Of a stretch of 64,000 nucleotides of DNA, positions 1 through 64,000 are shown piece by piece (positions within the stretch are counted from its first letter, which is position 1; the number at the start of each line of letters is the position of its first letter). Below the pieces are notes generated by a model. It was not told where the DNA came from. It did not search any database and was given only the letters and a program-made list of their open reading frames with translations. The DNA is taken from positions 51,949 to 115,948 of the forward strand of contig JAFSEP010000018.1 of NCBI GenBank assembly GCA_017435665.1, read 5' to 3'. Both the position numbers and the translations under genes were made by a program. This DNA is from Clostridia bacterium (lineage in GTDB: Bacteria > Bacillota > Clostridia > Oscillospirales > Acutalibacteraceae).

Positions 1-628
1 CTCCGTCAAGGTATTCAACAAGATATACCTTTTCGATTCTCGTTATTTCACCCTTGGATTCCATTGTAACAGTACAGTCGCCGCTTGTGGTAAAGGTATT
101 TCCCCTGTTTGATGACTGACCTGATTTCGTTGCATAAACTGAGGGCAGAACATCCCATCGGGGTGTGCGGCTTTCGGAAATATCTTCCGTCTGTCTTACA
201 CCGTCGGTATCAAATACTATGCGGTTTACCATATGTTCATCAAAGAGGGAAACGGAAGCCTTTACGGAAAACGAGCCGTTTTTCTCCTTCATTTTGTATT
301 CCTTACCGTCAAGCACAAGAACAGCAGTTGTTTTCCCCGGTGTGTATTCCTTGGGAACCACTGTGCAGATAATCTCAACGGTACGGTTCTGCAAATCCTT
401 TTCGCCGTAATCAAGACTCTTTTCCGAAAGAATACTTGCCTGCTTTTTCAGCTTATCGTCAACATTTGAATAAATGCTGCTGACCTCTCTGTTAAATCTT
501 TCATATTGATTGCTTATTGTTCTGTTAAGGTCATCAATCTCGCCGTGAAGAGAGACGATCTCAAAAAGACATACTATAAGTCCGATAACCGAAATCACAC
601 TGATAATACTTAATGCTTTCTGCTTCAT
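1..628 (-). CDS. Partial membrane-anchored hypothetical protein
   Basis: An open frame runs from ATG 626-628 leftwards to the window edge without a stop, giving about 209 visible residues. The start has a good AAGGAGG site about 8 nt upstream. Residues about 5-25 form one hydrophobic segment (KALSIISVISVIGLIVCLFE), then a polar, probably coiled-coil stretch (about 28-60, many Q/N/E/K), then a beta-rich domain. I read it as a signal-anchored protein with an extracellular domain, but I do not recognise the family and the C-terminus is missing. It is divergent from proS and has its own promoter-like elements at 662-690. Confidence 0.75.
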   Translation of the reverse strand, partial: MKQKALSIISVISVIGLIVCLFEIVSLHGEIDDLNRTISNQYERFNREVSSIYSNVDDKLKKQASILSEKSLDYGEKDLQNRTVEIICTVVPKEYTPGKTTAVLVLDGKEYKMKEKNGSFSVKASVSLFDEHMVNRIVFDTDGVRQTEDISESRTPRWDVLPSVYATKSGQSSNRGNTFTTSGDCTVTMESKGEITRIEKVYLVEYLDG

Positions 629-661
629 TTTTATTCCTCCTTCGCTTTTTTCTCCGATTAA

Positions 662-690
662 ATTTTATCATACATTTGTCAACAAATCAA
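662..690 (-). promoter_or_regulatory. Promoter of the partial left-edge gene
   Basis: On the minus strand TTGATT (690-685) and TAAAAT (667-662) are separated by 17 nt, about 35 nt upstream of the start at 628. This fits a sigma-A promoter. Confidence 0.55.
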
Positions 691-713
691 AAGATTTATT
701 TCCCTTCAAAGTC

Positions 714-742
714 TTGCAAACGCAGGAAATATCATATATAAT
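714..742 (+). promoter_or_regulatory. proS promoter
   Basis: TTGCAA (714-719), a 17 nt spacer and a perfect TATAAT (737-742), about 50 nt before the proS start. This fits a sigma-A promoter. Confidence 0.65.
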
Positions 743-793
743 ATTATAGTTAATGTAAATTTCAAAATCCTTCAAGGATAAGGAGTGTATAAA

Positions 794-2233
794 ATGGCTA
801 ATCAGAAAAAGATGGTTGAGGACATTACCTCAATGGAAGAGGATTTTGCCCAATGGTATACCGATATTGTCAAGAAGGCCGAGCTTATTGAGTATACAAG
901 CGTAAAGGGCTGCATGGTTATCAGACCTTACGGCTACGCAATCTGGGAAAACATACAGAAGAATCTTGATGCTATGTTCAAAAAGACAGGCCACGAGAAT
1001 GTGTGTATGCCTATGTTTATTCCCGAAAGTCTCTTACAGAAGGAGAAGGACCACGTTGAAGGCTTTGCCCCCGAGGTTGCATGGGTAACACACGGCGGAA
1101 GCGAAAAGCTCGAAGACAGACTCTGTGTCCGTCCCACATCAGAAACTCTTTTCTGTGAGCACTATGCTAATATCATCCAGTCATACAGAGACCTGCCCAA
1201 GCTTTATAATCAGTGGGTAAGCGTTGTGCGCTGGGAAAAGACCACAAGACCCTTCCTTCGTTCAAGAGAATTTCTCTGGCAGGAGGGCCATACAATCCAC
1301 GAAACAGCTCAGGAGGCTATTGAGGAAACCGAAAGAATGCTCAATGTCTATGCTGAGTTCTGCGAGGATTATCTTGCAATGCCCGTAGTAAAGGGCAGAA
1401 AAACAGACAGCGACAAGTTCGCAGGTGCTGAGGCTACATATGCTATCGAAGCTCTTATGCACGACGGTAAGGCTCTTCAGGCAGGTACGTCACACTATTT
1501 CGGTGACGGCTTTGCAAGAGCATTCGGAATTCAGTTCCAGTCACGTGAAAATAAGCTTGAGTATCCCTTCCAGACATCATGGGGCGTTACCACAAGACTT
1601 ATCGGTGCTATCATTATGACTCACGGTGACGATAACGGTCTCGTGCTTCCTCCCAGAGTGGCACCCATTCAGGCAGTTATCATTCCCGTTGCAATGCACA
1701 AGCCCGGCGTTAAGGAAAAGGCAGCTGAGCTCAAGGCTATGCTTGAAAACGATTTCAGAGTAAAGCTTGACGATAGCGACAACAGCCCCGGTTGGAAGTA
1801 TTCTGAATATGAAATGAAGGGTGTACCCGTACGTATTGAAATCGGTCCCAGAGATATCGAAAACAATCAGTGCGTTATCGTAACACGCCACACAAGAGAA
1901 AAGACAATAGTTTCTCTTGATAACCTCAAGGAAGAGGTTGCAAAGAAGCTCGAGGAAGTTCAGAAGGGCATCTATGAAAGAGCTCTCGAAAACAGAGAAA
2001 AGAGAACATACGCCTGCAAGACAATGGACGAAATCGTTGCAACTCTCAACGAAAAGGGTGACGGCTTCATCAAGGCTATGTGGTGCGGTGACGAGGAATG
2101 CGAAGACATCGTCAAGGAAAAGACAGGTGTCGGCTCACGCTGTATCCCCTTTGACCAGGAAAGCTTCAGCGATGTGTGTGTATGCTGCGGCAAGCCTGCA
2201 AAGCATATGGTTTATTGGGGTAAGGCATATTAA
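794..2233 (+). CDS. proS: Prolyl-tRNA synthetase, short archaeal/eukaryal-type form
   Basis: This cytoplasmic class II aminoacyl-tRNA synthetase charges tRNA-Pro. The 479 residues show the class II core ([12 protein letters not shown], motif 2 [24 protein letters not shown]), no INS editing domain, and a C-terminal region ending in a Cys pair ([20 protein letters not shown]). This is the layout of the shorter type 3 ProS family rather than the long E. coli form. I chose ATG 794 because AAGGAGT lies about 8 nt upstream. The upstream in-frame GTG at 785 overlaps that site. It is monocistronic, with a promoter at 714-742 and a terminator at 2262-2288. Confidence 0.95.
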
Positions 2234-2261
2234 TTCAATGCACAATACACAATGTACAATG

Positions 2262-2288
2262 AAAGCACTTCTTCGGAAGTGCTTTTTT
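2262..2288 (+). terminator. Rho-independent terminator of proS
   Basis: A perfect 10 bp stem (AAAGCACTTC / GAAGTGCTTT) with a TTCG loop is followed by T residues, 29 nt after the proS stop. Just before it is a short CAATGCACAAT-type repeat (2236-2261). Confidence 0.9.
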
Positions 2289-2299
2289 AATTAAAAACG

Positions 2300-2500
2300 G
2301 AAAATTGCGCCCCATCAGTCACTTCGTGACAGCTCCCCCCCTGAAGGGGGAGCCTAAACGATGAGACCGGATAAGGATGTATTGCTTCTTACTCCCTCAG
2401 TGTGGGAGCGAAAAGCCTTTCTCTCGGAGCAAGGGGGATCGCTTGTGACATAAGAAGTGTCCACCCACGACTGCAGGCGGGGCGGTATGTTTTATACTTA
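2300..2500. repeat. Dispersed palindromic intergenic repeat mosaic
   Basis: A non-coding spacer of short GC-rich inverted repeats, including GTCACTTCGTGAC, CTCCCCCCTGAAGGGGGAG and a CCCACGACTGCAGGCGGGGC unit. Related units recur near 4.75-5.04, 9.72, 29.55, 32.69, 37.33 and 46.2 kb. No gene is seen here. Confidence 0.7.
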
Positions 2501-2550
2501 ATTATGAACAATTATACCAAAATGTGAATTTTGACAAAATGTGTTGTAAA

Positions 2551-2587
2551 TCCTCCTTTAACTTGGTAAACTGTTAATAAAGGAGGA
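2551..2587 (+). promoter_or_regulatory. Hairpin masking the Shine-Dalgarno site of the CREST gene
   Basis: TCCTCCTTTA (2551-2560) is the exact complement of TAAAGGAGGA (2578-2587), which contains the Shine-Dalgarno sequence of the ATG at 2595. The 10 bp stem with a 17 nt loop would hide the ribosome binding site in the mRNA. That suggests translational control (temperature, ligand or a coupled structure). No ligand-binding aptamer is recognised. Confidence 0.6.
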
Positions 2588-2594
2588 ATAAAAA

Positions 2595-3422
2595 ATGCAA
2601 TTAAATTTCATTGATTGGCCTTCCTTCAAAGACATTGTTCTTGAGGGCGGCACAACACTTGCTGAATACTGTGCACAGTATGCGGCAGTCCAGACGAATT
2701 GGGTATACACCCTTGCAGCCTTTATCTGTATCGCTATTCTTCTTATCAAGAAGAACAAGAAGTGGTATTGGTATGTGTTCATTCTGCTTTATATGATTAT
2801 GTCCGTTACATCGGTTGGTATGCACACAGCTAACTACGGTGAATTTATGCCGGGTGTACTCACAACAAAGCTCCTTGCAAGCTATATCGATATGTCCTTC
2901 ACAGAGCTTGTTGCCTGGTCGGGCGTATGCTGCTTTGCTTTTGAGTTTTATCAGAACGCAGACGAGAAGAAAAAACGAAACGGTTTCCTGATAGCCGTTA
3001 CTGCCATTATGATTGTGGTGTTGTCGGTGCTTACATACGAGGTGTTTGTGCTTCACGACAGACCCCTTTACATCGGTGGCGGCGGTGCTCCCATGGATGG
3101 TAAGACAGGCGGACTTTCCCTTGCGGAATTCGGTTGCTTCGTAACAGCACTGCCTATTCTTTATCTGCTGATTGCCAACTTCAAAAAGATGGCTTCATCA
3201 GAAAAAGTTCTGTTCTTACTCATAATCTTCACATTCCTTGTTGCGTTCATTATCACATCAATCTGGGGCGATAACGAAATCAACACCTTCCTTCTCGGCA
3301 ACATCCACGGTCACTCTATATGGCATATTCTGACAGCTCTTGCAATGCTTGAGGTTGTATTCTGGGTTGACCAGCGAACCGTCAACCAGATGCTCCGCAA
3401 CGCAGGTTTGAAGGAAATATAA
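2595..3422 (+). CDS. CREST-superfamily (alkaline ceramidase-like) membrane hydrolase
   Basis: The 275 residues form about seven hydrophobic membrane segments. The polar residues match the CREST pattern (alkaline ceramidase, PAQR/hemolysin III, Per1): S73-x3-H77 in one helix, D99 after it, and H240-x3-H244 near the C-terminus in HGHSIWHILTA, which resembles the HxWWHILTG motif of alkaline ceramidases. In that family these residues hold a zinc ion and catalyse amide hydrolysis. I infer a membrane lipid or amide hydrolase; the substrate is unknown. It is monocistronic, with its start site inside an unusual Shine-Dalgarno-sequestering hairpin (2551-2587), and ends before a bidirectional terminator. 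Confidence 0.6.
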   Translation: MQLNFIDWPSFKDIVLEGGTTLAEYCAQYAAVQTNWVYTLAAFICIAILLIKKNKKWYWYVFILLYMIMSVTSVGMHTANYGEFMPGVLTTKLLASYIDMSFTELVAWSGVCCFAFEFYQNADEKKKRNGFLIAVTAIMIVVLSVLTYEVFVLHDRPLYIGGGGAPMDGKTGGLSLAEFGCFVTALPILYLLIANFKKMASSEKVLFLLIIFTFLVAFIITSIWGDNEINTFLLGNIHGHSIWHILTALAMLEVVFWVDQRTVNQMLRNAGLKEI

Positions 3423-3530
3423 TCAGAATACAAAAGATAAAAAACATATTCAAAAAGCACTTTATAAACGCCGGATTCCGACACGGCAATGTTTCATCAA
3501 CAAGTGAATTTTTGAAACAATAGTGAGTAG

Positions 3531-3562
3531 AAAACCACCGATAAAGCATATCGGTGGTTTTT
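3531..3562. terminator. Bidirectional terminator between convergent genes
   Basis: AAAACCACCGATA (3531-3543) pairs with TATCGGTGGTTTT, with T runs on both strands. It serves the CREST gene (+) and hemW (-). Confidence 0.85.
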
Positions 3563-3563
3563 G

Positions 3564-4661
3564 CTATTCGTTTATCAGTTCTGCTATAATTGTGTTTGAA
3601 AGCAGGAAGCCTTCGGGTGTAAGGGCAACGTGCTTTTCATCGCAAAGCATAAGTCCCTGCTTTTCGAAAAGTCTGACCTTATTGAAAAAATCTGCTGTCA
3701 GACTGTGACCGTAGCGTTTCTCATACTGCTCAAATACAAGCCCGTCGCTGAGTCTCAGGGCAAGCATCAGATATTCCTCCCTGTCTCCCCCTGTTTCGTC
3801 AATGACTGTTTTCCTTTCGGTCAGATACTTTTCCATATCTGCATCATAGTGGTATCTGACACCCTTGTAAAAGGAATATGCCGAGGGACCGAAGCCCAGA
3901 TATTCCTCATCACGCCAGTATTTTGTATTATGCCTTGCTCTTTGCGAAGGCTTGGCGAAATTTGAAATTTCATAATGCTCATAGCCGAGGCTTCTCATCT
4001 GACGGGAAAAATGCAGATACATATCACAGACCTCGTTCTCATCGGGCAGAACCAGCTTGTCACCCATATCGTAAAACCGTGTACCCTTTTCAATTTTCAG
4101 CATATATGCACTGATATGCTCAACATTCTGCTCTTTGATGAAATCAATGCTTTCATCAAGGCTTTCTATGGTCTGATACGGTATGCCCAGCATCATATCA
4201 AGTGAGATGTTATTTATGCCTGCCTGCCTTGCTTCGGCTATGCTTTTTGCAACCTGATTTTTATCAGCTGCTCTGCCGAGATTTTTTCTTTCCTTATCAA
4301 CCGCAGACTGCATACCGAGAGATATTCTGTTAACCCCCGCCTTAAAAAGTGTCTCATAAAATACATAATTTGTAGTAGAAGGGTTGCACTCAACGGTAAT
4401 TTCAGGGCTTACGAGCTTATAGCTTTCCCTGATTGCATCAAGGACTTTTCCTATTCTATCTCCACCGAAAACAGAGGGCGTTCCCCCACCGAAATAGACC
4501 GTATCCACCGCCTCGGTGACACCTGCTGAAGTCTCCCTGATATCGTCAACAAGGGCAGACAGATATCTGTCCATAAGCTCATCATTGCATCTCATTGAAT
4601 AGAAATCGCAATACGGGCATTTGCTTTTGCAGAAAGGGATGTGGATGTAGATTCCTAACAT
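3564..4661 (-). CDS. hemW: Radical SAM heme chaperone HemW
   Basis: 365 residues. The N-terminus carries the radical SAM cluster motif C11-x3-C15-x2-C18 (FCKSKCPYCDF), followed by YFGGGTPS and the HemW-type NPSTTN and LGMQS segments, and a C-terminal HemN-like winged region. HemW proteins resemble the oxygen-independent coproporphyrinogen oxidase HemN but act as heme-binding chaperones. The short N-terminus without the extra HemN cysteine favours HemW. ATG 4661 is preferred because AGGAGG lies 8 nt upstream. A GTG at 4670 overlaps the ribosome binding site. Confidence 0.9.
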   Translation of the reverse strand: MLGIYIHIPFCKSKCPYCDFYSMRCNDELMDRYLSALVDDIRETSAGVTEAVDTVYFGGGTPSVFGGDRIGKVLDAIRESYKLVSPEITVECNPSTTNYVFYETLFKAGVNRISLGMQSAVDKERKNLGRAADKNQVAKSIAEARQAGINNISLDMMLGIPYQTIESLDESIDFIKEQNVEHISAYMLKIEKGTRFYDMGDKLVLPDENEVCDMYLHFSRQMRSLGYEHYEISNFAKPSQRARHNTKYWRDEEYLGFGPSAYSFYKGVRYHYDADMEKYLTERKTVIDETGGDREEYLMLALRLSDGLVFEQYEKRYGHSLTADFFNKVRLFEKQGLMLCDEKHVALTPEGFLLSNTIIAELINE

Positions 4662-4696
4662 AAAGCTCACCTCCTGAATAAAATTTTTATTATAAC

Positions 4697-4720
4697 AAAA
4701 GGTCGCAAAGGCGACCTTTT
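4697..4720. terminator. Hairpin between lepA and hemW
   Basis: AAAAGGTCGC (4697-4706) and GCGACCTTTT (4711-4720) form a perfect 10 bp stem. It may end lepA transcription on the minus strand or stop read-through into hemW. The assignment is weak because lepA ends 330 nt away. Confidence 0.45.
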
Positions 4721-4739
4721 CGTTTTGGTTTTTAATTAA

Positions 4740-5040
4740 TAAATTTTGACTGAGAGGTGCTCAAGAGGCACGCTTCGTGCCGAAATAAACCATAGCTATA
4801 GCAAAATCATCCCAACGCCCTTGGCGTTGCCTTGGTGACCTCTCCGTCTGCTCCCGTTGGTCGCATCCACCTCTCCTTTCAGGAGAGGCTCAGAGCCCCT
4901 TTCGACAAATGCTATGCATTTGCCACTTTCCCCTAAAGGGGACAGCTCTTATAGGCTCACCCTTTAGGGGGAGCTGTCGCGAATGCGGCTGAGGGGGCTC
5001 GATTCTGCTGTCTTACCCTTTATGGAAGGGGCCTCATTCT
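4740..5040. repeat. Palindromic intergenic repeat mosaic
   Basis: About 300 bp of non-coding spacer with short inverted units: GGCACGCTTCGTGCC, CCTCTCCTTTCAGGAGAGG, CAAATGCTATGCATTTG, CCCCTAAAGGGG and CTCCCCCTAAAGGGTGAG-like arms. The same style recurs at 2.3 and 37.4 kb. No ORF here has a plausible start site. Confidence 0.7.
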
Positions 5041-5048
5041 TCATTGAA

Positions 5049-6869
5049 TTAAGTATCCTCTAACTTCAGAACTGCCATAAATGCTTCCTGCGGCACTTCA
5101 ACAGTACCGAACTGACGCATTCTCTTTTTACCCTCTTTCTGCTTTTCAAGGAGCTTCTTCTTTCGTGTGATGTCACCACCGTAGCACTTTGCAAGAACGT
5201 CCTTACGCATTGCTCTGATAGTCTCACGGGCAATAACCTTGCTTCCGATTGCTATCTGAACGGGTATTTCAAACATCTGTCTAGGTATATGCTCCTTCAG
5301 TCTTTCGGCAATTCTTCTTGCTCTTGCCATTGCCTTGTCACGGTGAATGATAAAGCTCAGAGCATCAATTATATCGCCGTTGAGAAGCACATCAAGCTTA
5401 ACAAGGTCTGAACGTACATATTCTGATATTTCATAGTCAAAGGAAGCGTAGCCTCTTGTTCTTGACTTGAGAACGTCGAAGAAATCGTAAATGATTTCGT
5501 TGAGGGGAAGCTCATAATGAATGTCAACTCTGTCTGCTGAAAGATACTGCATATCCCTGAAGATACCACGTCTGTCCTGACAAAGGTCCATAATCGCACC
5601 CACATATTCGCTGGGAGCATAGATATGAGCATTTGTCATAGGCTCCTCGCAGTAGTTTATGTGAGCAGGGTCGGGGTAGTGTGTGGGGTTATCAATTTCA
5701 AGCACACTTCCGTCATTCATATGAATTTTATATATAACGCTGGGAATTGTTGTAACAAGGTCGAGATTATATTCTCTCTCAAGTCTTTCCTGAATAATCT
5801 CAAGGTGGAGAAGTCCCAGGAAGCCGCAACGGAAGCCGAAGCCCAGAGCACCTGATGTTTCAGGCTCATAGGTAAGAGCAGCATCGTTGAGCTGGAGCTT
5901 TTCAAGAGCATCACGGAGATTTTCGTAATCAGCACCGTCAGCAGGATAAACACCGCAGAAAACCATGGGGTTTACCTTTCTGTAGCCGGGCAGAGCCTCT
6001 GTGGCAGGACGTTCCAGCTTTGTTACGGTATCGCCCACCTTTGCATCACGGACTGTCTTGATTGAGGCAGTTATATAGCCAACCTCACCTGCACGAAGCT
6101 CTTCGCAGGGCTCAAGTGATGTGGCACCCATATAGCCCACTTCAACAACATTGAACTGTGCGCCCGTCGCCATCATTTTCATGGTTTCACCTGCTCTGAG
6201 AGTACCTTCAACAACTCTTACGTAAACAATAACGCCTCTGTAACTGTCATATATTGAGTCGAAGATAAGCGCCTTCAGAGGAGCATCATCGTTTGCCTCG
6301 GGAGGCGGAACAAGCTCAACTATTCTTTCAAGCACCTCTTCCACATTTTCGCCTGTTTTGGCGGAAACTCTCGGAGCCATTGAGCAGTCAAGTCCGATAT
6401 CGTCCTCCACCTCAGCGCATACTCTGTCAGGGTCTGCGGCAGGAAGGTCGATTTTATTGATAACGGGAACAAGCTCAAGGTCGTGGTCGAGGGCAAGATA
6501 TGTGTTTGCAAGGGTCTGCGCCTCAACGCCCTGAGAAGCGTCAACTATAAGTATTGCACCCTCACAGGCTGCAAGTGAACGGGAAACCTCATAGTTAAAG
6601 TCCACGTGACCCGGAGTGTCAATAAGGTTGAGAACATAGTCCTTGCCGTCTTTTGCTTTATAATTCAGCTTGACAGCGTGAGCCTTGATAGTGATACCTC
6701 TCTCCTTTTCAAGATCCATATCGTCAAGAAGCTGCGCTGTCATATCTCTCTTTGCAACAGTGCCCGTGATTTCAAGAAGTCTGTCCGCAAGGGTGCTTTT
6801 ACCGTGGTCAATGTGTGCAATAATAGAGAAGTTTCTTATATTTTCCTTTGGTGTTGCCAAATCTATCAC
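5049..6869 (-). CDS. lepA: Elongation factor 4 (LepA), ribosome back-translocase GTPase
   Basis: 606 residues, the usual length. It has the translational GTPase motifs [16 protein letters not shown] (P-loop, 15-30), [10 protein letters not shown] (switch I), DTPGHVDF (switch II) and [13 protein letters not shown]. The LepA-specific C-terminus ends with [17 protein letters not shown] and [10 protein letters not shown]. The family rescues or remodels stalled ribosomes at the membrane and in the cytosol. The start is a GTG at 6867-6869 with AGGA upstream. It follows the aminotransferase stop by only 4 nt, so it is the last gene of asnS-aminotransferase-lepA. Confidence 0.97.
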
Positions 6870-6873
6870 CTGA

Positions 6874-8151
6874 TTATCCTAAAAGTTTTTCACAAGCTGC
6901 GAGCTTTACACAGATACAAAGAAGTGCAGTTGCCGTCATAAGCTCGCTTACGGGAGGAAGTGAGGGAGCAATTCTGATGTTCTTATCCTCAGGGTCCTTG
7001 CCGTAGGGGAAGGTTGCACCGACTGTTGTAAGAACAACGCCTGCCTCCTTACACAGCTCGCCCACTCTCTTTGCCGTTCCGGGCATTACATCAAGAGAAA
7101 TGAAGTAGCCGCCGTTGGGCTTATGCCATGAAGCGATGCCGAGAGCCGAGAACTCCTTTTCAAAGCTGTCACATACAGCGTTGAACTTAGGCTCCATAAG
7201 CCTTCTGTGCTCCTGCATATATGCAATAACGTTTTCAGCCTTACCGTCGAAAAATCTGACGTGACGGAGCTGATTGAGCTTATCGTGGCTGATTGTCTGG
7301 AAATTCATTCTGTTCTGGATTTCCTTTATATTGTTATCCGAAGCAGCAAGAGCCGATACACCTGCACCGGGGAAGGTAATCTTTGAGGTTGAGCAGAATT
7401 CCACAACCATATCCTCATTGCCGTACTTCTTGAGCTCATCAAAGATATTGAGAAGGCTGTCGGGAGTGTCTGTAAGGTCGTGAATACAGTATGCGTTGTC
7501 CCAGATAATTCTGAAGTCCTTTGCGGCGGGCTTCATCCTTGCGATACGTGTCACAACTGCATCCGAATAGGTTATGCCTGTGGGGTTTGAATACTTGGGA
7601 ACACAGAACATACCCTTTACGCTTTCGTCCTTTATAAGCTCCTCGATCATATCCATATCGGGGCCTTCGCCGTCCATGGGGATGTTTATCATCTCAATAC
7701 CGAAATATTCGCAGATACCGAAGTGACGGTCATAGCCGGGAACGGGGCAAAGGAATTTCACCTTGCCTTGTCTTGCCCAGGGCTCGCATCCGCCTATACC
7801 GCTTGCCACACACTGAGCAACAAAGTCAAACATAAGTGTAAGACTTGCCGTACCGCCGATGATTACGTTCTTTTCCTCGACCTGAAGAATTTCTGCAAAA
7901 AGCCTTCTGCATTCGGGGATACCGAGAAGTATGCCGTAGTTTCTGTAATCGAATGAGGGAGCAATTCTTTCGTATTCCTCTGCTGAGAGTATATCCAAAA
8001 GTCCGTTTGAGATATCAAGCTGAGCCTTTGAGGGCTTACCTCTTGACATATCGAGGCTGAGATTCTGTGCCTTGTATTCTGCATACTGCTTTTCAAGATC
8101 AGCCTTTAAAGCAATAAGCTCATCCTTTGTGAAGTCAATTAATTTCTTCAT
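6874..8151 (-). CDS. Aspartate/alanine-type aminotransferase (PLP, fold type I, subgroup Ic)
   Basis: 425 residues. The N-terminal [16 protein letters not shown], the [12 protein letters not shown] motif, the [11 protein letters not shown] segment, and the PLP lysine in [11 protein letters not shown] identify the Asp_aminotransf family (PF12897), as in the Corynebacterium AspT group. It most likely moves amino groups between aspartate (or another amino acid) and 2-oxoglutarate in the cytoplasm. It lies between asnS and lepA in one operon, 32 nt after asnS. Shared control with asparagine charging would make sense for an aspartate enzyme, but this is inference. Confidence 0.85.
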
Positions 8152-8183
8152 AAAAAATTCCCTTCAAGTAGTTATTATTATAA

Positions 8184-9578
8184 TTAGAAATCTGCCGAGC
8201 CTGTTGTTCTGGGGAACGGAAGCACGTCTCTGATGTTAGAAATACCTGTAAGGTACATAACAAGTCTTTCAAAGCCGAGACCGAAGCCTGCGTGCTTTGT
8301 GCCGCCGTACTTTCTAAGTTCAAGATACCACCAGTAATCTTCCTCGTTGAGACCGAGCTCTGCCATTCTCTCCTTGAGAACATCAAGTCTTTCCTCTCTC
8401 TGTGAGCCGCCGATGATTTCACCGATGCCCATAACAAGACAGTCGCAGGCTGCAACGGTCTTGCCGTCGTCATTGAGTCTCATATAGAAAGCCTTGATTT
8501 CCTTGGGATAGTCTGTAACGAAAACAGGTCTCTTGAAAATCTGCTCTGTAAGATAGCGCTCGTGCTCTGTCTGAAGATCACAGCCCCAGCTTACCTTGTA
8601 TTCAAATTCGCTGTTATGCTCTTCAAGAAGCTTTATTGCTTCTGTATACGTTACTCTGCCGAAGTCTGAGTTTGCAACAGCGGTGAGTCTTTCGATAAGT
8701 CCCTTGTCAACAAACTGATTGAGGAAGGCAATATCCTGCTCACACTCAGCCATAACGTACTTGATAACGTACTTGATCATATCCTCTGCAAGGTTCATAT
8801 CATCATTAAGATCGGCAAAAGCAATTTCGGGCTCTACCATCCAGAATTCAGCAGCATGTCTTTGTGTATATGACTTTTCTGCTCTGAAGGTGGGACCGAA
8901 GGTATAGATGTTACCGAATGCCTGAGCCATAATTTCGCCCTGAAGCTGACCTGAAACTGTGAGAGAAGCCTTCTTGCCGAAGAAGTCCTGACTGTAATCA
9001 ATCTCGCCCTTTTCTGTTCTGGGGGGATTTTCGGGGTCAAGTGTTGTCACCTGGAACATCTCACCTGCACCCTCGCAGTCACTGCAGGAGATAATGGGTG
9101 TATGTGCATATACGAAGCCTCTGTCCTGGAAGAACTTGTGGATCGCATATGATGCAACAGAGCGCACTCTGAATGCAGCACTGTAAACATTTGTTCTGGG
9201 TCTGAGGTGAGCGATTGTTCTCAGGTATTCGAGAGTGTGACGCTTCTTCTGAAGAGGATAGTCAGGAGTTGACTCGCCTTCAACCTCAATTTCCACAGCA
9301 TTGATTTCGAAGGGCTGCTTTGCCTCCGGTGTGAGAATAAGTAAGCCCTTTACGATAACTGCAGTACCGACATTGAGCTTTGCTGCAGCGGCAAAATCAT
9401 TTACCTTATCTGCCTCATATACGACCTGCAGGCCCTTGAAGCAGCTGCCGTCATTTATTTCCATAAAGCCGAGTGCTTTTGAGTCACGGTTTGTTCTTAC
9501 CCAGCCGCAGACAGTAATAACCTTATCACCGTATGCCGAGGGATCTTTGTAAAGCTTTGAGATTTCAATTCTCTGCAT
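8184..9578 (-). CDS. asnS: Asparaginyl-tRNA synthetase
   Basis: 464 residues. It has an N-terminal OB-fold anticodon domain ([19 protein letters not shown], 20-100), then the class IIb core with [20 protein letters not shown] (motif 2) and [15 protein letters not shown] plus [11 protein letters not shown] (motif 3). The FPRT ending is typical of AsnS. The start ATG 9578 has GGAGG upstream. It is the first gene of asnS-aminotransferase-lepA, with a promoter at 9617-9646. Confidence 0.96.
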
Positions 9579-9616
9579 AAAATTTTCCTCCGTCTAAACA
9601 TAATTATACGGATAGC

Positions 9617-9646
9617 ATTATACTACAAATATATTATAAAAATCAA
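9617..9646 (-). promoter_or_regulatory. asnS operon promoter
   Basis: On the minus strand TTGATT (9646-9641), an 18 nt spacer and TATAAT (9622-9617), about 40 nt before asnS. Confidence 0.6.
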
Positions 9647-9975
9647 TAGAAAACACGGATTTAATTCACATTTTACGGTATGGAAGAAATAAGAATAATT
9701 ATGAGGTTGGGGGTAGCGGGGGAGCCCGCCCGCAGTCGTGGGCGGGGCGGAGCGAAGCTCCGCAGATAAATCCAAGGTCAGAACAAATTAATTCGGCGGT
9801 ATCCGACTTGAAATCATCGCACCCCCAATCGGCTATATTTGCGGCGCAGCCCCACAATTTTCCATTTTCAATTTAAAAAAATCTGACAATTCCATTAAAA
9901 AGAATGAGAAAGACTTTAATTATAGAAAAAAATAGTGTAAAATATAGGCTGTAATACTTTATTCGGAGGTTCAAT
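9647..9975. repeat. Spacer with GC-rich palindromic repeat
   Basis: Between the asnS promoter and the response regulator lies a GC-rich unit (about 9718-9765: CCGCCCGCAGTCGTGGGCGG then GGAGCGAAGCTCC) shared with 2.47 and 37.33 kb, then AT-rich sequence containing the regulator's promoter region. The best -10 there is TAAAAT near 9939, but the -35 is poor. No gene is seen. Confidence 0.6.
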
Positions 9976-10662
9976 ATGAAAAGAATACTTGTTGTAGACG
10001 ACGATACCGATATTTCTCTCCTTGTGGCAGACGCTCTTGAGGATGAAGGCTTTGAGGTAACGGTGAAAAACGATTCTCTGCAGGCACTTGAATACATACA
10101 GGAAAACAAAAGCAATATTTCTCTTATTCTTCTTGACATAATGATGCCCAACCTCAGCGGTCTTGACCTTTGCAAAAAAATCAGAGATGAAATTATGTGT
10201 CCCATTATCCTGGTTTCTGCCAAAAGCAAAACAATGGATAAGGTTATCGGTCTTGAAATGGGCGCAGATGACTATATTGCAAAGCCATTCGTTGTTGAAG
10301 AGCTTGTGGCAAGAGTAAAGGCGCATCTCAGACGTGAAAGCAGAACTGATGCATCGGATAACAAGATAATCCGTATCGGTGAAATTGAACTGAGAACAGA
10401 AAGCTTCGAGGTTTTCAAAAACGGTGAGCCGGTACCGTTTTCCACAAGAGAATTCCAGCTTCTTCAGTATCTTATGGAAAACGCAGGCAAGGTGCTTACC
10501 AGAGAACAGATTTTCTCAAGCGTCTGGGATACGGAATACGGTGATATCGGTACGGTTGCGGTAAACATAAAGAGCATACGTGACAAAATCGACAAAAACA
10601 ACGAATACATAAAAACCGTCTGGGGCGTGGGATATAAATTCGTTAAGGTTACAGGTATCTGA
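9976..10662 (+). CDS. OmpR/PhoB-family response regulator
   Basis: 228 residues. The receiver domain (1-120) has the acidic pocket D8-D10, phosphoacceptor D54 in LLLDIMMP, and the conserved lysine in IAKPF. The C-terminal winged helix (about 130-226) has STREFQLLQYL and a recognition helix in TVAVNIKSIRDKI. It should bind DNA after phosphorylation by the histidine kinase that begins 2 nt downstream. No target gene can be named. Confidence 0.93.
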   Translation: MKRILVVDDDTDISLLVADALEDEGFEVTVKNDSLQALEYIQENKSNISLILLDIMMPNLSGLDLCKKIRDEIMCPIILVSAKSKTMDKVIGLEMGADDYIAKPFVVEELVARVKAHLRRESRTDASDNKIIRIGEIELRTESFEVFKNGEPVPFSTREFQLLQYLMENAGKVLTREQIFSSVWDTEYGDIGTVAVNIKSIRDKIDKNNEYIKTVWGVGYKFVKVTGI

Positions 10663-10664
10663 TT

Positions 10665-11951
10665 ATGTTAAAAAGCAAAAGATTCAATATGATTATTGCC
10701 ATCTTCTGCTTCGGCGCAGTTATGCTTCTGAACTATTATTACCTGCACAACGTGGGTCAGGAGATACAGAAATACTCTCAGCGTGATGAAAAAATCCTTC
10801 AGGATTACAGCGCAGAGATTGTCGAAAGACTGAAAAACGCCGAAAGCTCGGAGCTCTGGCAAGGAATTATTGATGAATATGAATATACCGTTGTGGTAAT
10901 CGAAGACAGCAACGGAACAGACATCTTACAGACAACAAACAAGTCTTTCTCTGTCCTCGACACCAAGGTTCAGCAGGTTTTTGCCTATGAGGGCGAAGCC
11001 TACCTGATAAAAATTTCCGCATATTTTCTCAGAGAATACCTTTCGGATTCGGGCTATCTTTTCCGTTTTGTGCTTATGGCACTGCTCATAGGTGCTTTCC
11101 TTCTCCTTCTTTTCGTGCTGGCGGTTTATACAATTATGCTCAGACCTGTGTATAAGCTTTATGACTCTATTGAGAAGTATGAAAAGGGTGAAAAAATAAA
11201 GAGGATGCGGGGACGTACCGAAACAGCTCTGCTTCAGAACAGATTTGTGGATATGCTTGAAACCATAGAAAAGCAACAGCAGGATCAAAGAAGAATTATC
11301 GCTTCAATTTCTCACGATATAAAAACTCCCCTCACATCAATTATGGGCTATGCAGAGCTTTTGAAAAAAGACAGCATTTCTCAGGAAAGAAAGGAACGCT
11401 ATCTCGGGATTATATATGACAAGTCAACCCATATCCGAGATATCATAGACGATTTCGACGAATACCTGAGCTATAATATGGAAAGCAGTCTCAAAAAGCA
11501 AAGAATGCCCGTTGACCTTATGATGGCAAAGCTCACCGAATCCTATGATGACGAGCTTGAGCACCTTGGTGTAAATTTCATTTATAACCATACGGAAAAT
11601 AACCGGATTGTGGACGTTGACATTCAGAAAATGAGACGTGTCTTCGGAAACATTATAAGTAATTCTCTCAAGCACTTCAAATCCGAAAGAAAAATCATTC
11701 AGGTTGTCTGCGAAAATGAGGCAGACGACGTTAAGATCATAGTTTCGGATAACGGAGAGGGTGTTGCACCCGAAAAGCTCCAGGTTGTTTTCGAGCCCCT
11801 TTACACCTCTGACGAGGGCAGAAAGGTTGCAGGTCTCGGTCTTGCTATATGCAAGGAAATCGTTGAGGGCCACGCAGGCACAATCAAAGCCGAAAGATCA
11901 GCTTACGGCGGTCTTTCAATTGTGATAAAGCTTAAAACAATTCACGATTAA
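10665..11951 (+). CDS. Sensor histidine kinase
   Basis: 428 residues. A first membrane helix (about 8-27) is followed by an extracytoplasmic sensor region of about 100 residues (30-130). Then come a second helix (about 131-157), a HAMP-like linker, the HisKA dimer domain with H-box SISHDIKTPLTSIMGYAELL, and a HATPase domain with NIISNSLKHF (N box), VSDNGEGV (G1) and GLGLAICKEIVEGH (G2). Its start is 2 nt after the response regulator stop, so the two form an operon. The signal is unknown. Confidence 0.93.
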   Translation: MLKSKRFNMIIAIFCFGAVMLLNYYYLHNVGQEIQKYSQRDEKILQDYSAEIVERLKNAESSELWQGIIDEYEYTVVVIEDSNGTDILQTTNKSFSVLDTKVQQVFAYEGEAYLIKISAYFLREYLSDSGYLFRFVLMALLIGAFLLLLFVLAVYTIMLRPVYKLYDSIEKYEKGEKIKRMRGRTETALLQNRFVDMLETIEKQQQDQRRIIASISHDIKTPLTSIMGYAELLKKDSISQERKERYLGIIYDKSTHIRDIIDDFDEYLSYNMESSLKKQRMPVDLMMAKLTESYDDELEHLGVNFIYNHTENNRIVDVDIQKMRRVFGNIISNSLKHFKSERKIIQVVCENEADDVKIIVSDNGEGVAPEKLQVVFEPLYTSDEGRKVAGLGLAICKEIVEGHAGTIKAERSAYGGLSIVIKLKTIHD

Positions 11952-11958
11952 TAACGTA

Positions 11959-11986
11959 TTAAACGGGCGGATTTCCGCCCGTTTAA
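11959..11986. terminator. Bidirectional terminator after the two-component operon
   Basis: TTAAACGGGCGG (11959-11970) pairs with CCGCCCGTTTAA (11975-11986). It lies between the convergent histidine kinase (+) and sigF (-). Confidence 0.8.
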
Positions 11987-12005
11987 TCTTGCATTGTGAA
12001 CTGCT

Positions 12006-12704
12006 TCAGTTATCCAGCATCAGCTTCCGCATTTTCAGCAGAAGCTGTTTTTCTTTTCTTGAAACCTGCACCTGAGACATATTCAGCTGTTTTGCAACAT
12101 TTACCTGAGTAAGCCCCTTAAAATATCTCAATTCTATCAGCCTTCTGTCTCCTTCATCAAGTACCGATAAAATCTGTGACAGAGCAATTTTATCAGAGAG
12201 GAGCTCCTCAGGTGGGTCAACGGGTATATCAATCTGACCTTTTCCCGTTTCCTCATCGCAGGTCAGAGAGACTGTGGGCATTGATACGGTTATCAGCTCA
12301 CCTGCTTCGGCTATATCAACTCCTATATACTCGGCAAATTCGCTTATGGTCGGCTCTCTGCCAAGCTTCAATGAAAGGTTCTCCCTTTCTCTGAGTGCCT
12401 TACGTGCCTTCTCCTTCAGGGCACGTCCTATTTTAACAGAGCCTCCGTCACGGAAAATACGCCTGATTTCCCCTAAAATCACAGGTACGGCATAGGTGGA
12501 AAACGCAAAGCCTCTTTCTGCATCAAAGTTATCAGCTGCCTTAATCAGGCCCACACAGCCCGCCTGATACAAATCATCATATTCCACTCCCCGTCCCCTG
12601 AATTTGTTAGCGCAGGCGTGAACAAGCCCCATATTATTTGTTATTAGCTCATCTCTTGAAATGAGAAGTTGCGGCAAAGAAAACTCCCCCTCAGATTTAT
12701 TCAT
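12006..12704 (-). CDS. sigF: RNA polymerase sporulation sigma factor SigF
   Basis: 232 residues of the sigma-70 SigF/SigG/SigB group. Region 2 is seen in FRGRGVEYDDLYQAGCVGLIKAADNF and FAFSTYAVPVILGEIRRIFRD. Region 4 carries LIELRYFKGLTQVNVAKQLNMSQVQVSRKEKQLL. It directs early forespore transcription after asymmetric division. The gene overlaps the end of spoIIAB by 8 nt and follows spoIIAA-spoIIAB in the classical spoIIA order, which separates SigF from the similar SigG. Confidence 0.94.
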   Translation of the reverse strand: MNKSEGEFSLPQLLISRDELITNNMGLVHACANKFRGRGVEYDDLYQAGCVGLIKAADNFDAERGFAFSTYAVPVILGEIRRIFRDGGSVKIGRALKEKARKALRERENLSLKLGREPTISEFAEYIGVDIAEAGELITVSMPTVSLTCDEETGKGQIDIPVDPPEELLSDKIALSQILSVLDEGDRRLIELRYFKGLTQVNVAKQLNMSQVQVSRKEKQLLLKMRKLMLDN

Positions 12705-13131
12705 CTCTGCCTCTGATTTTCTTTTCCAGAGTTACGGTTGTCCCCTTGCCCGGTACGGAGCGCACCCTGACCTTATCCATAAAGCTCTCCATAACGGCAA
12801 ATCCCAGGCCTGCCCTCTCACCGCCCAAAGAGGTATAAAGAGGCTCCATAGCCTTCTTGATATCGGGTATGCCTACACCGCTGTCCCTGATTTTTATTCT
12901 GACAGTCAGGTTATCGTAAATTGAAGCAGATATGTAAATCCTTCCCACGGTTTCGGGGTATGCGTGAACAATACAGTTGGTCACCGCCTCACTTACCGCA
13001 GTTTTAATATCGTTTATTTCTTCTATTGTGGGGTCAAGCTGTGCGGTAAAAGCTGTTACCGCAACTCTTGCAAAGCCCTCATTTACTGACCTGCTTTCCA
13101 TCGTCAGCTTCATTTCGTTTGTGCTTTTCAT
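12697..13131 (-). CDS. spoIIAB: Anti-sigma F factor SpoIIAB (serine kinase)
   Basis: 144 residues of the GHKL ATPase fold: N box VSEAVTNCIVHAYPE, G1 box IRDSGVGIPDIKKAMEP, and the lid motif SLGGERAGLGFAVMESFMD. SpoIIAB binds and holds SigF inactive before septation and phosphorylates SpoIIAA. Start ATG 13131 overlaps the spoIIAA stop by 4 nt (ATGA), so the two are translationally coupled. It is the middle gene of the spoIIA operon. Confidence 0.95.
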   Translation of the reverse strand: MKSTNEMKLTMESRSVNEGFARVAVTAFTAQLDPTIEEINDIKTAVSEAVTNCIVHAYPETVGRIYISASIYDNLTVRIKIRDSGVGIPDIKKAMEPLYTSLGGERAGLGFAVMESFMDKVRVRSVPGKGTTVTLEKKIRGRDE

Positions 13132-13451
13132 ACCGTTACCTCTCTTTCTTCAATTCTTCCCAGCTTTTCAAGACCTGCAAGTCTCATAACCTTGCTTATG
13201 CTTTCGGGGAGGTTTGTCATAACAAGCTCGCCGCCTAAGGCTCTGAGCAGTCTGTATCTGCCCATAACAAGTCCTATTCCCGAGCTATCCATAAAGGTTA
13301 TTCCTCCGAAATCAAGAACCAGCGTACCCGGTCTTGAGGCGAGGATTGCTTCATCAATACCTGCCCTTATTATTGCGGCGCTGTGGTGGTCTATCTCTCC
13401 GTCGAGAAAAACGGTCATTGTGTCTTTTTCATAAAATATCCGTGCTGCCAT
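13128..13451 (-). CDS. spoIIAA: Anti-anti-sigma factor SpoIIAA
   Basis: 107 residues, a STAS-domain protein with the phosphorylatable serine motif FMDSSGIGLVMGRY. When dephosphorylated by SpoIIE it displaces SpoIIAB from SigF. ATG 13451 is chosen because AGGAGG lies about 8 nt upstream and the resulting length fits the family. The longer frame from 13520 would run through the folC terminator hairpin. Its promoter was not located; it must lie inside or just upstream of that hairpin. Confidence 0.92.
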   Translation of the reverse strand: MAARIFYEKDTMTVFLDGEIDHHSAAIIRAGIDEAILASRPGTLVLDFGGITFMDSSGIGLVMGRYRLLRALGGELVMTNLPESISKVMRLAGLEKLGRIEEREVTV

Positions 13452-13470
13452 ATAAGCCCTCCTGTTACAG

Positions 13471-13538
13471 CAAAAATAAAAATCCCCGTATTGCATCAGG
13501 GTTCGGATTACGCTCGTCACCCTAATACAATACGGGAT
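13471..13538 (-). terminator. folC terminator just upstream of spoIIAA
   Basis: On the minus strand a long imperfect stem (ATCCCGTATTGTATTAGGGT with ACCCTGATGCAATACGGGGAT) is followed by TTTTTATTTTT. It closes folC and insulates the spoIIA operon, whose ribosome binding site begins only about 10 nt later. Confidence 0.8.
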
Positions 13539-13565
13539 ATGCTTTGAAAATTATGTCTTAATGTG

Positions 13566-14855
13566 TCAGAGATAAAAATTTTCTTTTATCTCCCCTGCAA
13601 GATAGAATGAACCGAATACAATAAGTGCATCCTCATCGCCGCACCTAGAAAGAGCAAGACTGAATGCATCACAGGGATTTTCACACACGCTCACGCTTTG
13701 GTTATACCTTCCGGCCTCTTTGCTCAGCTCAAAAGTATTCTGTGCCCTTGTTCCCTCCGGACGTGTGATAATGATTTCATCAAAGGGCGGTGCAACCTTT
13801 TCAAGCACCCTGTCCCATTCCTTGTCCTTCATCATACCTATAACAGCTACCTTGCGTTTTTCGGCAAGATTGCTATCAACAAACCGTCTGACTGCGTTTG
13901 CACAGTCAAGGTTGTGGCCACCGTCAATTATAACAACAGGCTTATCCTGCACCCGTTCAAGACGGGCAGGAATATATGCCTTCCCGAAGCCCTTTGCAAT
14001 GCTTTCTGCGGTAAGCCCTTCAAAGGTTAACCTGAGCTTTCTCAGGGCAGTATATGCAGTAAGCATATTTGCTGCCTGATGCTCTCCCGTAAGATAAGAG
14101 GTAAACCTCATTCCGTCAATGCATATTTCGGTTTTATCACAATCGGAAAGGCTTTCTGAAACCTTGTCCGTATCCGCAAAAATCAATTCACTCTGTTTCG
14201 ATTGAGACACTTCTTCAAGAATGTTTATAACTTCTTCTCGCTGCGGATTAAACACGCAACAGCTCTTTTTTCGGGGATAAGATACTACGGGAACCCCCTC
14301 CTTGATGATACCGCATTTTTCTCTTGCTACCTGCTCAACCGTGTCACCCAGAACGCTCTTATGGTCAAGGGAAACGGTTGTTATTACACTTAAAACGGGG
14401 GTAATAATATTAGTGGCATCATATCTTCCGCCCAGACCGCACTCAAGCACAACCGCATCACATCCCTGACGGGCAAAGTAAAGGAAGGCTATGGCTGTGG
14501 TCACATCGAAGGCAGTAGGCTTATGCTCCATTGTGTCTGTAAAGGAGGTAACCTCTGAAGAAATCTGAATAAGGTCAGCCTCGCTTATCATATTTCCGTC
14601 AATACTTATACGCTCACAAAAGCTGACAAGATGCGGGGAAGTATAAAGTCCTGTTTTGTATCCGCTTTCCGTCATGGCAGATGCAATGAGGGTTGACGTG
14701 GAGCCCTTGCCGTTGGTTCCTGCAATATGGATATACCTCAGCTTGTCCTGAACGTTTCCGAAGTGAGCCATTATTTCCCTTATACGCTCAAGTGAGGGAG
14801 AAGCCCCCAAGGATGCGTATGAAAAAATCTTATCAACTGTCTGAGAAAAGGTCAT
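13566..14855 (-). CDS. folC: Folylpolyglutamate synthase / dihydrofolate synthase
   Basis: 429 residues, usual for FolC. It shows the Mur-ligase-type ATP site IHIAGTNGKGSTSTLIASAM (43-62), YTSPHLVSFCERI, LECGLGGRYDATNI, SLDHKSVLGDT and the C-terminal VIIDGGHNLDCANAV. It adds glutamate to dihydropteroate/folates in the cytoplasm. Start ATG 14855 has AGGAAGG upstream. It is a single gene between a secreted-protein gene upstream and spoIIAA downstream, each set off by terminators. Confidence 0.95.
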   Translation of the reverse strand: MTFSQTVDKIFSYASLGASPSLERIREIMAHFGNVQDKLRYIHIAGTNGKGSTSTLIASAMTESGYKTGLYTSPHLVSFCERISIDGNMISEADLIQISSEVTSFTDTMEHKPTAFDVTTAIAFLYFARQGCDAVVLECGLGGRYDATNIITPVLSVITTVSLDHKSVLGDTVEQVAREKCGIIKEGVPVVSYPRKKSCCVFNPQREEVINILEEVSQSKQSELIFADTDKVSESLSDCDKTEICIDGMRFTSYLTGEHQAANMLTAYTALRKLRLTFEGLTAESIAKGFGKAYIPARLERVQDKPVVIIDGGHNLDCANAVRRFVDSNLAEKRKVAVIGMMKDKEWDRVLEKVAPPFDEIIITRPEGTRAQNTFELSKEAGRYNQSVSVCENPCDAFSLALSRCGDEDALIVFGSFYLAGEIKENFYL

Positions 14856-14871
14856 AAGATCACCTTCCTGT

Positions 14872-14907
14872 AAAAAGACGGCTATCTTTAAAAGGCGATA
14901 GCCGTCT
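14872..14907 (-). terminator. Terminator of the secreted-protein gene at 14922-16121
   Basis: AGACGGCTATC (14876-14886) pairs with GATAGCCGTCT (14897-14907). On the minus strand the stem is followed by a T5 run. Confidence 0.85.
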
Positions 14908-14921
14908 GTATGTTTTGCTTT

Positions 14922-16121
14922 TTACCATTCAACGCAAACGGTAAGTCCGTCTGTGGTGTAGCTTACGTCATTTTTATAATGGTTGTCTATTGACTGACAG
15001 AAAGCATTGAGCATATCCTCGTCAGGCATAACGATTGAAAATTTCAATGTAAGGCTTTCCGGAATATACATTCTGTGACTGAGATTAAAACCGCATACCC
15101 ACCAATGCTTCTGCATAGGTCTGTTTACAAGCAGCTCATCGCCGTGATAAAGTCTCATTTCCATATCAAGCATCTGCTCATCATTTGCACACTCATAGAA
15201 TGAGCCGAATTTCTCAGGTGTTCTGCAATAGAGACCTACCTCAGCGCCGTTTGCTACCGTGTAATTGCCCTTCCATATCTGAATCATCCACTCCATACCG
15301 TCATAATCGAATTTGAAGCGGCGTGTTCTGTAATTGAAGAAAACGGGCATCGAACTTGCTGCTGCATCATAAAGAAGGCAGAAGCCGAATTCTCTCATCC
15401 AGCTGTGAACGGTTGTGTAAAGCACCATATCTGCAAGGTTATAGTTATAGCCTGTGCCTATCATACCGTCGTCACCTCTGTTTGTGCATTCTCCCGTTTC
15501 GGTATTGATGAAAATACCGGGAGCAAACACCTCCTGACCTCCGTCCTTGAAGGTGAAGCGGATAAGCACTTCATATACAACCGGGTCTGAGGTCTGCTCG
15601 GAATAGACCTCGCAAAGCTCAATAATGCTCAGATAAAGACCGAGGAAGTGGTGAATCCAGCCCATAAGCGCATCGCCCTGAGCATTATACTCATCACGCT
15701 TCTTATACATCTGAGCCCTGAAGGCTTCCGTATCCATTTCAAAGGTTTCGTTCACAAGCCTTGCGGGAACAGTTATATCGGGGAGGTTTGTGAGAATCAT
15801 ATCCATATCCAGTCCGCTGTTTTCACAGACATATGCGCTTATATCCGACAAGAAGCCGTCCATGGTAAGATTAAAGGTCTGTGTCTCCTTACCTGTAATA
15901 AGTGAAATAATCTTGTTTAACACTCTTACAACCTTTGCAAATTGCTGTGTTGTGTAAACAGGATAGCCCTCGTCATAAAGATGCTGTGCATAATCAGCAA
16001 TGCCCGTAATAGTGCGTCCGGTATTGCTTTCACGTGCCGGCAGCGCCGTTGCAGGCATCCAGAGCGTAAGGCTCATCACAAGAGCCATAACCAACGATAA
16101 TACTTTCTTAAAACTCTTCAT
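14922..16121 (-). CDS. Secreted hypothetical protein
   Basis: 399 residues with a clear signal peptide (KKVLSLVMALVMSLTLWMPATA). The mature part is rich in aromatic and acidic residues and contains only a few cysteines. No motif is recognised. The text around YEVLIRFTFKDGGQEVFAPGIFINTETGE and FNYRTRRFKFDYDGMEW suggests a beta-rich extracellular domain. RBS AGAGG precedes ATG 16121. It is monocistronic with its own terminator and I do not assign a function. Confidence 0.75.
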   Translation of the reverse strand: MKSFKKVLSLVMALVMSLTLWMPATALPARESNTGRTITGIADYAQHLYDEGYPVYTTQQFAKVVRVLNKIISLITGKETQTFNLTMDGFLSDISAYVCENSGLDMDMILTNLPDITVPARLVNETFEMDTEAFRAQMYKKRDEYNAQGDALMGWIHHFLGLYLSIIELCEVYSEQTSDPVVYEVLIRFTFKDGGQEVFAPGIFINTETGECTNRGDDGMIGTGYNYNLADMVLYTTVHSWMREFGFCLLYDAAASSMPVFFNYRTRRFKFDYDGMEWMIQIWKGNYTVANGAEVGLYCRTPEKFGSFYECANDEQMLDMEMRLYHGDELLVNRPMQKHWWVCGFNLSHRMYIPESLTLKFSIVMPDEDMLNAFCQSIDNHYKNDVSYTTDGLTVCVEW

Positions 16122-16276
16122 TTCACATACCTCTTTGTTTAGGAAAGCACGTCTTTCCGATGCTGTTTAACCAAATTATGATAGCATATTTTTTCTATGA
16201 TTTCAATTTTTATTAAAATTTTTAATCGTTTCGTGAAATTCTTTGCATATAATTCTCCGTTTCAAAAGAATGATTG

Positions 16277-16305
16277 TTGATTTTTTCTGTCTTTTATTAT
16301 ATTAT
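16277..16305 (+). promoter_or_regulatory. Promoter of the GPH-like transporter
   Basis: TTGATT (16277-16282), 17 nt, TATTAT (16300-16305), about 30 nt before the start at 16337. Confidence 0.55.
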
Positions 16306-16336
16306 TAAGGCAGTAAAAATTTATGGAGGAAATATA

Positions 16337-18343
16337 ATGAAGCTTGTAAGCAAAGTAAAAGGTATGGTATCCGATGTAAAACAGCATTGGACTACACCGA
16401 AGCCGGGACGTCTTGTTCCCTATAAAGAGGTTGCCGCCTACGGTTTCGGCGGTATGGGCATTTATTGGGCAACGATACTTTCATCCCAGATCGGCCTGAG
16501 CGCAAATAACTTTCTGGTGGGTCACGCAATCAACCTGAAGCCGGTTGATTTGCAGATAATGCTGAATATTGCGAACCTTATCGGATTTGCCATAACATTT
16601 GTGCGTTCATACTTCTATGATAACATTAACTCGAAAGACGGCAAGATACGACCGTTCCTCAAATGGAGCCTTGTCCCCCTTGCAGTTTTGTCAACAGCAT
16701 TCGTCTGGATGCCTTATGAGCGAATGGAATATTATCAGAAGGTTATAGTTGTAGAAATCTTCTATCTTGCCATTTCCTTCTTTTCACCATATGTTACTGA
16801 GGGCTTCTATATGCTGGCACAGGTTATGTCCTCGGACTCAAATGAGAGAACGGACGTTATGTCCATAGGTCAGCTTCTTATGTCCTTTGCCCCCACCTTG
16901 TCAAACCTGTTTGTACCCTATCTTGCAATGCTTACAGGCGGTATGACAGACCTTCGTACATACAGAATAATCTATCCTATTATAAGTATTGTCGGACTTC
17001 CGCTGGCGTTTCTTACCTATTCGGGCACAAGGGAAAGAATTATCAAGCCCAAGGATGAGCCCTTCTCCGTCACCTTCAAGGATGCAATAGTAACAATCTC
17101 AAAAAATAAGTATTACTGGATAATCAATATTGCAGGCTGGATAGGCTTCCTTGAAAGTGCATCAGGTGTTATACTTACATGGACCTTTGTTTACGGTATG
17201 CCCGAGAAGCAGCAACATATGGGCCTTGCTACAACAATCATCAGTAACGGCGCTCTGTGGGCAATGCTTTCTGCCCCTTTTATTATCAGGAAGCTGGGCA
17301 AGCGTAACCTTCTTATCGGCTGCAATATTGCAAATGTTATTCTGCTTTCTCTGCTTTATCCGTTCTATAAGAATATGATTGCGGTTATCGTTATCAGCTA
17401 CATAAATAACTTCTTCTCTGTTTTCTATAACATTTATTTCTACGGTCTCAATGCTGATATGAAGGACTATCATCAGTATAAATTCCGTGAACGTGTTGAC
17501 GGTATGTTTGCTGTGGTAGGCACAATCGGCACGGTTCTCGGCTTCGGAACGGGTATGGTTATACCTGTCCTTTATCAGAGAATGGGACTCAAAGATGATT
17601 ATAGTGTTCTCTATGATGCAACAATCAGAGAAAATCTTTTCGAGGTACTTATCATAGCTTCTATCGTAGGTGCAATTCTCAATGTTATCCCCTATTTCTT
17701 CTATGATATGACCGAACAGAAGCACGCAGGAATTGTAAAGGTACTGAAGCTCAGAGCTATGTTCGGTGACTACGCCGCAGGTAATGCCGACCCGGAACAG
17801 CTTCGGGAAGGTATAGAAATAATCGAATCAGTGGGAACCTATACAGGCAAGGAAGCTGTTATCAACGATTATATACGTGAAGAGCTTGACCAATACAGCA
17901 GCCCTGTTTTCCTGGCAACCCTTTCTGATGCAAGAGAGCTCGTTGCTGCAGGAATCGGCAGTCTCAGGTACTATAACGAAGATGCATACAAAGAAATAAA
18001 ATCAAGAGTTTGCACCACAAAGGAAGAAAAGGAAATCCGTAAGAACGCTCTTGAGAGAGCAAAGGCACTCAGAAAGTCTGCAACGCTTTTCAATAAACAC
18101 TATCCCGACGGCATTGTTACACCCGATGCAAGGCTAAAGGATGAGCTTCACAGCCGTGAGGCAAAGGGTATGAAGGAAACTATCAGGCTGAAAAAGGAAA
18201 TCAGTCAGTTTAAGAAAACCGAAAGTATTTATAACAACACAATCAAACCCTTTGTTCAGGCTGAAAGGCTTATAAAGGAATATGAAGGCTTCAGCAATCT
18301 CGACCTTATCCGTCAGAGCGTGAATGAGGCTTCGGAAGTATAA
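16337..18343 (+). CDS. GPH/MFS-like sugar or organic solute transporter with long C-terminal extension
   Basis: 668 residues. Residues about 25-470 hold about 12 membrane segments in the MFS fold. The first one (YKEVAAYGFGGMGIYWATIL) and the DNINSKDGKIRPFLKW loop resemble the glycoside-pentoside-hexuronide:cation symporter family (MelB-like DxxxxRxGKxRP loop). After the last helix, about 190 residues form a soluble, charged, largely helical cytoplasmic tail, which ordinary GPH members lack. ATG 16337 has GGAGG 8 nt upstream; a longer frame from 16274 starts inside the promoter. The substrate is unknown. Confidence 0.75.
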   Translation: MKLVSKVKGMVSDVKQHWTTPKPGRLVPYKEVAAYGFGGMGIYWATILSSQIGLSANNFLVGHAINLKPVDLQIMLNIANLIGFAITFVRSYFYDNINSKDGKIRPFLKWSLVPLAVLSTAFVWMPYERMEYYQKVIVVEIFYLAISFFSPYVTEGFYMLAQVMSSDSNERTDVMSIGQLLMSFAPTLSNLFVPYLAMLTGGMTDLRTYRIIYPIISIVGLPLAFLTYSGTRERIIKPKDEPFSVTFKDAIVTISKNKYYWIINIAGWIGFLESASGVILTWTFVYGMPEKQQHMGLATTIISNGALWAMLSAPFIIRKLGKRNLLIGCNIANVILLSLLYPFYKNMIAVIVISYINNFFSVFYNIYFYGLNADMKDYHQYKFRERVDGMFAVVGTIGTVLGFGTGMVIPVLYQRMGLKDDYSVLYDATIRENLFEVLIIASIVGAILNVIPYFFYDMTEQKHAGIVKVLKLRAMFGDYAAGNADPEQLREGIEIIESVGTYTGKEAVINDYIREELDQYSSPVFLATLSDARELVAAGIGSLRYYNEDAYKEIKSRVCTTKEEKEIRKNALERAKALRKSATLFNKHYPDGIVTPDARLKDELHSREAKGMKETIRLKKEISQFKKTESIYNNTIKPFVQAERLIKEYEGFSNLDLIRQSVNEASEV

Positions 18344-18360
18344 ATCAAACTAAACAAAAG

Positions 18361-18396
18361 AACAGAGTTGAAATCCGATTTCAACTCTGTTTTTAT
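18361..18396 (+). terminator. Terminator after the transporter
   Basis: AACAGAGTTGAAAT / ATTTCAACTCTGTT, a 14 bp stem with a CCG loop followed by TTTATT, 18 nt after the stop. Confidence 0.88.
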
Positions 18397-18482
18397 TATC
18401 GGCTCTGTATAAAAAAATGTCAGAGGGATGCATTGATAAACAATATAACAGCAGTGCAACCCTACAATTTTCCGTTTTCTGT

Positions 18483-20348
18483 TTACGGAGAATACACCTC
18501 AATCTTATCACCGATTTGTGCCTTGATGCGCGCTGCAAATTTTTCCTGATTGTGAAGCGTTGTTTTTCCGCCGTTGAACTCAGGGTCAAGAGAGATGGTT
18601 ACATATGGATTACCCTTATACGAGGTGTAGGTGTAAAAGGGAATATAGTTGTTTTCCGTCAGCACCACCTTGCCGTCACTGTTGCGCTGTAAGCGGATTC
18701 GCATAAGCACCGTATCACGATTGCCCGGAATCTGATTGATGTGGGCATTGAAATCGCCCATTGAATAGATACAGGGTACGCCTCTTCCGTCATTGGTTTC
18801 AATTTCAGTATACGCCTGAACCGTGTGAGAGTGTCCGCCTGCGATATAGTCAAAGCCGAGATTTGCAACCTCTTTTGCTGTTTCTTCCTGAGACTTGGTG
18901 GGATAGAAATAATTCTTAGTTCCCCAATGCATATAAGCTATACAGTATTCTGCTCCGGCTTCCTTCATCGCCTTAAGGTCAGCGGATGCCTTTTCGGCAG
19001 AATAATAATTGAGCATAGTGTCAATATCCGTCTGCGCCCAATCGGCTTCCTTACCGTTGAAGCCGGTTTTCTCGCTTGTATAGGCAACATAGCCGACCTT
19101 TATGCCGTTAACATCAAAAATCATAAATCTTTCATCGTCTGCATCGGCAAACATACCCGTGTGGGCAAAGCCGTAGGTGTCAATGGTATCAAGGGTAGAA
19201 ATCACGCCCTTTGTACCGCAGTCAGCGTTATGGTTATTCGAAAGACAAAGACCGTCAAAGCCTGCAAGGTAAACAGCATCAAGTATTGTAGAGGGGGCAT
19301 TGGCAACAGGCTTTCTGTTTATGTAAGCCTCTTCATTGCTGTATGAAAACTCCGAAGCTATCATAGTTTCAAGGTTACCCACAGCCAAATCACTCTTTGC
19401 AAGAACATCCTTGACATAGTCATAGCAGGCATTGAAGTTATAGCCGTTTTCTTCTGAATAGCAAGCCTTAAGAGTTGGTGACAACGCCATAAGGTCGCCC
19501 ACCATCATAATAACCGCATCATCGGTTTGCTCTGCCTTTTTGTTGACATAAATTCCGTTTTCATCCAAAGCATATCTGTGAGATATATTATCAACAAGCA
19601 TTTCTTCGTCTCCACGGTCCACAGTCACATCAATACTTGCCGACATGTTCATCTCCTCCGAGCTGCAGGTGATTGTTGCCTTGCCCTTTGAAAGAGCTGT
19701 AATTGTACCGTTATCGTAAACAGCTACAACGGAATCGTCACTGCTTGTCCACGCTACTTCCTTTGCGTTGCCCCAGCCGTAATATGCACCGATGGTTCTC
19801 ACAGTACCGGAGAATACATAAATTGAGTGGTCTTCAAGCTTCAGCTTTGTTATATATTTTGCCGTCATCACATCGCTCAGCTCACTTAAAGCAACGCTGT
19901 CACCGTTTATCTTATATGCCGCCACACGGTAATAGACCCTATCCTTTCCGTAATCGTAGTCGGTGTCAAAATACTGAAATTTGCTCTGCCCCTCAACAAT
20001 AGCTATCTGTTGGTATTCACCGTCTTTCTCATATGAACGGAAAATCACATAACCGTCAACGCTTTCGGGCTTTTTCCAATACAGCTCTATGCCCTCATCG
20101 GTAATGCTGTAAATTCGCACACCGTAAGGCGCAGTAACACCTTTATCTGTTGTCCATTCGCCTGAAGTATCGGGGAAACCGATATTATGCTGTGGCTCGG
20201 TTGCGTCTTCTGCTGTGCCTGCGGTATCCGTAGGCAATTCGATCACTTTATCGTATCTTGCCGCCATAACAATACCCGCCATAGCGACAGCAAGCACCAG
20301 TAGCAGGGCTATAATCCTCGTCTTGTTTTTCGTAAATATCTCTTTCAT
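18483..20348 (-). CDS. CapA/PgsA-like surface protein with FN3 and Big2 domains
   Basis: 621 residues. An N-terminal membrane anchor (about 10-30) precedes an FN3-like domain (about 68-160, GVRIYSITDEGIELYWKKP). A bacterial Ig-like domain follows (about 170-245, WTSSDDSVVAVYDNGTITAL and GKATITCSS). The CapA metallophosphatase-like domain spans about 275-600, with MMVGDLMALSP, VGNLETMIA, LSNNHNADCG, AYMHWGTKNY and GGHSHTVQAY. CapA/PgsA proteins act in poly-gamma-glutamate capsule export, but many clostridial members have unknown roles. No capB/capC is nearby. ATG 20348 follows the rlmD stop by 1 nt, so translation is probably coupled. Confidence 0.85.
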   Translation of the reverse strand: MKEIFTKNKTRIIALLLVLAVAMAGIVMAARYDKVIELPTDTAGTAEDATEPQHNIGFPDTSGEWTTDKGVTAPYGVRIYSITDEGIELYWKKPESVDGYVIFRSYEKDGEYQQIAIVEGQSKFQYFDTDYDYGKDRVYYRVAAYKINGDSVALSELSDVMTAKYITKLKLEDHSIYVFSGTVRTIGAYYGWGNAKEVAWTSSDDSVVAVYDNGTITALSKGKATITCSSEEMNMSASIDVTVDRGDEEMLVDNISHRYALDENGIYVNKKAEQTDDAVIMMVGDLMALSPTLKACYSEENGYNFNACYDYVKDVLAKSDLAVGNLETMIASEFSYSNEEAYINRKPVANAPSTILDAVYLAGFDGLCLSNNHNADCGTKGVISTLDTIDTYGFAHTGMFADADDERFMIFDVNGIKVGYVAYTSEKTGFNGKEADWAQTDIDTMLNYYSAEKASADLKAMKEAGAEYCIAYMHWGTKNYFYPTKSQEETAKEVANLGFDYIAGGHSHTVQAYTEIETNDGRGVPCIYSMGDFNAHINQIPGNRDTVLMRIRLQRNSDGKVVLTENNYIPFYTYTSYKGNPYVTISLDPEFNGGKTTLHNQEKFAARIKAQIGDKIEVYSP

Positions 20349-20349
20349 G

Positions 20350-21723
20350 CTACACCTGCTTTCTCACAAGTTTTGCCACACATTCCACATGGGTGGTTCT
20401 GGGGAAAAGGTCTACGGGGGTTACCTCCTTCACCTCATATCCCATCTGAGCAAATCTTTCGCAATCCCTTGCAAGTGTTGCGGGGTCACAGGAAACATAC
20501 ACCACTCTTTCGGGAGCCATCTGCGCTATTGTTTCAAGCACCTGAATATCGCAGCCCTTTCTGGGCGGGTCGATTATAACAACATCAGGTGTAATACCCT
20601 CATCGAAGAGCTTTTTAGCAGCGCCCTTTGCATCATCGCAGATAAATCTTGCGTTTGTCACACCGTTAAGCTCAGCATTGAACTTTGCATCCTCTATTGC
20701 TTCGGGAATTACCTCAACACCGATAAGCTCCTTCACATCATCAACCATAGAAAGTCCGATTGTACCTGCTCCGCAGTATAAATCAAGAAGCACGTCATCC
20801 TTATTGAGCTGAGCATATTCCCTTGCCTTGCCGTAGAGCTTCTCTGCCTGGTCGTGATTGACCTGATAGAAGGACAAGGGCGAAATTCTTATTTTTTTAG
20901 AACAGAGAACGTCGGTTATATATCCGTCACCGTAAAGATTTATGCACTCATCACCCAGGACAACATTGGTATCCTTTTGGTTAACATTAAGCACAACCGA
21001 TTTAATATTATGGTTTTCCGAAATCAGACTGCTTACAAGTTTTGTCCCGTTCGGTACAGATTTACCGTTGATTACAAGACACACCATTATTTCTCCCGTA
21101 ACGGATGCACGTCTGAGATAAATGTGTCTGAGCAGTCCCCTTCCGTTTTTTTCATTATATACGGTACATTCGGTTGTGAGTATCCATTTTTTAATACAGC
21201 CGATAATATCCCTGAACTCCTCAGGCTGAAGCAGACAGTCGGTGCAGTCGCATATTCTGTGGCTATGGGGTGAATAGAAACCGATTACAAGGTCTCCCTT
21301 AGGTGAAAGTCCGATAGGATACTGCGCCTTGTTTCTGTAACGGTTACACTCATCGGCACCGATGATTTCATTAGGTGTTATGTCAATGTGCCCTATTCTG
21401 TTCAAAGCATCCTTTACTCTCTGATACTTTCCCTCCAGCTCGCTTTTATAGCTTATGTGTCTGTATGCACATCCGCCGCATCGGCTGAAGGCTTCGCAGT
21501 CAACGGGTATTCTGTCCTTTGAAGGCTTGATTATCTTTGAGATGATACCAACGGCATAGTTCTGCTTTGCTTTGATAATATGAGCAACAATATCATCTCC
21601 CACAGCAGTATTGGCAACGAAAATTGCCTGAGAGTCAAAGTGTCCCACACCGCTTCCCTGAGATGAGATTGATTCTATTTTAATTCTGATTTCCTCGTTC
21701 TTTTTAACAGCCAACGATTTCAC
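20350..21723 (-). CDS. rlmD: 23S rRNA (uracil-5-)-methyltransferase, RlmD/RumA family
   Basis: 457 residues. An N-terminal TRAM domain (about 8-65) is followed by an iron-sulfur cysteine set (CEAFSRCGGCAY with a fourth Cys in the DCTDC segment). The SAM-binding motif LLDLYCGAGTIGLSM, VIIDPPRKGCD and the catalytic VYVSCDPATLARD follow. It methylates uridine C5 in 23S rRNA. In Gram-positives one enzyme can modify two sites (RlmCD), so the exact position is uncertain. It is upstream of and coupled to the CapA-like gene, an unusual partner. Confidence 0.92.
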   Translation of the reverse strand: MKSLAVKKNEEIRIKIESISSQGSGVGHFDSQAIFVANTAVGDDIVAHIIKAKQNYAVGIISKIIKPSKDRIPVDCEAFSRCGGCAYRHISYKSELEGKYQRVKDALNRIGHIDITPNEIIGADECNRYRNKAQYPIGLSPKGDLVIGFYSPHSHRICDCTDCLLQPEEFRDIIGCIKKWILTTECTVYNEKNGRGLLRHIYLRRASVTGEIMVCLVINGKSVPNGTKLVSSLISENHNIKSVVLNVNQKDTNVVLGDECINLYGDGYITDVLCSKKIRISPLSFYQVNHDQAEKLYGKAREYAQLNKDDVLLDLYCGAGTIGLSMVDDVKELIGVEVIPEAIEDAKFNAELNGVTNARFICDDAKGAAKKLFDEGITPDVVIIDPPRKGCDIQVLETIAQMAPERVVYVSCDPATLARDCERFAQMGYEVKEVTPVDLFPRTTHVECVAKLVRKQV

Positions 21724-21844
21724 CTCGGTAAATTATTCAATGCTTTTTTTATTATATCACTAATACGGAGAAAAAGCAATCAGAAAGGCGCCTGTGTCTG
21801 CGACTGTTCAAAATATCAAATTTTCTTAAACTGACGTGAACTTA

Positions 21845-21873
21845 TTGAATAAAATATAGTATTGTTATATAAT
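21845..21873 (+). promoter_or_regulatory. Promoter of the patatin-like gene
   Basis: TTGAAT (21845-21850), 17 nt, TATAAT (21868-21873), about 43 nt before ATG 21916. Confidence 0.7.
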
Positions 21874-21915
21874 ACATCTGAAGAGAAAGAATAAACAAAG
21901 ATAGGAGATAATCAA

Positions 21916-23004
21916 ATGAGATCATACGGACTTATTCTTCCCGGCGGAGGCGCCAAGGGCGCATATCAGATAGGTGCATGGAGCGCTCTCAGGGAAATGA
22001 GAATAAAATTTTCTGCCATAGCAGGTGTCTCAATCGGGTCAATTAACGGTGCACTTATTGCTTCGAACAGATATGAACAGGCTCTTGAAATGTGGAACAC
22101 CGTAAGAATCGAACACGGTGTAAATATTACCGAGGAGCTTAAAGAGCCTGACAATCTTTTCAGCGTTAAGAACTATGCTGCCCTTTTCAAGGAGATAATG
22201 AGAAACGGCGGTATTGATGCTTCCCCCACAAAGGATTTCCTTTCTCAGTACATAGACGAGGCTGCCGTAAGAAAGAGCAAAATCCCTTTGGGACTTATTA
22301 CATATCAGCTTTCAACGATGAATCCTCTTGAGCTTTTCACTCAGGACATTCCCGAGGGTGAGCTTATCGACTATATTCTTGCATCAAGCAAGGTGCCCGG
22401 TGTAAGCAAAATCGGCCCTGAGGGTGAAATGTTTATCGACGGCGGTGTATATGACAATATTCCGTTCAGCGTGCTTAAAAAACGAGGAATAAATAACCTT
22501 ATTATTATTGATATATCCGTAATGAAGGGCTGGAAGCATCAGACAGATGCCTATTCCTGCTCACAGATAGTCAACATCAGACCCTATAACAGCGACGAAT
22601 TGGGCGCCGCATTTGATTTTTCACCTGAAATGGCAACCAAGCGAATGACTATGGGTTATCTGGATGCGAAAAAGGCGTTCGGAAAGCTTCAGGGAAATAT
22701 CTATCACTTCTTGCCCAGAACCTTCAGCGCATTACTTAAAAAGTACGGCCCTGAAACCTTATATCAGCTTGAACAGCTGGCATTTAATATGGGACTTGAA
22801 CGCATAAAAATATATAAGGCTGATGAATTTATCAATGCAGTATTTGAGCTTTATCAGCAAAAAGAGGCAGAACGTGAAGAAAAGGAAGGCAACGAAGAAA
22901 ATAAAGGCTTCCTCGGCACAATCGTAAAAAAATGGACCGATATCGTGAACACGAAAAGCGATTTTCCTTTGGCCGATGAATTGCTTGAAGCAATGAAAAA
23001 ATGA
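21916..23004 (+). CDS. Patatin-like phospholipase
   Basis: 362 residues. It has the patatin oxyanion motif GGGAKGAYQIG (10-20), nucleophile S39 in GVSIGS, and the catalytic Asp D175 in DGGVYDN, forming the Ser-Asp dyad. It has no signal peptide, so it is probably an intracellular lipase/esterase acting on membrane lipids. The C-terminal 60 residues are charged and helical. It is monocistronic and ends next to an imperfect terminator and the DnaA-box region. Confidence 0.88.
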   Translation: MRSYGLILPGGGAKGAYQIGAWSALREMRIKFSAIAGVSIGSINGALIASNRYEQALEMWNTVRIEHGVNITEELKEPDNLFSVKNYAALFKEIMRNGGIDASPTKDFLSQYIDEAAVRKSKIPLGLITYQLSTMNPLELFTQDIPEGELIDYILASSKVPGVSKIGPEGEMFIDGGVYDNIPFSVLKKRGINNLIIIDISVMKGWKHQTDAYSCSQIVNIRPYNSDELGAAFDFSPEMATKRMTMGYLDAKKAFGKLQGNIYHFLPRTFSALLKKYGPETLYQLEQLAFNMGLERIKIYKADEFINAVFELYQQKEAEREEKEGNEENKGFLGTIVKKWTDIVNTKSDFPLADELLEAMKK

Positions 23005-23010
23005 GTAAAA

Positions 23011-23039
23011 GGCAGGTCGGAAACGGCCTGTCTTCTTTT
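23011..23039 (+). terminator. Probable terminator of the patatin-like gene
   Basis: GGCAGGTCGG AAA CGGCCTGTC with a following TTCTTTT; the stem needs a G-U pair and one mismatch. Confidence 0.5.
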
Positions 23040-23237
23040 GTGCAGAAAATATGTTTGGGGAAAATACACAAAGATTTTTTCGGGCAAAAAATCATATATC
23101 TTTTTAAACAAAAAGCTTCAACTGAATAAACTGCGAAAGAATCAACTGTATAAAAATGCATAGTTATGAATAAAAATACATTTTATTCGTTTTTTTGCTT
23201 TAAGGCAAAAAAATCCGTTAAAAAACATTCGCTGTTT

Positions 23238-23449
23238 TTGTAAAGGTAAAAAACTTTACAGTGTGGATAACTCTGTTGAAAATGTGGATAACTTCGTTTA
23301 ATTGCTAAAACAGAAAAATAAGATCTGATTTTTGTAAAGTTATTCACTTTACCCACAGAGTTTTCCACATTGACAACGTGAATTATTCACGTTTTTCCGT
23401 ATAATGCATATACAAAACATATGCAAAACTCTGTGGAAAATGTGGATAA
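23238..23449. other. AT-rich DnaA-box cluster (candidate origin or DnaA-control site)
   Basis: In about 190 bp there are five matches to TTWTNCACA: TGTGGATAA at 23262-23270, 23283-23291 and 23441-23449, TTTTCCACA at 23361-23369, and TGTGGAAAA at 23432-23440. One-mismatch boxes lie at 23340-23348, 23349-23357 and 23383-23391. The flanks are very AT-rich, with TGTAAAG/CTTTACA inverted repeats. No gene fits here. dnaA is not in the window, so whether this is oriC is inference. Confidence 0.6.
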
Positions 23450-23580
23450 ATCATCGTAGACAGAAATTGTTAAGTGTCTTTGTCAAGGCTTTTCGGCAAA
23501 TTTTTACTAAAAAAACTGCCAAATTTAACCTGAGAATTCTGTATAGAATGCATAAAAATCATTTTTGTTCAAAATTTTGC

Positions 23581-23609
23581 TTGACAGGGAAAAGCGTAGT
23601 TTTTATATA
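23581..23609 (+). promoter_or_regulatory. Promoter of the tandem-module secreted protein
   Basis: TTGACA (23581-23586), 17 nt, TATATA (23604-23609), about 58 nt before ATG 23667. Confidence 0.7.
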
Positions 23610-23666
23610 GACAATTTATACAAAGGCAGATATAATGTAATTATAAAAAACAAAGGAGGGTGTCAT

Positions 23667-24947
23667 ATGAAGAAGAAAAAAATAATTATCGGTTTGTTGG
23701 TTGTGATGCTGATTTTCAGTATAGTCGGCTTCGGCTTTGCGGTGCAGGAATTCAGCAGCGGAAAAGAAGTGACTTCAGGAGAAATAACTGTCGACGATGC
23801 TTCTTTCCCGAAAGATCACGGTGTGATTTATTCGGCTGATATAAATTCAGACGGAGCTGATGAAGATATACGTGTTGTTGAAACTGACGCAGGCACATAT
23901 GAAGTGAACTTTGAAAACAGCGCCGGAAAAGTTATCTGGTCTTTCGAAGTATCTGATTATGACCAGAGCAGTATACATATCTGTAATGTTAAAGGAACGG
24001 ATTACATCTTGCTATATTGTCCGTATATGTATTACAAGGGACATTGCAATTATTTTTATAAGTTATATACAATAGATGAATATAATATAGAAAAGGTAAT
24101 TTACAGTGACGATATTAATGAGTTCGATATTATAGGTGCGGCAAGATTACCTGTTAATGATATGGTCGATTTTTATGAGGGAATCAACTATTATTTAGAT
24201 AACAGTACTCTGATTATCAGCACTAACGAAGATACGGTTATAGGTCCAAAACCGTCTGCCGGTTTTTATGACTGCTTTAATTGGCTTTGGGAAAGCGGTA
24301 TTACAGATAAAAAGACCAAGACTCTGAAGGAGAACCTCAAAATATATGATGACTATATGTACAATAAGGTTGAGAAGAAGAACCTTTACACAGGTGATTT
24401 TCTGGGTGACGGAAAAAAAGAAAGCATAAATGTTATTGAAACATATCCTTATGAATATGAAATCCGCCTTACTGACTCGGAAGGGACTGTAATATGGTCT
24501 GAGTCATTCTCGGAATCTCATGTGGGCTGGAACTCATTTTTAGTCTGTGAAGTTGACGGAAGAACCTGCCTGATGACGTATAATCCGTATGTCGGACAAG
24601 GTCATTGCCACTATAACTATGAAATATTCACAATTTGGTCTGACGGTGAAAACTACAAAAAGTACACACGCCACGCAGACAGCGTTGAATTTGATATTGA
24701 CGGTCGGGAACATATACCCGTTGACAGATTGATGAAGTTCACCGACGAGCTTGACGGATATCTGAAAAACGCCACGCTCCTTGCAAGTACCCTTGACGGT
24801 GAATTGGTTACGGGGCCGAAAAAGGCTGACGGTTTTTGGGACCATTATTGGTGGCTTTATGACAAAGACGAGTATAGCTCTCTCATGGAGGCCATTGAAG
24901 CCTATGATAAAGATGCTTATGACCATAGGCACAGCTTTGAAGACTGA
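23667..24947 (+). CDS. Secreted/anchored protein of two tandem modules
   Basis: 426 residues from ATG 23667, which has AAGGAGGG upstream; the longer frame from 23565 runs through the promoter. A KKKK-hydrophobic segment (residues 2-25) is a signal peptide or anchor. Two modules of about 145 residues align with each other. Each opens with an acidic Asp/Gly-rich loop (DINSDGADEDIRVVET; DFLGDGKKESINVIET). Each then shows V-I-W-S, a CPYMYYKGHC/NPYVGQGHC segment, and a GPKPSAGFYD/GPKKADGFWD end with a WLW/WLY. The opening loops resemble Ca-binding VCBS/FG-GAP loops. The function is unknown. Confidence 0.75.
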   Translation: MKKKKIIIGLLVVMLIFSIVGFGFAVQEFSSGKEVTSGEITVDDASFPKDHGVIYSADINSDGADEDIRVVETDAGTYEVNFENSAGKVIWSFEVSDYDQSSIHICNVKGTDYILLYCPYMYYKGHCNYFYKLYTIDEYNIEKVIYSDDINEFDIIGAARLPVNDMVDFYEGINYYLDNSTLIISTNEDTVIGPKPSAGFYDCFNWLWESGITDKKTKTLKENLKIYDDYMYNKVEKKNLYTGDFLGDGKKESINVIETYPYEYEIRLTDSEGTVIWSESFSESHVGWNSFLVCEVDGRTCLMTYNPYVGQGHCHYNYEIFTIWSDGENYKKYTRHADSVEFDIDGREHIPVDRLMKFTDELDGYLKNATLLASTLDGELVTGPKKADGFWDHYWWLYDKDEYSSLMEAIEAYDKDAYDHRHSFED

Positions 24948-24963
24948 AACGGAAAGTGAATAT

Positions 24964-25004
24964 AAATGATTGAGAGGGGCGTTTCACGCCCCTCTCAATC
25001 ATTT
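24964..25004. terminator. Long bidirectional terminator
   Basis: AAATGATTGAGAGGGGCG (24964-24981) is perfectly complementary to 24987-25004 with a TTTCA loop, between convergent genes. Confidence 0.9.
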
Positions 25005-25043
25005 ATGAAGATATTTTACGTTCCGGTATTAATAACAGGAGAA

Positions 25044-25907
25044 TTATTCAATTCCCTTGAGAGCTTCAAGCTCTTCCTTTGCAACTCTTATCTGTGCATC
25101 CTTGATGAGCTTGACAGAATGTCTCTCAACCACAAGGGGAGCAGATTCGGGGCGCTTGTCAAGTCTTATCTTGAGCATACCTGTCAGCAGGTTGTTTTCA
25201 ACAACCGTACCTCTGCCTTCCTTGGTGTCAACGATTGCGCCGACCTTGGGAGTATGTCTGAGCAGATGCTCGTATGAAGCCTGCTCATATTTCAGACAGC
25301 ACATAAGTCTGCCGCAGGTACCGCTTATCTTTACGGGACTGAGGGACAAGCCCTGCTCCTTTGCCATCTTGATTGTTACGGGCTGGAAGCTGCCGAGGAA
25401 GGTGCTGCAGCAGAAGGGACGTCCGCATACACCGAGGCCGCCAAGCATCTTTGACTCGTCTCTTACACCTATCTGACGAAGCTCAATTCTTGTTTTGAAC
25501 ACACTTGCAAGGTCCTTGACAAGCTCTCTGAAATCCACTCTGCCGTCTGCTGTGAAATAGAAAAGCACCTTGCTTCTGTCAAAGGTGTATTCAGCCTCAA
25601 CAAGCTTCATATCAAGCTTATGCTCTGCGATCTTTTTAAGGCATATCTCAAAAGCATCTTTTTCCTTCTCTCTGTTTTCCTCGAGAGTCTGAAGATCCTT
25701 TTCGGTTGCTGTTCTAATAACAGTCTTGAGGGGGCTTACGATTTCCTCCTCAGCCACCTGCTTATTTGCAAGAGCTACCTCACCGCATTCAATACCTATT
25801 GCGGTTTCCACAATGACCTTTTTGCCTGTTTCGTATTCCTTTCCCTGGGGGTCGAAGTAATAAACCTTTCCCACCTCTTTAAATCTTACGCCGATTACTT
25901 CTGCCAT
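25044..25907 (-). CDS. ricT: PSP1-domain protein RicT (YaaT)
   Basis: 287 residues. The PSP1 C-terminal domain carries the cysteine sets GVCGRPFCC and GTCGRLMCCLKYEQ. In the Bacillus Ric complex, residues of this kind help hold iron-sulfur clusters. RicT acts with RicA and RicF in mRNA processing by RNase Y and in competence/sporulation phosphorelay output. It lies 28 nt after holB in the conserved holB-yaaT order. Confidence 0.93.
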   Translation of the reverse strand: MAEVIGVRFKEVGKVYYFDPQGKEYETGKKVIVETAIGIECGEVALANKQVAEEEIVSPLKTVIRTATEKDLQTLEENREKEKDAFEICLKKIAEHKLDMKLVEAEYTFDRSKVLFYFTADGRVDFRELVKDLASVFKTRIELRQIGVRDESKMLGGLGVCGRPFCCSTFLGSFQPVTIKMAKEQGLSLSPVKISGTCGRLMCCLKYEQASYEHLLRHTPKVGAIVDTKEGRGTVVENNLLTGMLKIRLDKRPESAPLVVERHSVKLIKDAQIRVAKEELEALKGIE

Positions 25908-25935
25908 ATGTTATTCCTTTCTTAGGAGATACTAA

Positions 25936-26805
25936 TCATCCTCTGCTGATTTTTGCCTGAGCAAGAAGACTGCTCAGACGTGTTACTGTCAAATTATTGT
26001 TTGCGTTTCTTTTTACGGAAAACCCAAGTTCGTTTGTTTCCTTTATAAAGCCCAGAAGCTGTTCTGTGGTAAATCGGGTAACAAGGCGGTCCGTTGTCTT
26101 ACCGTCACCACTTACCGTATGCGTTCCGCCGTTTTTCTTAACTGCGGCTGAAGCAAAAATTTCAGCCATATCCTTCAGCGTATCCGAAAGAAGCTGCTTG
26201 TCCTTTTCAAATACCCCTGTTGCCTTCATAAATTCAAGCTCGTTATCCTCGCAAAGAAGCATACACAAGGTATGCGCCAGGTCGGAGGATTTCTTTCGCT
26301 TTTTGTCCGAAGCCGTATCATTTTCCGATTCCCCCAGAGTGATAACCGTGCCTCTTGAAATAATTGTTTCAAGCAAGGTTGCCTTGGAATCGCAGGTCAT
26401 AATGATTGCAATATGGTCGGGGGGCTCCTCAAAAATCTTGAGCAGGGCATTCTGTGACTGAACGGTCATATCCTGAGCCTCGCAGAATATATATATCTTT
26501 CTTTCAGCCTCATTGGTGGAGATAAAGGCGGTGCTTTTCATCTGCCTTATAACGTCAACACCCATAGTTGCCTTGCCCGATTCCTTTTCACAGAAAATTA
26601 TGTCGGGGTGAGCATCCTGCAATGCTTTACGGCAATGCCTGCACTCTCCGCAGGGGATTGGCTCTCCCTCGCACATCATAGCACGGGCAAGGAACTTTGC
26701 ACACTCAAGTCTGTTTGCAGCAGTCGTCCCCTCAACGATAATTGCATGGGGTATGCGTCTGAAAGAGAAGAAGCCCGAAAGAGTTTCTCTTGCGGTATCA
26801 TTCAT
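25936..26805 (-). CDS. holB: DNA polymerase III subunit delta-prime
   Basis: 289 residues from ATG 26805, which has GGAG about 9 nt upstream. In-frame GTG and ATG codons further up (to 26844) are possible. It has a clamp-loader AAA fold with a four-Cys zinc module (CEGEPIPCGECRHC), DVIRQ, QNALLKIFEEPP and SRGTVI (SRC-like). The P-loop is degenerate (VEGTTAANRL), as expected for delta-prime, which does not hydrolyse ATP. It loads the sliding clamp. It is in an operon with ricT. Confidence 0.9.
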   Translation of the reverse strand: MNDTARETLSGFFSFRRIPHAIIVEGTTAANRLECAKFLARAMMCEGEPIPCGECRHCRKALQDAHPDIIFCEKESGKATMGVDVIRQMKSTAFISTNEAERKIYIFCEAQDMTVQSQNALLKIFEEPPDHIAIIMTCDSKATLLETIISRGTVITLGESENDTASDKKRKKSSDLAHTLCMLLCEDNELEFMKATGVFEKDKQLLSDTLKDMAEIFASAAVKKNGGTHTVSGDGKTTDRLVTRFTTEQLLGFIKETNELGFSVKRNANNNLTVTRLSSLLAQAKISRG

Positions 26806-26864
26806 AATAATATCTCCGGTCACACATATCCCTCCCTTATGCAAAAGTCATTGAATCAATGACT

Positions 26865-27000
26865 TTGCAATGCTATATCCGCAATAGCAGATGTGATATT
26901 CGCCTGTCGGCGAGTGATATTTTGCCCAGAGGGCAAAGTGATATATTTGCCATTGGGCAAATGTTGTGGGTGGGCGATGCCCACACCCAATTAAAAAATC
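26865..27000. repeat. GTGATAT-spaced hairpin array
   Basis: Successive small hairpins are separated by GTGATAT: TCGCCTGTCGGCGA, TTTGCCCAGAGGGCAAA, ATTTGCCATTGGGCAAAT, then a GTGGGTGGGCGATGCCCACACCC stem-loop. A second, larger array is at 29.76 kb. Confidence 0.75.
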
Positions 27001-27131
27001 TCAGGTTAATCACATTGACTTTATGCAAAGGTTATCAATCCTATATATTATAAAACAAAAATCAGAAATTTACAATAGCTAAATTGTAACAATGCGATGT
27101 TGGCTTAACTAAAGGGAGAGCTGATTTGAAA

Positions 27132-27166
27132 AAATCTCCGTTTGTCTGTTGACAAAGCGGAGATTT
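27132..27166 (-). terminator. Second, distal terminator of the small-ORF transcript
   Basis: AAATCTCCG-TTTGTC pairs with GACAAAG-CGGAGATTT. On the minus strand it is followed by a T6 run. It overlaps the -35 of the opposing antisense promoter. Confidence 0.7.
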
Positions 27167-27177
27167 GTGTTTATAAT
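27149..27177 (+). promoter_or_regulatory. Consensus promoter of a short antisense RNA
   Basis: TTGACA (27149-27154), exactly 17 nt, TATAAT (27172-27177): a perfect sigma-A consensus, with no ORF following it. Confidence 0.75.
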
Positions 27178-27183
27178 GTAATT

Positions 27184-27275
27184 GAGAGGTAACCGTGCAA
27201 AGCGGTTAGCCGGATAGTTTTATTTTTAATTTTAAAAAAGCAACCGTCACTTGGCCGAGTGGCGGTTGTTGTCTT
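27184..27275 (+). ncRNA. Putative antisense RNA of a type I toxin-antitoxin-like locus
   Basis: An RNA of about 90 nt is expected from the consensus promoter at 27149-27177 to the shared bidirectional hairpin (27241-27268, CAACCGTCACT / AGTGGCGGTTG). It runs against the 3' end of the 27-codon ORF at 27247-27330 and covers its last codons. Its 5' end (ATTGAGAGGTAACCG) repeats the 5' end of the opposing mRNA. Confidence 0.5.
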
Positions 27276-27330
27276 TTATCCTTATCGTTACAGTATATCT
27301 GAATATATGTAAAGTAATGATAATAGGCAT
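27247..27330 (-). CDS. Small peptide (27 aa), possible type I toxin
   Basis: ATG 27328-27330 is preceded 8 nt upstream by a very strong AAAGGAGG, and the frame closes at TGA 27247. The peptide begins MPIIITLHIFRYTVTIRI and ends in a basic tail NNRHSAK, so it has a hydrophobic, beta-prone head and a cationic end. The mRNA has its own near-consensus promoter (27394-27422) and ends in the hairpin at 27241-27268, with a second terminator at 27132-27166. An opposing RNA overlaps its 3' end. Small hydrophobic peptide plus antisense RNA is the plan of type I toxin-antitoxin loci, but the peptide family is not firmly recognised. It could instead be a small regulatory peptide. Confidence 0.55.
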   Translation of the reverse strand: MPIIITLHIFRYTVTIRIKDNNRHSAK

Positions 27331-27393
27331 ATGCAGCACCTCCTTTCGGAAGAGCTTGCCAACCGCCTTCACGCCTCTCAATTACATTGTCGA

Positions 27394-27422
27394 TATTATA
27401 CAGCGTTTGTTGGAATTTGTAA
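27394..27422 (-). promoter_or_regulatory. Promoter of the small peptide mRNA
   Basis: On the minus strand TTTACA, 17 nt, TATAAT (-10 at about 27394-27399), about 60 nt upstream of the small ORF. The first transcribed bases contain TGTAATTGAGAGG, which is also present in the opposing RNA's start region. Confidence 0.65.
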
Positions 27423-27489
27423 ATGATTGACTAAAGTGGCAATATGAAAATTTATAGGAAAAATAATTTCAACTTTTTTACGAAAGTTA

Positions 27490-27518
27490 TTGACAAATCT
27501 CCTTTAATGCTTTAGTAT
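27490..27518 (+). promoter_or_regulatory. Promoter of the trpB T-box transcript
   Basis: TTGACA (27490-27495), 17 nt, TAGTAT (27513-27518), just before the T-box leader. Confidence 0.7.
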
Positions 27519-27539
27519 ATTAAATACATCAATCATATT

Positions 27540-27765
27540 CAAACCGATGAGCAAGAGTAGTAACCGGATATGAAGCTTACAGAGAGTCACGGGCGGTGGA
27601 AAGTGACAACGGAGTATTCGTGCGAATGGACTTGTGAGGGCAACCCGAAAATTGCAGTAGGCGTTGACGGTACTCTGCCGTTACACAGAGAGCGTATGAT
27701 GGTACGTATTGATTAAGGTGGCAACGGTCTTCTGTTCCTTATGGGACAGAAGCTTTTATTTTTTT
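27540..27765 (+). ncRNA. T-box leader, tryptophan specifier (UGG)
   Basis: The leader has the stem I start GATGAGCAAGAGTAGTAA, an AGAGAGTC/GGGCGGTGGAAAGTGA segment, the specifier loop GAA-TGG-AC with codon UGG at 27627-27629, the T-box bulge AAGGTGGCAACGG (27714-27726), and a terminator stem (CTTCTGTTCC / GGGACAGAAG, about 27729-27752) followed by T residues. Uncharged tRNA-Trp should favour read-through into trpB. Confidence 0.92.
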
Positions 27766-27868
27766 AAGGAAGTGTTTTTATGTTTTTATCGGGAATCCGA
27801 TGGCGTTCATATACAGCGTTACATTACATCAATATAAATAAACCAAATATACAGAAGGAGATATTACA

Positions 27869-29110
27869 ATGAATAAATATAAGGATTTTGACAACTATCT
27901 GAAGGAATTTCCCACAGAGGACGGATATTTCGGTGAGTTCGGCGGAGCCTTTCTCCCACCTGAGCTTGAGCCTGCATTCAAGGAAGCAGACGATGCTTAT
28001 GAGGCAATCTGCCATTCAGCACAGTTTATCAACGAGCTGAGAAGAATAAGAAAGGAATTTCAGGGCAGACCCACTCCCGTTTACCATTGCGAGAGACTTT
28101 CAAAGCTCTTCGGTAACTGTCAGATTTATCTCAAGAGAGAGGATCTGAACCATACGGGTGCTCATAAGCTTAACCACTGTATGGGTGAGGGACTTCTTGC
28201 AAAATATATGGGCAAGAAGAAGCTCATTGCCGAAACAGGTGCAGGTCAGCACGGTGTTGCCCTTGCAACTGCCGCCGCATATTTCGGTCTCGAATGTGAC
28301 ATATATATGGGCGAGGTTGATATTGCAAAACAGCATCCCAACGTTATCAGAATGAAGATGCTGGGTGCAAACGTTATTCCCGTAACTCACGGTCTCAAGA
28401 CACTCAAGGAGGCAGTCGATGCCGCATTCGATGCATATCTCAAGGAATATGACAGAGCGATTTACTGTATCGGCTCTGCACTCGGTCCCCATCCCTTCCC
28501 GAAGATGGTAAGAGATTTTCAGGCAATTATCGGTATTGAAGCAAGAGAACAGTTCCTTGATATGACAGGCATTATGCCCGATGCGGTATGTGCCTGTGTA
28601 GGCGGCGGCTCTAACTCAATCGGTATGTTCGTGCCCTTCCTTGCTGACCCGGTTGAAATTTACGGTATCGAGCCTCTCGGTAAGGGCAGCGCAGTAGGCG
28701 ATCACGCAGCAACAATGGCATACGGTACAAAGGGCAGACTTCACGGCTTTGAGAGCTATCTTCTTCAGGATGAAAAAGGTGAGCCCCTTCCCGTATATTC
28801 AATCGCAAGCGGTCTTGATTATCCCGGTGTAGGCCCCGAGCACGCATACCTGAGAGATACAGGCAGAGTTCACTACGAAACCGTAAGTGACGAAGAAGCT
28901 ATGGAGGCTTTCTTCCTGCTTTGCAGATATGAGGGTATCATCCCCGCAATCGAAAGCTCTCACGCTGTGGCATACGCTATAAGATACGCAAAGGAGCATA
29001 AGTCAGGCTCAATTCTTGTCAGCCTTTCGGGCAGAGGTGATAAGGATATCGACTATGTTTATGAAAACTATGGCTGCGGTGAAAAATTCAAACTTGACTA
29101 CAACGTCTGA
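27869..29110 (+). CDS. trpB: Tryptophan synthase beta chain, stand-alone
   Basis: 413 residues. PLP lysine K100 in [12 protein letters not shown], catalytic E122 in AETGAGQHG, and the phosphate loop [12 protein letters not shown] are present, so the enzyme should be active (indole plus serine to tryptophan). No trpA or other trp gene is beside it, and the Trp-specific T-box controls it alone. The cell probably uses it to make tryptophan from external or salvaged indole, or to pair with a TrpA encoded elsewhere. The start ATG 27869 has AAGGAGA upstream. Confidence 0.93.
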
Positions 29111-29153
29111 TATTACTATAATATAGGTATCAAACACAGACAGGAGACATAAC

Positions 29154-29423
29154 ATGGAAGATGAAGGCATTATCACCCTGACAGATAACAGCGGTGAAGA
29201 GGAAAGCTTCGGCTTTCTCGATATTATCGAATATGAGGGTGAGGAATTTATTGTTCTTTATCCCATGAATGACGATGAAGGTCAGCTTCTTATTCTCAAG
29301 GTTGAGGAGGATGCCACAAGCGACGAATATGACAGCTATGTTGGTATCGAGGACGACGACCTTGTCCAGGCAGTTTTTCAGGCTTATCTTGAAAAGCACA
29401 AGGACGAACAAATTGAAAATTGA
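29154..29423 (+). CDS. DUF1292 (YrzB-like) acidic protein
   Basis: 89 residues, very acidic, with ITLTDNSGEEESFGFLDIIEYEGEEFIVLYP, the standard DUF1292 pattern seen in many Bacillota, where it often accompanies ruvX/alaS-type loci. RBS CAGGAG precedes ATG 29154. The function is unknown. It lies 43 nt after trpB and probably shares its transcript. A terminator follows at 29501. Confidence 0.88.
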   Translation: MEDEGIITLTDNSGEEESFGFLDIIEYEGEEFIVLYPMNDDEGQLLILKVEEDATSDEYDSYVGIEDDDLVQAVFQAYLEKHKDEQIEN

Positions 29424-29500
29424 AAATGGAAAATTGAAAAATTATGTGGAGCGAAGCTCCGATTTTATCCGTTTCAGTTCAAATGAAAACTAAAGATTTA

Positions 29501-29537
29501 TCCCGCCAACTTGCAAAAAATGTTGGCGGGATTTTTG
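29501..29537 (+). terminator. Terminator of trpB-DUF1292
   Basis: TCCCGCCAAC (29501-29510) pairs with GTTGGCGGGA (29522-29531), followed by TTTTT. Confidence 0.85.
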
Positions 29538-29539
29538 TT

Positions 29540-30000
29540 CTGATTTTTTCAAGGCGTCAGTCGTGGGCGGAATAAACAAAAAACAACGGGCGGAAAAAGT
29601 GTGATGTCCTTAGCGGAGGATTTGAAAATTCTTTCAAATCTTGTTAAGAACCGGCATCGCATTTGTGTATAAATGCATTTGGGCAGTAGCTCAAACCCAC
29701 TAATAACAGAAAAGAGAAGATTCGTTTAGATAACGAGTCTTCTCTTTCATTTTGTCTGTTAAGTGATATGCTGACCATAGTCAGCGTGATATTTTCGCTT
29801 TGCGAAAGTGATATTAAGTCCTTTGGATTTAGTGATATTCTATTCGCCCATAACTTGCGAAGAAAATAACACTCGGCTGAAAGCCGAATAACACTGCGTA
29901 GCAATATAACTCGCCGTAGGCGAATAGAGTTGCGCGATACTTCGCTTGGAGTATCGCGCTAATCCGCCCGTTTAATTGTGCATTGTGCATTGTGCATTGA
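29540..30000. repeat. Non-coding repeat element with GTGATAT hairpin array
   Basis: After CAGTCGTGGGCGG comes a unique stretch, then a long stem-loop (AAAGAGAAGA...TCTTCTCTTT, about 29708-29750). A run of small hairpins follows, separated by GTGATAT (29764-29842). The separators then invert to ATAACAC/ATATAAC (29868-29910), and the stretch ends with a GCGCGATACTTCGCTTGGAGTATCGCGC-type stem. This looks like a palindromic MITE-like element. It ends with (ATTGTGC)n repeats before valS. The 86-codon frame at 29644-29904 has no start signals and is not a gene. Confidence 0.65.
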
Positions 30001-30010
30001 GAATTGTCGC

Positions 30011-32635
30011 TTACTTCAGCTTAGCAAGGCTTTCGTTGATCATCTTTACCTTTTCGTTAAGCTTTGCAGCCTCCTGCTTCTGTCCTTCAACAACGCTTTC
30101 GGGAGCCTTGCTGAGGAAGCCGGGGTTATTAAGCTTGTTGTTAATCTGGTCAAGCTTCTTCTGTGCAGCTTCAAGCTCCTTTGTCAGTCTCTTTCTTTCT
30201 GCCTCGAAGTCAACAAGCTCACCCATGGGAATATAAATCTTTGCATCGTGAGTAACAATGCATACAGCGTCCTCAAGGTGGTCGAAGCTATCGCCGATTT
30301 CAGTTTCCGATGCAGAAGCAAGTCTCTGCATAAATACTGCTGAAAGGGCAAATACGTCCTTCTTTTCTGTTGCGATATATACCTTTGCCTTTCTTGATGG
30401 AGGAACGTTCATCTCTCCTCGTCTGTTACGGATAGCACGGATTGCACCCATGATGCTTTCCATCTTTTCCTCGTCCTCGGCAAAGTTAAGCTCGTCGCTG
30501 TATACGGGCCATGCACTCTTCATAATCGTCTCACCGTCGTGAGGAAGAGTCTGCCAGATTTCCTCTGTGATGAAGGGCATAAAGGGATGAAGGAGCTTGA
30601 GTGTCTCACTCATAATATAGATGAGAACTGCCTTTACCTGCTCTGCCTTTTCACCGCCCTGCTGAAGTCTTATCTTAGCAATTTCAATATACCAGTCGCA
30701 GAAGATATCCCAGATGAAATCGTAAAGCTTCTGAACAGCAATACCAAGCTCGAACTTATCAAGGTTGTCAGTTACTTCCTTTGCAAGCTTATTGAAGAGT
30801 GAAAGAATCCACTTATCCTCTGTCTCAAGGCTTTCGGGAATGTAGGGAGCCTTTTCGCTTCCGTCAAGGTTCATAAGAATAAATCTTGCGGCATTCCATA
30901 TCTTGTTTGCAAAGTTACGGCTTGCCTCAACCTTCTTTTCAGAGTAACGCATATCGTTTCCGGGGCTGTTACCTGTGGCAAGTGTAAATCTCAGAGCGTC
31001 AGCACCGTACTTCTCAATAACGAGAAGAGGATCAATACCGTTACCGAGAGATTTCGACATCTTTCTGCCAAGCTCGTCACGGACGATACCGTGGATGAAT
31101 ACGGTGTTGAAGGGTGCTTCGCCCATATGCTCGCAGGCTGAGAATATCATTCTGGCAACCCAGAAGAAGATGATGTCATAGCCTGTTACAAGTGTGCTTG
31201 TGGGATAATAGTGCATAAGCTCAGGTGTCTTTTCGGGCCAGCCCAATGTTGAGAAGGGCCAGAGTGCCGATGAGAACCATGTGTCAAGGGTATCGGGATC
31301 CTGATCAAGCTTTGTGCTGCCACACTTGGGACAGGTATGGGGTACTTCCTTGGAAACTATGATTTCACCGCAATCTGCACAGTACCACGCAGGAATTCTG
31401 TGTCCCCACCAGAGCTGACGGGATATACACCAGTCACGGATGTTTTCCATCCAGTTGAAATAAATCTTATCAAATCTTTCGGGAACGAATTTTACCGTTC
31501 CGTTCTTAACAACCTCAATAGCAGGCTTTGCAAGGGGTTCCATCTTTACGAACCACTGCTTTGATACTCTGGGCTCAACTGTTGTGTGGCAACGGTAACA
31601 AGAGCCTACCTCGTGCTTAGTGGGCTCGATTTTCACAAGTGCGCCAGCCTCTTCCATATCGGCAACGATAGCCTTGCGGCATTCCATAAGAGACATACCT
31701 GCATACTTGCCTGCCTTCTCATTCATAAAGCCGTCGTCTGTCATAACGTTGATAATGGGAAGATTTGCTCTGAGGCCAACCTCAAAGTCGTTGGGGTCGT
31801 GTGCCGGTGTGATTTTAACTGCACCTGTACCCTTATCCATCTTTGCATAGGTGTCTGCAACGACGGGAATTTCCCTGCCGATAACAGGAATTATACAGGT
31901 CTTACCTATAATATCCTTGTATCTTTCATCATCGGGGTGAACAGCCACACCTGTATCACCCGGGATTGTTTCGGGTCTTGTGGTAGCAACCTCAACATAT
32001 CCGCTTCCGTCTGCAAAGGGATAACGGATGTGCCAGAAAGCACCGTCCTTTTCTTCATATTCAACCTCAGCGTCTGAAATTGATGTCTTACAGTGTGAGC
32101 ACCAGTTGATAATTCTCTCACCACGGTATATAAGGCCCTTTTCATAAAGGTTTACGAAAACCTCTTTGACTGCTCTGTTACAGCCTTCATCAAGTGTGAA
32201 GCGCTCTCTGTCCCAGTCGCAGGAGGAGCCCATCTTCTTGAGCTGCTCAATAATTCTTCCGCCGTACTGCTTCTTCCAGTCCCAAGCTCTTTCAAGGAAG
32301 CCTTCTCTGCCGAGATCCTCCTTTGAAATGCCTTCCTTCTTCATGGCTTCAACAATCTTTGCCTCTGTTGCAATTGAAGCGTGGTCTGTGCCGGGAAGCC
32401 AGAGGGTATCATAGCCCTGCATTCTTCTGTATCGGATAAGGATATCCTGAAGAGTATTGTCAAGGGCGTGTCCCATATGAAGCTGACCTGTGATGTTCGG
32501 GGGCGGAATCACGATAGTATAGGGATTCTTTTTTTCGTCCACTTCAGCGTGGAAGTACTTACCGTCAAGCCAATATTTGTAAATTCGGTCTTCAACCTCT
32601 GACGGGTCATACTGCTTTGCAAGTTCTTTTGCCAT
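30011..32635 (-). CDS. valS: Valyl-tRNA synthetase
   Basis: 874 residues from ATG 32635 (AGGAGTG 7 nt upstream; an in-frame GTG at 32644 overlaps the ribosome binding site). It has the class I HIGH motif [15 protein letters not shown], the KMSKSLGNG loop, a CP1 editing domain with [15 protein letters not shown], a zinc-type [21 protein letters not shown] insertion, and a C-terminal coiled coil ([21 protein letters not shown]), as in ValS. It is regulated by its own valine T-box. Confidence 0.97.
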
Positions 32636-32773
32636 ATTTATCACTCCTGTTTCAAATTGATAATTGAAAATGTCGACCCCTCAGTCAAAATCGCAATCCG
32701 ATTTTGACAGCTCCCCTTTCAGGGAGAGCCTTAAAAAACTGTGGCTGTGGTCTTAATTATAAAGTTTTGCAAA

Positions 32774-33015
32774 TAAAAAAACGCCCCGAGAAAAAATCTC
32801 AGGGCGAAAATACACTTTCCGTGGTACCACCTGAATTCAGAGCTTTGCTCTGCACTCAAAATCTTTAACGCAGACATACGTCGGGTTCTAATCAGCCGAA
32901 GCCTTTCTTCCCGAAGCTGACAAGCTACCTTCACCTTTGCTCTTGCAGAAACTCTCACCAACCGTTTCCTCTCTGAAGCAGGGAACAAAGCCTACTCTCT
33001 TGTTCGTAACGCTAT
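32774..33015 (-). ncRNA. T-box leader, valine specifier (GUA)
   Basis: On the minus strand: stem I with AAGAGAGTAGG and GGTTGGTGAGAG, a specifier loop GTGAAG-GTA-GC with codon GUA at 32926-32928, the T-box sequence CAGGTGGTACCACGG (about 32819-32833), and a terminator CGCCCTGAGATTTTTTCTCGGGGCG followed by T7 (32774-32806). Uncharged tRNA-Val should allow valS expression. Confidence 0.93.
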
Positions 33016-33031
33016 ATATTTATCCTTGGTA

Positions 33032-33060
33032 TTTTAGCATAAAGCAAAAAGGAAGTCAAG
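33032..33060 (-). promoter_or_regulatory. valS T-box promoter
   Basis: On the minus strand TTGACT, 17 nt, TAAAAT (-10 at 33032-33037), about 20 nt before the leader. Confidence 0.65.
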
Positions 33061-33085
33061 AGGTGAATTATGCTTTATGTTGCAA

Positions 33086-34912
33086 TTACCTTCCGCCGCA
33101 TCTCAGCGCATTGAGAATTGCTATCACGGAAACACCTACATCGGCAAAGACAGCCATCCACATATTCGCAAAACCGAAAATGCCCAGAAGCATTATTGCG
33201 AACTTGATGCCGAGAGCAAAAATGATGTTTTGTCTGACAATGCGTAAGGTCTTTCTGCTTATCTCAACCGTAAGAGCAACCTTTTCAATATCATCATCCA
33301 TTATGACAATATCCGCCGCCTCAATGGCTGCATCGCTTCCGAGAGCCCCCATAGCAATTCCTATATCCGCTTCCGTCAGCACGGGGGCATCGTTGAGACC
33401 GTCACCGACGAAGATAACCGACTGACCGTTCTGTCTGATTTCACAGAGCCTTTCCACCTTTTGGTCAGGCAGGAGTTCTGCATAAAACTCGTCGATACCT
33501 GTCTTATCTGCGACATATCTTCCGATTTTTTCTTTATCACCTGTAAGCATAACGGTTTTCTTTATTCCGTTTTTCCTGAGCCTGAAAATCGCCTTTTCTG
33601 CTCTGTCCTTCACCCTGTCGGCTACTGTAACATAACCAACAAACTGACCGTCAACAGCCGCATACACCACCGTCAGTTCACTTTCCGATTTAACATATTC
33701 TATATTGTTTCGCTCCATAAGAGCCTCATTTCCTGCAAGGAGGGTCTTTCCGTTTATCACTGCGCTGACACCGAAACCGGGTAACTGCTTCACGTCTGTG
33801 ACCTCATCGTGGTCCTTTCCCTCATTACTAAGCTGAGCGATACACCTTGCAATGGGGTGGTCAACGTAGCTTTCTGCAAGTGCGAGGTAATATTTCAGTT
33901 CATTCTCAGCAACACCGTAGGTCTTAATCTCAGCCACCTCAAAGCGACCTTCCGTGAGAGTTCCTGTTTTATCGAAAACTGCAACCTCAGCCTTTGCGGC
34001 GAGCTCAAGGAAGTTGCTTCCCTTTATGAGTATGCCCGAAGCCGATGCTCTGCCTATGGAACAGAAGAAGGTCAGAGGTACCGATATAACAAGGGCACAG
34101 GGACAGGAAACCACAAGAAACAGCAACGCTCTGGACACCCAAGTTGCCCAATCCCCTGTTATAATGGAAGGAACAAGCGCAATAACCGCTGCCGCAATTA
34201 CGACACAGGGAGTATATTTCCGTGCAAACTTTGTTATAAAGCTTTCTGTCTTTGCCTTGCGTGAGGACGCCTCCTCCACAAGATACATTATCTTACTTGC
34301 GGTGCTGTCCTCGAACTCTTTCGTTGTCCTGATTTCAATTGTACTGCCAAGATTTATGCATCCGCTGAGCACCTCATCCCCAACGGCGGCCTCTGTGGGC
34401 ACGCTCTCCCCTGTAAGGGCAGAACTTTCAATAACTGTCTGACCTGAGACAATTATTCCGTCAATAGCAATCTTTTCACCTGTCCTGACTATGATGATAT
34501 CGCCCACCTCAACCTCTTCGGGCATAACCTGAGTAAGCTCGCCGTCAACCATTATATTTGCATATTCGGGGACTATATTTATAAGCTCGCTGACACTTTT
34601 ACGTGAACGTCCCACAGCTATGCTTTCAAACAGCTCACCCACCTGATAAAAAAGCATTACTGCTACTGCTTCGGAATACTCTCTGAGAGCAAAGGCACCG
34701 AGGGTTGCAACAAGCATAAGGAAGTTTTCATCAAAGACCTGACCTTGTCTTATGTTCTTTACCGCCTTTATAATAACACTGTATCCGACTGTGAGATATG
34801 CTGCCACAAACAGGAGCAGACTCACCCACTCGTATGGCACAATAAACCCGCCGACAAACAGTATCCCGGAAACAATTATCTTTGTCAGAAGCTTTTTCTG
34901 TTTCTTCGTCAT
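33086..34912 (-). CDS. Zn/Cd/Pb-type P1B ATPase lacking an HMA domain
   Basis: 608 residues. It has the CPC metal site in TM6 (VVSCPCALVISVP, Cys 270 and 272), phosphorylated D314 in DKTGTLTEG, TGES (168-171), the HP locus VDHPIARC, and a C-terminal FADVGVSVIAILNALR whose D-x-G fits the P1B-2 (ZntA/CadA) group. It exports divalent heavy metals. The N-terminal HMA domain normally fused to CadA/ZntA is absent. A separate 72-residue HMA protein is encoded 5 nt upstream. ATG 34912 is chosen with AAGG upstream. Confidence 0.9.
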   Translation of the reverse strand: MTKKQKKLLTKIIVSGILFVGGFIVPYEWVSLLLFVAAYLTVGYSVIIKAVKNIRQGQVFDENFLMLVATLGAFALREYSEAVAVMLFYQVGELFESIAVGRSRKSVSELINIVPEYANIMVDGELTQVMPEEVEVGDIIIVRTGEKIAIDGIIVSGQTVIESSALTGESVPTEAAVGDEVLSGCINLGSTIEIRTTKEFEDSTASKIMYLVEEASSRKAKTESFITKFARKYTPCVVIAAAVIALVPSIITGDWATWVSRALLFLVVSCPCALVISVPLTFFCSIGRASASGILIKGSNFLELAAKAEVAVFDKTGTLTEGRFEVAEIKTYGVAENELKYYLALAESYVDHPIARCIAQLSNEGKDHDEVTDVKQLPGFGVSAVINGKTLLAGNEALMERNNIEYVKSESELTVVYAAVDGQFVGYVTVADRVKDRAEKAIFRLRKNGIKKTVMLTGDKEKIGRYVADKTGIDEFYAELLPDQKVERLCEIRQNGQSVIFVGDGLNDAPVLTEADIGIAMGALGSDAAIEAADIVIMDDDIEKVALTVEISRKTLRIVRQNIIFALGIKFAIMLLGIFGFANMWMAVFADVGVSVIAILNALRCGGR

Positions 34913-34917
34913 AGCAT

Positions 34918-35136
34918 TTACCTTACAATTCTGCAATCAGGCTCAAACCTTTTGCAGATTTTCTGCGCTTCGTCCATAATACTTTCAAGCTTTTCATCAT
35001 CGGCAACAATTATCATCTTCTGTGTCATAAAGCTGATGCTTACCTTTTCAACACCCTCAAGCTTTGAGATTGCAGCTTCCATTTTTGCCGCACAGTTTGC
35101 ACATTCAAGCTCTTCCATTTTAAATACCTTTTTCAT
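34918..35136 (-). CDS. Stand-alone heavy-metal-associated (HMA) domain protein
   Basis: 72 residues in a ferredoxin-like HMA fold with the metal site CANC (residues 12-15). It most likely hands metal to the adjacent P-type ATPase, replacing the usual fused domain. The AAGGAG site lies at the end of arsR, and its stop is 5 nt before the ATPase start, so the three genes arsR-HMA-ATPase are one tight operon. Confidence 0.9.
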   Translation of the reverse strand: MKKVFKMEELECANCAAKMEAAISKLEGVEKVSISFMTQKMIIVADDEKLESIMDEAQKICKRFEPDCRIVR

Positions 35137-35142
35137 CGCAAA

Positions 35143-35502
35143 TTACTCCTTTATATGTTCGATACCCTGATTTATCATTGTTCTCACGTGGTCATCCGAA
35201 AGGGAATAGAATACGGTCTTTCCCTCACGTCTGAACTTAACAAGCTTTGCCTGCTTCAGAACTCTGAGCTGATGCGATATGGCTGACTGGCTCATTTCAA
35301 TAAGCTGGGCGATATCGCAGACACACATCTCACTTTCAAACAGAACATAGAGTATCTTTATACGGGTGCTGTCGGCAAAAACCTTAAATAATTCGGCAAG
35401 GTCATAAAGCTCCTCCTCACCCGGCATTTGTTTTTTTACCTTTTCAATAATATCTTCATGGGCGTGCATATATTCACAGCATTGGATATTCTCGTTTTCC
35501 AT
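35143..35502 (-). CDS. ArsR/SmtB-family metal-sensing repressor
   Basis: 119 residues. The winged helix has ELFKVFADSTRIKILYVLFES, the metal-box motif ESEMCVCDIAQLI (CVCD, alpha3-type site), the recognition helix SQSAISHQLRVLKQAKLV and the wing GKTVFYSL. An N-terminal CC (MENENIQCCEYMHAHED) adds possible CadC-like ligands. It should repress the operon until Zn/Cd/Pb binds. ATG 35502 has AGGAGG upstream; the longer frame from 35550 would run through the operator. Confidence 0.92.
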   Translation of the reverse strand: MENENIQCCEYMHAHEDIIEKVKKQMPGEEELYDLAELFKVFADSTRIKILYVLFESEMCVCDIAQLIEMSQSAISHQLRVLKQAKLVKFRREGKTVFYSLSDDHVRTMINQGIEHIKE

Positions 35503-35515
35503 AATTGCCTCCTGA

Positions 35516-35568
35516 CATATGAATGTTTGTTCATATGTTATTATATGCAATTATTCTGGTTTTGTCAA
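35516..35568 (-). promoter_or_regulatory. arsR operon promoter and operator
   Basis: On the minus strand a perfect TTGACA (35568-35563), 17 nt, TATAAT (35545-35540). It is followed by an inverted repeat CATATGAA-N6-TTCATATG (35516-35537) at the transcription start, typical of an ArsR/SmtB operator. Confidence 0.85.
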
Positions 35569-35574
35569 TAGGTA

Positions 35575-35614
35575 AAAAGAAAAAGCAGCACCCCGATTCT
35601 TTCGAATCGGGGTG
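35575..35614 (-). terminator. Terminator of the gene at 35629-36375
   Basis: CACCCCGATTC (35589-35599) pairs with GAATCGGGGTG. On the minus strand it is followed by CTGCTTTTTCTTTTT. Confidence 0.85.
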
Positions 35615-35628
35615 TGGTGTGATTGAGA

Positions 35629-36375
35629 TTAGGATGGTGAGTGACTATCTACTTTAATCAAGTCCAAAATTACCTGTAACCCATCTTCATTAACTCGTCC
35701 TAAATGAAAACATAATGGCATATTGGAGAAGTTAACAATAACACTATAATACTTCTCAGCGTAGTTAAAATTATCAAAAATACTATCTTTACCACCATTT
35801 TCACTATGGAGCGCCAAAATACTATTTATTGCTGCATTTCCATCGATTGTATACACAGCACCACCATAATTATCATAATAATTGTCAGATAAAAAAACAT
35901 CTATATGAGATATGTTTTCAACATTTAGTGCAGGTAAAGTTATATCACTTCTATAGCAATTATAAAATTCAACAGGCACCGCAGGATCTCCGTCATAATC
36001 ACAATACAGGAACAAATTATCTTCATCATTCCGATAATCATAAATATAGTAATTTTTAAATGCACTATTAACGCCTGCATAAAACTTAGCTACAGGTTGA
36101 ACATTCCTTTTGTGTATCGGCAAAAAATAACCACTATGATTGCTTATCAACGCATACTCATATCCATAATATGAAAACATCAATATATCACCGTTTTTGT
36201 TATAGCATATTTCCGATATTATTTTTGCTTCACACTCGGATTCTATATGAGACAATGATCTCTCATAGAAAGAACTGTAGTAATTTATTTGCAAGCATAA
36301 AAATATAGTAAAAAGCACATACATTATCCCTATAACCGTAAATATATATCTTTTATTTTTCTTTAAATATTGCAT
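35629..36375 (-). CDS. AT-rich membrane-anchored hypothetical protein
   Basis: 248 residues from ATG 36375 (GGAAGGAAG upstream). One membrane segment (about 10-32) is followed by an extracytoplasmic part rich in Y, N and D. Codon use favours A/T endings (TTA, AAT, ATA) much more than in its neighbours, which suggests separate ancestry. No domain is recognised. It is monocistronic, with a promoter at 36435-36463 and a strong terminator. Confidence 0.7.
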   Translation of the reverse strand: MQYLKKNKRYIFTVIGIMYVLFTIFLCLQINYYSSFYERSLSHIESECEAKIISEICYNKNGDILMFSYYGYEYALISNHSGYFLPIHKRNVQPVAKFYAGVNSAFKNYYIYDYRNDEDNLFLYCDYDGDPAVPVEFYNCYRSDITLPALNVENISHIDVFLSDNYYDNYGGAVYTIDGNAAINSILALHSENGGKDSIFDNFNYAEKYYSVIVNFSNMPLCFHLGRVNEDGLQVILDLIKVDSHSPS

Positions 36376-36434
36376 TTTTCCACTTCCTTCCGTGTTCCAA
36401 CATAAGTACAACTATCCATACTAACTTCAATTTA

Positions 36435-36463
36435 AGTGTATACCTTTCCTTCGTTTTTGTCAA
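36435..36463 (-). promoter_or_regulatory. Promoter of the 35629-36375 gene
   Basis: On the minus strand TTGACA (36463-36458), 17 nt, TACACT (36440-36435). Confidence 0.6.
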
Positions 36464-36507
36464 TGGTTACAGCATATACTTTCACAGACTCAGTGTTGCA
36501 ATAATCA

Positions 36508-36528
36508 TCCGACACCTTTAATAATTTT
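36508..36528 (+). repeat. 21 bp direct repeat, left copy
   Basis: TCCGACACCTTTAATAATTTT, identical to 37260-37280. Unlike the right copy it is not part of a hairpin. The two bound a 752 bp XRE module. Confidence 0.7.
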
Positions 36529-36532
36529 TGTT

Positions 36533-36574
36533 CAAAAAAAATATGGCGGAATGTTGCTTGAGCAACTGTTCCGC
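36533..36574 (-). terminator. Terminator of the XRE gene
   Basis: GGCGGAA-TG-TTGCT-TGAGCAA-CTG-TTCCGCC stem with a T7 run on the minus strand. Confidence 0.8.
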
Positions 36575-36589
36575 CGATTATCACTTATT

Positions 36590-36892
36590 TTATATTGTTT
36601 TGAGCAAATTCAAAACAGCAGTTTTCTGCTCCCCGCTGAGTCTGTTCCAATTTTCGAGAAGCTCATTTTGTTCGGGACTTAGAGATACAGGCTCATTATC
36701 AAAATTGAAAAACTGAGCCATACTGATATCATATGCTTTACAAATTTTTTCAAGAGAGGGTATGGAAGGATAAATGTCCTTTTTAAACCAAGAGGATATG
36801 GTGGTCTGAGCAATTCCGGATTCCTCAGATAATCTATATTCGCTCCAATTTCTTTCAAGTCTGAGTTGTAATATTCTTTCTAAAACAGTCAT
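36590..36892 (-). CDS. XRE-family helix-turn-helix regulator
   Basis: 100 residues from ATG 36892 (AGGAGAG upstream). Residues about 5-60 are a Cro/CI-type helix-turn-helix (LQLRLERNWSEYRLSEESGI, TTISSWFKKDIYPSIPSLEKI). The C-terminal SPEQNELLENWNRLS segment is common in such clostridial repressors. It is divergent from a 75-residue protein. A perfect palindrome sits over its own -10, implying autoregulation. Confidence 0.88.
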   Translation of the reverse strand: MTVLERILQLRLERNWSEYRLSEESGIAQTTISSWFKKDIYPSIPSLEKICKAYDISMAQFFNFDNEPVSLSPEQNELLENWNRLSGEQKTAVLNLLKTI

Positions 36893-36907
36893 AGCGCACT
36901 CTCTCCT

Positions 36908-36966
36908 TTTTCGTAAATTATATACGAAAAGATGTTGACTTTTAATAATTTTTATAGTAATATAAT
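36908..36966. promoter_or_regulatory. Operator palindrome and divergent promoters of the XRE module
   Basis: TTTTCGTA-N7-TACGAAAA (36908-36930) lies over the minus-strand TATAAT of the regulator and just upstream of a plus-strand TTGACT-17-TAATAT (36935-36963). A half-site ATTACGAAAA follows nearby. It is the likely binding site of the XRE protein. Confidence 0.7.
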
Positions 36967-37001
36967 TACGAAAATAATTATTGTTGCGGTGAGTGATATA
37001 A

Positions 37002-37229
37002 ATGAAGAACACAAAAAACATTCCAACAGATAGTATATATGCATCCGCTATTTATAGGCTCGCATATAACAAGTATATAAAGTTTTATCTTCACGGAAAC
37101 AAAAAAGATTTAGAAGAAGTGAAAAGTCTAATCAATACAAATGGTTTAGATATAAGCGAACAAGATCTTCTTTGGTGGAAAAGCTACAAATACGAAAAAT
37201 GGGTGGAATTCAGAGAAAAACAAAAATAG
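37002..37229 (+). CDS. Small hypothetical protein divergent from the XRE regulator
   Basis: 75 residues, basic and aromatic-rich (Y/K/W; for example SEQDLLWWKSYKYEKWVEF), with no membrane segment and no recognised domain. GGTGAG precedes ATG 37002. It shares an intergenic operator with the divergent XRE gene and lies inside the 21 bp direct-repeat module, with a terminator formed by the right repeat. It could be the effector controlled by the regulator, but nothing shows its activity. Confidence 0.65.
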   Translation: MKNTKNIPTDSIYASAIYRLAYNKYIKFYLHGNKKDLEEVKSLINTNGLDISEQDLLWWKSYKYEKWVEFREKQK

Positions 37230-37247
37230 TTATTACCAGTTTATCGG

Positions 37248-37280
37248 GGTGTCGGTTTGTCCGACACCTTTAATAATTTT
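37248..37280 (+). terminator. Terminator overlapping the right 21 bp direct repeat
   Basis: GGTGTCGG (37248-37255) pairs with CCGACACC (37261-37268), followed by TTTAATAATTTT. The repeat copy is 37260-37280. Confidence 0.8.
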
Positions 37281-37324
37281 CTACTTGCTTTTTATTTATA
37301 TAATTGGTAAAATAAAGTGATAGA

Positions 37325-37690
37325 GTGTGGGTTACCCCGCCCGCAGTCGTGGGCGGGGTGCGGCGGAGCCGCACAGGAAAACTGACCTCTTGCAGAAATC
37401 GGAATAAAGCATCAATCCGTAGGGGACGGTGAGATTCCCCTGATAGGGGAAATGTCGCAAATGCGACAAATGGGTAATGGCAAAGCCGTAACCTCGACGT
37501 CCCTTTTAAAGCCCTCTCTGAAAGGGAGGGTGGCACAGCGCAAGCTGTGACGGGTGGGTGCTTTAGCAACGCTATCGGCGTTGGAATAACCTCTGCAGTA
37601 ACTTCAGTTTACCCCGGCACTGTTAGTGCCGCTTAAGCACCCATCCGCCCTGTCGGGCACCTTCCCTTTCAGAGAAGGCATTGACCGCAC
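37325..37690. repeat. Palindromic intergenic repeat mosaic
   Basis: About 360 bp of GC-rich non-coding units: CCCGCCCGCAGTCGTGGGCGGG, GTGCGGCGGAGCCGCAC, TGTCGCAAATGCGACA, CCCTCTCTGAAAGGGAGGG, CACAGCGCAAGCTGTG and GGCACTGTTAGTGCC. Same family as 2.3, 4.8 and 9.7 kb. No gene is seen. Confidence 0.7.
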
Positions 37691-37716
37691 ACACCAATTC
37701 AGAAAGGAGCAAAAAA

Positions 37717-38091
37717 ATGGCAGGACGTTTTGTTATAATAAAAACCCCCTCTCAGGAATATACCTTTGAACTGAGAGCAGGTAACGGCGAATCCATAGCT
37801 GTCAGCCAGACCTTTCCCACGGTTGAAAGCTGTGAAAACATAATTGACAGCATAAAACGTAACGCAAAAGCTCCCGTTGAGGACAGAACCTTAAATAAAT
37901 GGAAGGCTGTCCCCTACCCCAAATATGAAATCTATAAAAATCTGTCGGGTGAGTTCCATTTCAGACTTAAATCAGCAAACGGTGAGATAATCGCCATCAG
38001 CGAAAGCTATACATCAAAGGCAAGCTGTCTGAAGGGCATACGCTCAATCGGGAAGAATGCCCCCGGCGGTGAAACAACAGTAATAAAATGA
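37717..38091 (+). CDS. YegP-like protein with two DUF1508 repeats
   Basis: 124 residues from ATG 37717 (AAAGGAG upstream). Two copies of the UPF0339/DUF1508 unit are visible: EYTFELRAGNGESIAVSQTF-x-SCENIIDSIKRNA and EFHFRLKSANGEIIAISESY-x-SCLKGIRSIGKNA. YegP-type proteins are small alpha-beta proteins of unclear function. The next gene begins about 11 nt after its stop, so it is cotranscribed with the pseudokinase. Confidence 0.88.
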   Translation: MAGRFVIIKTPSQEYTFELRAGNGESIAVSQTFPTVESCENIIDSIKRNAKAPVEDRTLNKWKAVPYPKYEIYKNLSGEFHFRLKSANGEIIAISESYTSKASCLKGIRSIGKNAPGGETTVIK

Positions 38092-38101
38092 GGTGAACCA
38101 T

Positions 38102-39802
38102 TTGGATTATCAGAAGATTAAGGATTTCGAACCGTATTTCGACGGTTGGTATGTTGATACCTTGGTAAGAGAATATGAAAATACAGCAGTCTACAAGGTA
38201 GCAAAGAAAACCGTTGAAGGCGGAATAAGTTACAGATTGCTCAAGGTTATAAGCATTCAGGCAACCCGTGAAGAGGGCGACGAGAATCTCTATCCCGCAA
38301 GAGTACAGAGAATTCTCACAGAGCTTGACATTATGCAGAGAATGAAAAACTGCGATAATGTTCTTGAGCACTATTCTCACAGCGTTGTTGACAACGGTGA
38401 CGGAAGCTATGACATTCTTGCTCTTATTCAGAACGCTGCTCCCCTGACGGAGAAATATGACATTCACGATCTGAGTGAAACAGATGCATTAAAAATTTCC
38501 GTCGCAATGAGCCATGCTCTTGAGCAGTTCAGAAGTGCAGGTACAATTCAGAGAAATATCAACCCCGAAAATATTTTCGTTGACTATAAGGGCGACTTCC
38601 GTCTGGGTGCTCTGGGTGCAGAAAATCAGCTTATCATCCCGGAGGACTACGTTTCTCCCGAGGAATACAATGTAAGCGGTGACCTGAAAAACAGCGATAT
38701 GTATGCTCTGGGTATGCTCTCTTTCAAGCTGCTCAACCATAACAGAGCCCCGTTCCTTCCTGCCTTTCCCATTGAGATAACTCAGGAAAACAGAAATAAC
38801 GCTCTTGCAAGAAGAATGAACGGTGAAGCAATCGTCTTTCCCGATGACAGTCACGGTGAGCTTGCAGCTGCTTTACAGAAGGCATGTGCCTTTACTCCTG
38901 CTGACAGATATCAGAATGTGGCAAGTCTTCGCACAGAGCTTGAAAAGGCTCTGTCGGAACTCGACCCCTCCTTCGCTCCCGCAGCCGCATATGTAAGCGG
39001 ACACAGCTTTGTTCAGGAGCCCCCCAAGGTTGAAAAAATTCCCGATCCTTCGGAGGATGAAGCAGTCTCAGGAGCGATAATTCCCGACGACATTGATGAT
39101 GAGGACGAATACATAGCGGTAAGCAATGATTCCAAAAAACTCATTACGGGACTTACGGTAGCAATAGTGGCAGTTGCCGTAATTGCCTTTGCTTTCATAG
39201 CAAATATGCTCTTTGGCGGAAACAGCGGAAATAAGACAACCACCACCTCCACAACTGTTGCAACAACCACTACAACTCAGCCGACTACCACTCAGCCCAC
39301 AACGACAACAACGGAAGCTCCCACCACAACGGAGCCGACCACCACTACCACAACAACCACCACAACCACAACGACAACAACCACTACAACTACAACGACG
39401 ACGACTACCACAACGACACTTCCGACAACTACCGAGCCGCCCTTCACAATACCGACTATGCAGTATGTTGACATTGACAGAACAACCGTCGAAACCTTTG
39501 AGGATAACGGCAGAGTAGAACAGGTGCTTGTTATGGTTTCCGGAAGATTCGGTGACGTTGTTGCAGGTAACGGTGACGTTATCCTTTACGTTTACGATGC
39601 AGACGGTGCCGTGGTACAGACAAGAACAATCGAGCTTGACTGCTATTATGACGAGGATTACAGCGGTGTTACCATCTGTGACATAATCATCCCGTCAGAT
39701 CTGGAAATTGACCGTGACCTTTATATGTATGAGCTTTACTTCCCCAAGGGTGTAATACTCGGCTACGGTTATACCAACAACAGCTTCACAGCCGATATAT
39801 AA
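38102..39802 (+). CDS. Membrane pseudokinase with poly-threonine stalk
   Basis: 566 residues from TTG 38102, which has GAGGTG 6 nt upstream; a GTG at 38093 lacks a ribosome binding site. Residues about 18-300 resemble the Ser/Thr kinase fold, with the ATP lysine K48 (YRLLKVISI) and N157. The catalytic HRD is Q150-R151-N152, and DFG reads A170-L171-G172, so phosphotransfer is unlikely. An acidic linker, one membrane helix (about 343-370) and a Thr-rich stalk (about 380-445) encoded by ACN repeats lead to a beta-type extracellular domain of about 110 residues. It probably senses or scaffolds across the membrane. Confidence 0.75.
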   Translation: MDYQKIKDFEPYFDGWYVDTLVREYENTAVYKVAKKTVEGGISYRLLKVISIQATREEGDENLYPARVQRILTELDIMQRMKNCDNVLEHYSHSVVDNGDGSYDILALIQNAAPLTEKYDIHDLSETDALKISVAMSHALEQFRSAGTIQRNINPENIFVDYKGDFRLGALGAENQLIIPEDYVSPEEYNVSGDLKNSDMYALGMLSFKLLNHNRAPFLPAFPIEITQENRNNALARRMNGEAIVFPDDSHGELAAALQKACAFTPADRYQNVASLRTELEKALSELDPSFAPAAAYVSGHSFVQEPPKVEKIPDPSEDEAVSGAIIPDDIDDEDEYIAVSNDSKKLITGLTVAIVAVAVIAFAFIANMLFGGNSGNKTTTTSTTVATTTTTQPTTTQPTTTTTEAPTTTEPTTTTTTTTTTTTTTTTTTTTTTTTTTTLPTTTEPPFTIPTMQYVDIDRTTVETFEDNGRVEQVLVMVSGRFGDVVAGNGDVILYVYDADGAVVQTRTIELDCYYDEDYSGVTICDIIIPSDLEIDRDLYMYELYFPKGVILGYGYTNNSFTADI

Positions 39803-39829
39803 CGGTAAACCCGCAAGTACATATGGCAT

Positions 39830-39881
39830 TTGTGCAAAAAAACCGTTTACAATATTTGTAAGTTTTGCACAATATTGTAAA
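39830..39881. promoter_or_regulatory. Two interleaved inverted repeats
   Basis: TTGTGCAAAA (39830-39839) pairs with TTTTGCACAA (39863-39872), and TTTACAATATT (39846-39856) pairs with AATATTGTAAA (39871-39881). The arms overlap at 39871-39872, so the two stems are alternative. The element lies between the pseudokinase and the Cys-rich gene's promoter. Confidence 0.6.
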
Positions 39882-39897
39882 GAAAGTATTATATTTA

Positions 39898-39926
39898 TTG
39901 ACTTTTCGATTCAGGTAAACTATAAT
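39898..39926 (+). promoter_or_regulatory. Promoter of the Cys-rich secreted protein
   Basis: TTGACT (39898-39903), 17 nt, TATAAT (39921-39926), about 64 nt before ATG 39990. Confidence 0.75.
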
Positions 39927-39989
39927 GTAGTAAATATGAGTTATTGTGAATTTTTAGCTCAAAATAAATATTTTAAGGAGGACTAGATA

Positions 39990-40580
39990 ATGAAAAAGGT
40001 ATTATCATTATTATTAGTTATTTCAATGCTTCTCACATTCTCCGGTATGGCTTTTGCAGGCTCATGGCAGGAGCATGAAGCAAACAAGGGTGTTAAAGAG
40101 TATTGTCAGAATCCCGAATGCGGCGTTGTATGCACAGGTACTTTCGGCTGCACATGCTGCTCACAGTGCCCCAACGCTCTCAACGACAAAGGCGAAGCAA
40201 TCAATCTTGCAGGCTATGCAAGCTGTCACGTTGACTGCTATCTTGACCTTGACGAAAGAGATGCAGCAGGTAACATTATCCACACAGGCTCTCAGGTTAC
40301 AGTTTACTACTGGAAGGCTCTCTGCTGTGAAAACTGCACAGGCAAGTCAGATTGCAAGTGCCACTGCGGATGTGACCATTGTGTAGATCCTCTTGCAGAT
40401 GACGGCAACTTAAAGGAATCAATTGAAAATGCTCAGGAATCAGCTCAGAACGGTTTCATCAAGGGTATTCAGTCAGCTCTCAATTCACTGAGAAAGGTTA
40501 TGTATGACCTCTTTGACAGACTCTTCGAGTTCCTTCGTCTTGAAGATCTTCTCGGCAAGGTTCCCTCAGAAAGAGTATAA
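39990..40580 (+). CDS. Secreted cysteine-rich protein
   Basis: 196 residues with a signal peptide (KKVLSLLLVISMLLTFSGMAFA). The first half of the mature chain holds 17 cysteines, clustered as EYCQNPECGVVC, GCTCCSQC, and the dense C-C-x2-C-x5-C-x-C-x-C-x-C-x2-C run near residues 114-134. The C-terminal 60 residues are Cys-free and helical (SALNSLRKVMYDLFDRLFEF). The spacing suggests metal or disulfide chemistry, but no known domain is matched. AAGGAGG precedes ATG 39990. Confidence 0.75.
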   Translation: MKKVLSLLLVISMLLTFSGMAFAGSWQEHEANKGVKEYCQNPECGVVCTGTFGCTCCSQCPNALNDKGEAINLAGYASCHVDCYLDLDERDAAGNIIHTGSQVTVYYWKALCCENCTGKSDCKCHCGCDHCVDPLADDGNLKESIENAQESAQNGFIKGIQSALNSLRKVMYDLFDRLFEFLRLEDLLGKVPSERV

Positions 40581-40601
40581 GCTGATTAAAATTACATAAT
40601 T

Positions 40602-40633
40602 AAAGTGCTGACCGAAAGGTTGGCACTTTTTTT
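40602..40633 (+). terminator. Terminator of the Cys-rich gene
   Basis: AAAGTGCTGACC (40602-40613) GAAA GGTTGGCACTTT followed by TTTT. Confidence 0.88.
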
Positions 40634-40729
40634 ATGGAAAATTGAAAAAGCACTTCCGAAGAAGCGCTTTAATTGTGCATTGTAAATTGTGCATTGAAAA
40701 GCTTTTGTGCTTTTTTGTATTATTTTCTA

Positions 40730-40758
40730 TTGAAAAAAAAGCACATATATATTATAAT
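40730..40758 (+). promoter_or_regulatory. malQ promoter
   Basis: TTGAAA (40730-40735), 17 nt, TATAAT (40753-40758), about 33 nt before malQ. Confidence 0.7.
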
Positions 40759-40791
40759 TATCTGTAATTTGTATTTAATAAAGGTGATAAA

Positions 40792-42288
40792 ATGAAACGA
40801 AGAATGAGTGGCGTATTACTCCCCCTTTCATCGGTTTACGGTGAGTATGCCGTAGGTGTTATGGGGAAGGAAGCACGTGAGTTTATAGATAAAATCAAAG
40901 ATATGGGATTCAGCTATTGGCAGGTGCTTCCCATAGGAAACACCGACTCTGCCAATTCCCCCTATTGCAGCTGCTCTGCCTTTGCAGGAAATCTGATATA
41001 TATCGACCCCCGTCAGCTTAAGGAGGAATACGGTTTAAGTGATGAGGATATCAGGGATAACATTTATTCAGGTTCATGCTATACTGCCGATTATCAGTAT
41101 GCGGGCGATAAAAGACTCTCTGCTCTTAAAAAGGCTTTTGTTAACCTGACGGATGAGCAGAAGACAGAAATCAGAGCCTTTGCAGATAAGAATCATCACA
41201 CAAAAAACTATGCCTTATATATGTCCCTTAAAGACAGATTTGATCTTGCCCCTTGGTGGGAATGGGATGATGAATATAAAATCTATAACTCTGCCGTGTC
41301 ACATACTGACGAGGATGATGAGGACATTTTCTTCCGACTTTTTGTTCAGTATGAGTTTTACAGACAGTGGGATAAGCTTAAAAAATACGCCAATGAAAAA
41401 GGCATCAGCATTCTGGGCGATATGCCCGTTTATGTAAGCCTTGACAGCGCTGATGTGTGGAGCCATACCTCCCTATTTGAGCTTGAAAAGGACAGTCTGA
41501 AGCCGAAAAAGGTTGCAGGTGTGCCTCCCGATTACTTCTCAGAGGACGGTCAGCTCTGGGGTAACCCAATATATGACTGGGCTGAAATGGAGAAGGAAGA
41601 CTATAAATGGTGGATAGACAGACTCAGATTTGCCCTTGAAATCTATGATACAGTGAGAATTGATCACTTCCGTGCCTTCGCTTCCTATTGGGAGGTTGAT
41701 GCAGATGCAGAAACTGCAAAGAACGGCAAGTGGGTAGAGGGTCCCGGTATGAAGCTTTTCAACCGTGTTAAAGAGGAAATCGAAAACCCCTCTATCGTTG
41801 CTGAAGACTTGGGTACCTTCGGTGAGGACGTTATAAAGCTCCTTGAGGATACGCAGTTCCCCGGAATGAGAGTTATTCAGTTCGGCTTTGACCCCTGCGG
41901 TGACAGCACTCACCTGCCCCACAATTACAGCGAAAACTGCATTGCATATGTGGGAACTCACGATAACAACACACTTCTCGGTTGGCTCTATGATGCAAGT
42001 GTGGATGAAAGAAAATTCGCACTTGACTATTGCGGCTACAAGGGCGACAGATGGGGTGACGGCGGATATCACAGCGAAAGCTGCCGAAGCATCATAGAAA
42101 CTGTATGGAAATCCTCTGCAAAGCTGAGTATGATTGCCTTTCAGGATATGTGCGGCTTCGGTAACGATGCCCGTATGAACATACCCGGCACAGACAAGGG
42201 TAACTGGCTTTACAGAGCAGGCAAGGATGCAATCGACAATGTTGACAGCAGCTATTACAGACACATCAACAGCTTGTTCAGAAGATGA
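40792..42288 (+). CDS. malQ: 4-alpha-glucanotransferase (amylomaltase, GH77)
   Basis: 498 residues, typical for GH77. It has the nucleophile D291 in RIDHFRAF, acid/base E338 in AEDLG and D391 in GTHDNNT. It rearranges alpha-1,4-glucans from maltodextrin or glycogen in the cytoplasm. ATG 40792 has AAAGGTG upstream. It is followed after 15 nt by the aconitase-family gene, and the two are probably cotranscribed; no metabolic link between them is known to me. Confidence 0.95.
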   Translation: MKRRMSGVLLPLSSVYGEYAVGVMGKEAREFIDKIKDMGFSYWQVLPIGNTDSANSPYCSCSAFAGNLIYIDPRQLKEEYGLSDEDIRDNIYSGSCYTADYQYAGDKRLSALKKAFVNLTDEQKTEIRAFADKNHHTKNYALYMSLKDRFDLAPWWEWDDEYKIYNSAVSHTDEDDEDIFFRLFVQYEFYRQWDKLKKYANEKGISILGDMPVYVSLDSADVWSHTSLFELEKDSLKPKKVAGVPPDYFSEDGQLWGNPIYDWAEMEKEDYKWWIDRLRFALEIYDTVRIDHFRAFASYWEVDADAETAKNGKWVEGPGMKLFNRVKEEIENPSIVAEDLGTFGEDVIKLLEDTQFPGMRVIQFGFDPCGDSTHLPHNYSENCIAYVGTHDNNTLLGWLYDASVDERKFALDYCGYKGDRWGDGGYHSESCRSIIETVWKSSAKLSMIAFQDMCGFGNDARMNIPGTDKGNWLYRAGKDAIDNVDSSYYRHINSLFRR

Positions 42289-42303
42289 AAGGAAGGTTAA
42301 CAA

Positions 42304-44583
42304 ATGATAGAAGTATTTAATCACGGCGTTTATCTTATAGACGGTGAAAAGGTTATGTCTCAGGCAGAAGCCGAAGCATACCTCAGAGAAAAGGGTGCTG
42401 AAGCCGACAGCAAGAAATACAGAAAAGGCACTATCGCAAATAAGATTATGTCTGCACACAATGTGGGAAAGAGCGAAGAGAATCTTCAGATTAAGTTTGA
42501 CTCACTCATCTCTCACGATATCACATATGTAGGTATTATACAGACAGCCCGTGCAAGCGGACTTGAAAAATTTCCCGTTCAGTATTCAATGACAAACTGC
42601 CACAACAGTCTTTGTGCTGTTGGCGGTACAATCAACGAGGATGACCATATCTTCGGTCTCTCTGCCGCTAAGAAGTACGGCGGTGTATACGTACCTGCCA
42701 ATCAGGCTGTTATCCACCAGTTTGCAAGAGAAACCATGACGGGCTGCGGAAAGATGATTCTCGGCTCAGACAGTCACACCCGTTACGGTGCTATGGGCAC
42801 AATGGGTATCGGCGAAGGCGGCCCCGAGCTTGTAAAGCAGTTGCTTTCAAACACATATGATGTAAAGGCTCCTCAGGTTGTTCTTGTTTATCTTGAAAAC
42901 AAGCCCCGCAAGGGTATCGGCCCTCACGACGTTGCTCTTGCTCTTTGCAGGGCAGTATTCAAGGATGCTCTTGTTACAAACAAGGTGCTTGAATTTGTAG
43001 GTCCCGGTGTAAAAAATCTTCCCATGGATTTCAGAATCGGCATTGACGTTATGACAACGGAGACTGCATGTCTTTCATCAATCTGGACAACAGATGAAAT
43101 TGTAAGAAACTTCTATATCAATCACGGCAGAGGTGAGGCTTACGAAAAGCTTGCTCCCGAAGCAGTCGCATACTATGACAGTATGGTTAAAATCGACCTT
43201 TCAAAAATTGAAAGTATGATTGCCCTCCCCTTCCACCCGTCAAATGCATACTCAATCCACGAGCTTCAGGAAAATCCCGTTGAAATTCTCCGTCAGGTCG
43301 AGGAAGCCGCAAAGGCACAGTTCGGCGATAAGGTTGACTTCCACCTGACAGACAAGGTTGTTGACGGAAAGATTATGATTGACCAGGGTATCATCGCAGG
43401 CTGCTCAGGCGGTATGTTTGATTCAATCTGCGGTGCGGCAAATATTCTTGACGGCGGTGACATAGGTGACGGTTACTTCTCACTTAGCATCTATCCCTCA
43501 AGCGTACCCGTAAATCTTGCTCTTATCAGAAACGGTGTTCAGGAAAAGCTTCTTGAAGCCGGTGCTGTGTTCAAGCCTTCCTTCTGCGGTCCCTGCTTCG
43601 GTGCAGGCGACGTACCCGGAAACAACGGTCTTTCAATCAGACACACCACAAGAAACTTCCCCAACAGAGAAGGCAGTAAGCCCGGTGAGGGTCAGCTTTC
43701 CGCAGTTGCTCTTGTGGATGCTCTTTCAATTGCCGCAACAGCAAGAAACAAGGGCGTTCTCACAGCTGCAACAGATATCGACTTTGAAGATGTGAAATAT
43801 ACCTACTCTTATGATAAGAGCGTATATGAAAAGAGAGTTTATAACGGTCTGGGCAAGGCTGATGAAAGCAGTGCACTCCGCTTCGGCCCCAACATTACAG
43901 ACTGGCCGAAGATGTATGCTCTTGAAGAAAATCTTCTTGTTAAGCTTGCCTGCGTTATACACGATGACGTTACAACAACAGACGAGCTTATCCCCTCAGG
44001 CGAAACCTCCTCTTACCGTTCAAATCCCCTGAGACTTTCTGAGTTTGCCCTGAGCAGACGTGAGCCTCAGTATGTTCCCCGTTCAAAAGCGATTTCAGCA
44101 ACGGAAAAAGCAAGAAGAGACGGTGAAAATCCCTCTGAGCTTCTTGATGTGCTTTCAAAGGTAACAACAAATCCCGAAGAAGCAATGCGTCACACTCAGT
44201 TCGGCTCCTGCGTATTTGCAAGAAAGCCCGGTGACGGTTCAGCAAGAGAACAGGCGGCATCCTGCCAGAAGGTGCTTGGCGGTTTTGCTAACATCTGTTA
44301 TGAATTTGCAACCAAGAGATACCGTTCAAACTGTATCAACTGGGGCATTTTACCCTTTACTATTGATAAAAACAGAGAGTTCAACTATTCACCCGATGAC
44401 TATGTTTTTGTTCCCGGTATCAGAGATGCCATTAAAAACGGTCAGGAAGAAATACCTGCAAAGGTTATCACCAAGAACGGTGTTGAAGACATCACCCTTT
44501 ATGTCAAGGGACTTACGGAGGATGAAAAAACCATCATTCTTGAAGGTTGTCTTATGAACTATTACAGAAGTCAGATGAAATAA
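42304..44583 (+). CDS. Aconitase-family hydratase (YbhJ-like)
   Basis: 759 residues. The aconitase fold is shown by SMTNCHNSLCAVGGTINEDD, GSDSHTRYGAMGTMGIGEGG, and the iron-sulfur cysteines in IAGCSGGMFDS and SFCGPCFGAG (C-x2-C), with a C-terminal swivel region. This is the group called hydratase/YbhJ rather than AcnA/AcnB or LeuCD. Its substrate is not established. GGAAGG precedes ATG 42304. It probably shares a transcript with malQ, and a terminator follows at 44592. Confidence 0.8.
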   Translation: MIEVFNHGVYLIDGEKVMSQAEAEAYLREKGAEADSKKYRKGTIANKIMSAHNVGKSEENLQIKFDSLISHDITYVGIIQTARASGLEKFPVQYSMTNCHNSLCAVGGTINEDDHIFGLSAAKKYGGVYVPANQAVIHQFARETMTGCGKMILGSDSHTRYGAMGTMGIGEGGPELVKQLLSNTYDVKAPQVVLVYLENKPRKGIGPHDVALALCRAVFKDALVTNKVLEFVGPGVKNLPMDFRIGIDVMTTETACLSSIWTTDEIVRNFYINHGRGEAYEKLAPEAVAYYDSMVKIDLSKIESMIALPFHPSNAYSIHELQENPVEILRQVEEAAKAQFGDKVDFHLTDKVVDGKIMIDQGIIAGCSGGMFDSICGAANILDGGDIGDGYFSLSIYPSSVPVNLALIRNGVQEKLLEAGAVFKPSFCGPCFGAGDVPGNNGLSIRHTTRNFPNREGSKPGEGQLSAVALVDALSIAATARNKGVLTAATDIDFEDVKYTYSYDKSVYEKRVYNGLGKADESSALRFGPNITDWPKMYALEENLLVKLACVIHDDVTTTDELIPSGETSSYRSNPLRLSEFALSRREPQYVPRSKAISATEKARRDGENPSELLDVLSKVTTNPEEAMRHTQFGSCVFARKPGDGSAREQAASCQKVLGGFANICYEFATKRYRSNCINWGILPFTIDKNREFNYSPDDYVFVPGIRDAIKNGQEEIPAKVITKNGVEDITLYVKGLTEDEKTIILEGCLMNYYRSQMK

Positions 44584-44591
44584 AAATCAGG

Positions 44592-44625
44592 TGGAGAAGG
44601 TTAATCCCTTCTCCGCAATATTTTT
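44592..44625 (+). terminator. Terminator of malQ-hydratase
   Basis: GGAGAAGG TTAAT CCCTTCTCC followed by an AT/T-rich tail. Confidence 0.75.
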
Positions 44626-44687
44626 AACAGACAATTCACAATAAATCTGCTATAATAAAGAAAAAATATGACAAAGGGGAAATCAAT

Positions 44688-46160
44688 ATGAAAATCTTAA
44701 AGAAATCATTGAGCATTCTTCTGGTACTCACAATGCTCCTTTCCTGCCTGGGTTCAGCATCGGCGGCAAACGTGATGACCAAGGAGCAATGGGACAAATA
44801 CTGGAGCGATACTGATGAAATCAGCGCCGCAGTAACAATGTTTCCCGGCGATAACGAAACCGAGAGATACGTTGCATGGTACTCAGATAACGCTGAGGGC
44901 TATGTTGAGCTGACAAGCACAAAGGGCACAGAAAAAATTGATGCTCAGGCAAAGCAGACAGCTCAGGGCGACTACCGTCTGTGTGCAGTTCTCAAGGAGC
45001 TTGAGGAAGGCGAATATACATATAAGTGTGTGAGCGGCGATTTCACTTCAGACAGCTATACATTCTCAGTTGAAGCAGGAAACGACTTCACGGCTCTGTT
45101 TGTAACGGATATTCACGTTTCTCAGGACAAAAACGACAGTCCCGTTGATACATCGGGTGAAACTGCTTTCAGATACAATCAGACTCTGGAGGCCGCATAC
45201 AACAAGGCTCTCAATCAGGGCAATACACTTGACCTTATTGTTTCGGCAGGCGATCAGGCTTCAGGCGGATACAGAAAAGAATTTGTGGGGCTCAGCTCTC
45301 CCTCTTATATGAAGTCAATCCCCTTCGCAATCTCTGTGGGCAATCACGACAGAAAGAGCGTAGACTACAAATACTACACCTTCCTTCCCAACGAAACCGA
45401 TAACACCTTCAGATCATATATCGGAACTGACTATTATTTTACTCAGGGCAACGCACTCTTCCTTGTCTATGACAGCAACAACTCAAGTATGCACGGTCAC
45501 TATGATTTCACCAAGGAAGCAGTTGAAGCCAATCCCGATGCAAAATGGATAATTGCCGTTATGCATCACGACCTTTACGGTGGAAGAGAGCCTGAGCTTG
45601 ATACTGAAAATGCTCTTCTCAAGCTTTTATGGACTCCCATATTTGACAAATTCGGCATCGACCTTTGTCTCTACGGTCACAGCCACTTCCACACAATCTC
45701 AAATGTTATCCATAACAACAAGACTGTGGAAAGCCTCGTGGACAGAGACAGCGTAACAGATCCCAAGGGTACAATTTATATGGCAACGGGCTCCATAAAT
45801 AATACTGCAGATCCCACCCGTGAAGACGGAAGCGAGCATCCCTTAGGCGAAAATGCAGCTCACAGCTATCTTGCAGAGGATGCTATGTACAGCCTTCTTC
45901 AGTTCTCCGATGACAGCCTTGCAATCAAGTGCTACACCGTTGACGGTGACGAGGAATTTGATTCTCTGACTATCACAAAGACCACTCAGGAGGGCGGACA
46001 CAAATACAGCAGTTCAAAGTTCTTTCTTCTGCCTCTTATCTTCTTTGTTTCACGAATCGTAAACGTTATAAACAATATTGATATGTATGAGAGATACGTT
46101 GATCAGGGCTACGATGTTTCCCTCGGCGAAGGTCTTGTGGGCACAAAGCTTTTCGGTTAA
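44688..46160 (+). CDS. Secreted calcineurin-like metallophosphoesterase
   Basis: 490 residues with a signal peptide (LSILLVLTMLLSCLGSASA). A small beta-rich N-terminal domain (about 40-125, purple-acid-phosphatase-like) precedes the phosphoesterase core with TDIHVSQ, SAGDQASGG, SVGNHDRKS, AVMHHDLYGG and LYGHSHFHT, which hold the two-metal site. It probably removes phosphate from extracellular organic phosphates. The C-terminus has a hydrophobic stretch (FFLLPLIFFVSRIVNVINNI), possibly a membrane anchor. It is monocistronic. Confidence 0.9.
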   Translation: MKILKKSLSILLVLTMLLSCLGSASAANVMTKEQWDKYWSDTDEISAAVTMFPGDNETERYVAWYSDNAEGYVELTSTKGTEKIDAQAKQTAQGDYRLCAVLKELEEGEYTYKCVSGDFTSDSYTFSVEAGNDFTALFVTDIHVSQDKNDSPVDTSGETAFRYNQTLEAAYNKALNQGNTLDLIVSAGDQASGGYRKEFVGLSSPSYMKSIPFAISVGNHDRKSVDYKYYTFLPNETDNTFRSYIGTDYYFTQGNALFLVYDSNNSSMHGHYDFTKEAVEANPDAKWIIAVMHHDLYGGREPELDTENALLKLLWTPIFDKFGIDLCLYGHSHFHTISNVIHNNKTVESLVDRDSVTDPKGTIYMATGSINNTADPTREDGSEHPLGENAAHSYLAEDAMYSLLQFSDDSLAIKCYTVDGDEEFDSLTITKTTQEGGHKYSSSKFFLLPLIFFVSRIVNVINNIDMYERYVDQGYDVSLGEGLVGTKLFG

Positions 46161-46174
46161 TTCAGCATTATATG

Positions 46175-46202
46175 GCGGCACTTCTGACGAAGTGCCGCTT
46201 TC
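46175..46202 (+). terminator. Terminator of the phosphoesterase gene
   Basis: GCGGCACTTC TGAC GAAGTGCCGC TTT stem-loop, 15 nt after the stop. GC-rich palindromic repeats (for example GGCACGCCTCAGGCGTGCC) follow to about 46320. Confidence 0.8.
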
Positions 46203-46410
46203 AGTTTGCGGAAGGGGCAGGTTTGGCAGGGCGAAGCCCCCGACTCCGTCGGGGGAGGCACGCCTCAGGCGTGCCTGTTTGCGGCTTCGCCGCAAACCTT
46301 CGCCCCCCCACCCCGCCTCCTGCACAAACCCCACATAATCCCACAAGCCGTATTGACACATTCATCATATTGAAATATAATAAGGTCATAACAAAAAAGG
46401 AGAAAGCGTT

Positions 46411-47847
46411 ATGAAAACAAAAACTATGACTCCTGAAAAAATGGCAAAAATTGCCGCAAAAAAGGAGAAAGAAATCGCAAAATGGGAAAAGCAAAAGGCA
46501 AGACCTAAGGGTAACACATACTTCTGGTACCTTGTTCTTATTATCGCTCTCATTTATGCTGTTGATGAAATCGCATCACAGATAGGAACATTAATGAAAA
46601 CAGAAATAGCAAACGATCTGTTTCAGAGCGCAAGCTCTGTAACAATCCTCAACCTTCTTCAGGTTGTTGCAGTACCCTTCCAGATTTTAGGCCTGCTTTA
46701 CAGACCTCTTGCTGACCGTTACGGAAGAAAGACCTTCCTGGTTATCAATACCTTCGGTATGAGTATTGCTCTGTTTGTGATTTTCCTTTCTCAGAACGTA
46801 GCTATGTATGTTCTGGGTGCCTGCCTGATAATGTTCTTCATTCCTCACGATATGCACGTGGTGTTCATTATGGAATCATCTCCCCAGAAACGCCGTGCAA
46901 TTACATACTCGGTTATAAAATTCTTTGCAAATATGGCAGTTATGCTTGTGCCTATTCTCCGCCGTCTGCTTATGCAGAATGCAGGTGAATGGCGCAAGGT
47001 ATACATGATTCCCGCAATAGTCGGTATTGTGATTTCGCTTATCGCTCTTCTCTGTGCAAGAGAAACAGACGCCTTCATTGATTCACGCCTGCGCTATCTG
47101 AGAATGACCGATGAAGAAATCAGGGCCGAGCAGGAGCAGAAAAAAGCTGACAATGCTCAGGGCGGTCTCATTGCTGCCCTCAAATTCGGTCTTGCACACA
47201 AGCAGTTAAGATGGGTATTCATCTGCTTTGCACTTGCAGGCATCGGAGTTATCGGAAGTCTTGACTATCAGACAATCATCACCTACGGTTACGCACAGAG
47301 TGTTCACGGCGGAATTACAGATAATTTCCTTAACCTTGTAAGCATAAACGAGGTAACAAAGGCACTCATTCTCTTTCCCATCGGATCAGCCATTGCTCAG
47401 GTTATTATGGGCTTCGTCTCCGACTTAAAGGGCAGAAAGACAGCCGCAATCACAGTTGCCGCAAACTGCCTTGTATGCTTCTTAGGCTTCACTCTCGGTG
47501 CAAAGTTCAACCTTAACCCCTATATAGTAGGCTTCCTTTGCGGTGCATTCGTAGGCAGCTACTACTCAACAAATGACGTTCTTATTATGATGGCAAGTGA
47601 ATCGGCACCCACAAATCTGCGTTCGTCAACCTCATCGGCACAAACAGTTGTCGGCTTTGTTGGCTATGCCTTTGCATATCTGATTTACGTTCCCGTTACA
47701 ATGATTTTCGGCAATGCTTCCATTGCAACAGTTTCACTTTGCCTTCTCGTTCCAAGCTTTGCGGCAACTCTTATCGCACTCATAAAGAACACCCACGACA
47801 CAAAGAATGTTGACCTTGAAACGGTCACGGGCTGTGAATGGGATTAA
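46411..47847 (+). CDS. Major facilitator superfamily transporter
   Basis: 478 residues with a basic N-terminus (KKEKEIAKWEKQKARPKG) and about 12 membrane segments. The MFS loop motif is seen in YRPLADRYGRKTFLV and repeated in GFVSDLKGRKTAAIT. The substrate cannot be read from the sequence. AAAGGAG precedes ATG 46411. It is followed after 14 nt by a Gfo/Idh/MocA oxidoreductase, so a sugar, inositol or sugar-acid substrate is plausible. Confidence 0.85.
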   Translation: MKTKTMTPEKMAKIAAKKEKEIAKWEKQKARPKGNTYFWYLVLIIALIYAVDEIASQIGTLMKTEIANDLFQSASSVTILNLLQVVAVPFQILGLLYRPLADRYGRKTFLVINTFGMSIALFVIFLSQNVAMYVLGACLIMFFIPHDMHVVFIMESSPQKRRAITYSVIKFFANMAVMLVPILRRLLMQNAGEWRKVYMIPAIVGIVISLIALLCARETDAFIDSRLRYLRMTDEEIRAEQEQKKADNAQGGLIAALKFGLAHKQLRWVFICFALAGIGVIGSLDYQTIITYGYAQSVHGGITDNFLNLVSINEVTKALILFPIGSAIAQVIMGFVSDLKGRKTAAITVAANCLVCFLGFTLGAKFNLNPYIVGFLCGAFVGSYYSTNDVLIMMASESAPTNLRSSTSSAQTVVGFVGYAFAYLIYVPVTMIFGNASIATVSLCLLVPSFAATLIALIKNTHDTKNVDLETVTGCEWD

Positions 47848-47861
47848 TCGGAGGAACTGCT

Positions 47862-48818
47862 ATGGATAAATTCAGATGGGCATACATCGGCTGCGGAAGC
47901 ATAGCCGATAAAACTGCCAGAAGCATACTGAAAGGAAACCACGAAATAACCGTCGTCTACGGAAGAAGCTATGATAAGGCTAAGGCTTTTGCCAAAAGGT
48001 TCGGTGCGAAAGCCGTTGAAAGCCTTGAAGCTCTTCTTTCCTGCGACAGCTTTGATGCTGTGTATATTGCCACACCCCACACCTCCCACGTGGAATATGC
48101 CGTTGCGGCGCTGAAAAAGGGAATACCCGTTCTCTGCGAAAAACCGGTAGGCATTACTCAGTCCGACGTAGAGCTGCTGATTAAAACAGCAAGAGAAAAT
48201 GATACCTACTTCGTTGAGGCTATGTGGAGCTGGTTCTCAGATACTGCAATAGCTGTCAGAGATTGGATAAAGCAGGGCAAGGTCGGCAGAGTGAGGCACG
48301 TTGAAATTTATCACGCCTTCCCCGGTCTGAACAAGAAACCTGACTCACGTGTTCTTGACCCGATGACCGCAGGCGGTGCGCTTCTTGATATCGGCATTTA
48401 CCCCATTACTTATTGCTATAACATCTTCGGCTATCCCGATAAAATCAGATGCGAAGGCACTATACAGAACGGCATTGACATAAAGGAAAAGGTTACTCTT
48501 TATTACGACAATATGCCCTGCGAGCTTTATATGTCCTTTGAAAAGCTGAAGGAGACCTTCGTTATTGAAGGCACAGAGGGAAAAATCAACGTTCCTATGT
48601 TTCATGTTTCTCCCTTTGCCATACTCAAAAGCAAAAAGGGAAATAAAATTGCTTTCGGGAAAACCACCTATCTCAATGAATTTGACAGAGTAGCAGAGGA
48701 AATAAGGGCAGGTAAAAAGGAATCAGACTATATTCCCTTTGACGCAACTCTTAGCTGTATGAAGATAATGGATGTCTGCAGAGAGCAGATGGGACTTAAA
48801 TATCCCTTTGAAGAATAA
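47862..48818 (+). CDS. Gfo/Idh/MocA-family NAD(P)-dependent oxidoreductase
   Basis: 318 residues from ATG 47862 (GGAGGAA upstream). It has a Rossmann dinucleotide site (YIGCGSIADKTA), the family motif CEKPVGI with the substrate-binding lysine, and the C-terminal domain with GGALLDIGIYPI. It oxidises or reduces a sugar-like substrate, possibly brought in by the MFS transporter upstream. A nearby GH29 fucosidase fits sugar catabolism but is a separate transcript. Confidence 0.88.
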   Translation: MDKFRWAYIGCGSIADKTARSILKGNHEITVVYGRSYDKAKAFAKRFGAKAVESLEALLSCDSFDAVYIATPHTSHVEYAVAALKKGIPVLCEKPVGITQSDVELLIKTARENDTYFVEAMWSWFSDTAIAVRDWIKQGKVGRVRHVEIYHAFPGLNKKPDSRVLDPMTAGGALLDIGIYPITYCYNIFGYPDKIRCEGTIQNGIDIKEKVTLYYDNMPCELYMSFEKLKETFVIEGTEGKINVPMFHVSPFAILKSKKGNKIAFGKTTYLNEFDRVAEEIRAGKKESDYIPFDATLSCMKIMDVCREQMGLKYPFEE

Positions 48819-48823
48819 AAAAC

Positions 48824-48860
48824 AGACGGTACAGATTAATTTCTGTGCCGTCTTTCTGTT
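48824..48860. terminator. Terminator after the oxidoreductase
   Basis: AGACGGTACAGA TTAATT TCTGTGCCGTCT with a T-rich tail, between convergent genes. Confidence 0.8.
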
Positions 48861-48910
48861 TTATATTTACCCGGTTTTTCTTGTAAAACAAGACGGATTG
48901 GGCCTCATTT

Positions 48911-49390
48911 TTATATCCGTACACCCTCAATATGCAGAAACCTTGCGGTATCATAATCATATGTGTCAAGAGGTCGGTTAAGGGCATCGTTACTGTGAGA
49001 TGCTATGAGTATTTCAGGCCTTGTCTTTACAATAATCACCGTATGATAAAAGTCACCGTCGGCCCTTCCTAACTGTATAATATCTCCGATTTCTGTCTCA
49101 TTTTCGCCAACTTCAGCAGCAAACGGACCGATAGATTTATTATTAACAAGGAAATCATAAAGGAACTCCACTCCCGTCCAGGCAGGCGCTCTGTCATTCA
49201 GAGAGCGATAATACCAACCAATATCCGGGGTATAATTCATAACTCCCGAGCCTGCATAAAGGCACTGGGACACAAAATTTGTGCAATCCCCTCCCAGCTG
49301 TGAAAAATCATAAAACCGAGGATTTCTTCCGAAAGCCCATCTTCTCGCATACGCAACGGCATTTCTTCGGTTATAAGGTATTGTTTTCAT
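48911..49390 (-). CDS. Amidase_6-type papain-like hydrolase
   Basis: 159 residues from ATG 49390 (AGGGAGGG upstream; the longer frame from 49420 lacks a ribosome binding site). The catalytic Cys is in LGGDCTNFVSQCLYAGSG, with His in FYHTVIIV and an Asn/Ser in IASHSNDALNRPL, matching the amidase_6 family (papain-like, near NlpC/CHAP). Members often occur in sporulation or cell-wall contexts, but there is no signal peptide here. The role is unknown. Confidence 0.8.
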   Translation of the reverse strand: MKTIPYNRRNAVAYARRWAFGRNPRFYDFSQLGGDCTNFVSQCLYAGSGVMNYTPDIGWYYRSLNDRAPAWTGVEFLYDFLVNNKSIGPFAAEVGENETEIGDIIQLGRADGDFYHTVIIVKTRPEILIASHSNDALNRPLDTYDYDTARFLHIEGVRI

Positions 49391-49508
49391 AAAATCCCTC
49401 CCTGAATATTCTATGCACACAAGGAGAAAACGTTTTCATATGCATTGAAAAATGCGGCTCAATACTGTATAATCGTGGTGAGAAGATCTTGTGCAAAAGG
49501 AGAAAACA

Positions 49509-50984
49509 ATGAACAAATCAGAATACATCACAACAATTGACAAGGTTATTGAAAAAGGCAGATACAAGGCCGACTGGAAATCACTTTCAAACCACAAAAC
49601 ACCCGATTGGCTTACGGAAGGCAAACTGGGCATCTTTATCCATTGGGGCATTTACAGCGTTCCTGCATACGGAAGCGAATGGTACTCAAGAAGCATGTAC
49701 GATAAGGGTGTGCGGGAATTCGAGCATCACAGGAAAACCTACGGTGAGCACAAGGATTTCGGCTATAAGGATTTCATCCCTATGTTCAAGGCTGAGAAAT
49801 TCAACGCTGACCAATGGACAGAGCTTTTCAGGAAATCGGGAGCAAAATACGTTATGCCTGTTGCCGAGCATCACGACGGCTTTGCAATGTATGAAACCGA
49901 ATTCAACCGCTGGAATGCAAAGGAAATGGGACCCTGTACAGACGTTGTCGGTGAATTAAAAAAGTCCTGCGAAAAGAAGGGCCTTGTTTTCTGTGCATCA
50001 ACCCACAGAGCAGAGCATTACTTCTTTATGAATATGGGCAGAACCTTTGACAGCGATGTAAATGATGAAGCCTATGCCGATTTCTACGGACCTGCAGTAT
50101 ACTGTCCCGAGCTTGACTCAAGGGTGTTGGGAACAACCACAGAGGACCCATATACCGTCGGTGCAACTGAGGAATGGCTTACCGACTGGCTTGTACGTAC
50201 CTGCGAAATCATAGATAAATACCAACCGCAGATATTATATTTTGATTGGTGGATTCATAACCATTCCTTCAAGCCCTATCTGAAAAAGCTTGCAGCCTAT
50301 TACTATAACCGTGCAGAAGAATGGGGCAAGGAGGTCACAATCAATTACAAGCACGAAGCCTTCCCACCAACAGTTGCCACCTTTGATGTGGAACGAGGCG
50401 CATTGACCGATATTTCTCCCGTTCCGTGGCAGACAGATACGGCCATAGGTAAGGGCTCGTGGGGATACAGAGCTGACAATGAATACAAGACCTCCCGTCA
50501 GATTATCTGCGACCTTGTTGACATTGTTTCAAAGAACGGCTGTCTCCTTTTAAATATAGGACCAAAGCCCGACGGCACGATCACCGACGAGGAAACTCAG
50601 GTACTTCTCGACCTGGGCAGATGGCTTGATACTAACGGTGAGGGCATCTACGGAACAACCTTCTGGAAAACCTTCGGTGAGGGTGAAGTAAACGCCGAGG
50701 CAGGCTTTTTCAAGGACGGTGACGAAAAGGCTTTCACCGAAAAAGACTTCCGCTTCACATATAAAAACGGATATCTCTACGCCTTCCAGATGAGACCTGA
50801 CGGAAATGACGTTAAAATCAAAACCCTTGCAAAAAGAATTACCCGTGATTTCTTTATTGAAGGTGTTGAAATTCTCGGTATGGGCAATGCCGGATTTGAG
50901 CGTAATAACAATGAGCTTCTTATACACCTTCCTGATAAAATCAGCTCAGACTTACCTCTTTGCTTTAAAATTGAAATAGGATAA
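49509..50984 (+). CDS. Alpha-L-fucosidase, GH29
   Basis: 491 residues from ATG 49509 (AAAGGAG upstream). It has the GH29 start GKLGIFIHWGIYSVPAYGSEW, KYVMPVAEHHDGFAMYET, nucleophile D246 in LYFDWW, and NGCLLLNIGPKPDG. There is no signal peptide, so it acts on imported fucosylated oligosaccharides, probably host or milk glycans. A C-terminal beta domain (about 385-491) is present. No transporter is adjacent. Confidence 0.93.
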   Translation: MNKSEYITTIDKVIEKGRYKADWKSLSNHKTPDWLTEGKLGIFIHWGIYSVPAYGSEWYSRSMYDKGVREFEHHRKTYGEHKDFGYKDFIPMFKAEKFNADQWTELFRKSGAKYVMPVAEHHDGFAMYETEFNRWNAKEMGPCTDVVGELKKSCEKKGLVFCASTHRAEHYFFMNMGRTFDSDVNDEAYADFYGPAVYCPELDSRVLGTTTEDPYTVGATEEWLTDWLVRTCEIIDKYQPQILYFDWWIHNHSFKPYLKKLAAYYYNRAEEWGKEVTINYKHEAFPPTVATFDVERGALTDISPVPWQTDTAIGKGSWGYRADNEYKTSRQIICDLVDIVSKNGCLLLNIGPKPDGTITDEETQVLLDLGRWLDTNGEGIYGTTFWKTFGEGEVNAEAGFFKDGDEKAFTEKDFRFTYKNGYLYAFQMRPDGNDVKIKTLAKRITRDFFIEGVEILGMGNAGFERNNNELLIHLPDKISSDLPLCFKIEIG

Positions 50985-50989
50985 AAAAG

Positions 50990-51020
50990 GCTGTCAACAA
51001 TCGCCGATTGTTGACAGCTT
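50990..51020. terminator. Bidirectional terminator between fucosidase and the tungsten operon
   Basis: GCTGTCAACAATC pairs with GATTGTTGACAGC with a CGCC-type loop. A-rich and T-rich tails lie on the two sides. Confidence 0.85.
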
Positions 51021-51034
51021 TTGATTTTGTGTTA

Positions 51035-51361
51035 TTAACCGCCTGCTGCAGGGCTTAACAGCCAGATTTCATCTCCGTCTGCAATTTTCTTGCCCTTTCT
51101 CATACAGCGCTCACCGTTTACGTAAACAATGGCATCACCGAATTTGAGATTTTTGTGAGGATTGAGTGCCTCGTTTCTCTTTCTCGGTTTGATTTCAGGG
51201 TTATTCTTTGCTTCCTCCTGTTTTTTCAGGTCTTCATAGTAACCCTTTTCCATAATCTTTGAAATTTCTTCAAAGACACCCATTACGGTCTTTGCTTCAA
51301 CCTCAAGATATCCGAAACCGATAGTTGTACGAAGTACACCGAAAATCTTAACCTTTGTCAT
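51035..51361 (-). CDS. MoaD/ThiS-like sulfur-carrier protein with insertion
   Basis: 108 residues from ATG 51361, which has AAAGGGGG upstream and overlaps the end of the AOR gene. It has an ubiquitin-like fold with a C-terminal Gly-Gly (LLSPAAGG), the site of thiocarboxylate formation. An extra charged stretch of about 30 residues (near residues 37-70, KGYYEDLKKQEEAKNNPEI) makes it longer than standard MoaD (about 80). It is cotranscribed with aor, thiF-like and mogA. I infer that it carries sulfur for the pterin cofactor of the AOR. Confidence 0.85.
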   Translation of the reverse strand: MTKVKIFGVLRTTIGFGYLEVEAKTVMGVFEEISKIMEKGYYEDLKKQEEAKNNPEIKPRKRNEALNPHKNLKFGDAIVYVNGERCMRKGKKIADGDEIWLLSPAAGG

Positions 51362-53282
51362 AAGGATATACCCCCTTTGCACATTCCGGAAGCTTGATTC
51401 CGTGTCTTTTAAGTGTTCTGAGTGTCGGTGCGCCGTCCTTCCAGCCTCGCATAATATAATAGCTGTTCTTCATCTTCTGAAGGGGCACCTTTGTTCTCTT
51501 ATTACCGGGCACCTGCTCCTCGTCAGTAAGTCTCTTGGGAAGAGTATCGGTATCGGGGCCGACGGGTAAGCCGAGTATGATGTTTGCAAGTCTCTCTGTA
51601 TTATAGCCGAAGCTTCCGTTCTTGATAAAATCGCCTACGGTATATTTCATACCCGTTGCCGCATTAAGCACTCTGGGGTACTGCACAAGAGGAATATTCA
51701 CGTGAAAAATTTCGGGGTACTGTGCAGCGATATAGATAACGGGAGCTGAATACTTGAATACCGTCTGCACGGCTCTTGTAAGAAGGCTTGTGGGCTTTGC
51801 AACAAGGAACCAGGGAAGAATCGCATAAGAGGTGAACACGCAGAAGCCTGCTGCAGAAGCCGCCTCCATAACATTCTGGAAGGTTATTGCAAGACCTGCC
51901 TTGCCCTTTGCTGTATAGGGGTCAAGGTTAAGACCGAGGCCTTCAAGAACAACAAGGTAGCCTGCATTAAGGTGACATCCGCCTCTGTTTGCAGTTGCAT
52001 AACCGAGACCGTGTCCCACAGCACCTCTGGGCTCATAGGCTGCAAGCTCCATACCCTTTGCGTGAATTGCAAATTCCTTGCCGCCGTATTTTTCACTCAT
52101 CCATCTTGCACCGTTCGCAAGATCGTCGCCTATACCCTCTCTCTTTGCTATAAGCTCAAAAACCTCACTGAGGTTATCAGTATCGCCAAACTTCAGACCG
52201 TTGTCCCAGAGCCCCTTTTCGTTAAGCTCCATAGCAAAGGCAATTGACCCTGCGCATGAGATTGTATCAAGACCAAGCTCGTCAAGCTCATAATTCCACT
52301 TGATTATCTTTTCAATATCATCGTTCATGATGTTGGGACCCAGAAGCCCCAAGGTTTCAAGCTCGGGGCCCTTGATATTCTTACCCTCGTATCTTACACG
52401 TCTTTCACACTTCATAGGGCAGGAATAGCAGCCGCCGTTTTTGATGAGATGCTTCTCTGCAAGCTCCTCACCGGAAACCTTTTCAAAGCTATCAAAGCGT
52501 CCGTCTGAGAAGTTCTTTGTTGCAAGTATTCTGTGGGCCTGCATGGGAGCCACAAGACCTGCTGTGCCGAGCTTTGAAAGCTGAGCACCTGTTATGGGAT
52601 GCTTGAGCAGGGTTTTCTTCCACTGCTCATTGATTTTATCAAGTCTTTCCTGATCGTAAATTTCAGGCTCCTTTGTACCCTTTGCGGTAACTGCCTTCAG
52701 ATTCTTATCTCCGAAAACAGCACCTACACCGCCTCTGCCTGCAGTTCTTTCGCCGCTGAAAACACAGGCATAAGAAACCTTGCTTTCACCTGCGGGACCG
52801 ATAACAAGCTTACCTGTGTTCGGGGGAAGCGCCTTCTGAGCCGGACTTGTATGTAATCCCTTCATTTCGGGAACCTCGTGGAAGGTGATAACGTCCTCAT
52901 CAATTTCTATCCACGTAAGCTCCTGAGCCCTACCTGTGATAATCATTGCATCCCAGCCTGCTTTTTTAAGTCGGCGTCCGAAGGAACCGCCGCAGTTCGA
53001 GGATGTAAGTATACCTGTAAGGGGTGATACGGTTGAAATATTGAATCTGGTTGATGAAGGTGACTTACACCTTGTAAGAGGGCCGGTTGTAATAACAAGC
53101 CAGTTATCCTCATCAAAAGCCTTCATTCCCGGTCTGATATGATTGAGAAGAATATCAGCCGCCATTATTTTACCGCCGACTGTCCTCTTTCTGTCTTCAT
53201 CCGTCCAAGGAAACTCCTTATAGGTTTTCTCCGTAAGGTCAACAAAAAGCACCTTACCCATATAGCCTTTATAGTTCGTCAT
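51348..53282 (-). CDS. aor: Aldehyde:ferredoxin oxidoreductase (tungsten-pterin enzyme)
   Basis: 644 residues, usual length. The single 4Fe-4S cluster ligands are C285, C288, C292 (GGCYSCPMKCERR) and C481 (AAGFCVF), the same spacing as in the Pyrococcus AOR. The N-terminal pterin-binding domain has GPLTRCKSPSSTRF and GERTAGRGGVGAVFGDKNLKAV. It oxidises aldehydes to acids with ferredoxin, or runs in reverse. The neighbouring tungstate transporter supports tungsten. GAGGAG precedes ATG 53282. Confidence 0.95.
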   Translation of the reverse strand: MTNYKGYMGKVLFVDLTEKTYKEFPWTDEDRKRTVGGKIMAADILLNHIRPGMKAFDEDNWLVITTGPLTRCKSPSSTRFNISTVSPLTGILTSSNCGGSFGRRLKKAGWDAMIITGRAQELTWIEIDEDVITFHEVPEMKGLHTSPAQKALPPNTGKLVIGPAGESKVSYACVFSGERTAGRGGVGAVFGDKNLKAVTAKGTKEPEIYDQERLDKINEQWKKTLLKHPITGAQLSKLGTAGLVAPMQAHRILATKNFSDGRFDSFEKVSGEELAEKHLIKNGGCYSCPMKCERRVRYEGKNIKGPELETLGLLGPNIMNDDIEKIIKWNYELDELGLDTISCAGSIAFAMELNEKGLWDNGLKFGDTDNLSEVFELIAKREGIGDDLANGARWMSEKYGGKEFAIHAKGMELAAYEPRGAVGHGLGYATANRGGCHLNAGYLVVLEGLGLNLDPYTAKGKAGLAITFQNVMEAASAAGFCVFTSYAILPWFLVAKPTSLLTRAVQTVFKYSAPVIYIAAQYPEIFHVNIPLVQYPRVLNAATGMKYTVGDFIKNGSFGYNTERLANIILGLPVGPDTDTLPKRLTDEEQVPGNKRTKVPLQKMKNSYYIMRGWKDGAPTLRTLKRHGIKLPECAKGVYPYDKG

Positions 53283-53294
53283 ATATACATCTCC

Positions 53295-53945
53295 TCATTT
53301 TAGTTCAAGGGTATCAAATTTGTTATCGTCATATACCGTAAGCCTTCCTGCAAGGCTGTTATCACCCGTCAGCAGGTACCTCAGCGCTGTTGCTGCCTGT
53401 AACGCACCGATAATTCCTGCAGTTGACGATACGTCATGGCTCGAGCCGTTTCCTTCATTAAGTCCTGCTTTTTCGGGGCTTGGCGAAAAATCGGGAACAT
53501 AAAGGTAACACACACCGTAAAACCCGTCTATACCGCCGCAGACAAGGGGAATTTTCTTCTCGGTGCAGAACTCCTCCGCCGCTTTTCTTGCCGCAGAATT
53601 ATCAACTGCAAGAATAATTATATCACATTTTTCCGCAAAGGACAAATCCTCCGCACCGTGAACTTCCTTTTCGAAACAGAGAATCCGTGTATCCTTGCTG
53701 TATGCCGAAAGCCTTTCTGCCATAGTCAGACATTTGCTTTTGCCGATATCCTCACAGGTATAGAGAAACTGACGGTTAAGATTTGATTTTTCAATCCTGT
53801 CAAAATCGCAGAGTATCAGCTCTCCTATTCCTGCTCCCGTAAGGTGAACAGCCACATTACAGCCGAGTCCCCCGCAGCCGACAATGCAAACGGATTTATC
53901 CCTGACAGAAAAGCCTTGCCTTTTTTCCTTTTCATTCAAGAGCAT
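53295..53945 (-). CDS. E1-like adenylyltransferase (ThiF/MoeB/HesA family)
   Basis: About 216 residues. The ATP site GCGGLGCNVAVHLTGAG, DFDRIEKSNLNRQFLY and a cysteine in the LVCGGIDGF region are those of ThiF/MoeB proteins that activate the Gly-Gly end of MoaD or ThiS. The usual zinc C-x2-C pairs of MoeB are not seen, and the protein is shorter than MoeB (about 250). The start is uncertain: ATG 53945 has AGGGG too close, while TTG 53939 has it at an ideal 8 nt. It should act on the MoaD-like protein at the end of the operon. Confidence 0.85.
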   Translation of the reverse strand: MLLNEKEKRQGFSVRDKSVCIVGCGGLGCNVAVHLTGAGIGELILCDFDRIEKSNLNRQFLYTCEDIGKSKCLTMAERLSAYSKDTRILCFEKEVHGAEDLSFAEKCDIIILAVDNSAARKAAEEFCTEKKIPLVCGGIDGFYGVCYLYVPDFSPSPEKAGLNEGNGSSHDVSSTAGIIGALQAATALRYLLTGDNSLAGRLTVYDDNKFDTLELK

Positions 53946-53953
53946 CACCCCTA

Positions 53954-54439
53954 TCAGTATTTCCCGCCGCAGTTAAGGGTATCCCCCGAAAGCACCTCAA
54001 CTGCATGAGGTATAACGGGAAGGACAAATTCAAGTGCCTCCCTTACTGCCTTGGGGCTTCCGGGAAGATTGATAATAAGGGTTTTGCCTCTTATTCCCGA
54101 AACAGCTCTTGAAAGCATAGCCTTGGGAGTGATTTCAAGGCTTTTCACCCTGATTGCCTCTGCAATACCCGGAGCCTCTCTTTCAATAACACTTTTTGTG
54201 GCTTCGGGAGTAATATCTCTTGGTGCAAAGCCTGTGCCGCCGGTGGTGAAAACCACGTCAACACCTTTATCACAAAGAGAAATAAGGGCGTTTTCAATCT
54301 GTTCCTTCTCATCGGGAACAAGTACATATTCCTCTGCCGTTCCCAGTGAAGAAACAAGCTCTTTTATAAGCTGTCCGCTTTTGTCCTCACACAGGCCCTG
54401 TGAGCATCTGTCGCTGACACAAACCACGCCGAAAAGCAT
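53954..54439 (-). CDS. mogA: Molybdopterin adenylyltransferase (MogA/MoaB type)
   Basis: 161 residues with SDRCSQGLCEDKSG, FTTGGTGFAPRDITPEAT and NLPGSPKAVREALEFV, the standard MogA/MoaB fold. It adenylates molybdopterin before metal insertion by MoeA. It is the first gene of the leftward operon, with GGGGTGAG before ATG 54439 and a promoter at 54481-54509. It is placed back to back with tupABC-moeA-moaCA. Confidence 0.92.
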   Translation of the reverse strand: MLFGVVCVSDRCSQGLCEDKSGQLIKELVSSLGTAEEYVLVPDEKEQIENALISLCDKGVDVVFTTGGTGFAPRDITPEATKSVIEREAPGIAEAIRVKSLEITPKAMLSRAVSGIRGKTLIINLPGSPKAVREALEFVLPVIPHAVEVLSGDTLNCGGKY

Positions 54440-54480
54440 TTTTTCTCACCCCGTACTTGAAATATTCATATTACTGATAT

Positions 54481-54509
54481 ATAATATCATAAAGAAGCAA
54501 TATTTACAA
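54481..54509 (-). promoter_or_regulatory. Promoter of the mogA-thiF-aor-moaD operon
   Basis: On the minus strand TTGTAA (54509-54504), 17 nt, TATTAT (54486-54481), about 40 nt before mogA. Confidence 0.6.
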
Positions 54510-54604
54510 TCTTTTTCTATATTGTTTCACTAAAATTAAACAATTTGTACATAGTTGAAGTTAGCGGATATCCGCATTAATTCATATTCCGACTCATTTT
54601 TTCT

Positions 54605-54700
54605 AAACCCTCAGGGCAGGAAAATCTGAGCGTGACCGAAATAACACTGCTTTCAAAGCACCGGTCAAGGGTAAAATGAGAAATCCTTTTGCCTTCCGTG
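54605..54700 (+). ncRNA. Structured leader upstream of tupA, possible Moco/Tuco riboswitch
   Basis: An outer stem GGCAGGA / TCC-TTT-TGCC can enclose TGACCG (54633-54638) paired with CGGTCA (54662-54667) and an inner hairpin TGCTTTCAAAGCA (54648-54660). Between them lies an A-rich segment (GGGTAAAATGAGAAATCC). The position ahead of a tungstate/pterin operon fits a molybdenum/tungsten-cofactor riboswitch. I cannot confirm the consensus by eye. Confidence 0.45.
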
Positions 54701-54720
54701 ATTGAAAAGGAGAATGAATT

Positions 54721-55536
54721 ATGAAGAAACTTCTCTCTATCCTCCTCGTTGCTGTTATGCTTTTAAGCCTTGCAGCTTGCGGTGCAGGAACCAAAACACT
54801 TCGCATATCCACAACAACATCTGTAAATGACTCAGGTCTTTTAGGCTACCTTCTTCCCTATTTCAAGGAAGCAACAGGCTATGAGGTAGATGTTCAGTCA
54901 GCAGGCACAGGTGCAGCCATTCAGAAGGCCATGGACGGTAATGCCGACCTTATCCTTGTTCACTCAAAGGCTTCTGAAGAAAAGTTTGTTGCAGACGGCT
55001 ACGGTGTGGAAAGAATTCCCTTTATGTACAACTACTTTGTAATTGTAGGTCCCAAGGATGATCCTGCAGGCATAAAGGACAGCAAGGATGCAACAGCAGC
55101 TTTTGCAAAGATTGCAGCATCTGAAGCAAAGTTCGTATCCCGTGGTGACGACAGCGGCACTCACAAGGCAGAGCTTAAAATCTGGGCAGAAACAGCACCC
55201 AACGCAGAAACAGATACCTGGTACATAAACGCAGGCAAGGGCATGGGTGAATGCCTTACAATGGCAAGCGAACAGGGCGCATACTGTCTGACTGATAAGG
55301 CAACCTTCCTCTCAAATGCAAAGAATCTCGACCTTGAAATTCTCCTTGCTGAGGGTGAGGATATGAAAAATACCTATTCTCTCATTGCATGCAACCCCGA
55401 AAAGCTTCCCGACATCGACACAGAGGGCGCAAAGGCATTCATAGACTGGATGACAGGCGACGAGGCTTCAGCTCTTATCGCAAAATACGGTGAAGCAGAA
55501 TATGGCTCAGCACTCTTCTATCTCATCGAAGAATAA
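54721..55536 (+). CDS. tupA: Tungstate-binding lipoprotein TupA
   Basis: 271 residues. A lipobox (SLAAC, Cys20) makes it a membrane-bound lipoprotein. It then has TTTS (31-34) with NDSGL, the oxyanion-binding TupA motif, and SRGDDSGTHKAELKIW. TupA proteins bind tungstate with very high affinity and give it to TupBC, and the TTTS pattern separates them from ModA and WtpA. It is the first gene of the rightward operon, preceded by the structured leader. Confidence 0.93.
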   Translation: MKKLLSILLVAVMLLSLAACGAGTKTLRISTTTSVNDSGLLGYLLPYFKEATGYEVDVQSAGTGAAIQKAMDGNADLILVHSKASEEKFVADGYGVERIPFMYNYFVIVGPKDDPAGIKDSKDATAAFAKIAASEAKFVSRGDDSGTHKAELKIWAETAPNAETDTWYINAGKGMGECLTMASEQGAYCLTDKATFLSNAKNLDLEILLAEGEDMKNTYSLIACNPEKLPDIDTEGAKAFIDWMTGDEASALIAKYGEAEYGSALFYLIEE

Positions 55537-55539
55537 GAC

Positions 55540-56226
55540 TTGAGCAGCTTACACGAAGCCTTTGGAATGCTTATGAATATGGACAGGGAGCTGTTTCAGA
55601 TTCTCGGCGTAACACTGAGAATGTCATTATTCAGCACCTGCATTTCCTGCCTTATCGGTATGCCTTTGGGTGTTCTGACAGGCAAAGGTGATTTCAAAGG
55701 CAAAGGGACAATCAAAAAGTTAACAGGTACTCTTATGGGTCTGCCTCCTGTGGTGGCAGGCCTGATTGTCTATATGCTTTTCTCAAAAAACGGTCCTCTC
55801 GGCGCTTTAGGTCTGCTCTTTACCGTTGAGGTTATGGTTGTTGCCCAATGCATCCTCATAACTCCCGTGGTAATCGGCATAACCGAATCCATGACCTCAA
55901 TAAATGCGAAAAGCATTTCGGAAACCGCAAAGGGACTTAATTTCAGCAAACGGAAAACTGCCCTTCTGCTTCTCAGTGAAAACAAGCAGGCGCTTCTGTC
56001 CGTTGTTCTCACAGCCTTCGGAAGATCAATCGCCGAGGTTGGTGCAGTAAGTCTTGTTGGCGGTAACATCCAATGGAAAACAAGAGTTATGACAACTGCA
56101 ATTATGCTTGAAACTAACAAGGGCAATTTCAGCTTTGCTCTGGCTCTGGGCATTGTTCTCCTTTTAATCTCCCTGATAGTCAACGTGTTGGCTTCGGTGC
56201 TTGTAAAGGAGGATAAAAATGCTTGA
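55540..56226 (+). CDS. tupB: Tungstate ABC transporter permease TupB
   Basis: 228 residues with about six membrane segments and the permease EAA-type loop (ISETAKGLNFSKRKTALLLL). The start appears to be TTG 55540, 3 nt after the tupA stop, with a weak ribosome binding site. An ATG at about 55567 is the alternative. It overlaps tupC by 8 nt. Confidence 0.9.
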   Translation: MSSLHEAFGMLMNMDRELFQILGVTLRMSLFSTCISCLIGMPLGVLTGKGDFKGKGTIKKLTGTLMGLPPVVAGLIVYMLFSKNGPLGALGLLFTVEVMVVAQCILITPVVIGITESMTSINAKSISETAKGLNFSKRKTALLLLSENKQALLSVVLTAFGRSIAEVGAVSLVGGNIQWKTRVMTTAIMLETNKGNFSFALALGIVLLLISLIVNVLASVLVKEDKNA

Positions 56227-56887
56227 AATAAATGATCTTAAAAAAATCTACGGTGACAGAACCGTTCTTGATATTGATAAACTTAAAATGAATAAGGGCG
56301 AAACCGTCGTTATAGTCGGTCCCAACGGAAGCGGTAAGTCTACCCTTTTGAAAATACTTTCGGGAGTTATCGCAAAAAGTGAAGGAAGCTTCGGCTTTGA
56401 CGGTGAATTATACTATCTCCCTCAGCAAAGTATTCCTTTCAGGAAAAGTGTGAGAAAAAATATTCTCTTCTCTGCAAAGGACAGCACAGATAAAGAACAA
56501 AGATGCAACGAACTGCTGAAGGAGCTTCAGCTTATGCATCTTGCCGATAAAAATGCAAAGGGGCTTTCGGGCGGTGAATGTCAGCGTCTTGCTCTTGGCA
56601 GAATACTCATAAATAAATGTGACCTTCTTCTTCTGGACGAGCCTTCAAGTGCCGCCGATATAGAGGGTACTGAAATAATAGAAAATGCAATAAAGAGATA
56701 CCGTGAAGAAACGGGCTGTGCCATACTTATGACCACCCACTCTCCCCGTCAGGCACTTAATCTTGCCGACAGAATAATAATGCTCCGTGAAGGCAGAATT
56801 GTTGAAGAAGGCAGACCTGAACAGCTTCTGTCTGCACCGCAGACGGAGTGGGGAAGAAAATTCATCGGTATGTGGAAAATTGACTGA
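56219..56887 (+). CDS. tupC: Tungstate ABC transporter ATPase TupC
   Basis: 222 residues with Walker A GPNGSGKST, the Q loop in YYLPQQS, signature LSGGECQRLALGR, Walker B LLLLDEPSSAAD and the switch His in TTHSPRQAL. The protein is short and lacks the ModC C-terminal regulatory domain. It powers tungstate uptake with TupAB. Confidence 0.93.
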   Translation: MLEINDLKKIYGDRTVLDIDKLKMNKGETVVIVGPNGSGKSTLLKILSGVIAKSEGSFGFDGELYYLPQQSIPFRKSVRKNILFSAKDSTDKEQRCNELLKELQLMHLADKNAKGLSGGECQRLALGRILINKCDLLLLDEPSSAADIEGTEIIENAIKRYREETGCAILMTTHSPRQALNLADRIIMLREGRIVEEGRPEQLLSAPQTEWGRKFIGMWKID

Positions 56888-56902
56888 TAAGAGGGTGTAA
56901 GG

Positions 56903-58108
56903 GTGTTAAAGGTAGTATCAACCGAAAAAGCGTTAGAAATAATCAGAGAAGAATTTTCTCATATTAAGGCTCAGACCGAAACGGTTATTCTGAGCGAAAG
57001 CATCGGAAGAACTCTCGGTGACGATATTCTGTCAGAAGAAAACATCCCTGCATTCAACCGTTCAACCGTTGACGGCTTTGCAGTAAGAGCAAAGGATACC
57101 TACGGCAGCAGCGAAAGCGTGCCCTCTCAGCTTGAAATAACAGGCGAAATCCTTATGGGTGAAAAAGCCGAAGCAAAGCTCGGTGAGGGTGAATGTATCA
57201 GGATTTCAACAGGAGGAATGATCCCCGAAAACGCAGACAGCGTTGTTATGGTGGAGCATACGGATTGCACCTTCCCCCCTGTTTGTCTTATTCTCAAGGC
57301 AGTCAGTCCCTTTGAGAATGTGACAAAAAAGGGTGACGACACAAGAAAGGGCGACGTTGTTTTCAAAAAGGGCAAGGTTATTTCATCAAGAGAAGCAGGT
57401 GTTCTTGCTTCTCTCGGCAGAAGCAAAGTTCCCGTTGCTTCAAAGCCCAGAGTTGGAATTATCTCAACCGGTGATGAAATCGTCAGCATTGAGGGTAAAG
57501 TTCCCTTCGGCAAAATCAGGGATATCAATACCCACATTCTCTCGGCTCTTATAAATGAGCTTGGCTGTATCCCCAAGGAATACGGTATCATACGTGACAA
57601 TTATGACGATATTTATAACAGCGTTAAAAAAGCGGTAAGTGAAAATGATATAGTGCTGATTTCAGGCGGCTCCTCTGCAGGAGCAAGAGATATGACTGCT
57701 GAAATCATCGGCACCCTGGGTGAGCTTTATCTTCACGGAATTGCCATGAAGCCGGGAAAGCCTACCATTGTGGGAAGGATTGATCAAAAGGCTGTTTTCG
57801 GTCTACCGGGGCACCCTGCCGCCGCCTATTTCGTGACACTCAGGTTGGTGAAGCCTCTTATTGATACTATTCTCGGCAGAAACAGCACAGACAGAGCAGT
57901 CACGGGAAGGCTCACTCAGAACATTTCATCAAACCACGGACGTGAAGAGCTTCTGTGTGTGAAGTTCACAGCTGACGGCGTTACACCCGTCTTCGGCAAA
58001 AGCGGGATAATTTCTCTGCTTTCGGAAAGTGACGGATATATAATCATTGACCGCAACTGCGAGGGACTGAAGCAGGGCGACGAGGTTCATGTCATACTCT
58101 GGAACTGA
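56903..58108 (+). CDS. moeA: Molybdopterin molybdenumtransferase MoeA (copy 1)
   Basis: 401 residues, typical MoeA, with PAFNRSTVDGFAVRA, ISTGGMIPENADSVVMVEHTD, GIISTGDEIVS, SGGSSAGARD and GLPGHPAAAYFV. It inserts the metal (here probably tungsten) into adenylated molybdopterin. The start is GTG 56903 with GAGGG upstream, 15 nt after tupC. Confidence 0.95.
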   Translation: MLKVVSTEKALEIIREEFSHIKAQTETVILSESIGRTLGDDILSEENIPAFNRSTVDGFAVRAKDTYGSSESVPSQLEITGEILMGEKAEAKLGEGECIRISTGGMIPENADSVVMVEHTDCTFPPVCLILKAVSPFENVTKKGDDTRKGDVVFKKGKVISSREAGVLASLGRSKVPVASKPRVGIISTGDEIVSIEGKVPFGKIRDINTHILSALINELGCIPKEYGIIRDNYDDIYNSVKKAVSENDIVLISGGSSAGARDMTAEIIGTLGELYLHGIAMKPGKPTIVGRIDQKAVFGLPGHPAAAYFVTLRLVKPLIDTILGRNSTDRAVTGRLTQNISSNHGREELLCVKFTADGVTPVFGKSGIISLLSESDGYIIIDRNCEGLKQGDEVHVILWN

Positions 58109-58137
58109 AAAACTCAGATTGAATTGTGAGGTACAAA

Positions 58138-60015
58138 ATGAGACACAATTATCTTAACAATACACCTTTGGAAGAAGCGAAGGAAGCCTATCTATCTTGT
58201 CTCAGACAAGACGGATTTTTATATAAAACCGAGACAATCCCCTCTGCTGAGGCATCGGGCAGAATTCTCTCTCAGGCAGTATATGCCCATATATGCTCCC
58301 CCCATTATAACGCAAGTGCTATGGACGGAATTGCTGTAAAGGCCTCCCATACCTACGGTGCAAGCGAGGCAGAGCCTATAACTCTCAGCGCAGAGCAATA
58401 CACCGTTGTGGATACGGGCGACCCTTTACCCGATGATGCTGATGCAGTCATTATGGTGGAGGATGTTACGGAGCTTAACGAAGGCAGAGTAAAGATTTTC
58501 TCGGCAGTTCACCCCTGGCAGAACGTGAGACAGGTTGGTGAGGATATATGTATGGGAGATATGATTGCTCCTTCATTTACGGAGGTTACCCCCTCTTTAT
58601 GCGGTGCCTTCCTTGCAGGCGGAGTTCTGCAGGTTCAGGTTATCAGCAGACCTGTTGTGGGCATTATCCCCACAGGTGATGAAATCGTTTCACCCAAGGC
58701 AGATCCTCAGAAGGGTGAAATCATCGAATTTAATTCAACTATTTTCTCATCAATGCTTTCAGGCTGGAACGCAGAAAGCAGGGTGTATGACATTATCAAG
58801 GATAAAAAGGACCTTCTCCGTCAGCAGATAAAAGCAGCCTGCGACGAATGTGATGCCGTGCTTGTTCTTGCAGGCTCCTCAGCAGGCAGAGACGATTATA
58901 CAAGCACTATTATATCAGAGCTGGGTGAAGTCGTTTTTCACGGAATTGCCGCCAAACCCGGCAAGCCTACCGTTCTCGGCAAGGTTGGTGAAACTCCCGT
59001 TATCGGACTTCCGGGCTATCCTGTTTCAGCCATTGTTATAATGGATGAAATTGTCAGGGACGTTGTTTCCCTTTATTATGCATCTGAGCCCAAGCCATAT
59101 CCAACGGTAAAAGCTACGGTTGGCAAAAGGATAGTTTCATCTCTCAAATACCGTGAATACGTAAGGGTAAGTCTCGGCAAGGTAAAGGGTCAGCTTACCG
59201 CAGTACCTCTTAACAGAGGCGCAGGTGTTATCACCAGCTTCACAAAGGCTGACGGTATTCTTGTTGTGCCTCAGGACAGCGAAGGCTTTGAGGCAGGTGA
59301 AGAAGCAGAGGTAAGACTTCTGCGAAGCCTTGAGGAAATAGAGAAATCCCTGATTATCACGGGAAGTCACGATCCCCTGCTTGATGAGCTTTCGGATATG
59401 ATAAGAAAAAACGGTTGCGGCTTCTCAGTCACATCAAGCCACGTGGGCAGTATGGGTGCAATCACCGCACTTAAAAACGGTCAGGCACATCTGGGCTGCA
59501 TACACCTTCTCGACACTCAGGACGGAAGCTATAACGAAAGCTATGTAAAAAAGTATTTCCCTGAAGGCGGAGTAAAGCTTATAAAGGGTGTTGGCAGAGT
59601 TCAGGGACTTATGGTTAAAAAAGGCAACCCTCTGGGCATAAAGAGCTTCCGAGATATTACAAAGGGCAGATATGTTAACCGTCAGCTGGGCTCAGGCACA
59701 CGTATTCTCTGTGATTATCTTATAGGCAAAAACGGTATGGATAAAAATGAGATTGACGGTTACAGGAACGAGGAATTCACTCACACAGCGGTTGCGGCTC
59801 TTATAGCGGCAGGAAATGCAGACTGCGGTCTGGGTATATATTCTGCTGCAAAAATGTATGACCTTGATTTTATTGAAATCTGCATCGAAGAATACGATTT
59901 TCTTATAGATGAAGACGCATACGGTACTCAGGAGGTTCAGGCTTTCCTGAAAGTATTTGAAAGTGAAAAGTTCAGAGAAAGACTTTCTCAGATGGGAGGC
60001 TACAATTTTGGCTGA
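58138..60015 (+). CDS. MoeA fused to a periplasmic-binding-like domain
   Basis: 625 residues from ATG 58138 (GTGAGG upstream). Residues 1 to about 405 form a second MoeA (NASAMDGIAVKA, VDTGDPLPDDADAVIMVED, GIIPTGDEIVS, AGSSAGRDD, GLPGYPVSAIV). Residues about 410-625 form a PBP_like domain (SLIITGSHDPLLDELSDMI, HLGCIHLLD, NRQLGSGTRILCDYLI), as in the substrate-binding part of LysR/ModE-like proteins and PF12727. The domain may bind the oxyanion or the cofactor precursor. It overlaps moaC by 8 nt. Confidence 0.9.
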   Translation: MRHNYLNNTPLEEAKEAYLSCLRQDGFLYKTETIPSAEASGRILSQAVYAHICSPHYNASAMDGIAVKASHTYGASEAEPITLSAEQYTVVDTGDPLPDDADAVIMVEDVTELNEGRVKIFSAVHPWQNVRQVGEDICMGDMIAPSFTEVTPSLCGAFLAGGVLQVQVISRPVVGIIPTGDEIVSPKADPQKGEIIEFNSTIFSSMLSGWNAESRVYDIIKDKKDLLRQQIKAACDECDAVLVLAGSSAGRDDYTSTIISELGEVVFHGIAAKPGKPTVLGKVGETPVIGLPGYPVSAIVIMDEIVRDVVSLYYASEPKPYPTVKATVGKRIVSSLKYREYVRVSLGKVKGQLTAVPLNRGAGVITSFTKADGILVVPQDSEGFEAGEEAEVRLLRSLEEIEKSLIITGSHDPLLDELSDMIRKNGCGFSVTSSHVGSMGAITALKNGQAHLGCIHLLDTQDGSYNESYVKKYFPEGGVKLIKGVGRVQGLMVKKGNPLGIKSFRDITKGRYVNRQLGSGTRILCDYLIGKNGMDKNEIDGYRNEEFTHTAVAALIAAGNADCGLGIYSAAKMYDLDFIEICIEEYDFLIDEDAYGTQEVQAFLKVFESEKFRERLSQMGGYNFG

Positions 60016-60478
60016 TTTTACTCATCTTAATAAAAACGGCGAGGCTCTTATGGTTGACGTTGGTGAAAAGGCTGTTACACGAAGAAGTGCAAGGGCCTTT
60101 GCAAAGCTTGTGATGGAAGAAGAAACTCTCCGTAAGCTTCTTGCATCGGAGCTTAAAAAGGGTGACGGTCTTGCCGCCGCAAGAATTGCCGGTATAATGG
60201 GAGCAAAGCATACCTCCGACCTTATCCCACTTTGCCATAACATACCCATTGACAGCGTTGAAATAAGCTTTGACAATAACGGAAAAAACGAGCTTTATAT
60301 CACCTCTGTTGCAAAATGCTCATATAAAACAGGCATTGAAATGGAGGCACTCACAGCAGTCTCCGTTGCGGCGTTGACCGTTTACGATATGTGCAAGGCC
60401 ATTGACAGAAAAATGGAAATCAGAGAAATACGCCTTCTTGAGAAAACAGGCGGAAAGAGCGATTTTAAAAATGATTGA
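60008..60478 (+). CDS. moaC: Cyclic pyranopterin monophosphate synthase MoaC
   Basis: 156 residues. The start is TTG 60008, which has GGGAGG 8 nt upstream and gives the family N-terminus ADFTHLNKNGEALMVDVGEK; the longer frame from 59957 lies inside the preceding gene. Motifs AGIMGAKHTSDLIPLCHNIPI and TGIEMEALTAVSVAALTVYDMCKAID are diagnostic. It turns the MoaA product into cPMP. It overlaps moaA by 8 nt. Confidence 0.95.
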   Translation: MADFTHLNKNGEALMVDVGEKAVTRRSARAFAKLVMEEETLRKLLASELKKGDGLAAARIAGIMGAKHTSDLIPLCHNIPIDSVEISFDNNGKNELYITSVAKCSYKTGIEMEALTAVSVAALTVYDMCKAIDRKMEIREIRLLEKTGGKSDFKND

Positions 60479-61421
60479 TAATTACGGAAGAAAAATAAAC
60501 TATCTTCGGGTTTCCGTCACCGAACGGTGCAATCTTAACTGCACCTATTGCGGTGCGGACTGCGAGAAAGGTGCCCGGGAGCTGACAAGTGAGCAGATTG
60601 AAAAAATCGTCAGGATTTTTGCCTCCTTCGGCATAGACAAGGTACGTCTTACGGGGGGCGAGCCTCTTGTAAGAGATGATATCTGCGATATTGCCGAAAG
60701 GATAAGCAGGATTGACGGGATAAAAAAGCTTGCAATCACCACAAACGGTATTTATCTTGACAGGTATGCATCTGAGCTGAAAAAGGCAGGCGTTACCGCA
60801 GTCAATATCAGCCTTGATACAACCGACCGTGAGCTTTTCAGGCAGATTACGGGATATGACGGATTGCAGAAGGTAATGAACGGTATTGAGGAATGCGAAA
60901 AGGTAGGACTCTCCCCCATCAGACTCAACAGCGTGCTCATAAGAGGACAGAACGAGCAATCTGCCGAAAGCTTGATAAATATTGCCAGAGACAGAAACAT
61001 TGACGTAAGGTTCATTGAGCTTATGCCTTTCTCAGATGCGGGAGAGGATGAAAAGCTTGTTATCAGGGGTGAGGAAATACTCGAACGCTTCCCCTTCCTC
61101 AGACCGGTTAAAGCTGAGGGTACGGATTTTGAAAAAAGCGTTGCCCGATATTATGAAGGCGACGGCTTCAGGGGCAGAATAGGTCTTATCACTCCCGTCA
61201 GTGACAAATTCTGCAGTGAGTGCAACAGAATAAGGCTTCTTTCTGACGGAAGTATAAAGCCCTGTCTCGGTAACGATGAGGTCTTTGACCTTACGGATGT
61301 GCTTGACAACGAAGAGCTTCTCAGGGAAAGAATCAGAACTGCCATTCTGTCAAAGCCCATGGAGCACGGATTTTCCTGCGGCTACGGACACAGCCACGGA
61401 CTGAATAAAATAGGAGGATAA
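60471..61421 (+). CDS. moaA: GTP 3',8-cyclase MoaA
   Basis: 316 residues from ATG 60471. N-terminal radical SAM cluster C20-x3-C24-x2-C27 (RCNLNCTYC), KVRLTGGEPLVRDD, and a second C-terminal cluster site KFCSECNRIRLLSDGSIKPC. The protein ends in Gly-Gly, as required in MoaA. It makes the first pterin intermediate from GTP. GGAAAGAG is the likely ribosome binding site inside moaC. Confidence 0.95.
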   Translation: MIDNYGRKINYLRVSVTERCNLNCTYCGADCEKGARELTSEQIEKIVRIFASFGIDKVRLTGGEPLVRDDICDIAERISRIDGIKKLAITTNGIYLDRYASELKKAGVTAVNISLDTTDRELFRQITGYDGLQKVMNGIEECEKVGLSPIRLNSVLIRGQNEQSAESLINIARDRNIDVRFIELMPFSDAGEDEKLVIRGEEILERFPFLRPVKAEGTDFEKSVARYYEGDGFRGRIGLITPVSDKFCSECNRIRLLSDGSIKPCLGNDEVFDLTDVLDNEELLRERIRTAILSKPMEHGFSCGYGHSHGLNKIGG

Positions 61422-61424
61422 AAT

Positions 61425-61859
61425 ATGGCTAAGGTTATATCAATAAATATAAGCGAAAAAAAGGGTACCCCCAAGGTTAAAATCAATCCCGGTGTGCTGA
61501 TTGAGGATTTCGGGTTTGAAAACGATGCCCATGCAGGAAAATGGCACAGACAGGTAAGCCTTCTTGCTATGGAAAGCATAGAGAAATCAAAGGGGCTGCC
61601 CACAGACGGACTCTGCCACGGAGTTTTCGCCGAAAACATCACTACCGAGGGAATAGAGCTTTACACTATCCCCGTAGGAACGAAATTGCAGATTGGCGAA
61701 TGTGTGATAGAAATCACTCAGATTGGCAAGGAATGTCACGACGGCTGCGCCATAAAGAAGCTTGTGGGTCAATGCGTAATGCCCAGAGAAGGCATATTTG
61801 CAAGGGTTATCACAGGCGGAAAGGTTTTCGAGGGTGACGAAATAACGATAATTGAATAA
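61425..61859 (+). CDS. MOSC-domain protein
   Basis: 144 residues, a single MOSC domain with NDAHAGKWHRQVSLLAMESI, VFAENITTEGIEL, LQIGECVIEITQIGKECHDGC, with a Cys in KECH typical of the fold. Such proteins bind or sulfurate molybdenum/tungsten cofactors. It begins 3 nt after moaA with GGAGG upstream and closes the rightward operon. Confidence 0.9.
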   Translation: MAKVISINISEKKGTPKVKINPGVLIEDFGFENDAHAGKWHRQVSLLAMESIEKSKGLPTDGLCHGVFAENITTEGIELYTIPVGTKLQIGECVIEITQIGKECHDGCAIKKLVGQCVMPREGIFARVITGGKVFEGDEITIIE

Positions 61860-61868
61860 GAAAAGCTT

Positions 61869-61906
61869 ATTGGTGCAGATAATATTCTGCACCAATTATT
61901 GTTTTT
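61869..61906 (+). terminator. Terminator of the tungsten operon
   Basis: ATTGGTGCAGA (61869-61879), loop TAATAT, TCTGCACCAAT, followed by TATTGTTTTT. Confidence 0.88.
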
Positions 61907-61987
61907 GACGGAAAAGATATATTTTTTTATTCTTTTGTATCATTAACGTCAGATTAACGCTTTAGTCATTGATTGTTAAAATTCATC

Positions 61988-62016
61988 TTGACTAAAGAGT
62001 GCTTTTCTGTTATCAT
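61988..62016 (+). promoter_or_regulatory. Promoter of the SGNH hydrolase gene
   Basis: TTGACT (61988-61993), 17 nt, TATCAT (62011-62016), about 48 nt before ATG 62065. Confidence 0.55.
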
Positions 62017-62064
62017 TTTCTTGGCAAAAACTCATAAAAACAAATAATTCAGGAGGCTTTTCAG

Positions 62065-63534
62065 ATGAGAAAAGTAATAAGAAAAACACTTGCTGTTTTC
62101 CTTGCTCTCGCTATGGTTTCAGGCACCTTTGTGTGCTTTGCCGCAGAGCTTAATCAGGATGCAGTAAACAAGCACTACGGTCAGTTTGAAAACTATCTTC
62201 TTCTCGGCGACAGCGTTGCAAGCGGTTACCGTGACGAAGTAAGTGACAATGACGCAGACTTCAACGAAGCAAACAATGAATCAACCTATTACAGAGTACC
62301 CGGCTCCTACGCTGACGTGCTCGCAAACGCTATCATCGCAGACAAGAGCATGACAGCATATGCAGGTCCCGGATACAGAACAATAGAAATGCGCTATATG
62401 CTTGAGGATGACTTTGCAGCAACCTGCGAGGACGAATACCTCTTCTGGCCCAGCCATCTCTATGTTTACGAGGATCAGCTCGCTCCCGACGGCTCAGGTG
62501 AATACCTTCTCCCCGGTGCAGAATACTTCAGAAAGGATTTCCAGAAGTCAGTAGCAGAAGCAGATCTCATCACTCTCGGTGTGGGCGGTAACGACTGGGG
62601 CGCATACCTCGGTTGGGTTGTCAATAAGATCTTTGCCGAGAAGAATATTGCCGATGAATATGTAGAGATGCTTCAGGAGGTTATGGCAAACAGCAATCTT
62701 GACCTTGGTTCAATTGAGGATATTGTTGAAATAGCTCACCTTGCAGGTGCTCTTCCCACACTTCTTGAAGAAATCCCTGCAGCTCTTGACTACGGTCTGG
62801 GCAACTTCTATAAGAACTGGGATATTATGATTCAGGATATCTATGACCTGAACCCCGACGTAACTCTTATGGTTCTCGGTATGAGCGACAACAGTCTCAA
62901 GGGTAAGTATTATGACTACAACGGTGTTGAAGGCGAGCTTGTAAACGGCGGTGCAGAAGAGGATCCCGCAAAGGCTCAGCTTATGTCAACTATCGTCGGC
63001 TTCATTATGGGCGTTGGCAATAAGCCTATGATTGACGGTGCAAAGACCTTCGGTTATACATATGTTGACACAGACGGTACAACATATGTTGACAGCCATC
63101 CCGATGCAGCAGGTCACGTTTTCATAGCAAACAAGATTATCGAGGCTCTCCCCGATCCCGAAATATCAACAATGTTCAATGATGTAGCTCCCGGTCACAA
63201 GTACTATAACGACGTTGAATACGTTGTAACAAACGGCATAATGGCAGGCACATCAGAAAACACCTTCAGCCCCGATGCATACCTCACAACGGGACAGCTT
63301 GCAGCAGCCTTCAACGCTATGGTGGGCACAAACGATTCAACAAGCGGAACAGATAAGGTATCTGTCCTCAAGCTTGCAATCTCCTTCTTCACAGGCGGTA
63401 TAAAGGATGGCTTCTCAGGTCTCATCAAGGGCTTCAAGCTTTGCGTAAAGGTTATGTCTGAAAATGACTTCAAGACAGGTGCAACCGTTACAAGAGGCGA
63501 AGCAGCAAGCTATTTCAGAGCCTTCAGCGAATGA
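62065..63534 (+). CDS. Secreted SGNH/GDSL hydrolase with an SLH motif
   Basis: 489 residues with a signal peptide (LAVFLALAMVSGTFVCFA). The SGNH blocks are seen: nucleophile S50 in LLLGDSVASGYRD, GVGGNDWGAY (block III, G-x-N-D) and the D-x-x-H in VDSHPDAAGH. The C-terminal region has one SLH-like repeat (NDVEYVVTNGIMAGTSENTFSPD), which could anchor the enzyme to the cell surface. It is an esterase/lipase of unknown substrate. AGGAGG precedes ATG 62065. Confidence 0.9.
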   Translation: MRKVIRKTLAVFLALAMVSGTFVCFAAELNQDAVNKHYGQFENYLLLGDSVASGYRDEVSDNDADFNEANNESTYYRVPGSYADVLANAIIADKSMTAYAGPGYRTIEMRYMLEDDFAATCEDEYLFWPSHLYVYEDQLAPDGSGEYLLPGAEYFRKDFQKSVAEADLITLGVGGNDWGAYLGWVVNKIFAEKNIADEYVEMLQEVMANSNLDLGSIEDIVEIAHLAGALPTLLEEIPAALDYGLGNFYKNWDIMIQDIYDLNPDVTLMVLGMSDNSLKGKYYDYNGVEGELVNGGAEEDPAKAQLMSTIVGFIMGVGNKPMIDGAKTFGYTYVDTDGTTYVDSHPDAAGHVFIANKIIEALPDPEISTMFNDVAPGHKYYNDVEYVVTNGIMAGTSENTFSPDAYLTTGQLAAAFNAMVGTNDSTSGTDKVSVLKLAISFFTGGIKDGFSGLIKGFKLCVKVMSENDFKTGATVTRGEAASYFRAFSE

Positions 63535-63563
63535 TAATAAAAAGTAATCAGTAATAACAATTC

Positions 63564-63613
63564 AGCCTTTGCAGTATTAAGTTAAAACTTTTTACTGCAA
63601 AGGCTTGATTTTT
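63564..63613 (+). terminator. Terminator of the SGNH hydrolase gene
   Basis: AGCCTTTGCAGTA (63564-63576) pairs with TACTGCAAAGGCT (63593-63605), then TGATTTTT. Confidence 0.85.
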
Positions 63614-63708
63614 CATAAATGATTATGTATAATATCAAGGCTACACCAATGTGCTTATATGCATAGGGTGACGGGTGTAAAAAGCTCTTGTGTATAAGCT
63701 CAATATAT

Positions 63709-63801
63709 GGAGAGTTGTCCGAGCTGGCCGAAGGAGCACGATTGGAAATCGTGTAAGTCGCAAACACGGCTTCGAGGGTTCGAATCCCTTGCTCTCCGCC
63801 A
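63709..63801 (+). tRNA. tRNA-Ser (GGA anticodon)
   Basis: The acceptor 5' arm GGAGAGT pairs with GCTCTCC (63791-63797) using one G-U pair. The anticodon loop is ATTGGAAAT with GGA at 63744-63746. A long type II variable arm and the T loop GGTTCGAATCC follow. CCA is encoded (63799-63801). The long variable arm and anticodon GGA identify serine. Confidence 0.96.
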
Positions 63802-63807
63802 AAAATG

Positions 63808-63841
63808 ATACCGATACCCTTGTGGTGTCGGTATTATTTTT
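63808..63841 (+). terminator. Terminator after the tRNA-Ser
   Basis: ATACCGATACCC TTGT GGTGTCGGTAT followed by a T-rich run (TATTTTTT). Confidence 0.85.
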
Positions 63842-63992
63842 TCGTTTAATCAGAAGCAAGGGATTCGAACAAGGAGGGAGCGAAGCGGAAGAAAACAGTC
63901 CGGTGTGACTGTTTTCGCCGACGGGGCAACGAGCAAAGCGAGGCGATAGGTGCGGCAGCACCGGGACAAAATCCCTTGCTCTCCGCCAAAAA
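63842..63992. repeat. Duplicated tRNA-Ser 3' end (att-like direct repeat)
   Basis: The 23 bp AATCCCTTGC...GCCAAAAA at 63783-63805 is repeated exactly at 63970-63992, 187 bp away. A 15 bp inverted copy of the T arm/acceptor (GCAAGGGATTCGAAC) lies at 63856-63870. This is what an integrase crossover at a tRNA 3' end leaves behind. No integrase is present. Confidence 0.6.
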
Positions 63993-64000
63993 ATCCGACA

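Follow-up and report, generated by a model that had tools for sequence, protein, structure and literature searches.

The window, that is, the whole stretch of 64,000 nucleotides analysed here, carries between two of its genes what is probably a type I toxin-antitoxin module, in which a short peptide gene faces the gene for a small antisense RNA and both end at one terminator. We favor this reading because the peptide codons are under selection, the antisense promoter is near-universal among related copies and loss is one-sided, and also because the same RNA scaffold is common to unrelated toxin-like peptides and copies occur on phage contigs. Among the points against it, the peptide is not predicted to form a transmembrane helix, and it matches no toxin family. 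An earlier note on this DNA had proposed a compact type I toxin-antitoxin-like locus here, and the comparative data support that proposal at the level of sequence. The features are as follows.

27330..27247, minus strand: peptide ORF of 27 codons plus TGA, product MPIIITLHIFRYTVTIRIKDNNRHSAK
27343-27339, minus strand: Shine-Dalgarno (SD) sequence GGAGG of the ORF, 8 nt before the ATG
27423-27395, minus strand: promoter of the peptide mRNA, TTTACA-17-TATAAT, 11/12 consensus match
27149-27177, plus strand: antisense promoter, TTGACA-17-TATAAT, 12/12 consensus match
27239-27270, both strands: bidirectional intrinsic terminator common to both RNAs, 14-pair stem
27388-27237, minus strand: predicted peptide mRNA of 152 nt, from sequence and inference, its 3' end set by the terminator
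27184-27278, plus strand: predicted antisense RNA (putative antitoxin) of 95 nt, a 5' hairpin plus the terminator
27175-27189, plus strand: inverted repeat arm AATGTAATTGAGAGG, overlapping the antisense -10 box (27172-27177)
27374-27388, minus strand: the other repeat arm, at the predicted 5' start of the peptide mRNA
27360..27367, minus strand: leader motif GGCGGTTG, the complement of CAACCGCC in the terminator's 5' arm
27339..27352, minus strand: predicted SD-hiding hairpin, CTTCC-GAAA-GGAGG
27188..27211, plus strand: antisense RNA's 5' hairpin, whose 3' arm GCGGUU recurs in the peptide mRNA leader
27134..27164, minus strand: second hairpin, with a T-run in leftward transcripts, formed around the -35 box of the antisense promoter

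Both RNA starts were set 7 nt after the respective -10 box. The ORF with its strong ribosome binding site, the near-consensus promoter ahead of it and the perfect facing promoter had all been described in the earlier note and are found as described; the antisense RNA, put there at about 90 nt, comes out slightly longer. The shared bidirectional terminator and the 3' overlap are likewise present, and the overlap is predicted at 42 nt, terminator against terminator, at the 3' end of the mRNA. The note also had both RNAs starting with a copy of the same repeat, which stands in part. The inverted repeat is exact (15 nt, 100% identical between arms), and the peptide mRNA would begin with it. Its offset from the two -10 boxes differs, the plus arm starting inside the box and the minus arm 6 nt past it, so the antisense RNA would start inside the repeat, near the last GAGAGG, and only the peptide mRNA would carry the whole repeat at its 5' end. 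A 13-mer of the repeat has no further exact match within the 64-kb window. The gap that holds the module is bounded on one side by a DNA polymerase III delta-prime-like gene (25936-26844, minus strand; Pfam DNA_pol3_delta2) and on the other by a gene from 27869 on the plus strand that we take to be trpB-like.

The locus belongs to a family. A second copy in the window's own genome (C54) has 80% DNA identity, and its peptide is 93% identical. At E<=0.1, matches occur in 11 of 59 genomes, namely the window's own and 10 of 58 relatives (7 clear matches with E below 1e-3, and 3 marginal ones); the ORF has homologues in relatives, a matter on which the earlier note had made its proposal depend. A search with a pattern built on the terminator and the peptide tail located 114 sites, spread over 105 stretches of GTDB Clostridia genome contigs; among the 80 titles listed for these sites, most are Lachnospiraceae, Oscillospiraceae, and unnamed Clostridia. 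Profile searches matched 6 of 398 genomes in the phylum (own included, and one, G069, doubtful) and 3 of 291 in the class, these being the window's own, one ORF-less copy, and one apparently unrelated match. In the order of one distant genome 4 of 35 genomes match, and that genome alone holds 14 matches; in another order the count is 1 of 25. The distribution is patchy and multi-copy. On one contig (L020, 393-2207), five sites of the window's class follow each other within 1.8 kb at a spacing of about 450 bp, the first of them without an intact ORF. The copies are related to each other, and all such counts overstate the number of independent events. Four weak profile matches (L012, L014, L129, and L159) were set aside as chance or remnants. 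Across copies, both promoters, the leaders, the ORF, and the terminator are conserved; the exact inverted repeat is not. In Vescimonas fastidiosa MM35, where the copy lies on NZ_AP023416.1, the gene table, which has gaps, shows no annotated feature beneath it.

The peptide is under purifying selection. With the tail excluded, dN/dS is about 0.205 across 85 distinct genes (290 pairs at 75-99% identity, the pairs not being independent of each other). Among 53 peptides that begin with MP, positions 3, 5, 7, 9, 12, 14, 16, and 18 are hydrophobic in 98-100%, and positions 6, 8, 13, 15, and 17 are non-hydrophobic in 96-100% (position 4 in 75%), while position 11 is often G, K, N, or R. The earlier note had spoken of a hydrophobic head and an NNRHSAK tail, and the head needs rewording: by hydropathy and by the alternating pattern of the 53 relatives, an alpha-helical transmembrane segment is not predicted, and the maximum 17-residue Kyte-Doolittle hydropathy of the window peptide is 1.21. 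Unlike the alpha-helical toxins that have been described, this peptide alternates polar and hydrophobic residues around a turn, which looks like an amphipathic beta-hairpin rather than a helix. That the peptide is unfamiliar holds good. Pfam, NCBIfam, PHROGs, and PADLOC returned no significant match for it or its relatives, the best sub-threshold scores of single members being E 0.19 for one PHROG and 0.07 for two Pfam families. A link to YrzI was dropped, as 1 of 14 members gave only a weak match to Pfam Bac_small_YrzI (E 0.074) and nothing in the literature consulted tied YrzI to the window's family. No title or abstract naming the peptide or the scaffold was listed in searches of an open-access library, most subscription papers and bioRxiv falling outside that search.

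As for the tail, its last seven residues look like a passenger of the terminator, that is, the terminator read as protein. The TGA that ends the ORF falls within the 3' arm of this hairpin. On the plus strand the 14-pair stem is followed by a T run; on the minus strand the stem, which runs into CTTTTTT, holds a C.A mismatch left by the TGA, where the antisense strand has a G.U pair, and the hairpin should therefore be weaker in the toxin mRNA. Members of the distant lineage have RHSAQ or RHYGQ as their tail, or end at NRH. Among 18 terminator types, hand-picked for diversity out of 81 and with part of the center still fixed by the search, compensatory changes fall at 6 of 12 pairs (3.6 in shuffles, with 3 of 500 as high) and the cells with such changes number 23 vs 7.1 in shuffles (0 of 500); in the number of pair types the set does not exceed shuffles. 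The first antisense alignments were uninformative on this point since the search pattern had fixed the terminator, which was invariant in them.

Removing 14 duplicates or sites too near a contig end from the 114 leaves 100 distinct copies, of which 96 have an antisense promoter matching at least 10/12 and 64 an mRNA-side promoter of that quality; as a control, about 3% of 469 windows of 200 bp, taken 1-2 kb off in homologous loci, reach 10/12. By sequence, a putative antisense RNA gene with its own promoter lies opposite the putative toxin gene, as in type I modules. Where the ORF and SD are intact, the promoter is present in 80 of 81 copies, and in the remaining one (L030) a short spacer separates the two hexamers. 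Where the ORF is not intact, 16 of 19 copies keep it, one of these keepers being a mere assembly gap, and an ORF-less copy among the profile matches (L160) also has its antisense side in place. Loss of the peptide side with the antisense side retained is as an antitoxin predicts, and it could in part reflect the greater length of the peptide side. GCGGTT occurs on 86 of 100 antisense sides, and GGCGGTT on 67 of 100 mRNA sides. In addition, a hairpin and T-run near the antisense -35 box is present in 30 of 96 copies (24 overlapping the box) vs 13 of 288 shuffles; in the window, the one at 27134-27164 on the minus strand may terminate read-through transcripts of the toxin gene within the antitoxin promoter. 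Covariation in the antisense leader hairpin does not go beyond shuffles.

The same scaffold also carries other peptides. A covariance model of the antisense RNA (R1) scores the window RNA at 85 bits, that sequence being among the model's 44 rows, and at E<=0.01 it matches 22 of 34 genus genomes (own included); many of these matches lie on a copy's mRNA strand or are simple terminators. Within the genus, the same convergent layout occurs with unlike hydrophobic peptides, for example MQYVTYENLLTFSIVIISIIELTVLVLEHKKK, MEYYILLVLILIAATGYILSIKK, and MVTFELLVAFTVMLIQLITLCYLIFKK, and the kinds include MQYVTYENLL..VLEHKKK, MEY..ATGYI..KK, and MVTFELL..CYLIFKK. A further one, MFWLSV.., is found in the distant lineage, and MDDMIIILFLILLIIIYIKK and others elsewhere in the class. 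Hydropathy maxima of these scaffold mates are 2.45-2.71 for three and 1.74 for a fourth. By our own reading, 19 of 45 scaffold places have a hydrophobic toxin-like ORF with an SD; the other 26 are without such an ORF, plain terminators, or ambiguous. In 196 genomes of the class, R1 matches 8 besides the window's own at E<=1e-4, four of which show a short hydrophobic ORF with an SD on the scaffold. Two of the 19 places with a toxin-like ORF are in the window's genome, scaffold loci with unrelated peptides on C13 (MVTFTELIMFTSLIVAIVVACYTIFSDNKRRK, L249) and C64 (MSALILILSTGYILAIKNDNKKK, L250). Two regions of another genome would, on sequence, be small toxin islands: three cassettes with different peptides within about 3 kb (L248, G009:C13:59550-63150) and two, again with different peptides, within 0.5 kb (L247, G009:C11:12650-13800). 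Of 20 fetched loci whose peptides are of other kinds, 12 have the leader CTGCGAYAAGCGGT right after a TTGAC promoter (10 of 18 once two overlapping pairs are merged), and it is present in 32 of 100 copies of the window's class; in 0.36 Mb of shuffled DNA, the leader after a TTGAC promoter has zero matches. As to the nature of the other peptides, Pfam Hol_Tox (PF16935) matched 2 of 10 scanned, at E 0.0025 and 0.038, both below the cut-off. MQYVTYENLL..HKKK is one of these weak scorers; a close relative of the first Hol_Tox-like peptide has no Hol_Tox match.

Copies are also found on phage contigs. A stricter first terminator pattern gave zero matches in IMG/VR and a looser one matched 18 stretches, of which 14 have an intact peptide of the window's class with an antisense promoter of at least 10/12 (the same peptide recurring on some contigs), 2 are unrelated, and 2 lack the ORF. 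The neighbors include portal, capsid, and tail genes, flanking on both sides or nearby (L299), terminase and portal genes (L305), and an antirepressor gene (L308). A further candidate for a phage-borne copy, MT835905.1 (L311, named Bacteriophage sp.), was dropped. Its genes, read by eye, look bacterial, and we take them to be purC, serC, serA, and ABC transporters, that is, housekeeping-like genes; the record is probably a bacterial contig.

The copies in the genome of the window sit among apparent core genes (judged by eye, two checked by Pfam), and because of these surroundings no addiction role is evident there; for these copies, addiction, a chromosomal role and a relic of phage passage are equally possible readings. 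Such core-like positions, together with the want of a classical membrane helix, would suit a small regulatory or structural peptide that is not toxic at all and is tuned by its cis-antisense RNA, for example, a membrane or phage-related regulator, and the same anatomy would serve. We consider this unlikely, if the most serious of the alternatives: one-sided loss of the peptide with the antisense promoter retained fits a toxin better, as do the patchy multi-copy spread and the swapping of the peptide for unrelated hydrophobic ones.

The ORF-less copies that keep their antisense promoter could instead mean that the antisense RNA alone matters, as a free-standing small RNA or a decoy for modules elsewhere, with the peptide a remnant in the window's genome. 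A copy that lies upstream of trpB in another genome (L017, G033:C60) has ATA for the start ATG with its antisense promoter still there, and is probably a worn-out toxin copy. Against this, nothing is broken in the window's ORF, its SD, its start codon, or its mRNA promoter, and the second copy in the genome has a peptide 93% identical; we regard this explanation as very improbable. Least credible of all is a MITE-like small mobile element with the 15-nt inverted repeats as its ends and the promoters and ORF incidental, which would account for the repeat, for the several copies in some genomes and for the presence of the module upstream of trpB in only 2 of the 10 genomes (own included) whose trpB neighborhoods were compared, but not for a repeat arm inside a -10 box, homology that reaches both -35 boxes, the lack of an exact repeat shared between copies, or purifying selection on the codons.

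The RNA folds described next are predictions. The window mRNA has a predicted minimum free energy of -46.1 kcal/mol (z -3.47), and the antisense RNA a z of -3.49. In the predicted mRNA fold, the leader GGCGGUUG pairs with CAACCGCC of the terminator, and in the predicted ensemble the leader motif GGCGGTTG does so at a probability of 0.99-1.0. Across copies, the SD is predicted to be paired in 78 of 78 (mean 0.91), against a mean of 0.62 with 64 of 78 above 0.5 when 5' UTRs are shuffled; leader-terminator pairing exceeds 0.5 in 27 of 78, with a mean of 0.37 vs 0.04 for shuffled leaders. The mRNA and antisense RNA have a 42-nt perfect overlap and a predicted energy gain of 43 kcal/mol when they pair, making neutralization of the mRNA by the antisense RNA possible in the model.

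The leaders of the two RNAs are related. Similarity within a locus exceeds the cross-comparison with the nearest relative in 48 of 85 copies, with 10 ties and 27 lower, the copies not being independent. Cognate leader-terminator duplexes are better than all 1000 permutations, by a margin of about 0.5 kcal/mol and with kinship uncontrolled. Base-by-base covariation of leader and terminator is retained as weak support. The neighboring base is often mismatched: the base following GCGGUU matches its terminator partner in some clades and not in that class, and with the terminator CAACCGCC the leader base next to GCGGUU is G in 42, A in 31, T in 11, and C in 1.

A working scheme can be put together from these elements. 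The leftward mRNA would encode a short cationic amphipathic peptide with a presumed toxin role. Its SD would be locked in the GAAA hairpin and its leader could base-pair with the terminator's 5' arm; translation of the full-length transcript is therefore predicted to be poor. The RNA of about 95 nt transcribed rightward from the consensus promoter would overlap the 3' end of the mRNA. Pairing at the terminator, and again between the related leader hairpins, would prevent translation and open the duplex to attack by RNase III. Once the supply of antisense RNA stops, surviving mRNA would be translated and the membrane or another target of the cell itself harmed. The last seven residues of the peptide would be a by-product of reading through the terminator.

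The earlier note had likened the layout to txpA/ratA-type systems. As in txpA/ratA and similar modules of Bacillus subtilis prophages, the 3' end of the toxin mRNA would overlap that of its antisense RNA, and phage association is common to both; the txpA/ratA terminator is not known to be shared so compactly. No txpA/ratA or Hol_Tox sequence type was matched by the window peptide or its 13 relatives. RatA is longer, with a 199-nt peak reported in the part of PMC3574147 that concerns it. The plan of the module, as read from its sequence, appears closest to par_pAD1/Fst, nearer than to txpA/ratA. In the sections of PMC7472228 on that Enterococcus system, convergent promoters, a shared bidirectional terminator, a short antisense RNA, and a peptide of about 30 amino acids are described, along with a second pairing region near the 5' ends and a 5' stem-loop that sequesters the SD. 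The window locus would share the convergent promoters and common terminator, an antisense RNA below 100 nt, the peptide length, the SD in a 5' stem-loop, and the second 5' contact. It differs in that its peptide has no Fst-type match in Pfam or NCBIfam and, by eye, no PXXXG motif, and in that its ORF ends inside the terminator. In place of the direct repeats of par_pAD1/Fst, which are transcribed in opposite directions near both 5' ends, it has related same-sense leaders in both RNAs and the inverted repeat; between its promoters no direct repeat was found, and the sole one (10 nt, 90%) lies outside them. Nor is there an Rfam match to known antitoxin RNAs, neither the window locus (best permissive E 0.12) nor five scaffold loci reaching an Rfam gathering score.

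Other systems are further off. Homologues of the type I modules of Clostridioides difficile (CD2517.1-RCd8 and others) are described as widespread in phages, in the portion of PMC6563280 that treats them, with toxins of 50-53 amino acids, a hydrophobic N-terminus, a lysine-rich tail, and a long complementary region. By these descriptions the modules differ from the window locus in the size and type of the toxin and in the complementary region, and resemble it in their presence in phages. The antisense geometry of zorO/orzO and aapA1/IsoA1 also differs from that of the window locus. PMC8309996 describes, in its account of these systems, a 5' UTR structure that sequesters the zorO ribosome binding site, a rearrangement of the aapA1 mRNA that bears on pairing, and an alpha-helical segment of AapA1 by NMR. 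The first two are points of likeness to the window locus and its predicted SD hairpin; the peptides of both systems differ.

A broader reading, to which we give even weight for and against, is that these loci form a modular, phage-linked clan in gut Firmicutes, with a conserved RNA chassis (two convergent promoters, twin GCGGUU leaders, and one bidirectional terminator), interchangeable toxins, the first amphipathic beta-hairpins among type I toxins, and a C-terminus dictated by the terminator. If true, it would add a type I family to gut commensals and their phages, unannotated in one annotated record, whose modules are recognizable by the RNA scaffold where peptide homology fails and in which toxins change on a retained antitoxin chassis. 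At 27 residues, the peptide could be synthesized directly.

Some further elements of the window may be recorded. A weak R1 match lies at 50981-51061 on the minus strand (19.9 bits, E 0.029). Ahead of the trpB-like gene, a T-box leader at 27538-27743 (plus strand) scores 82.8 bits, below the Rfam gathering score of 93, and a T-box at 32797-33018 (minus strand) and a Moco riboswitch at 54575-54728 (plus strand) are also found by Rfam. In the module's own gap, short palindromes stand in series at 26890-26965 (TTCGCC..GGCGAG and TTTGCCC..GGGCAAA) and are perhaps a dispersed repeat.
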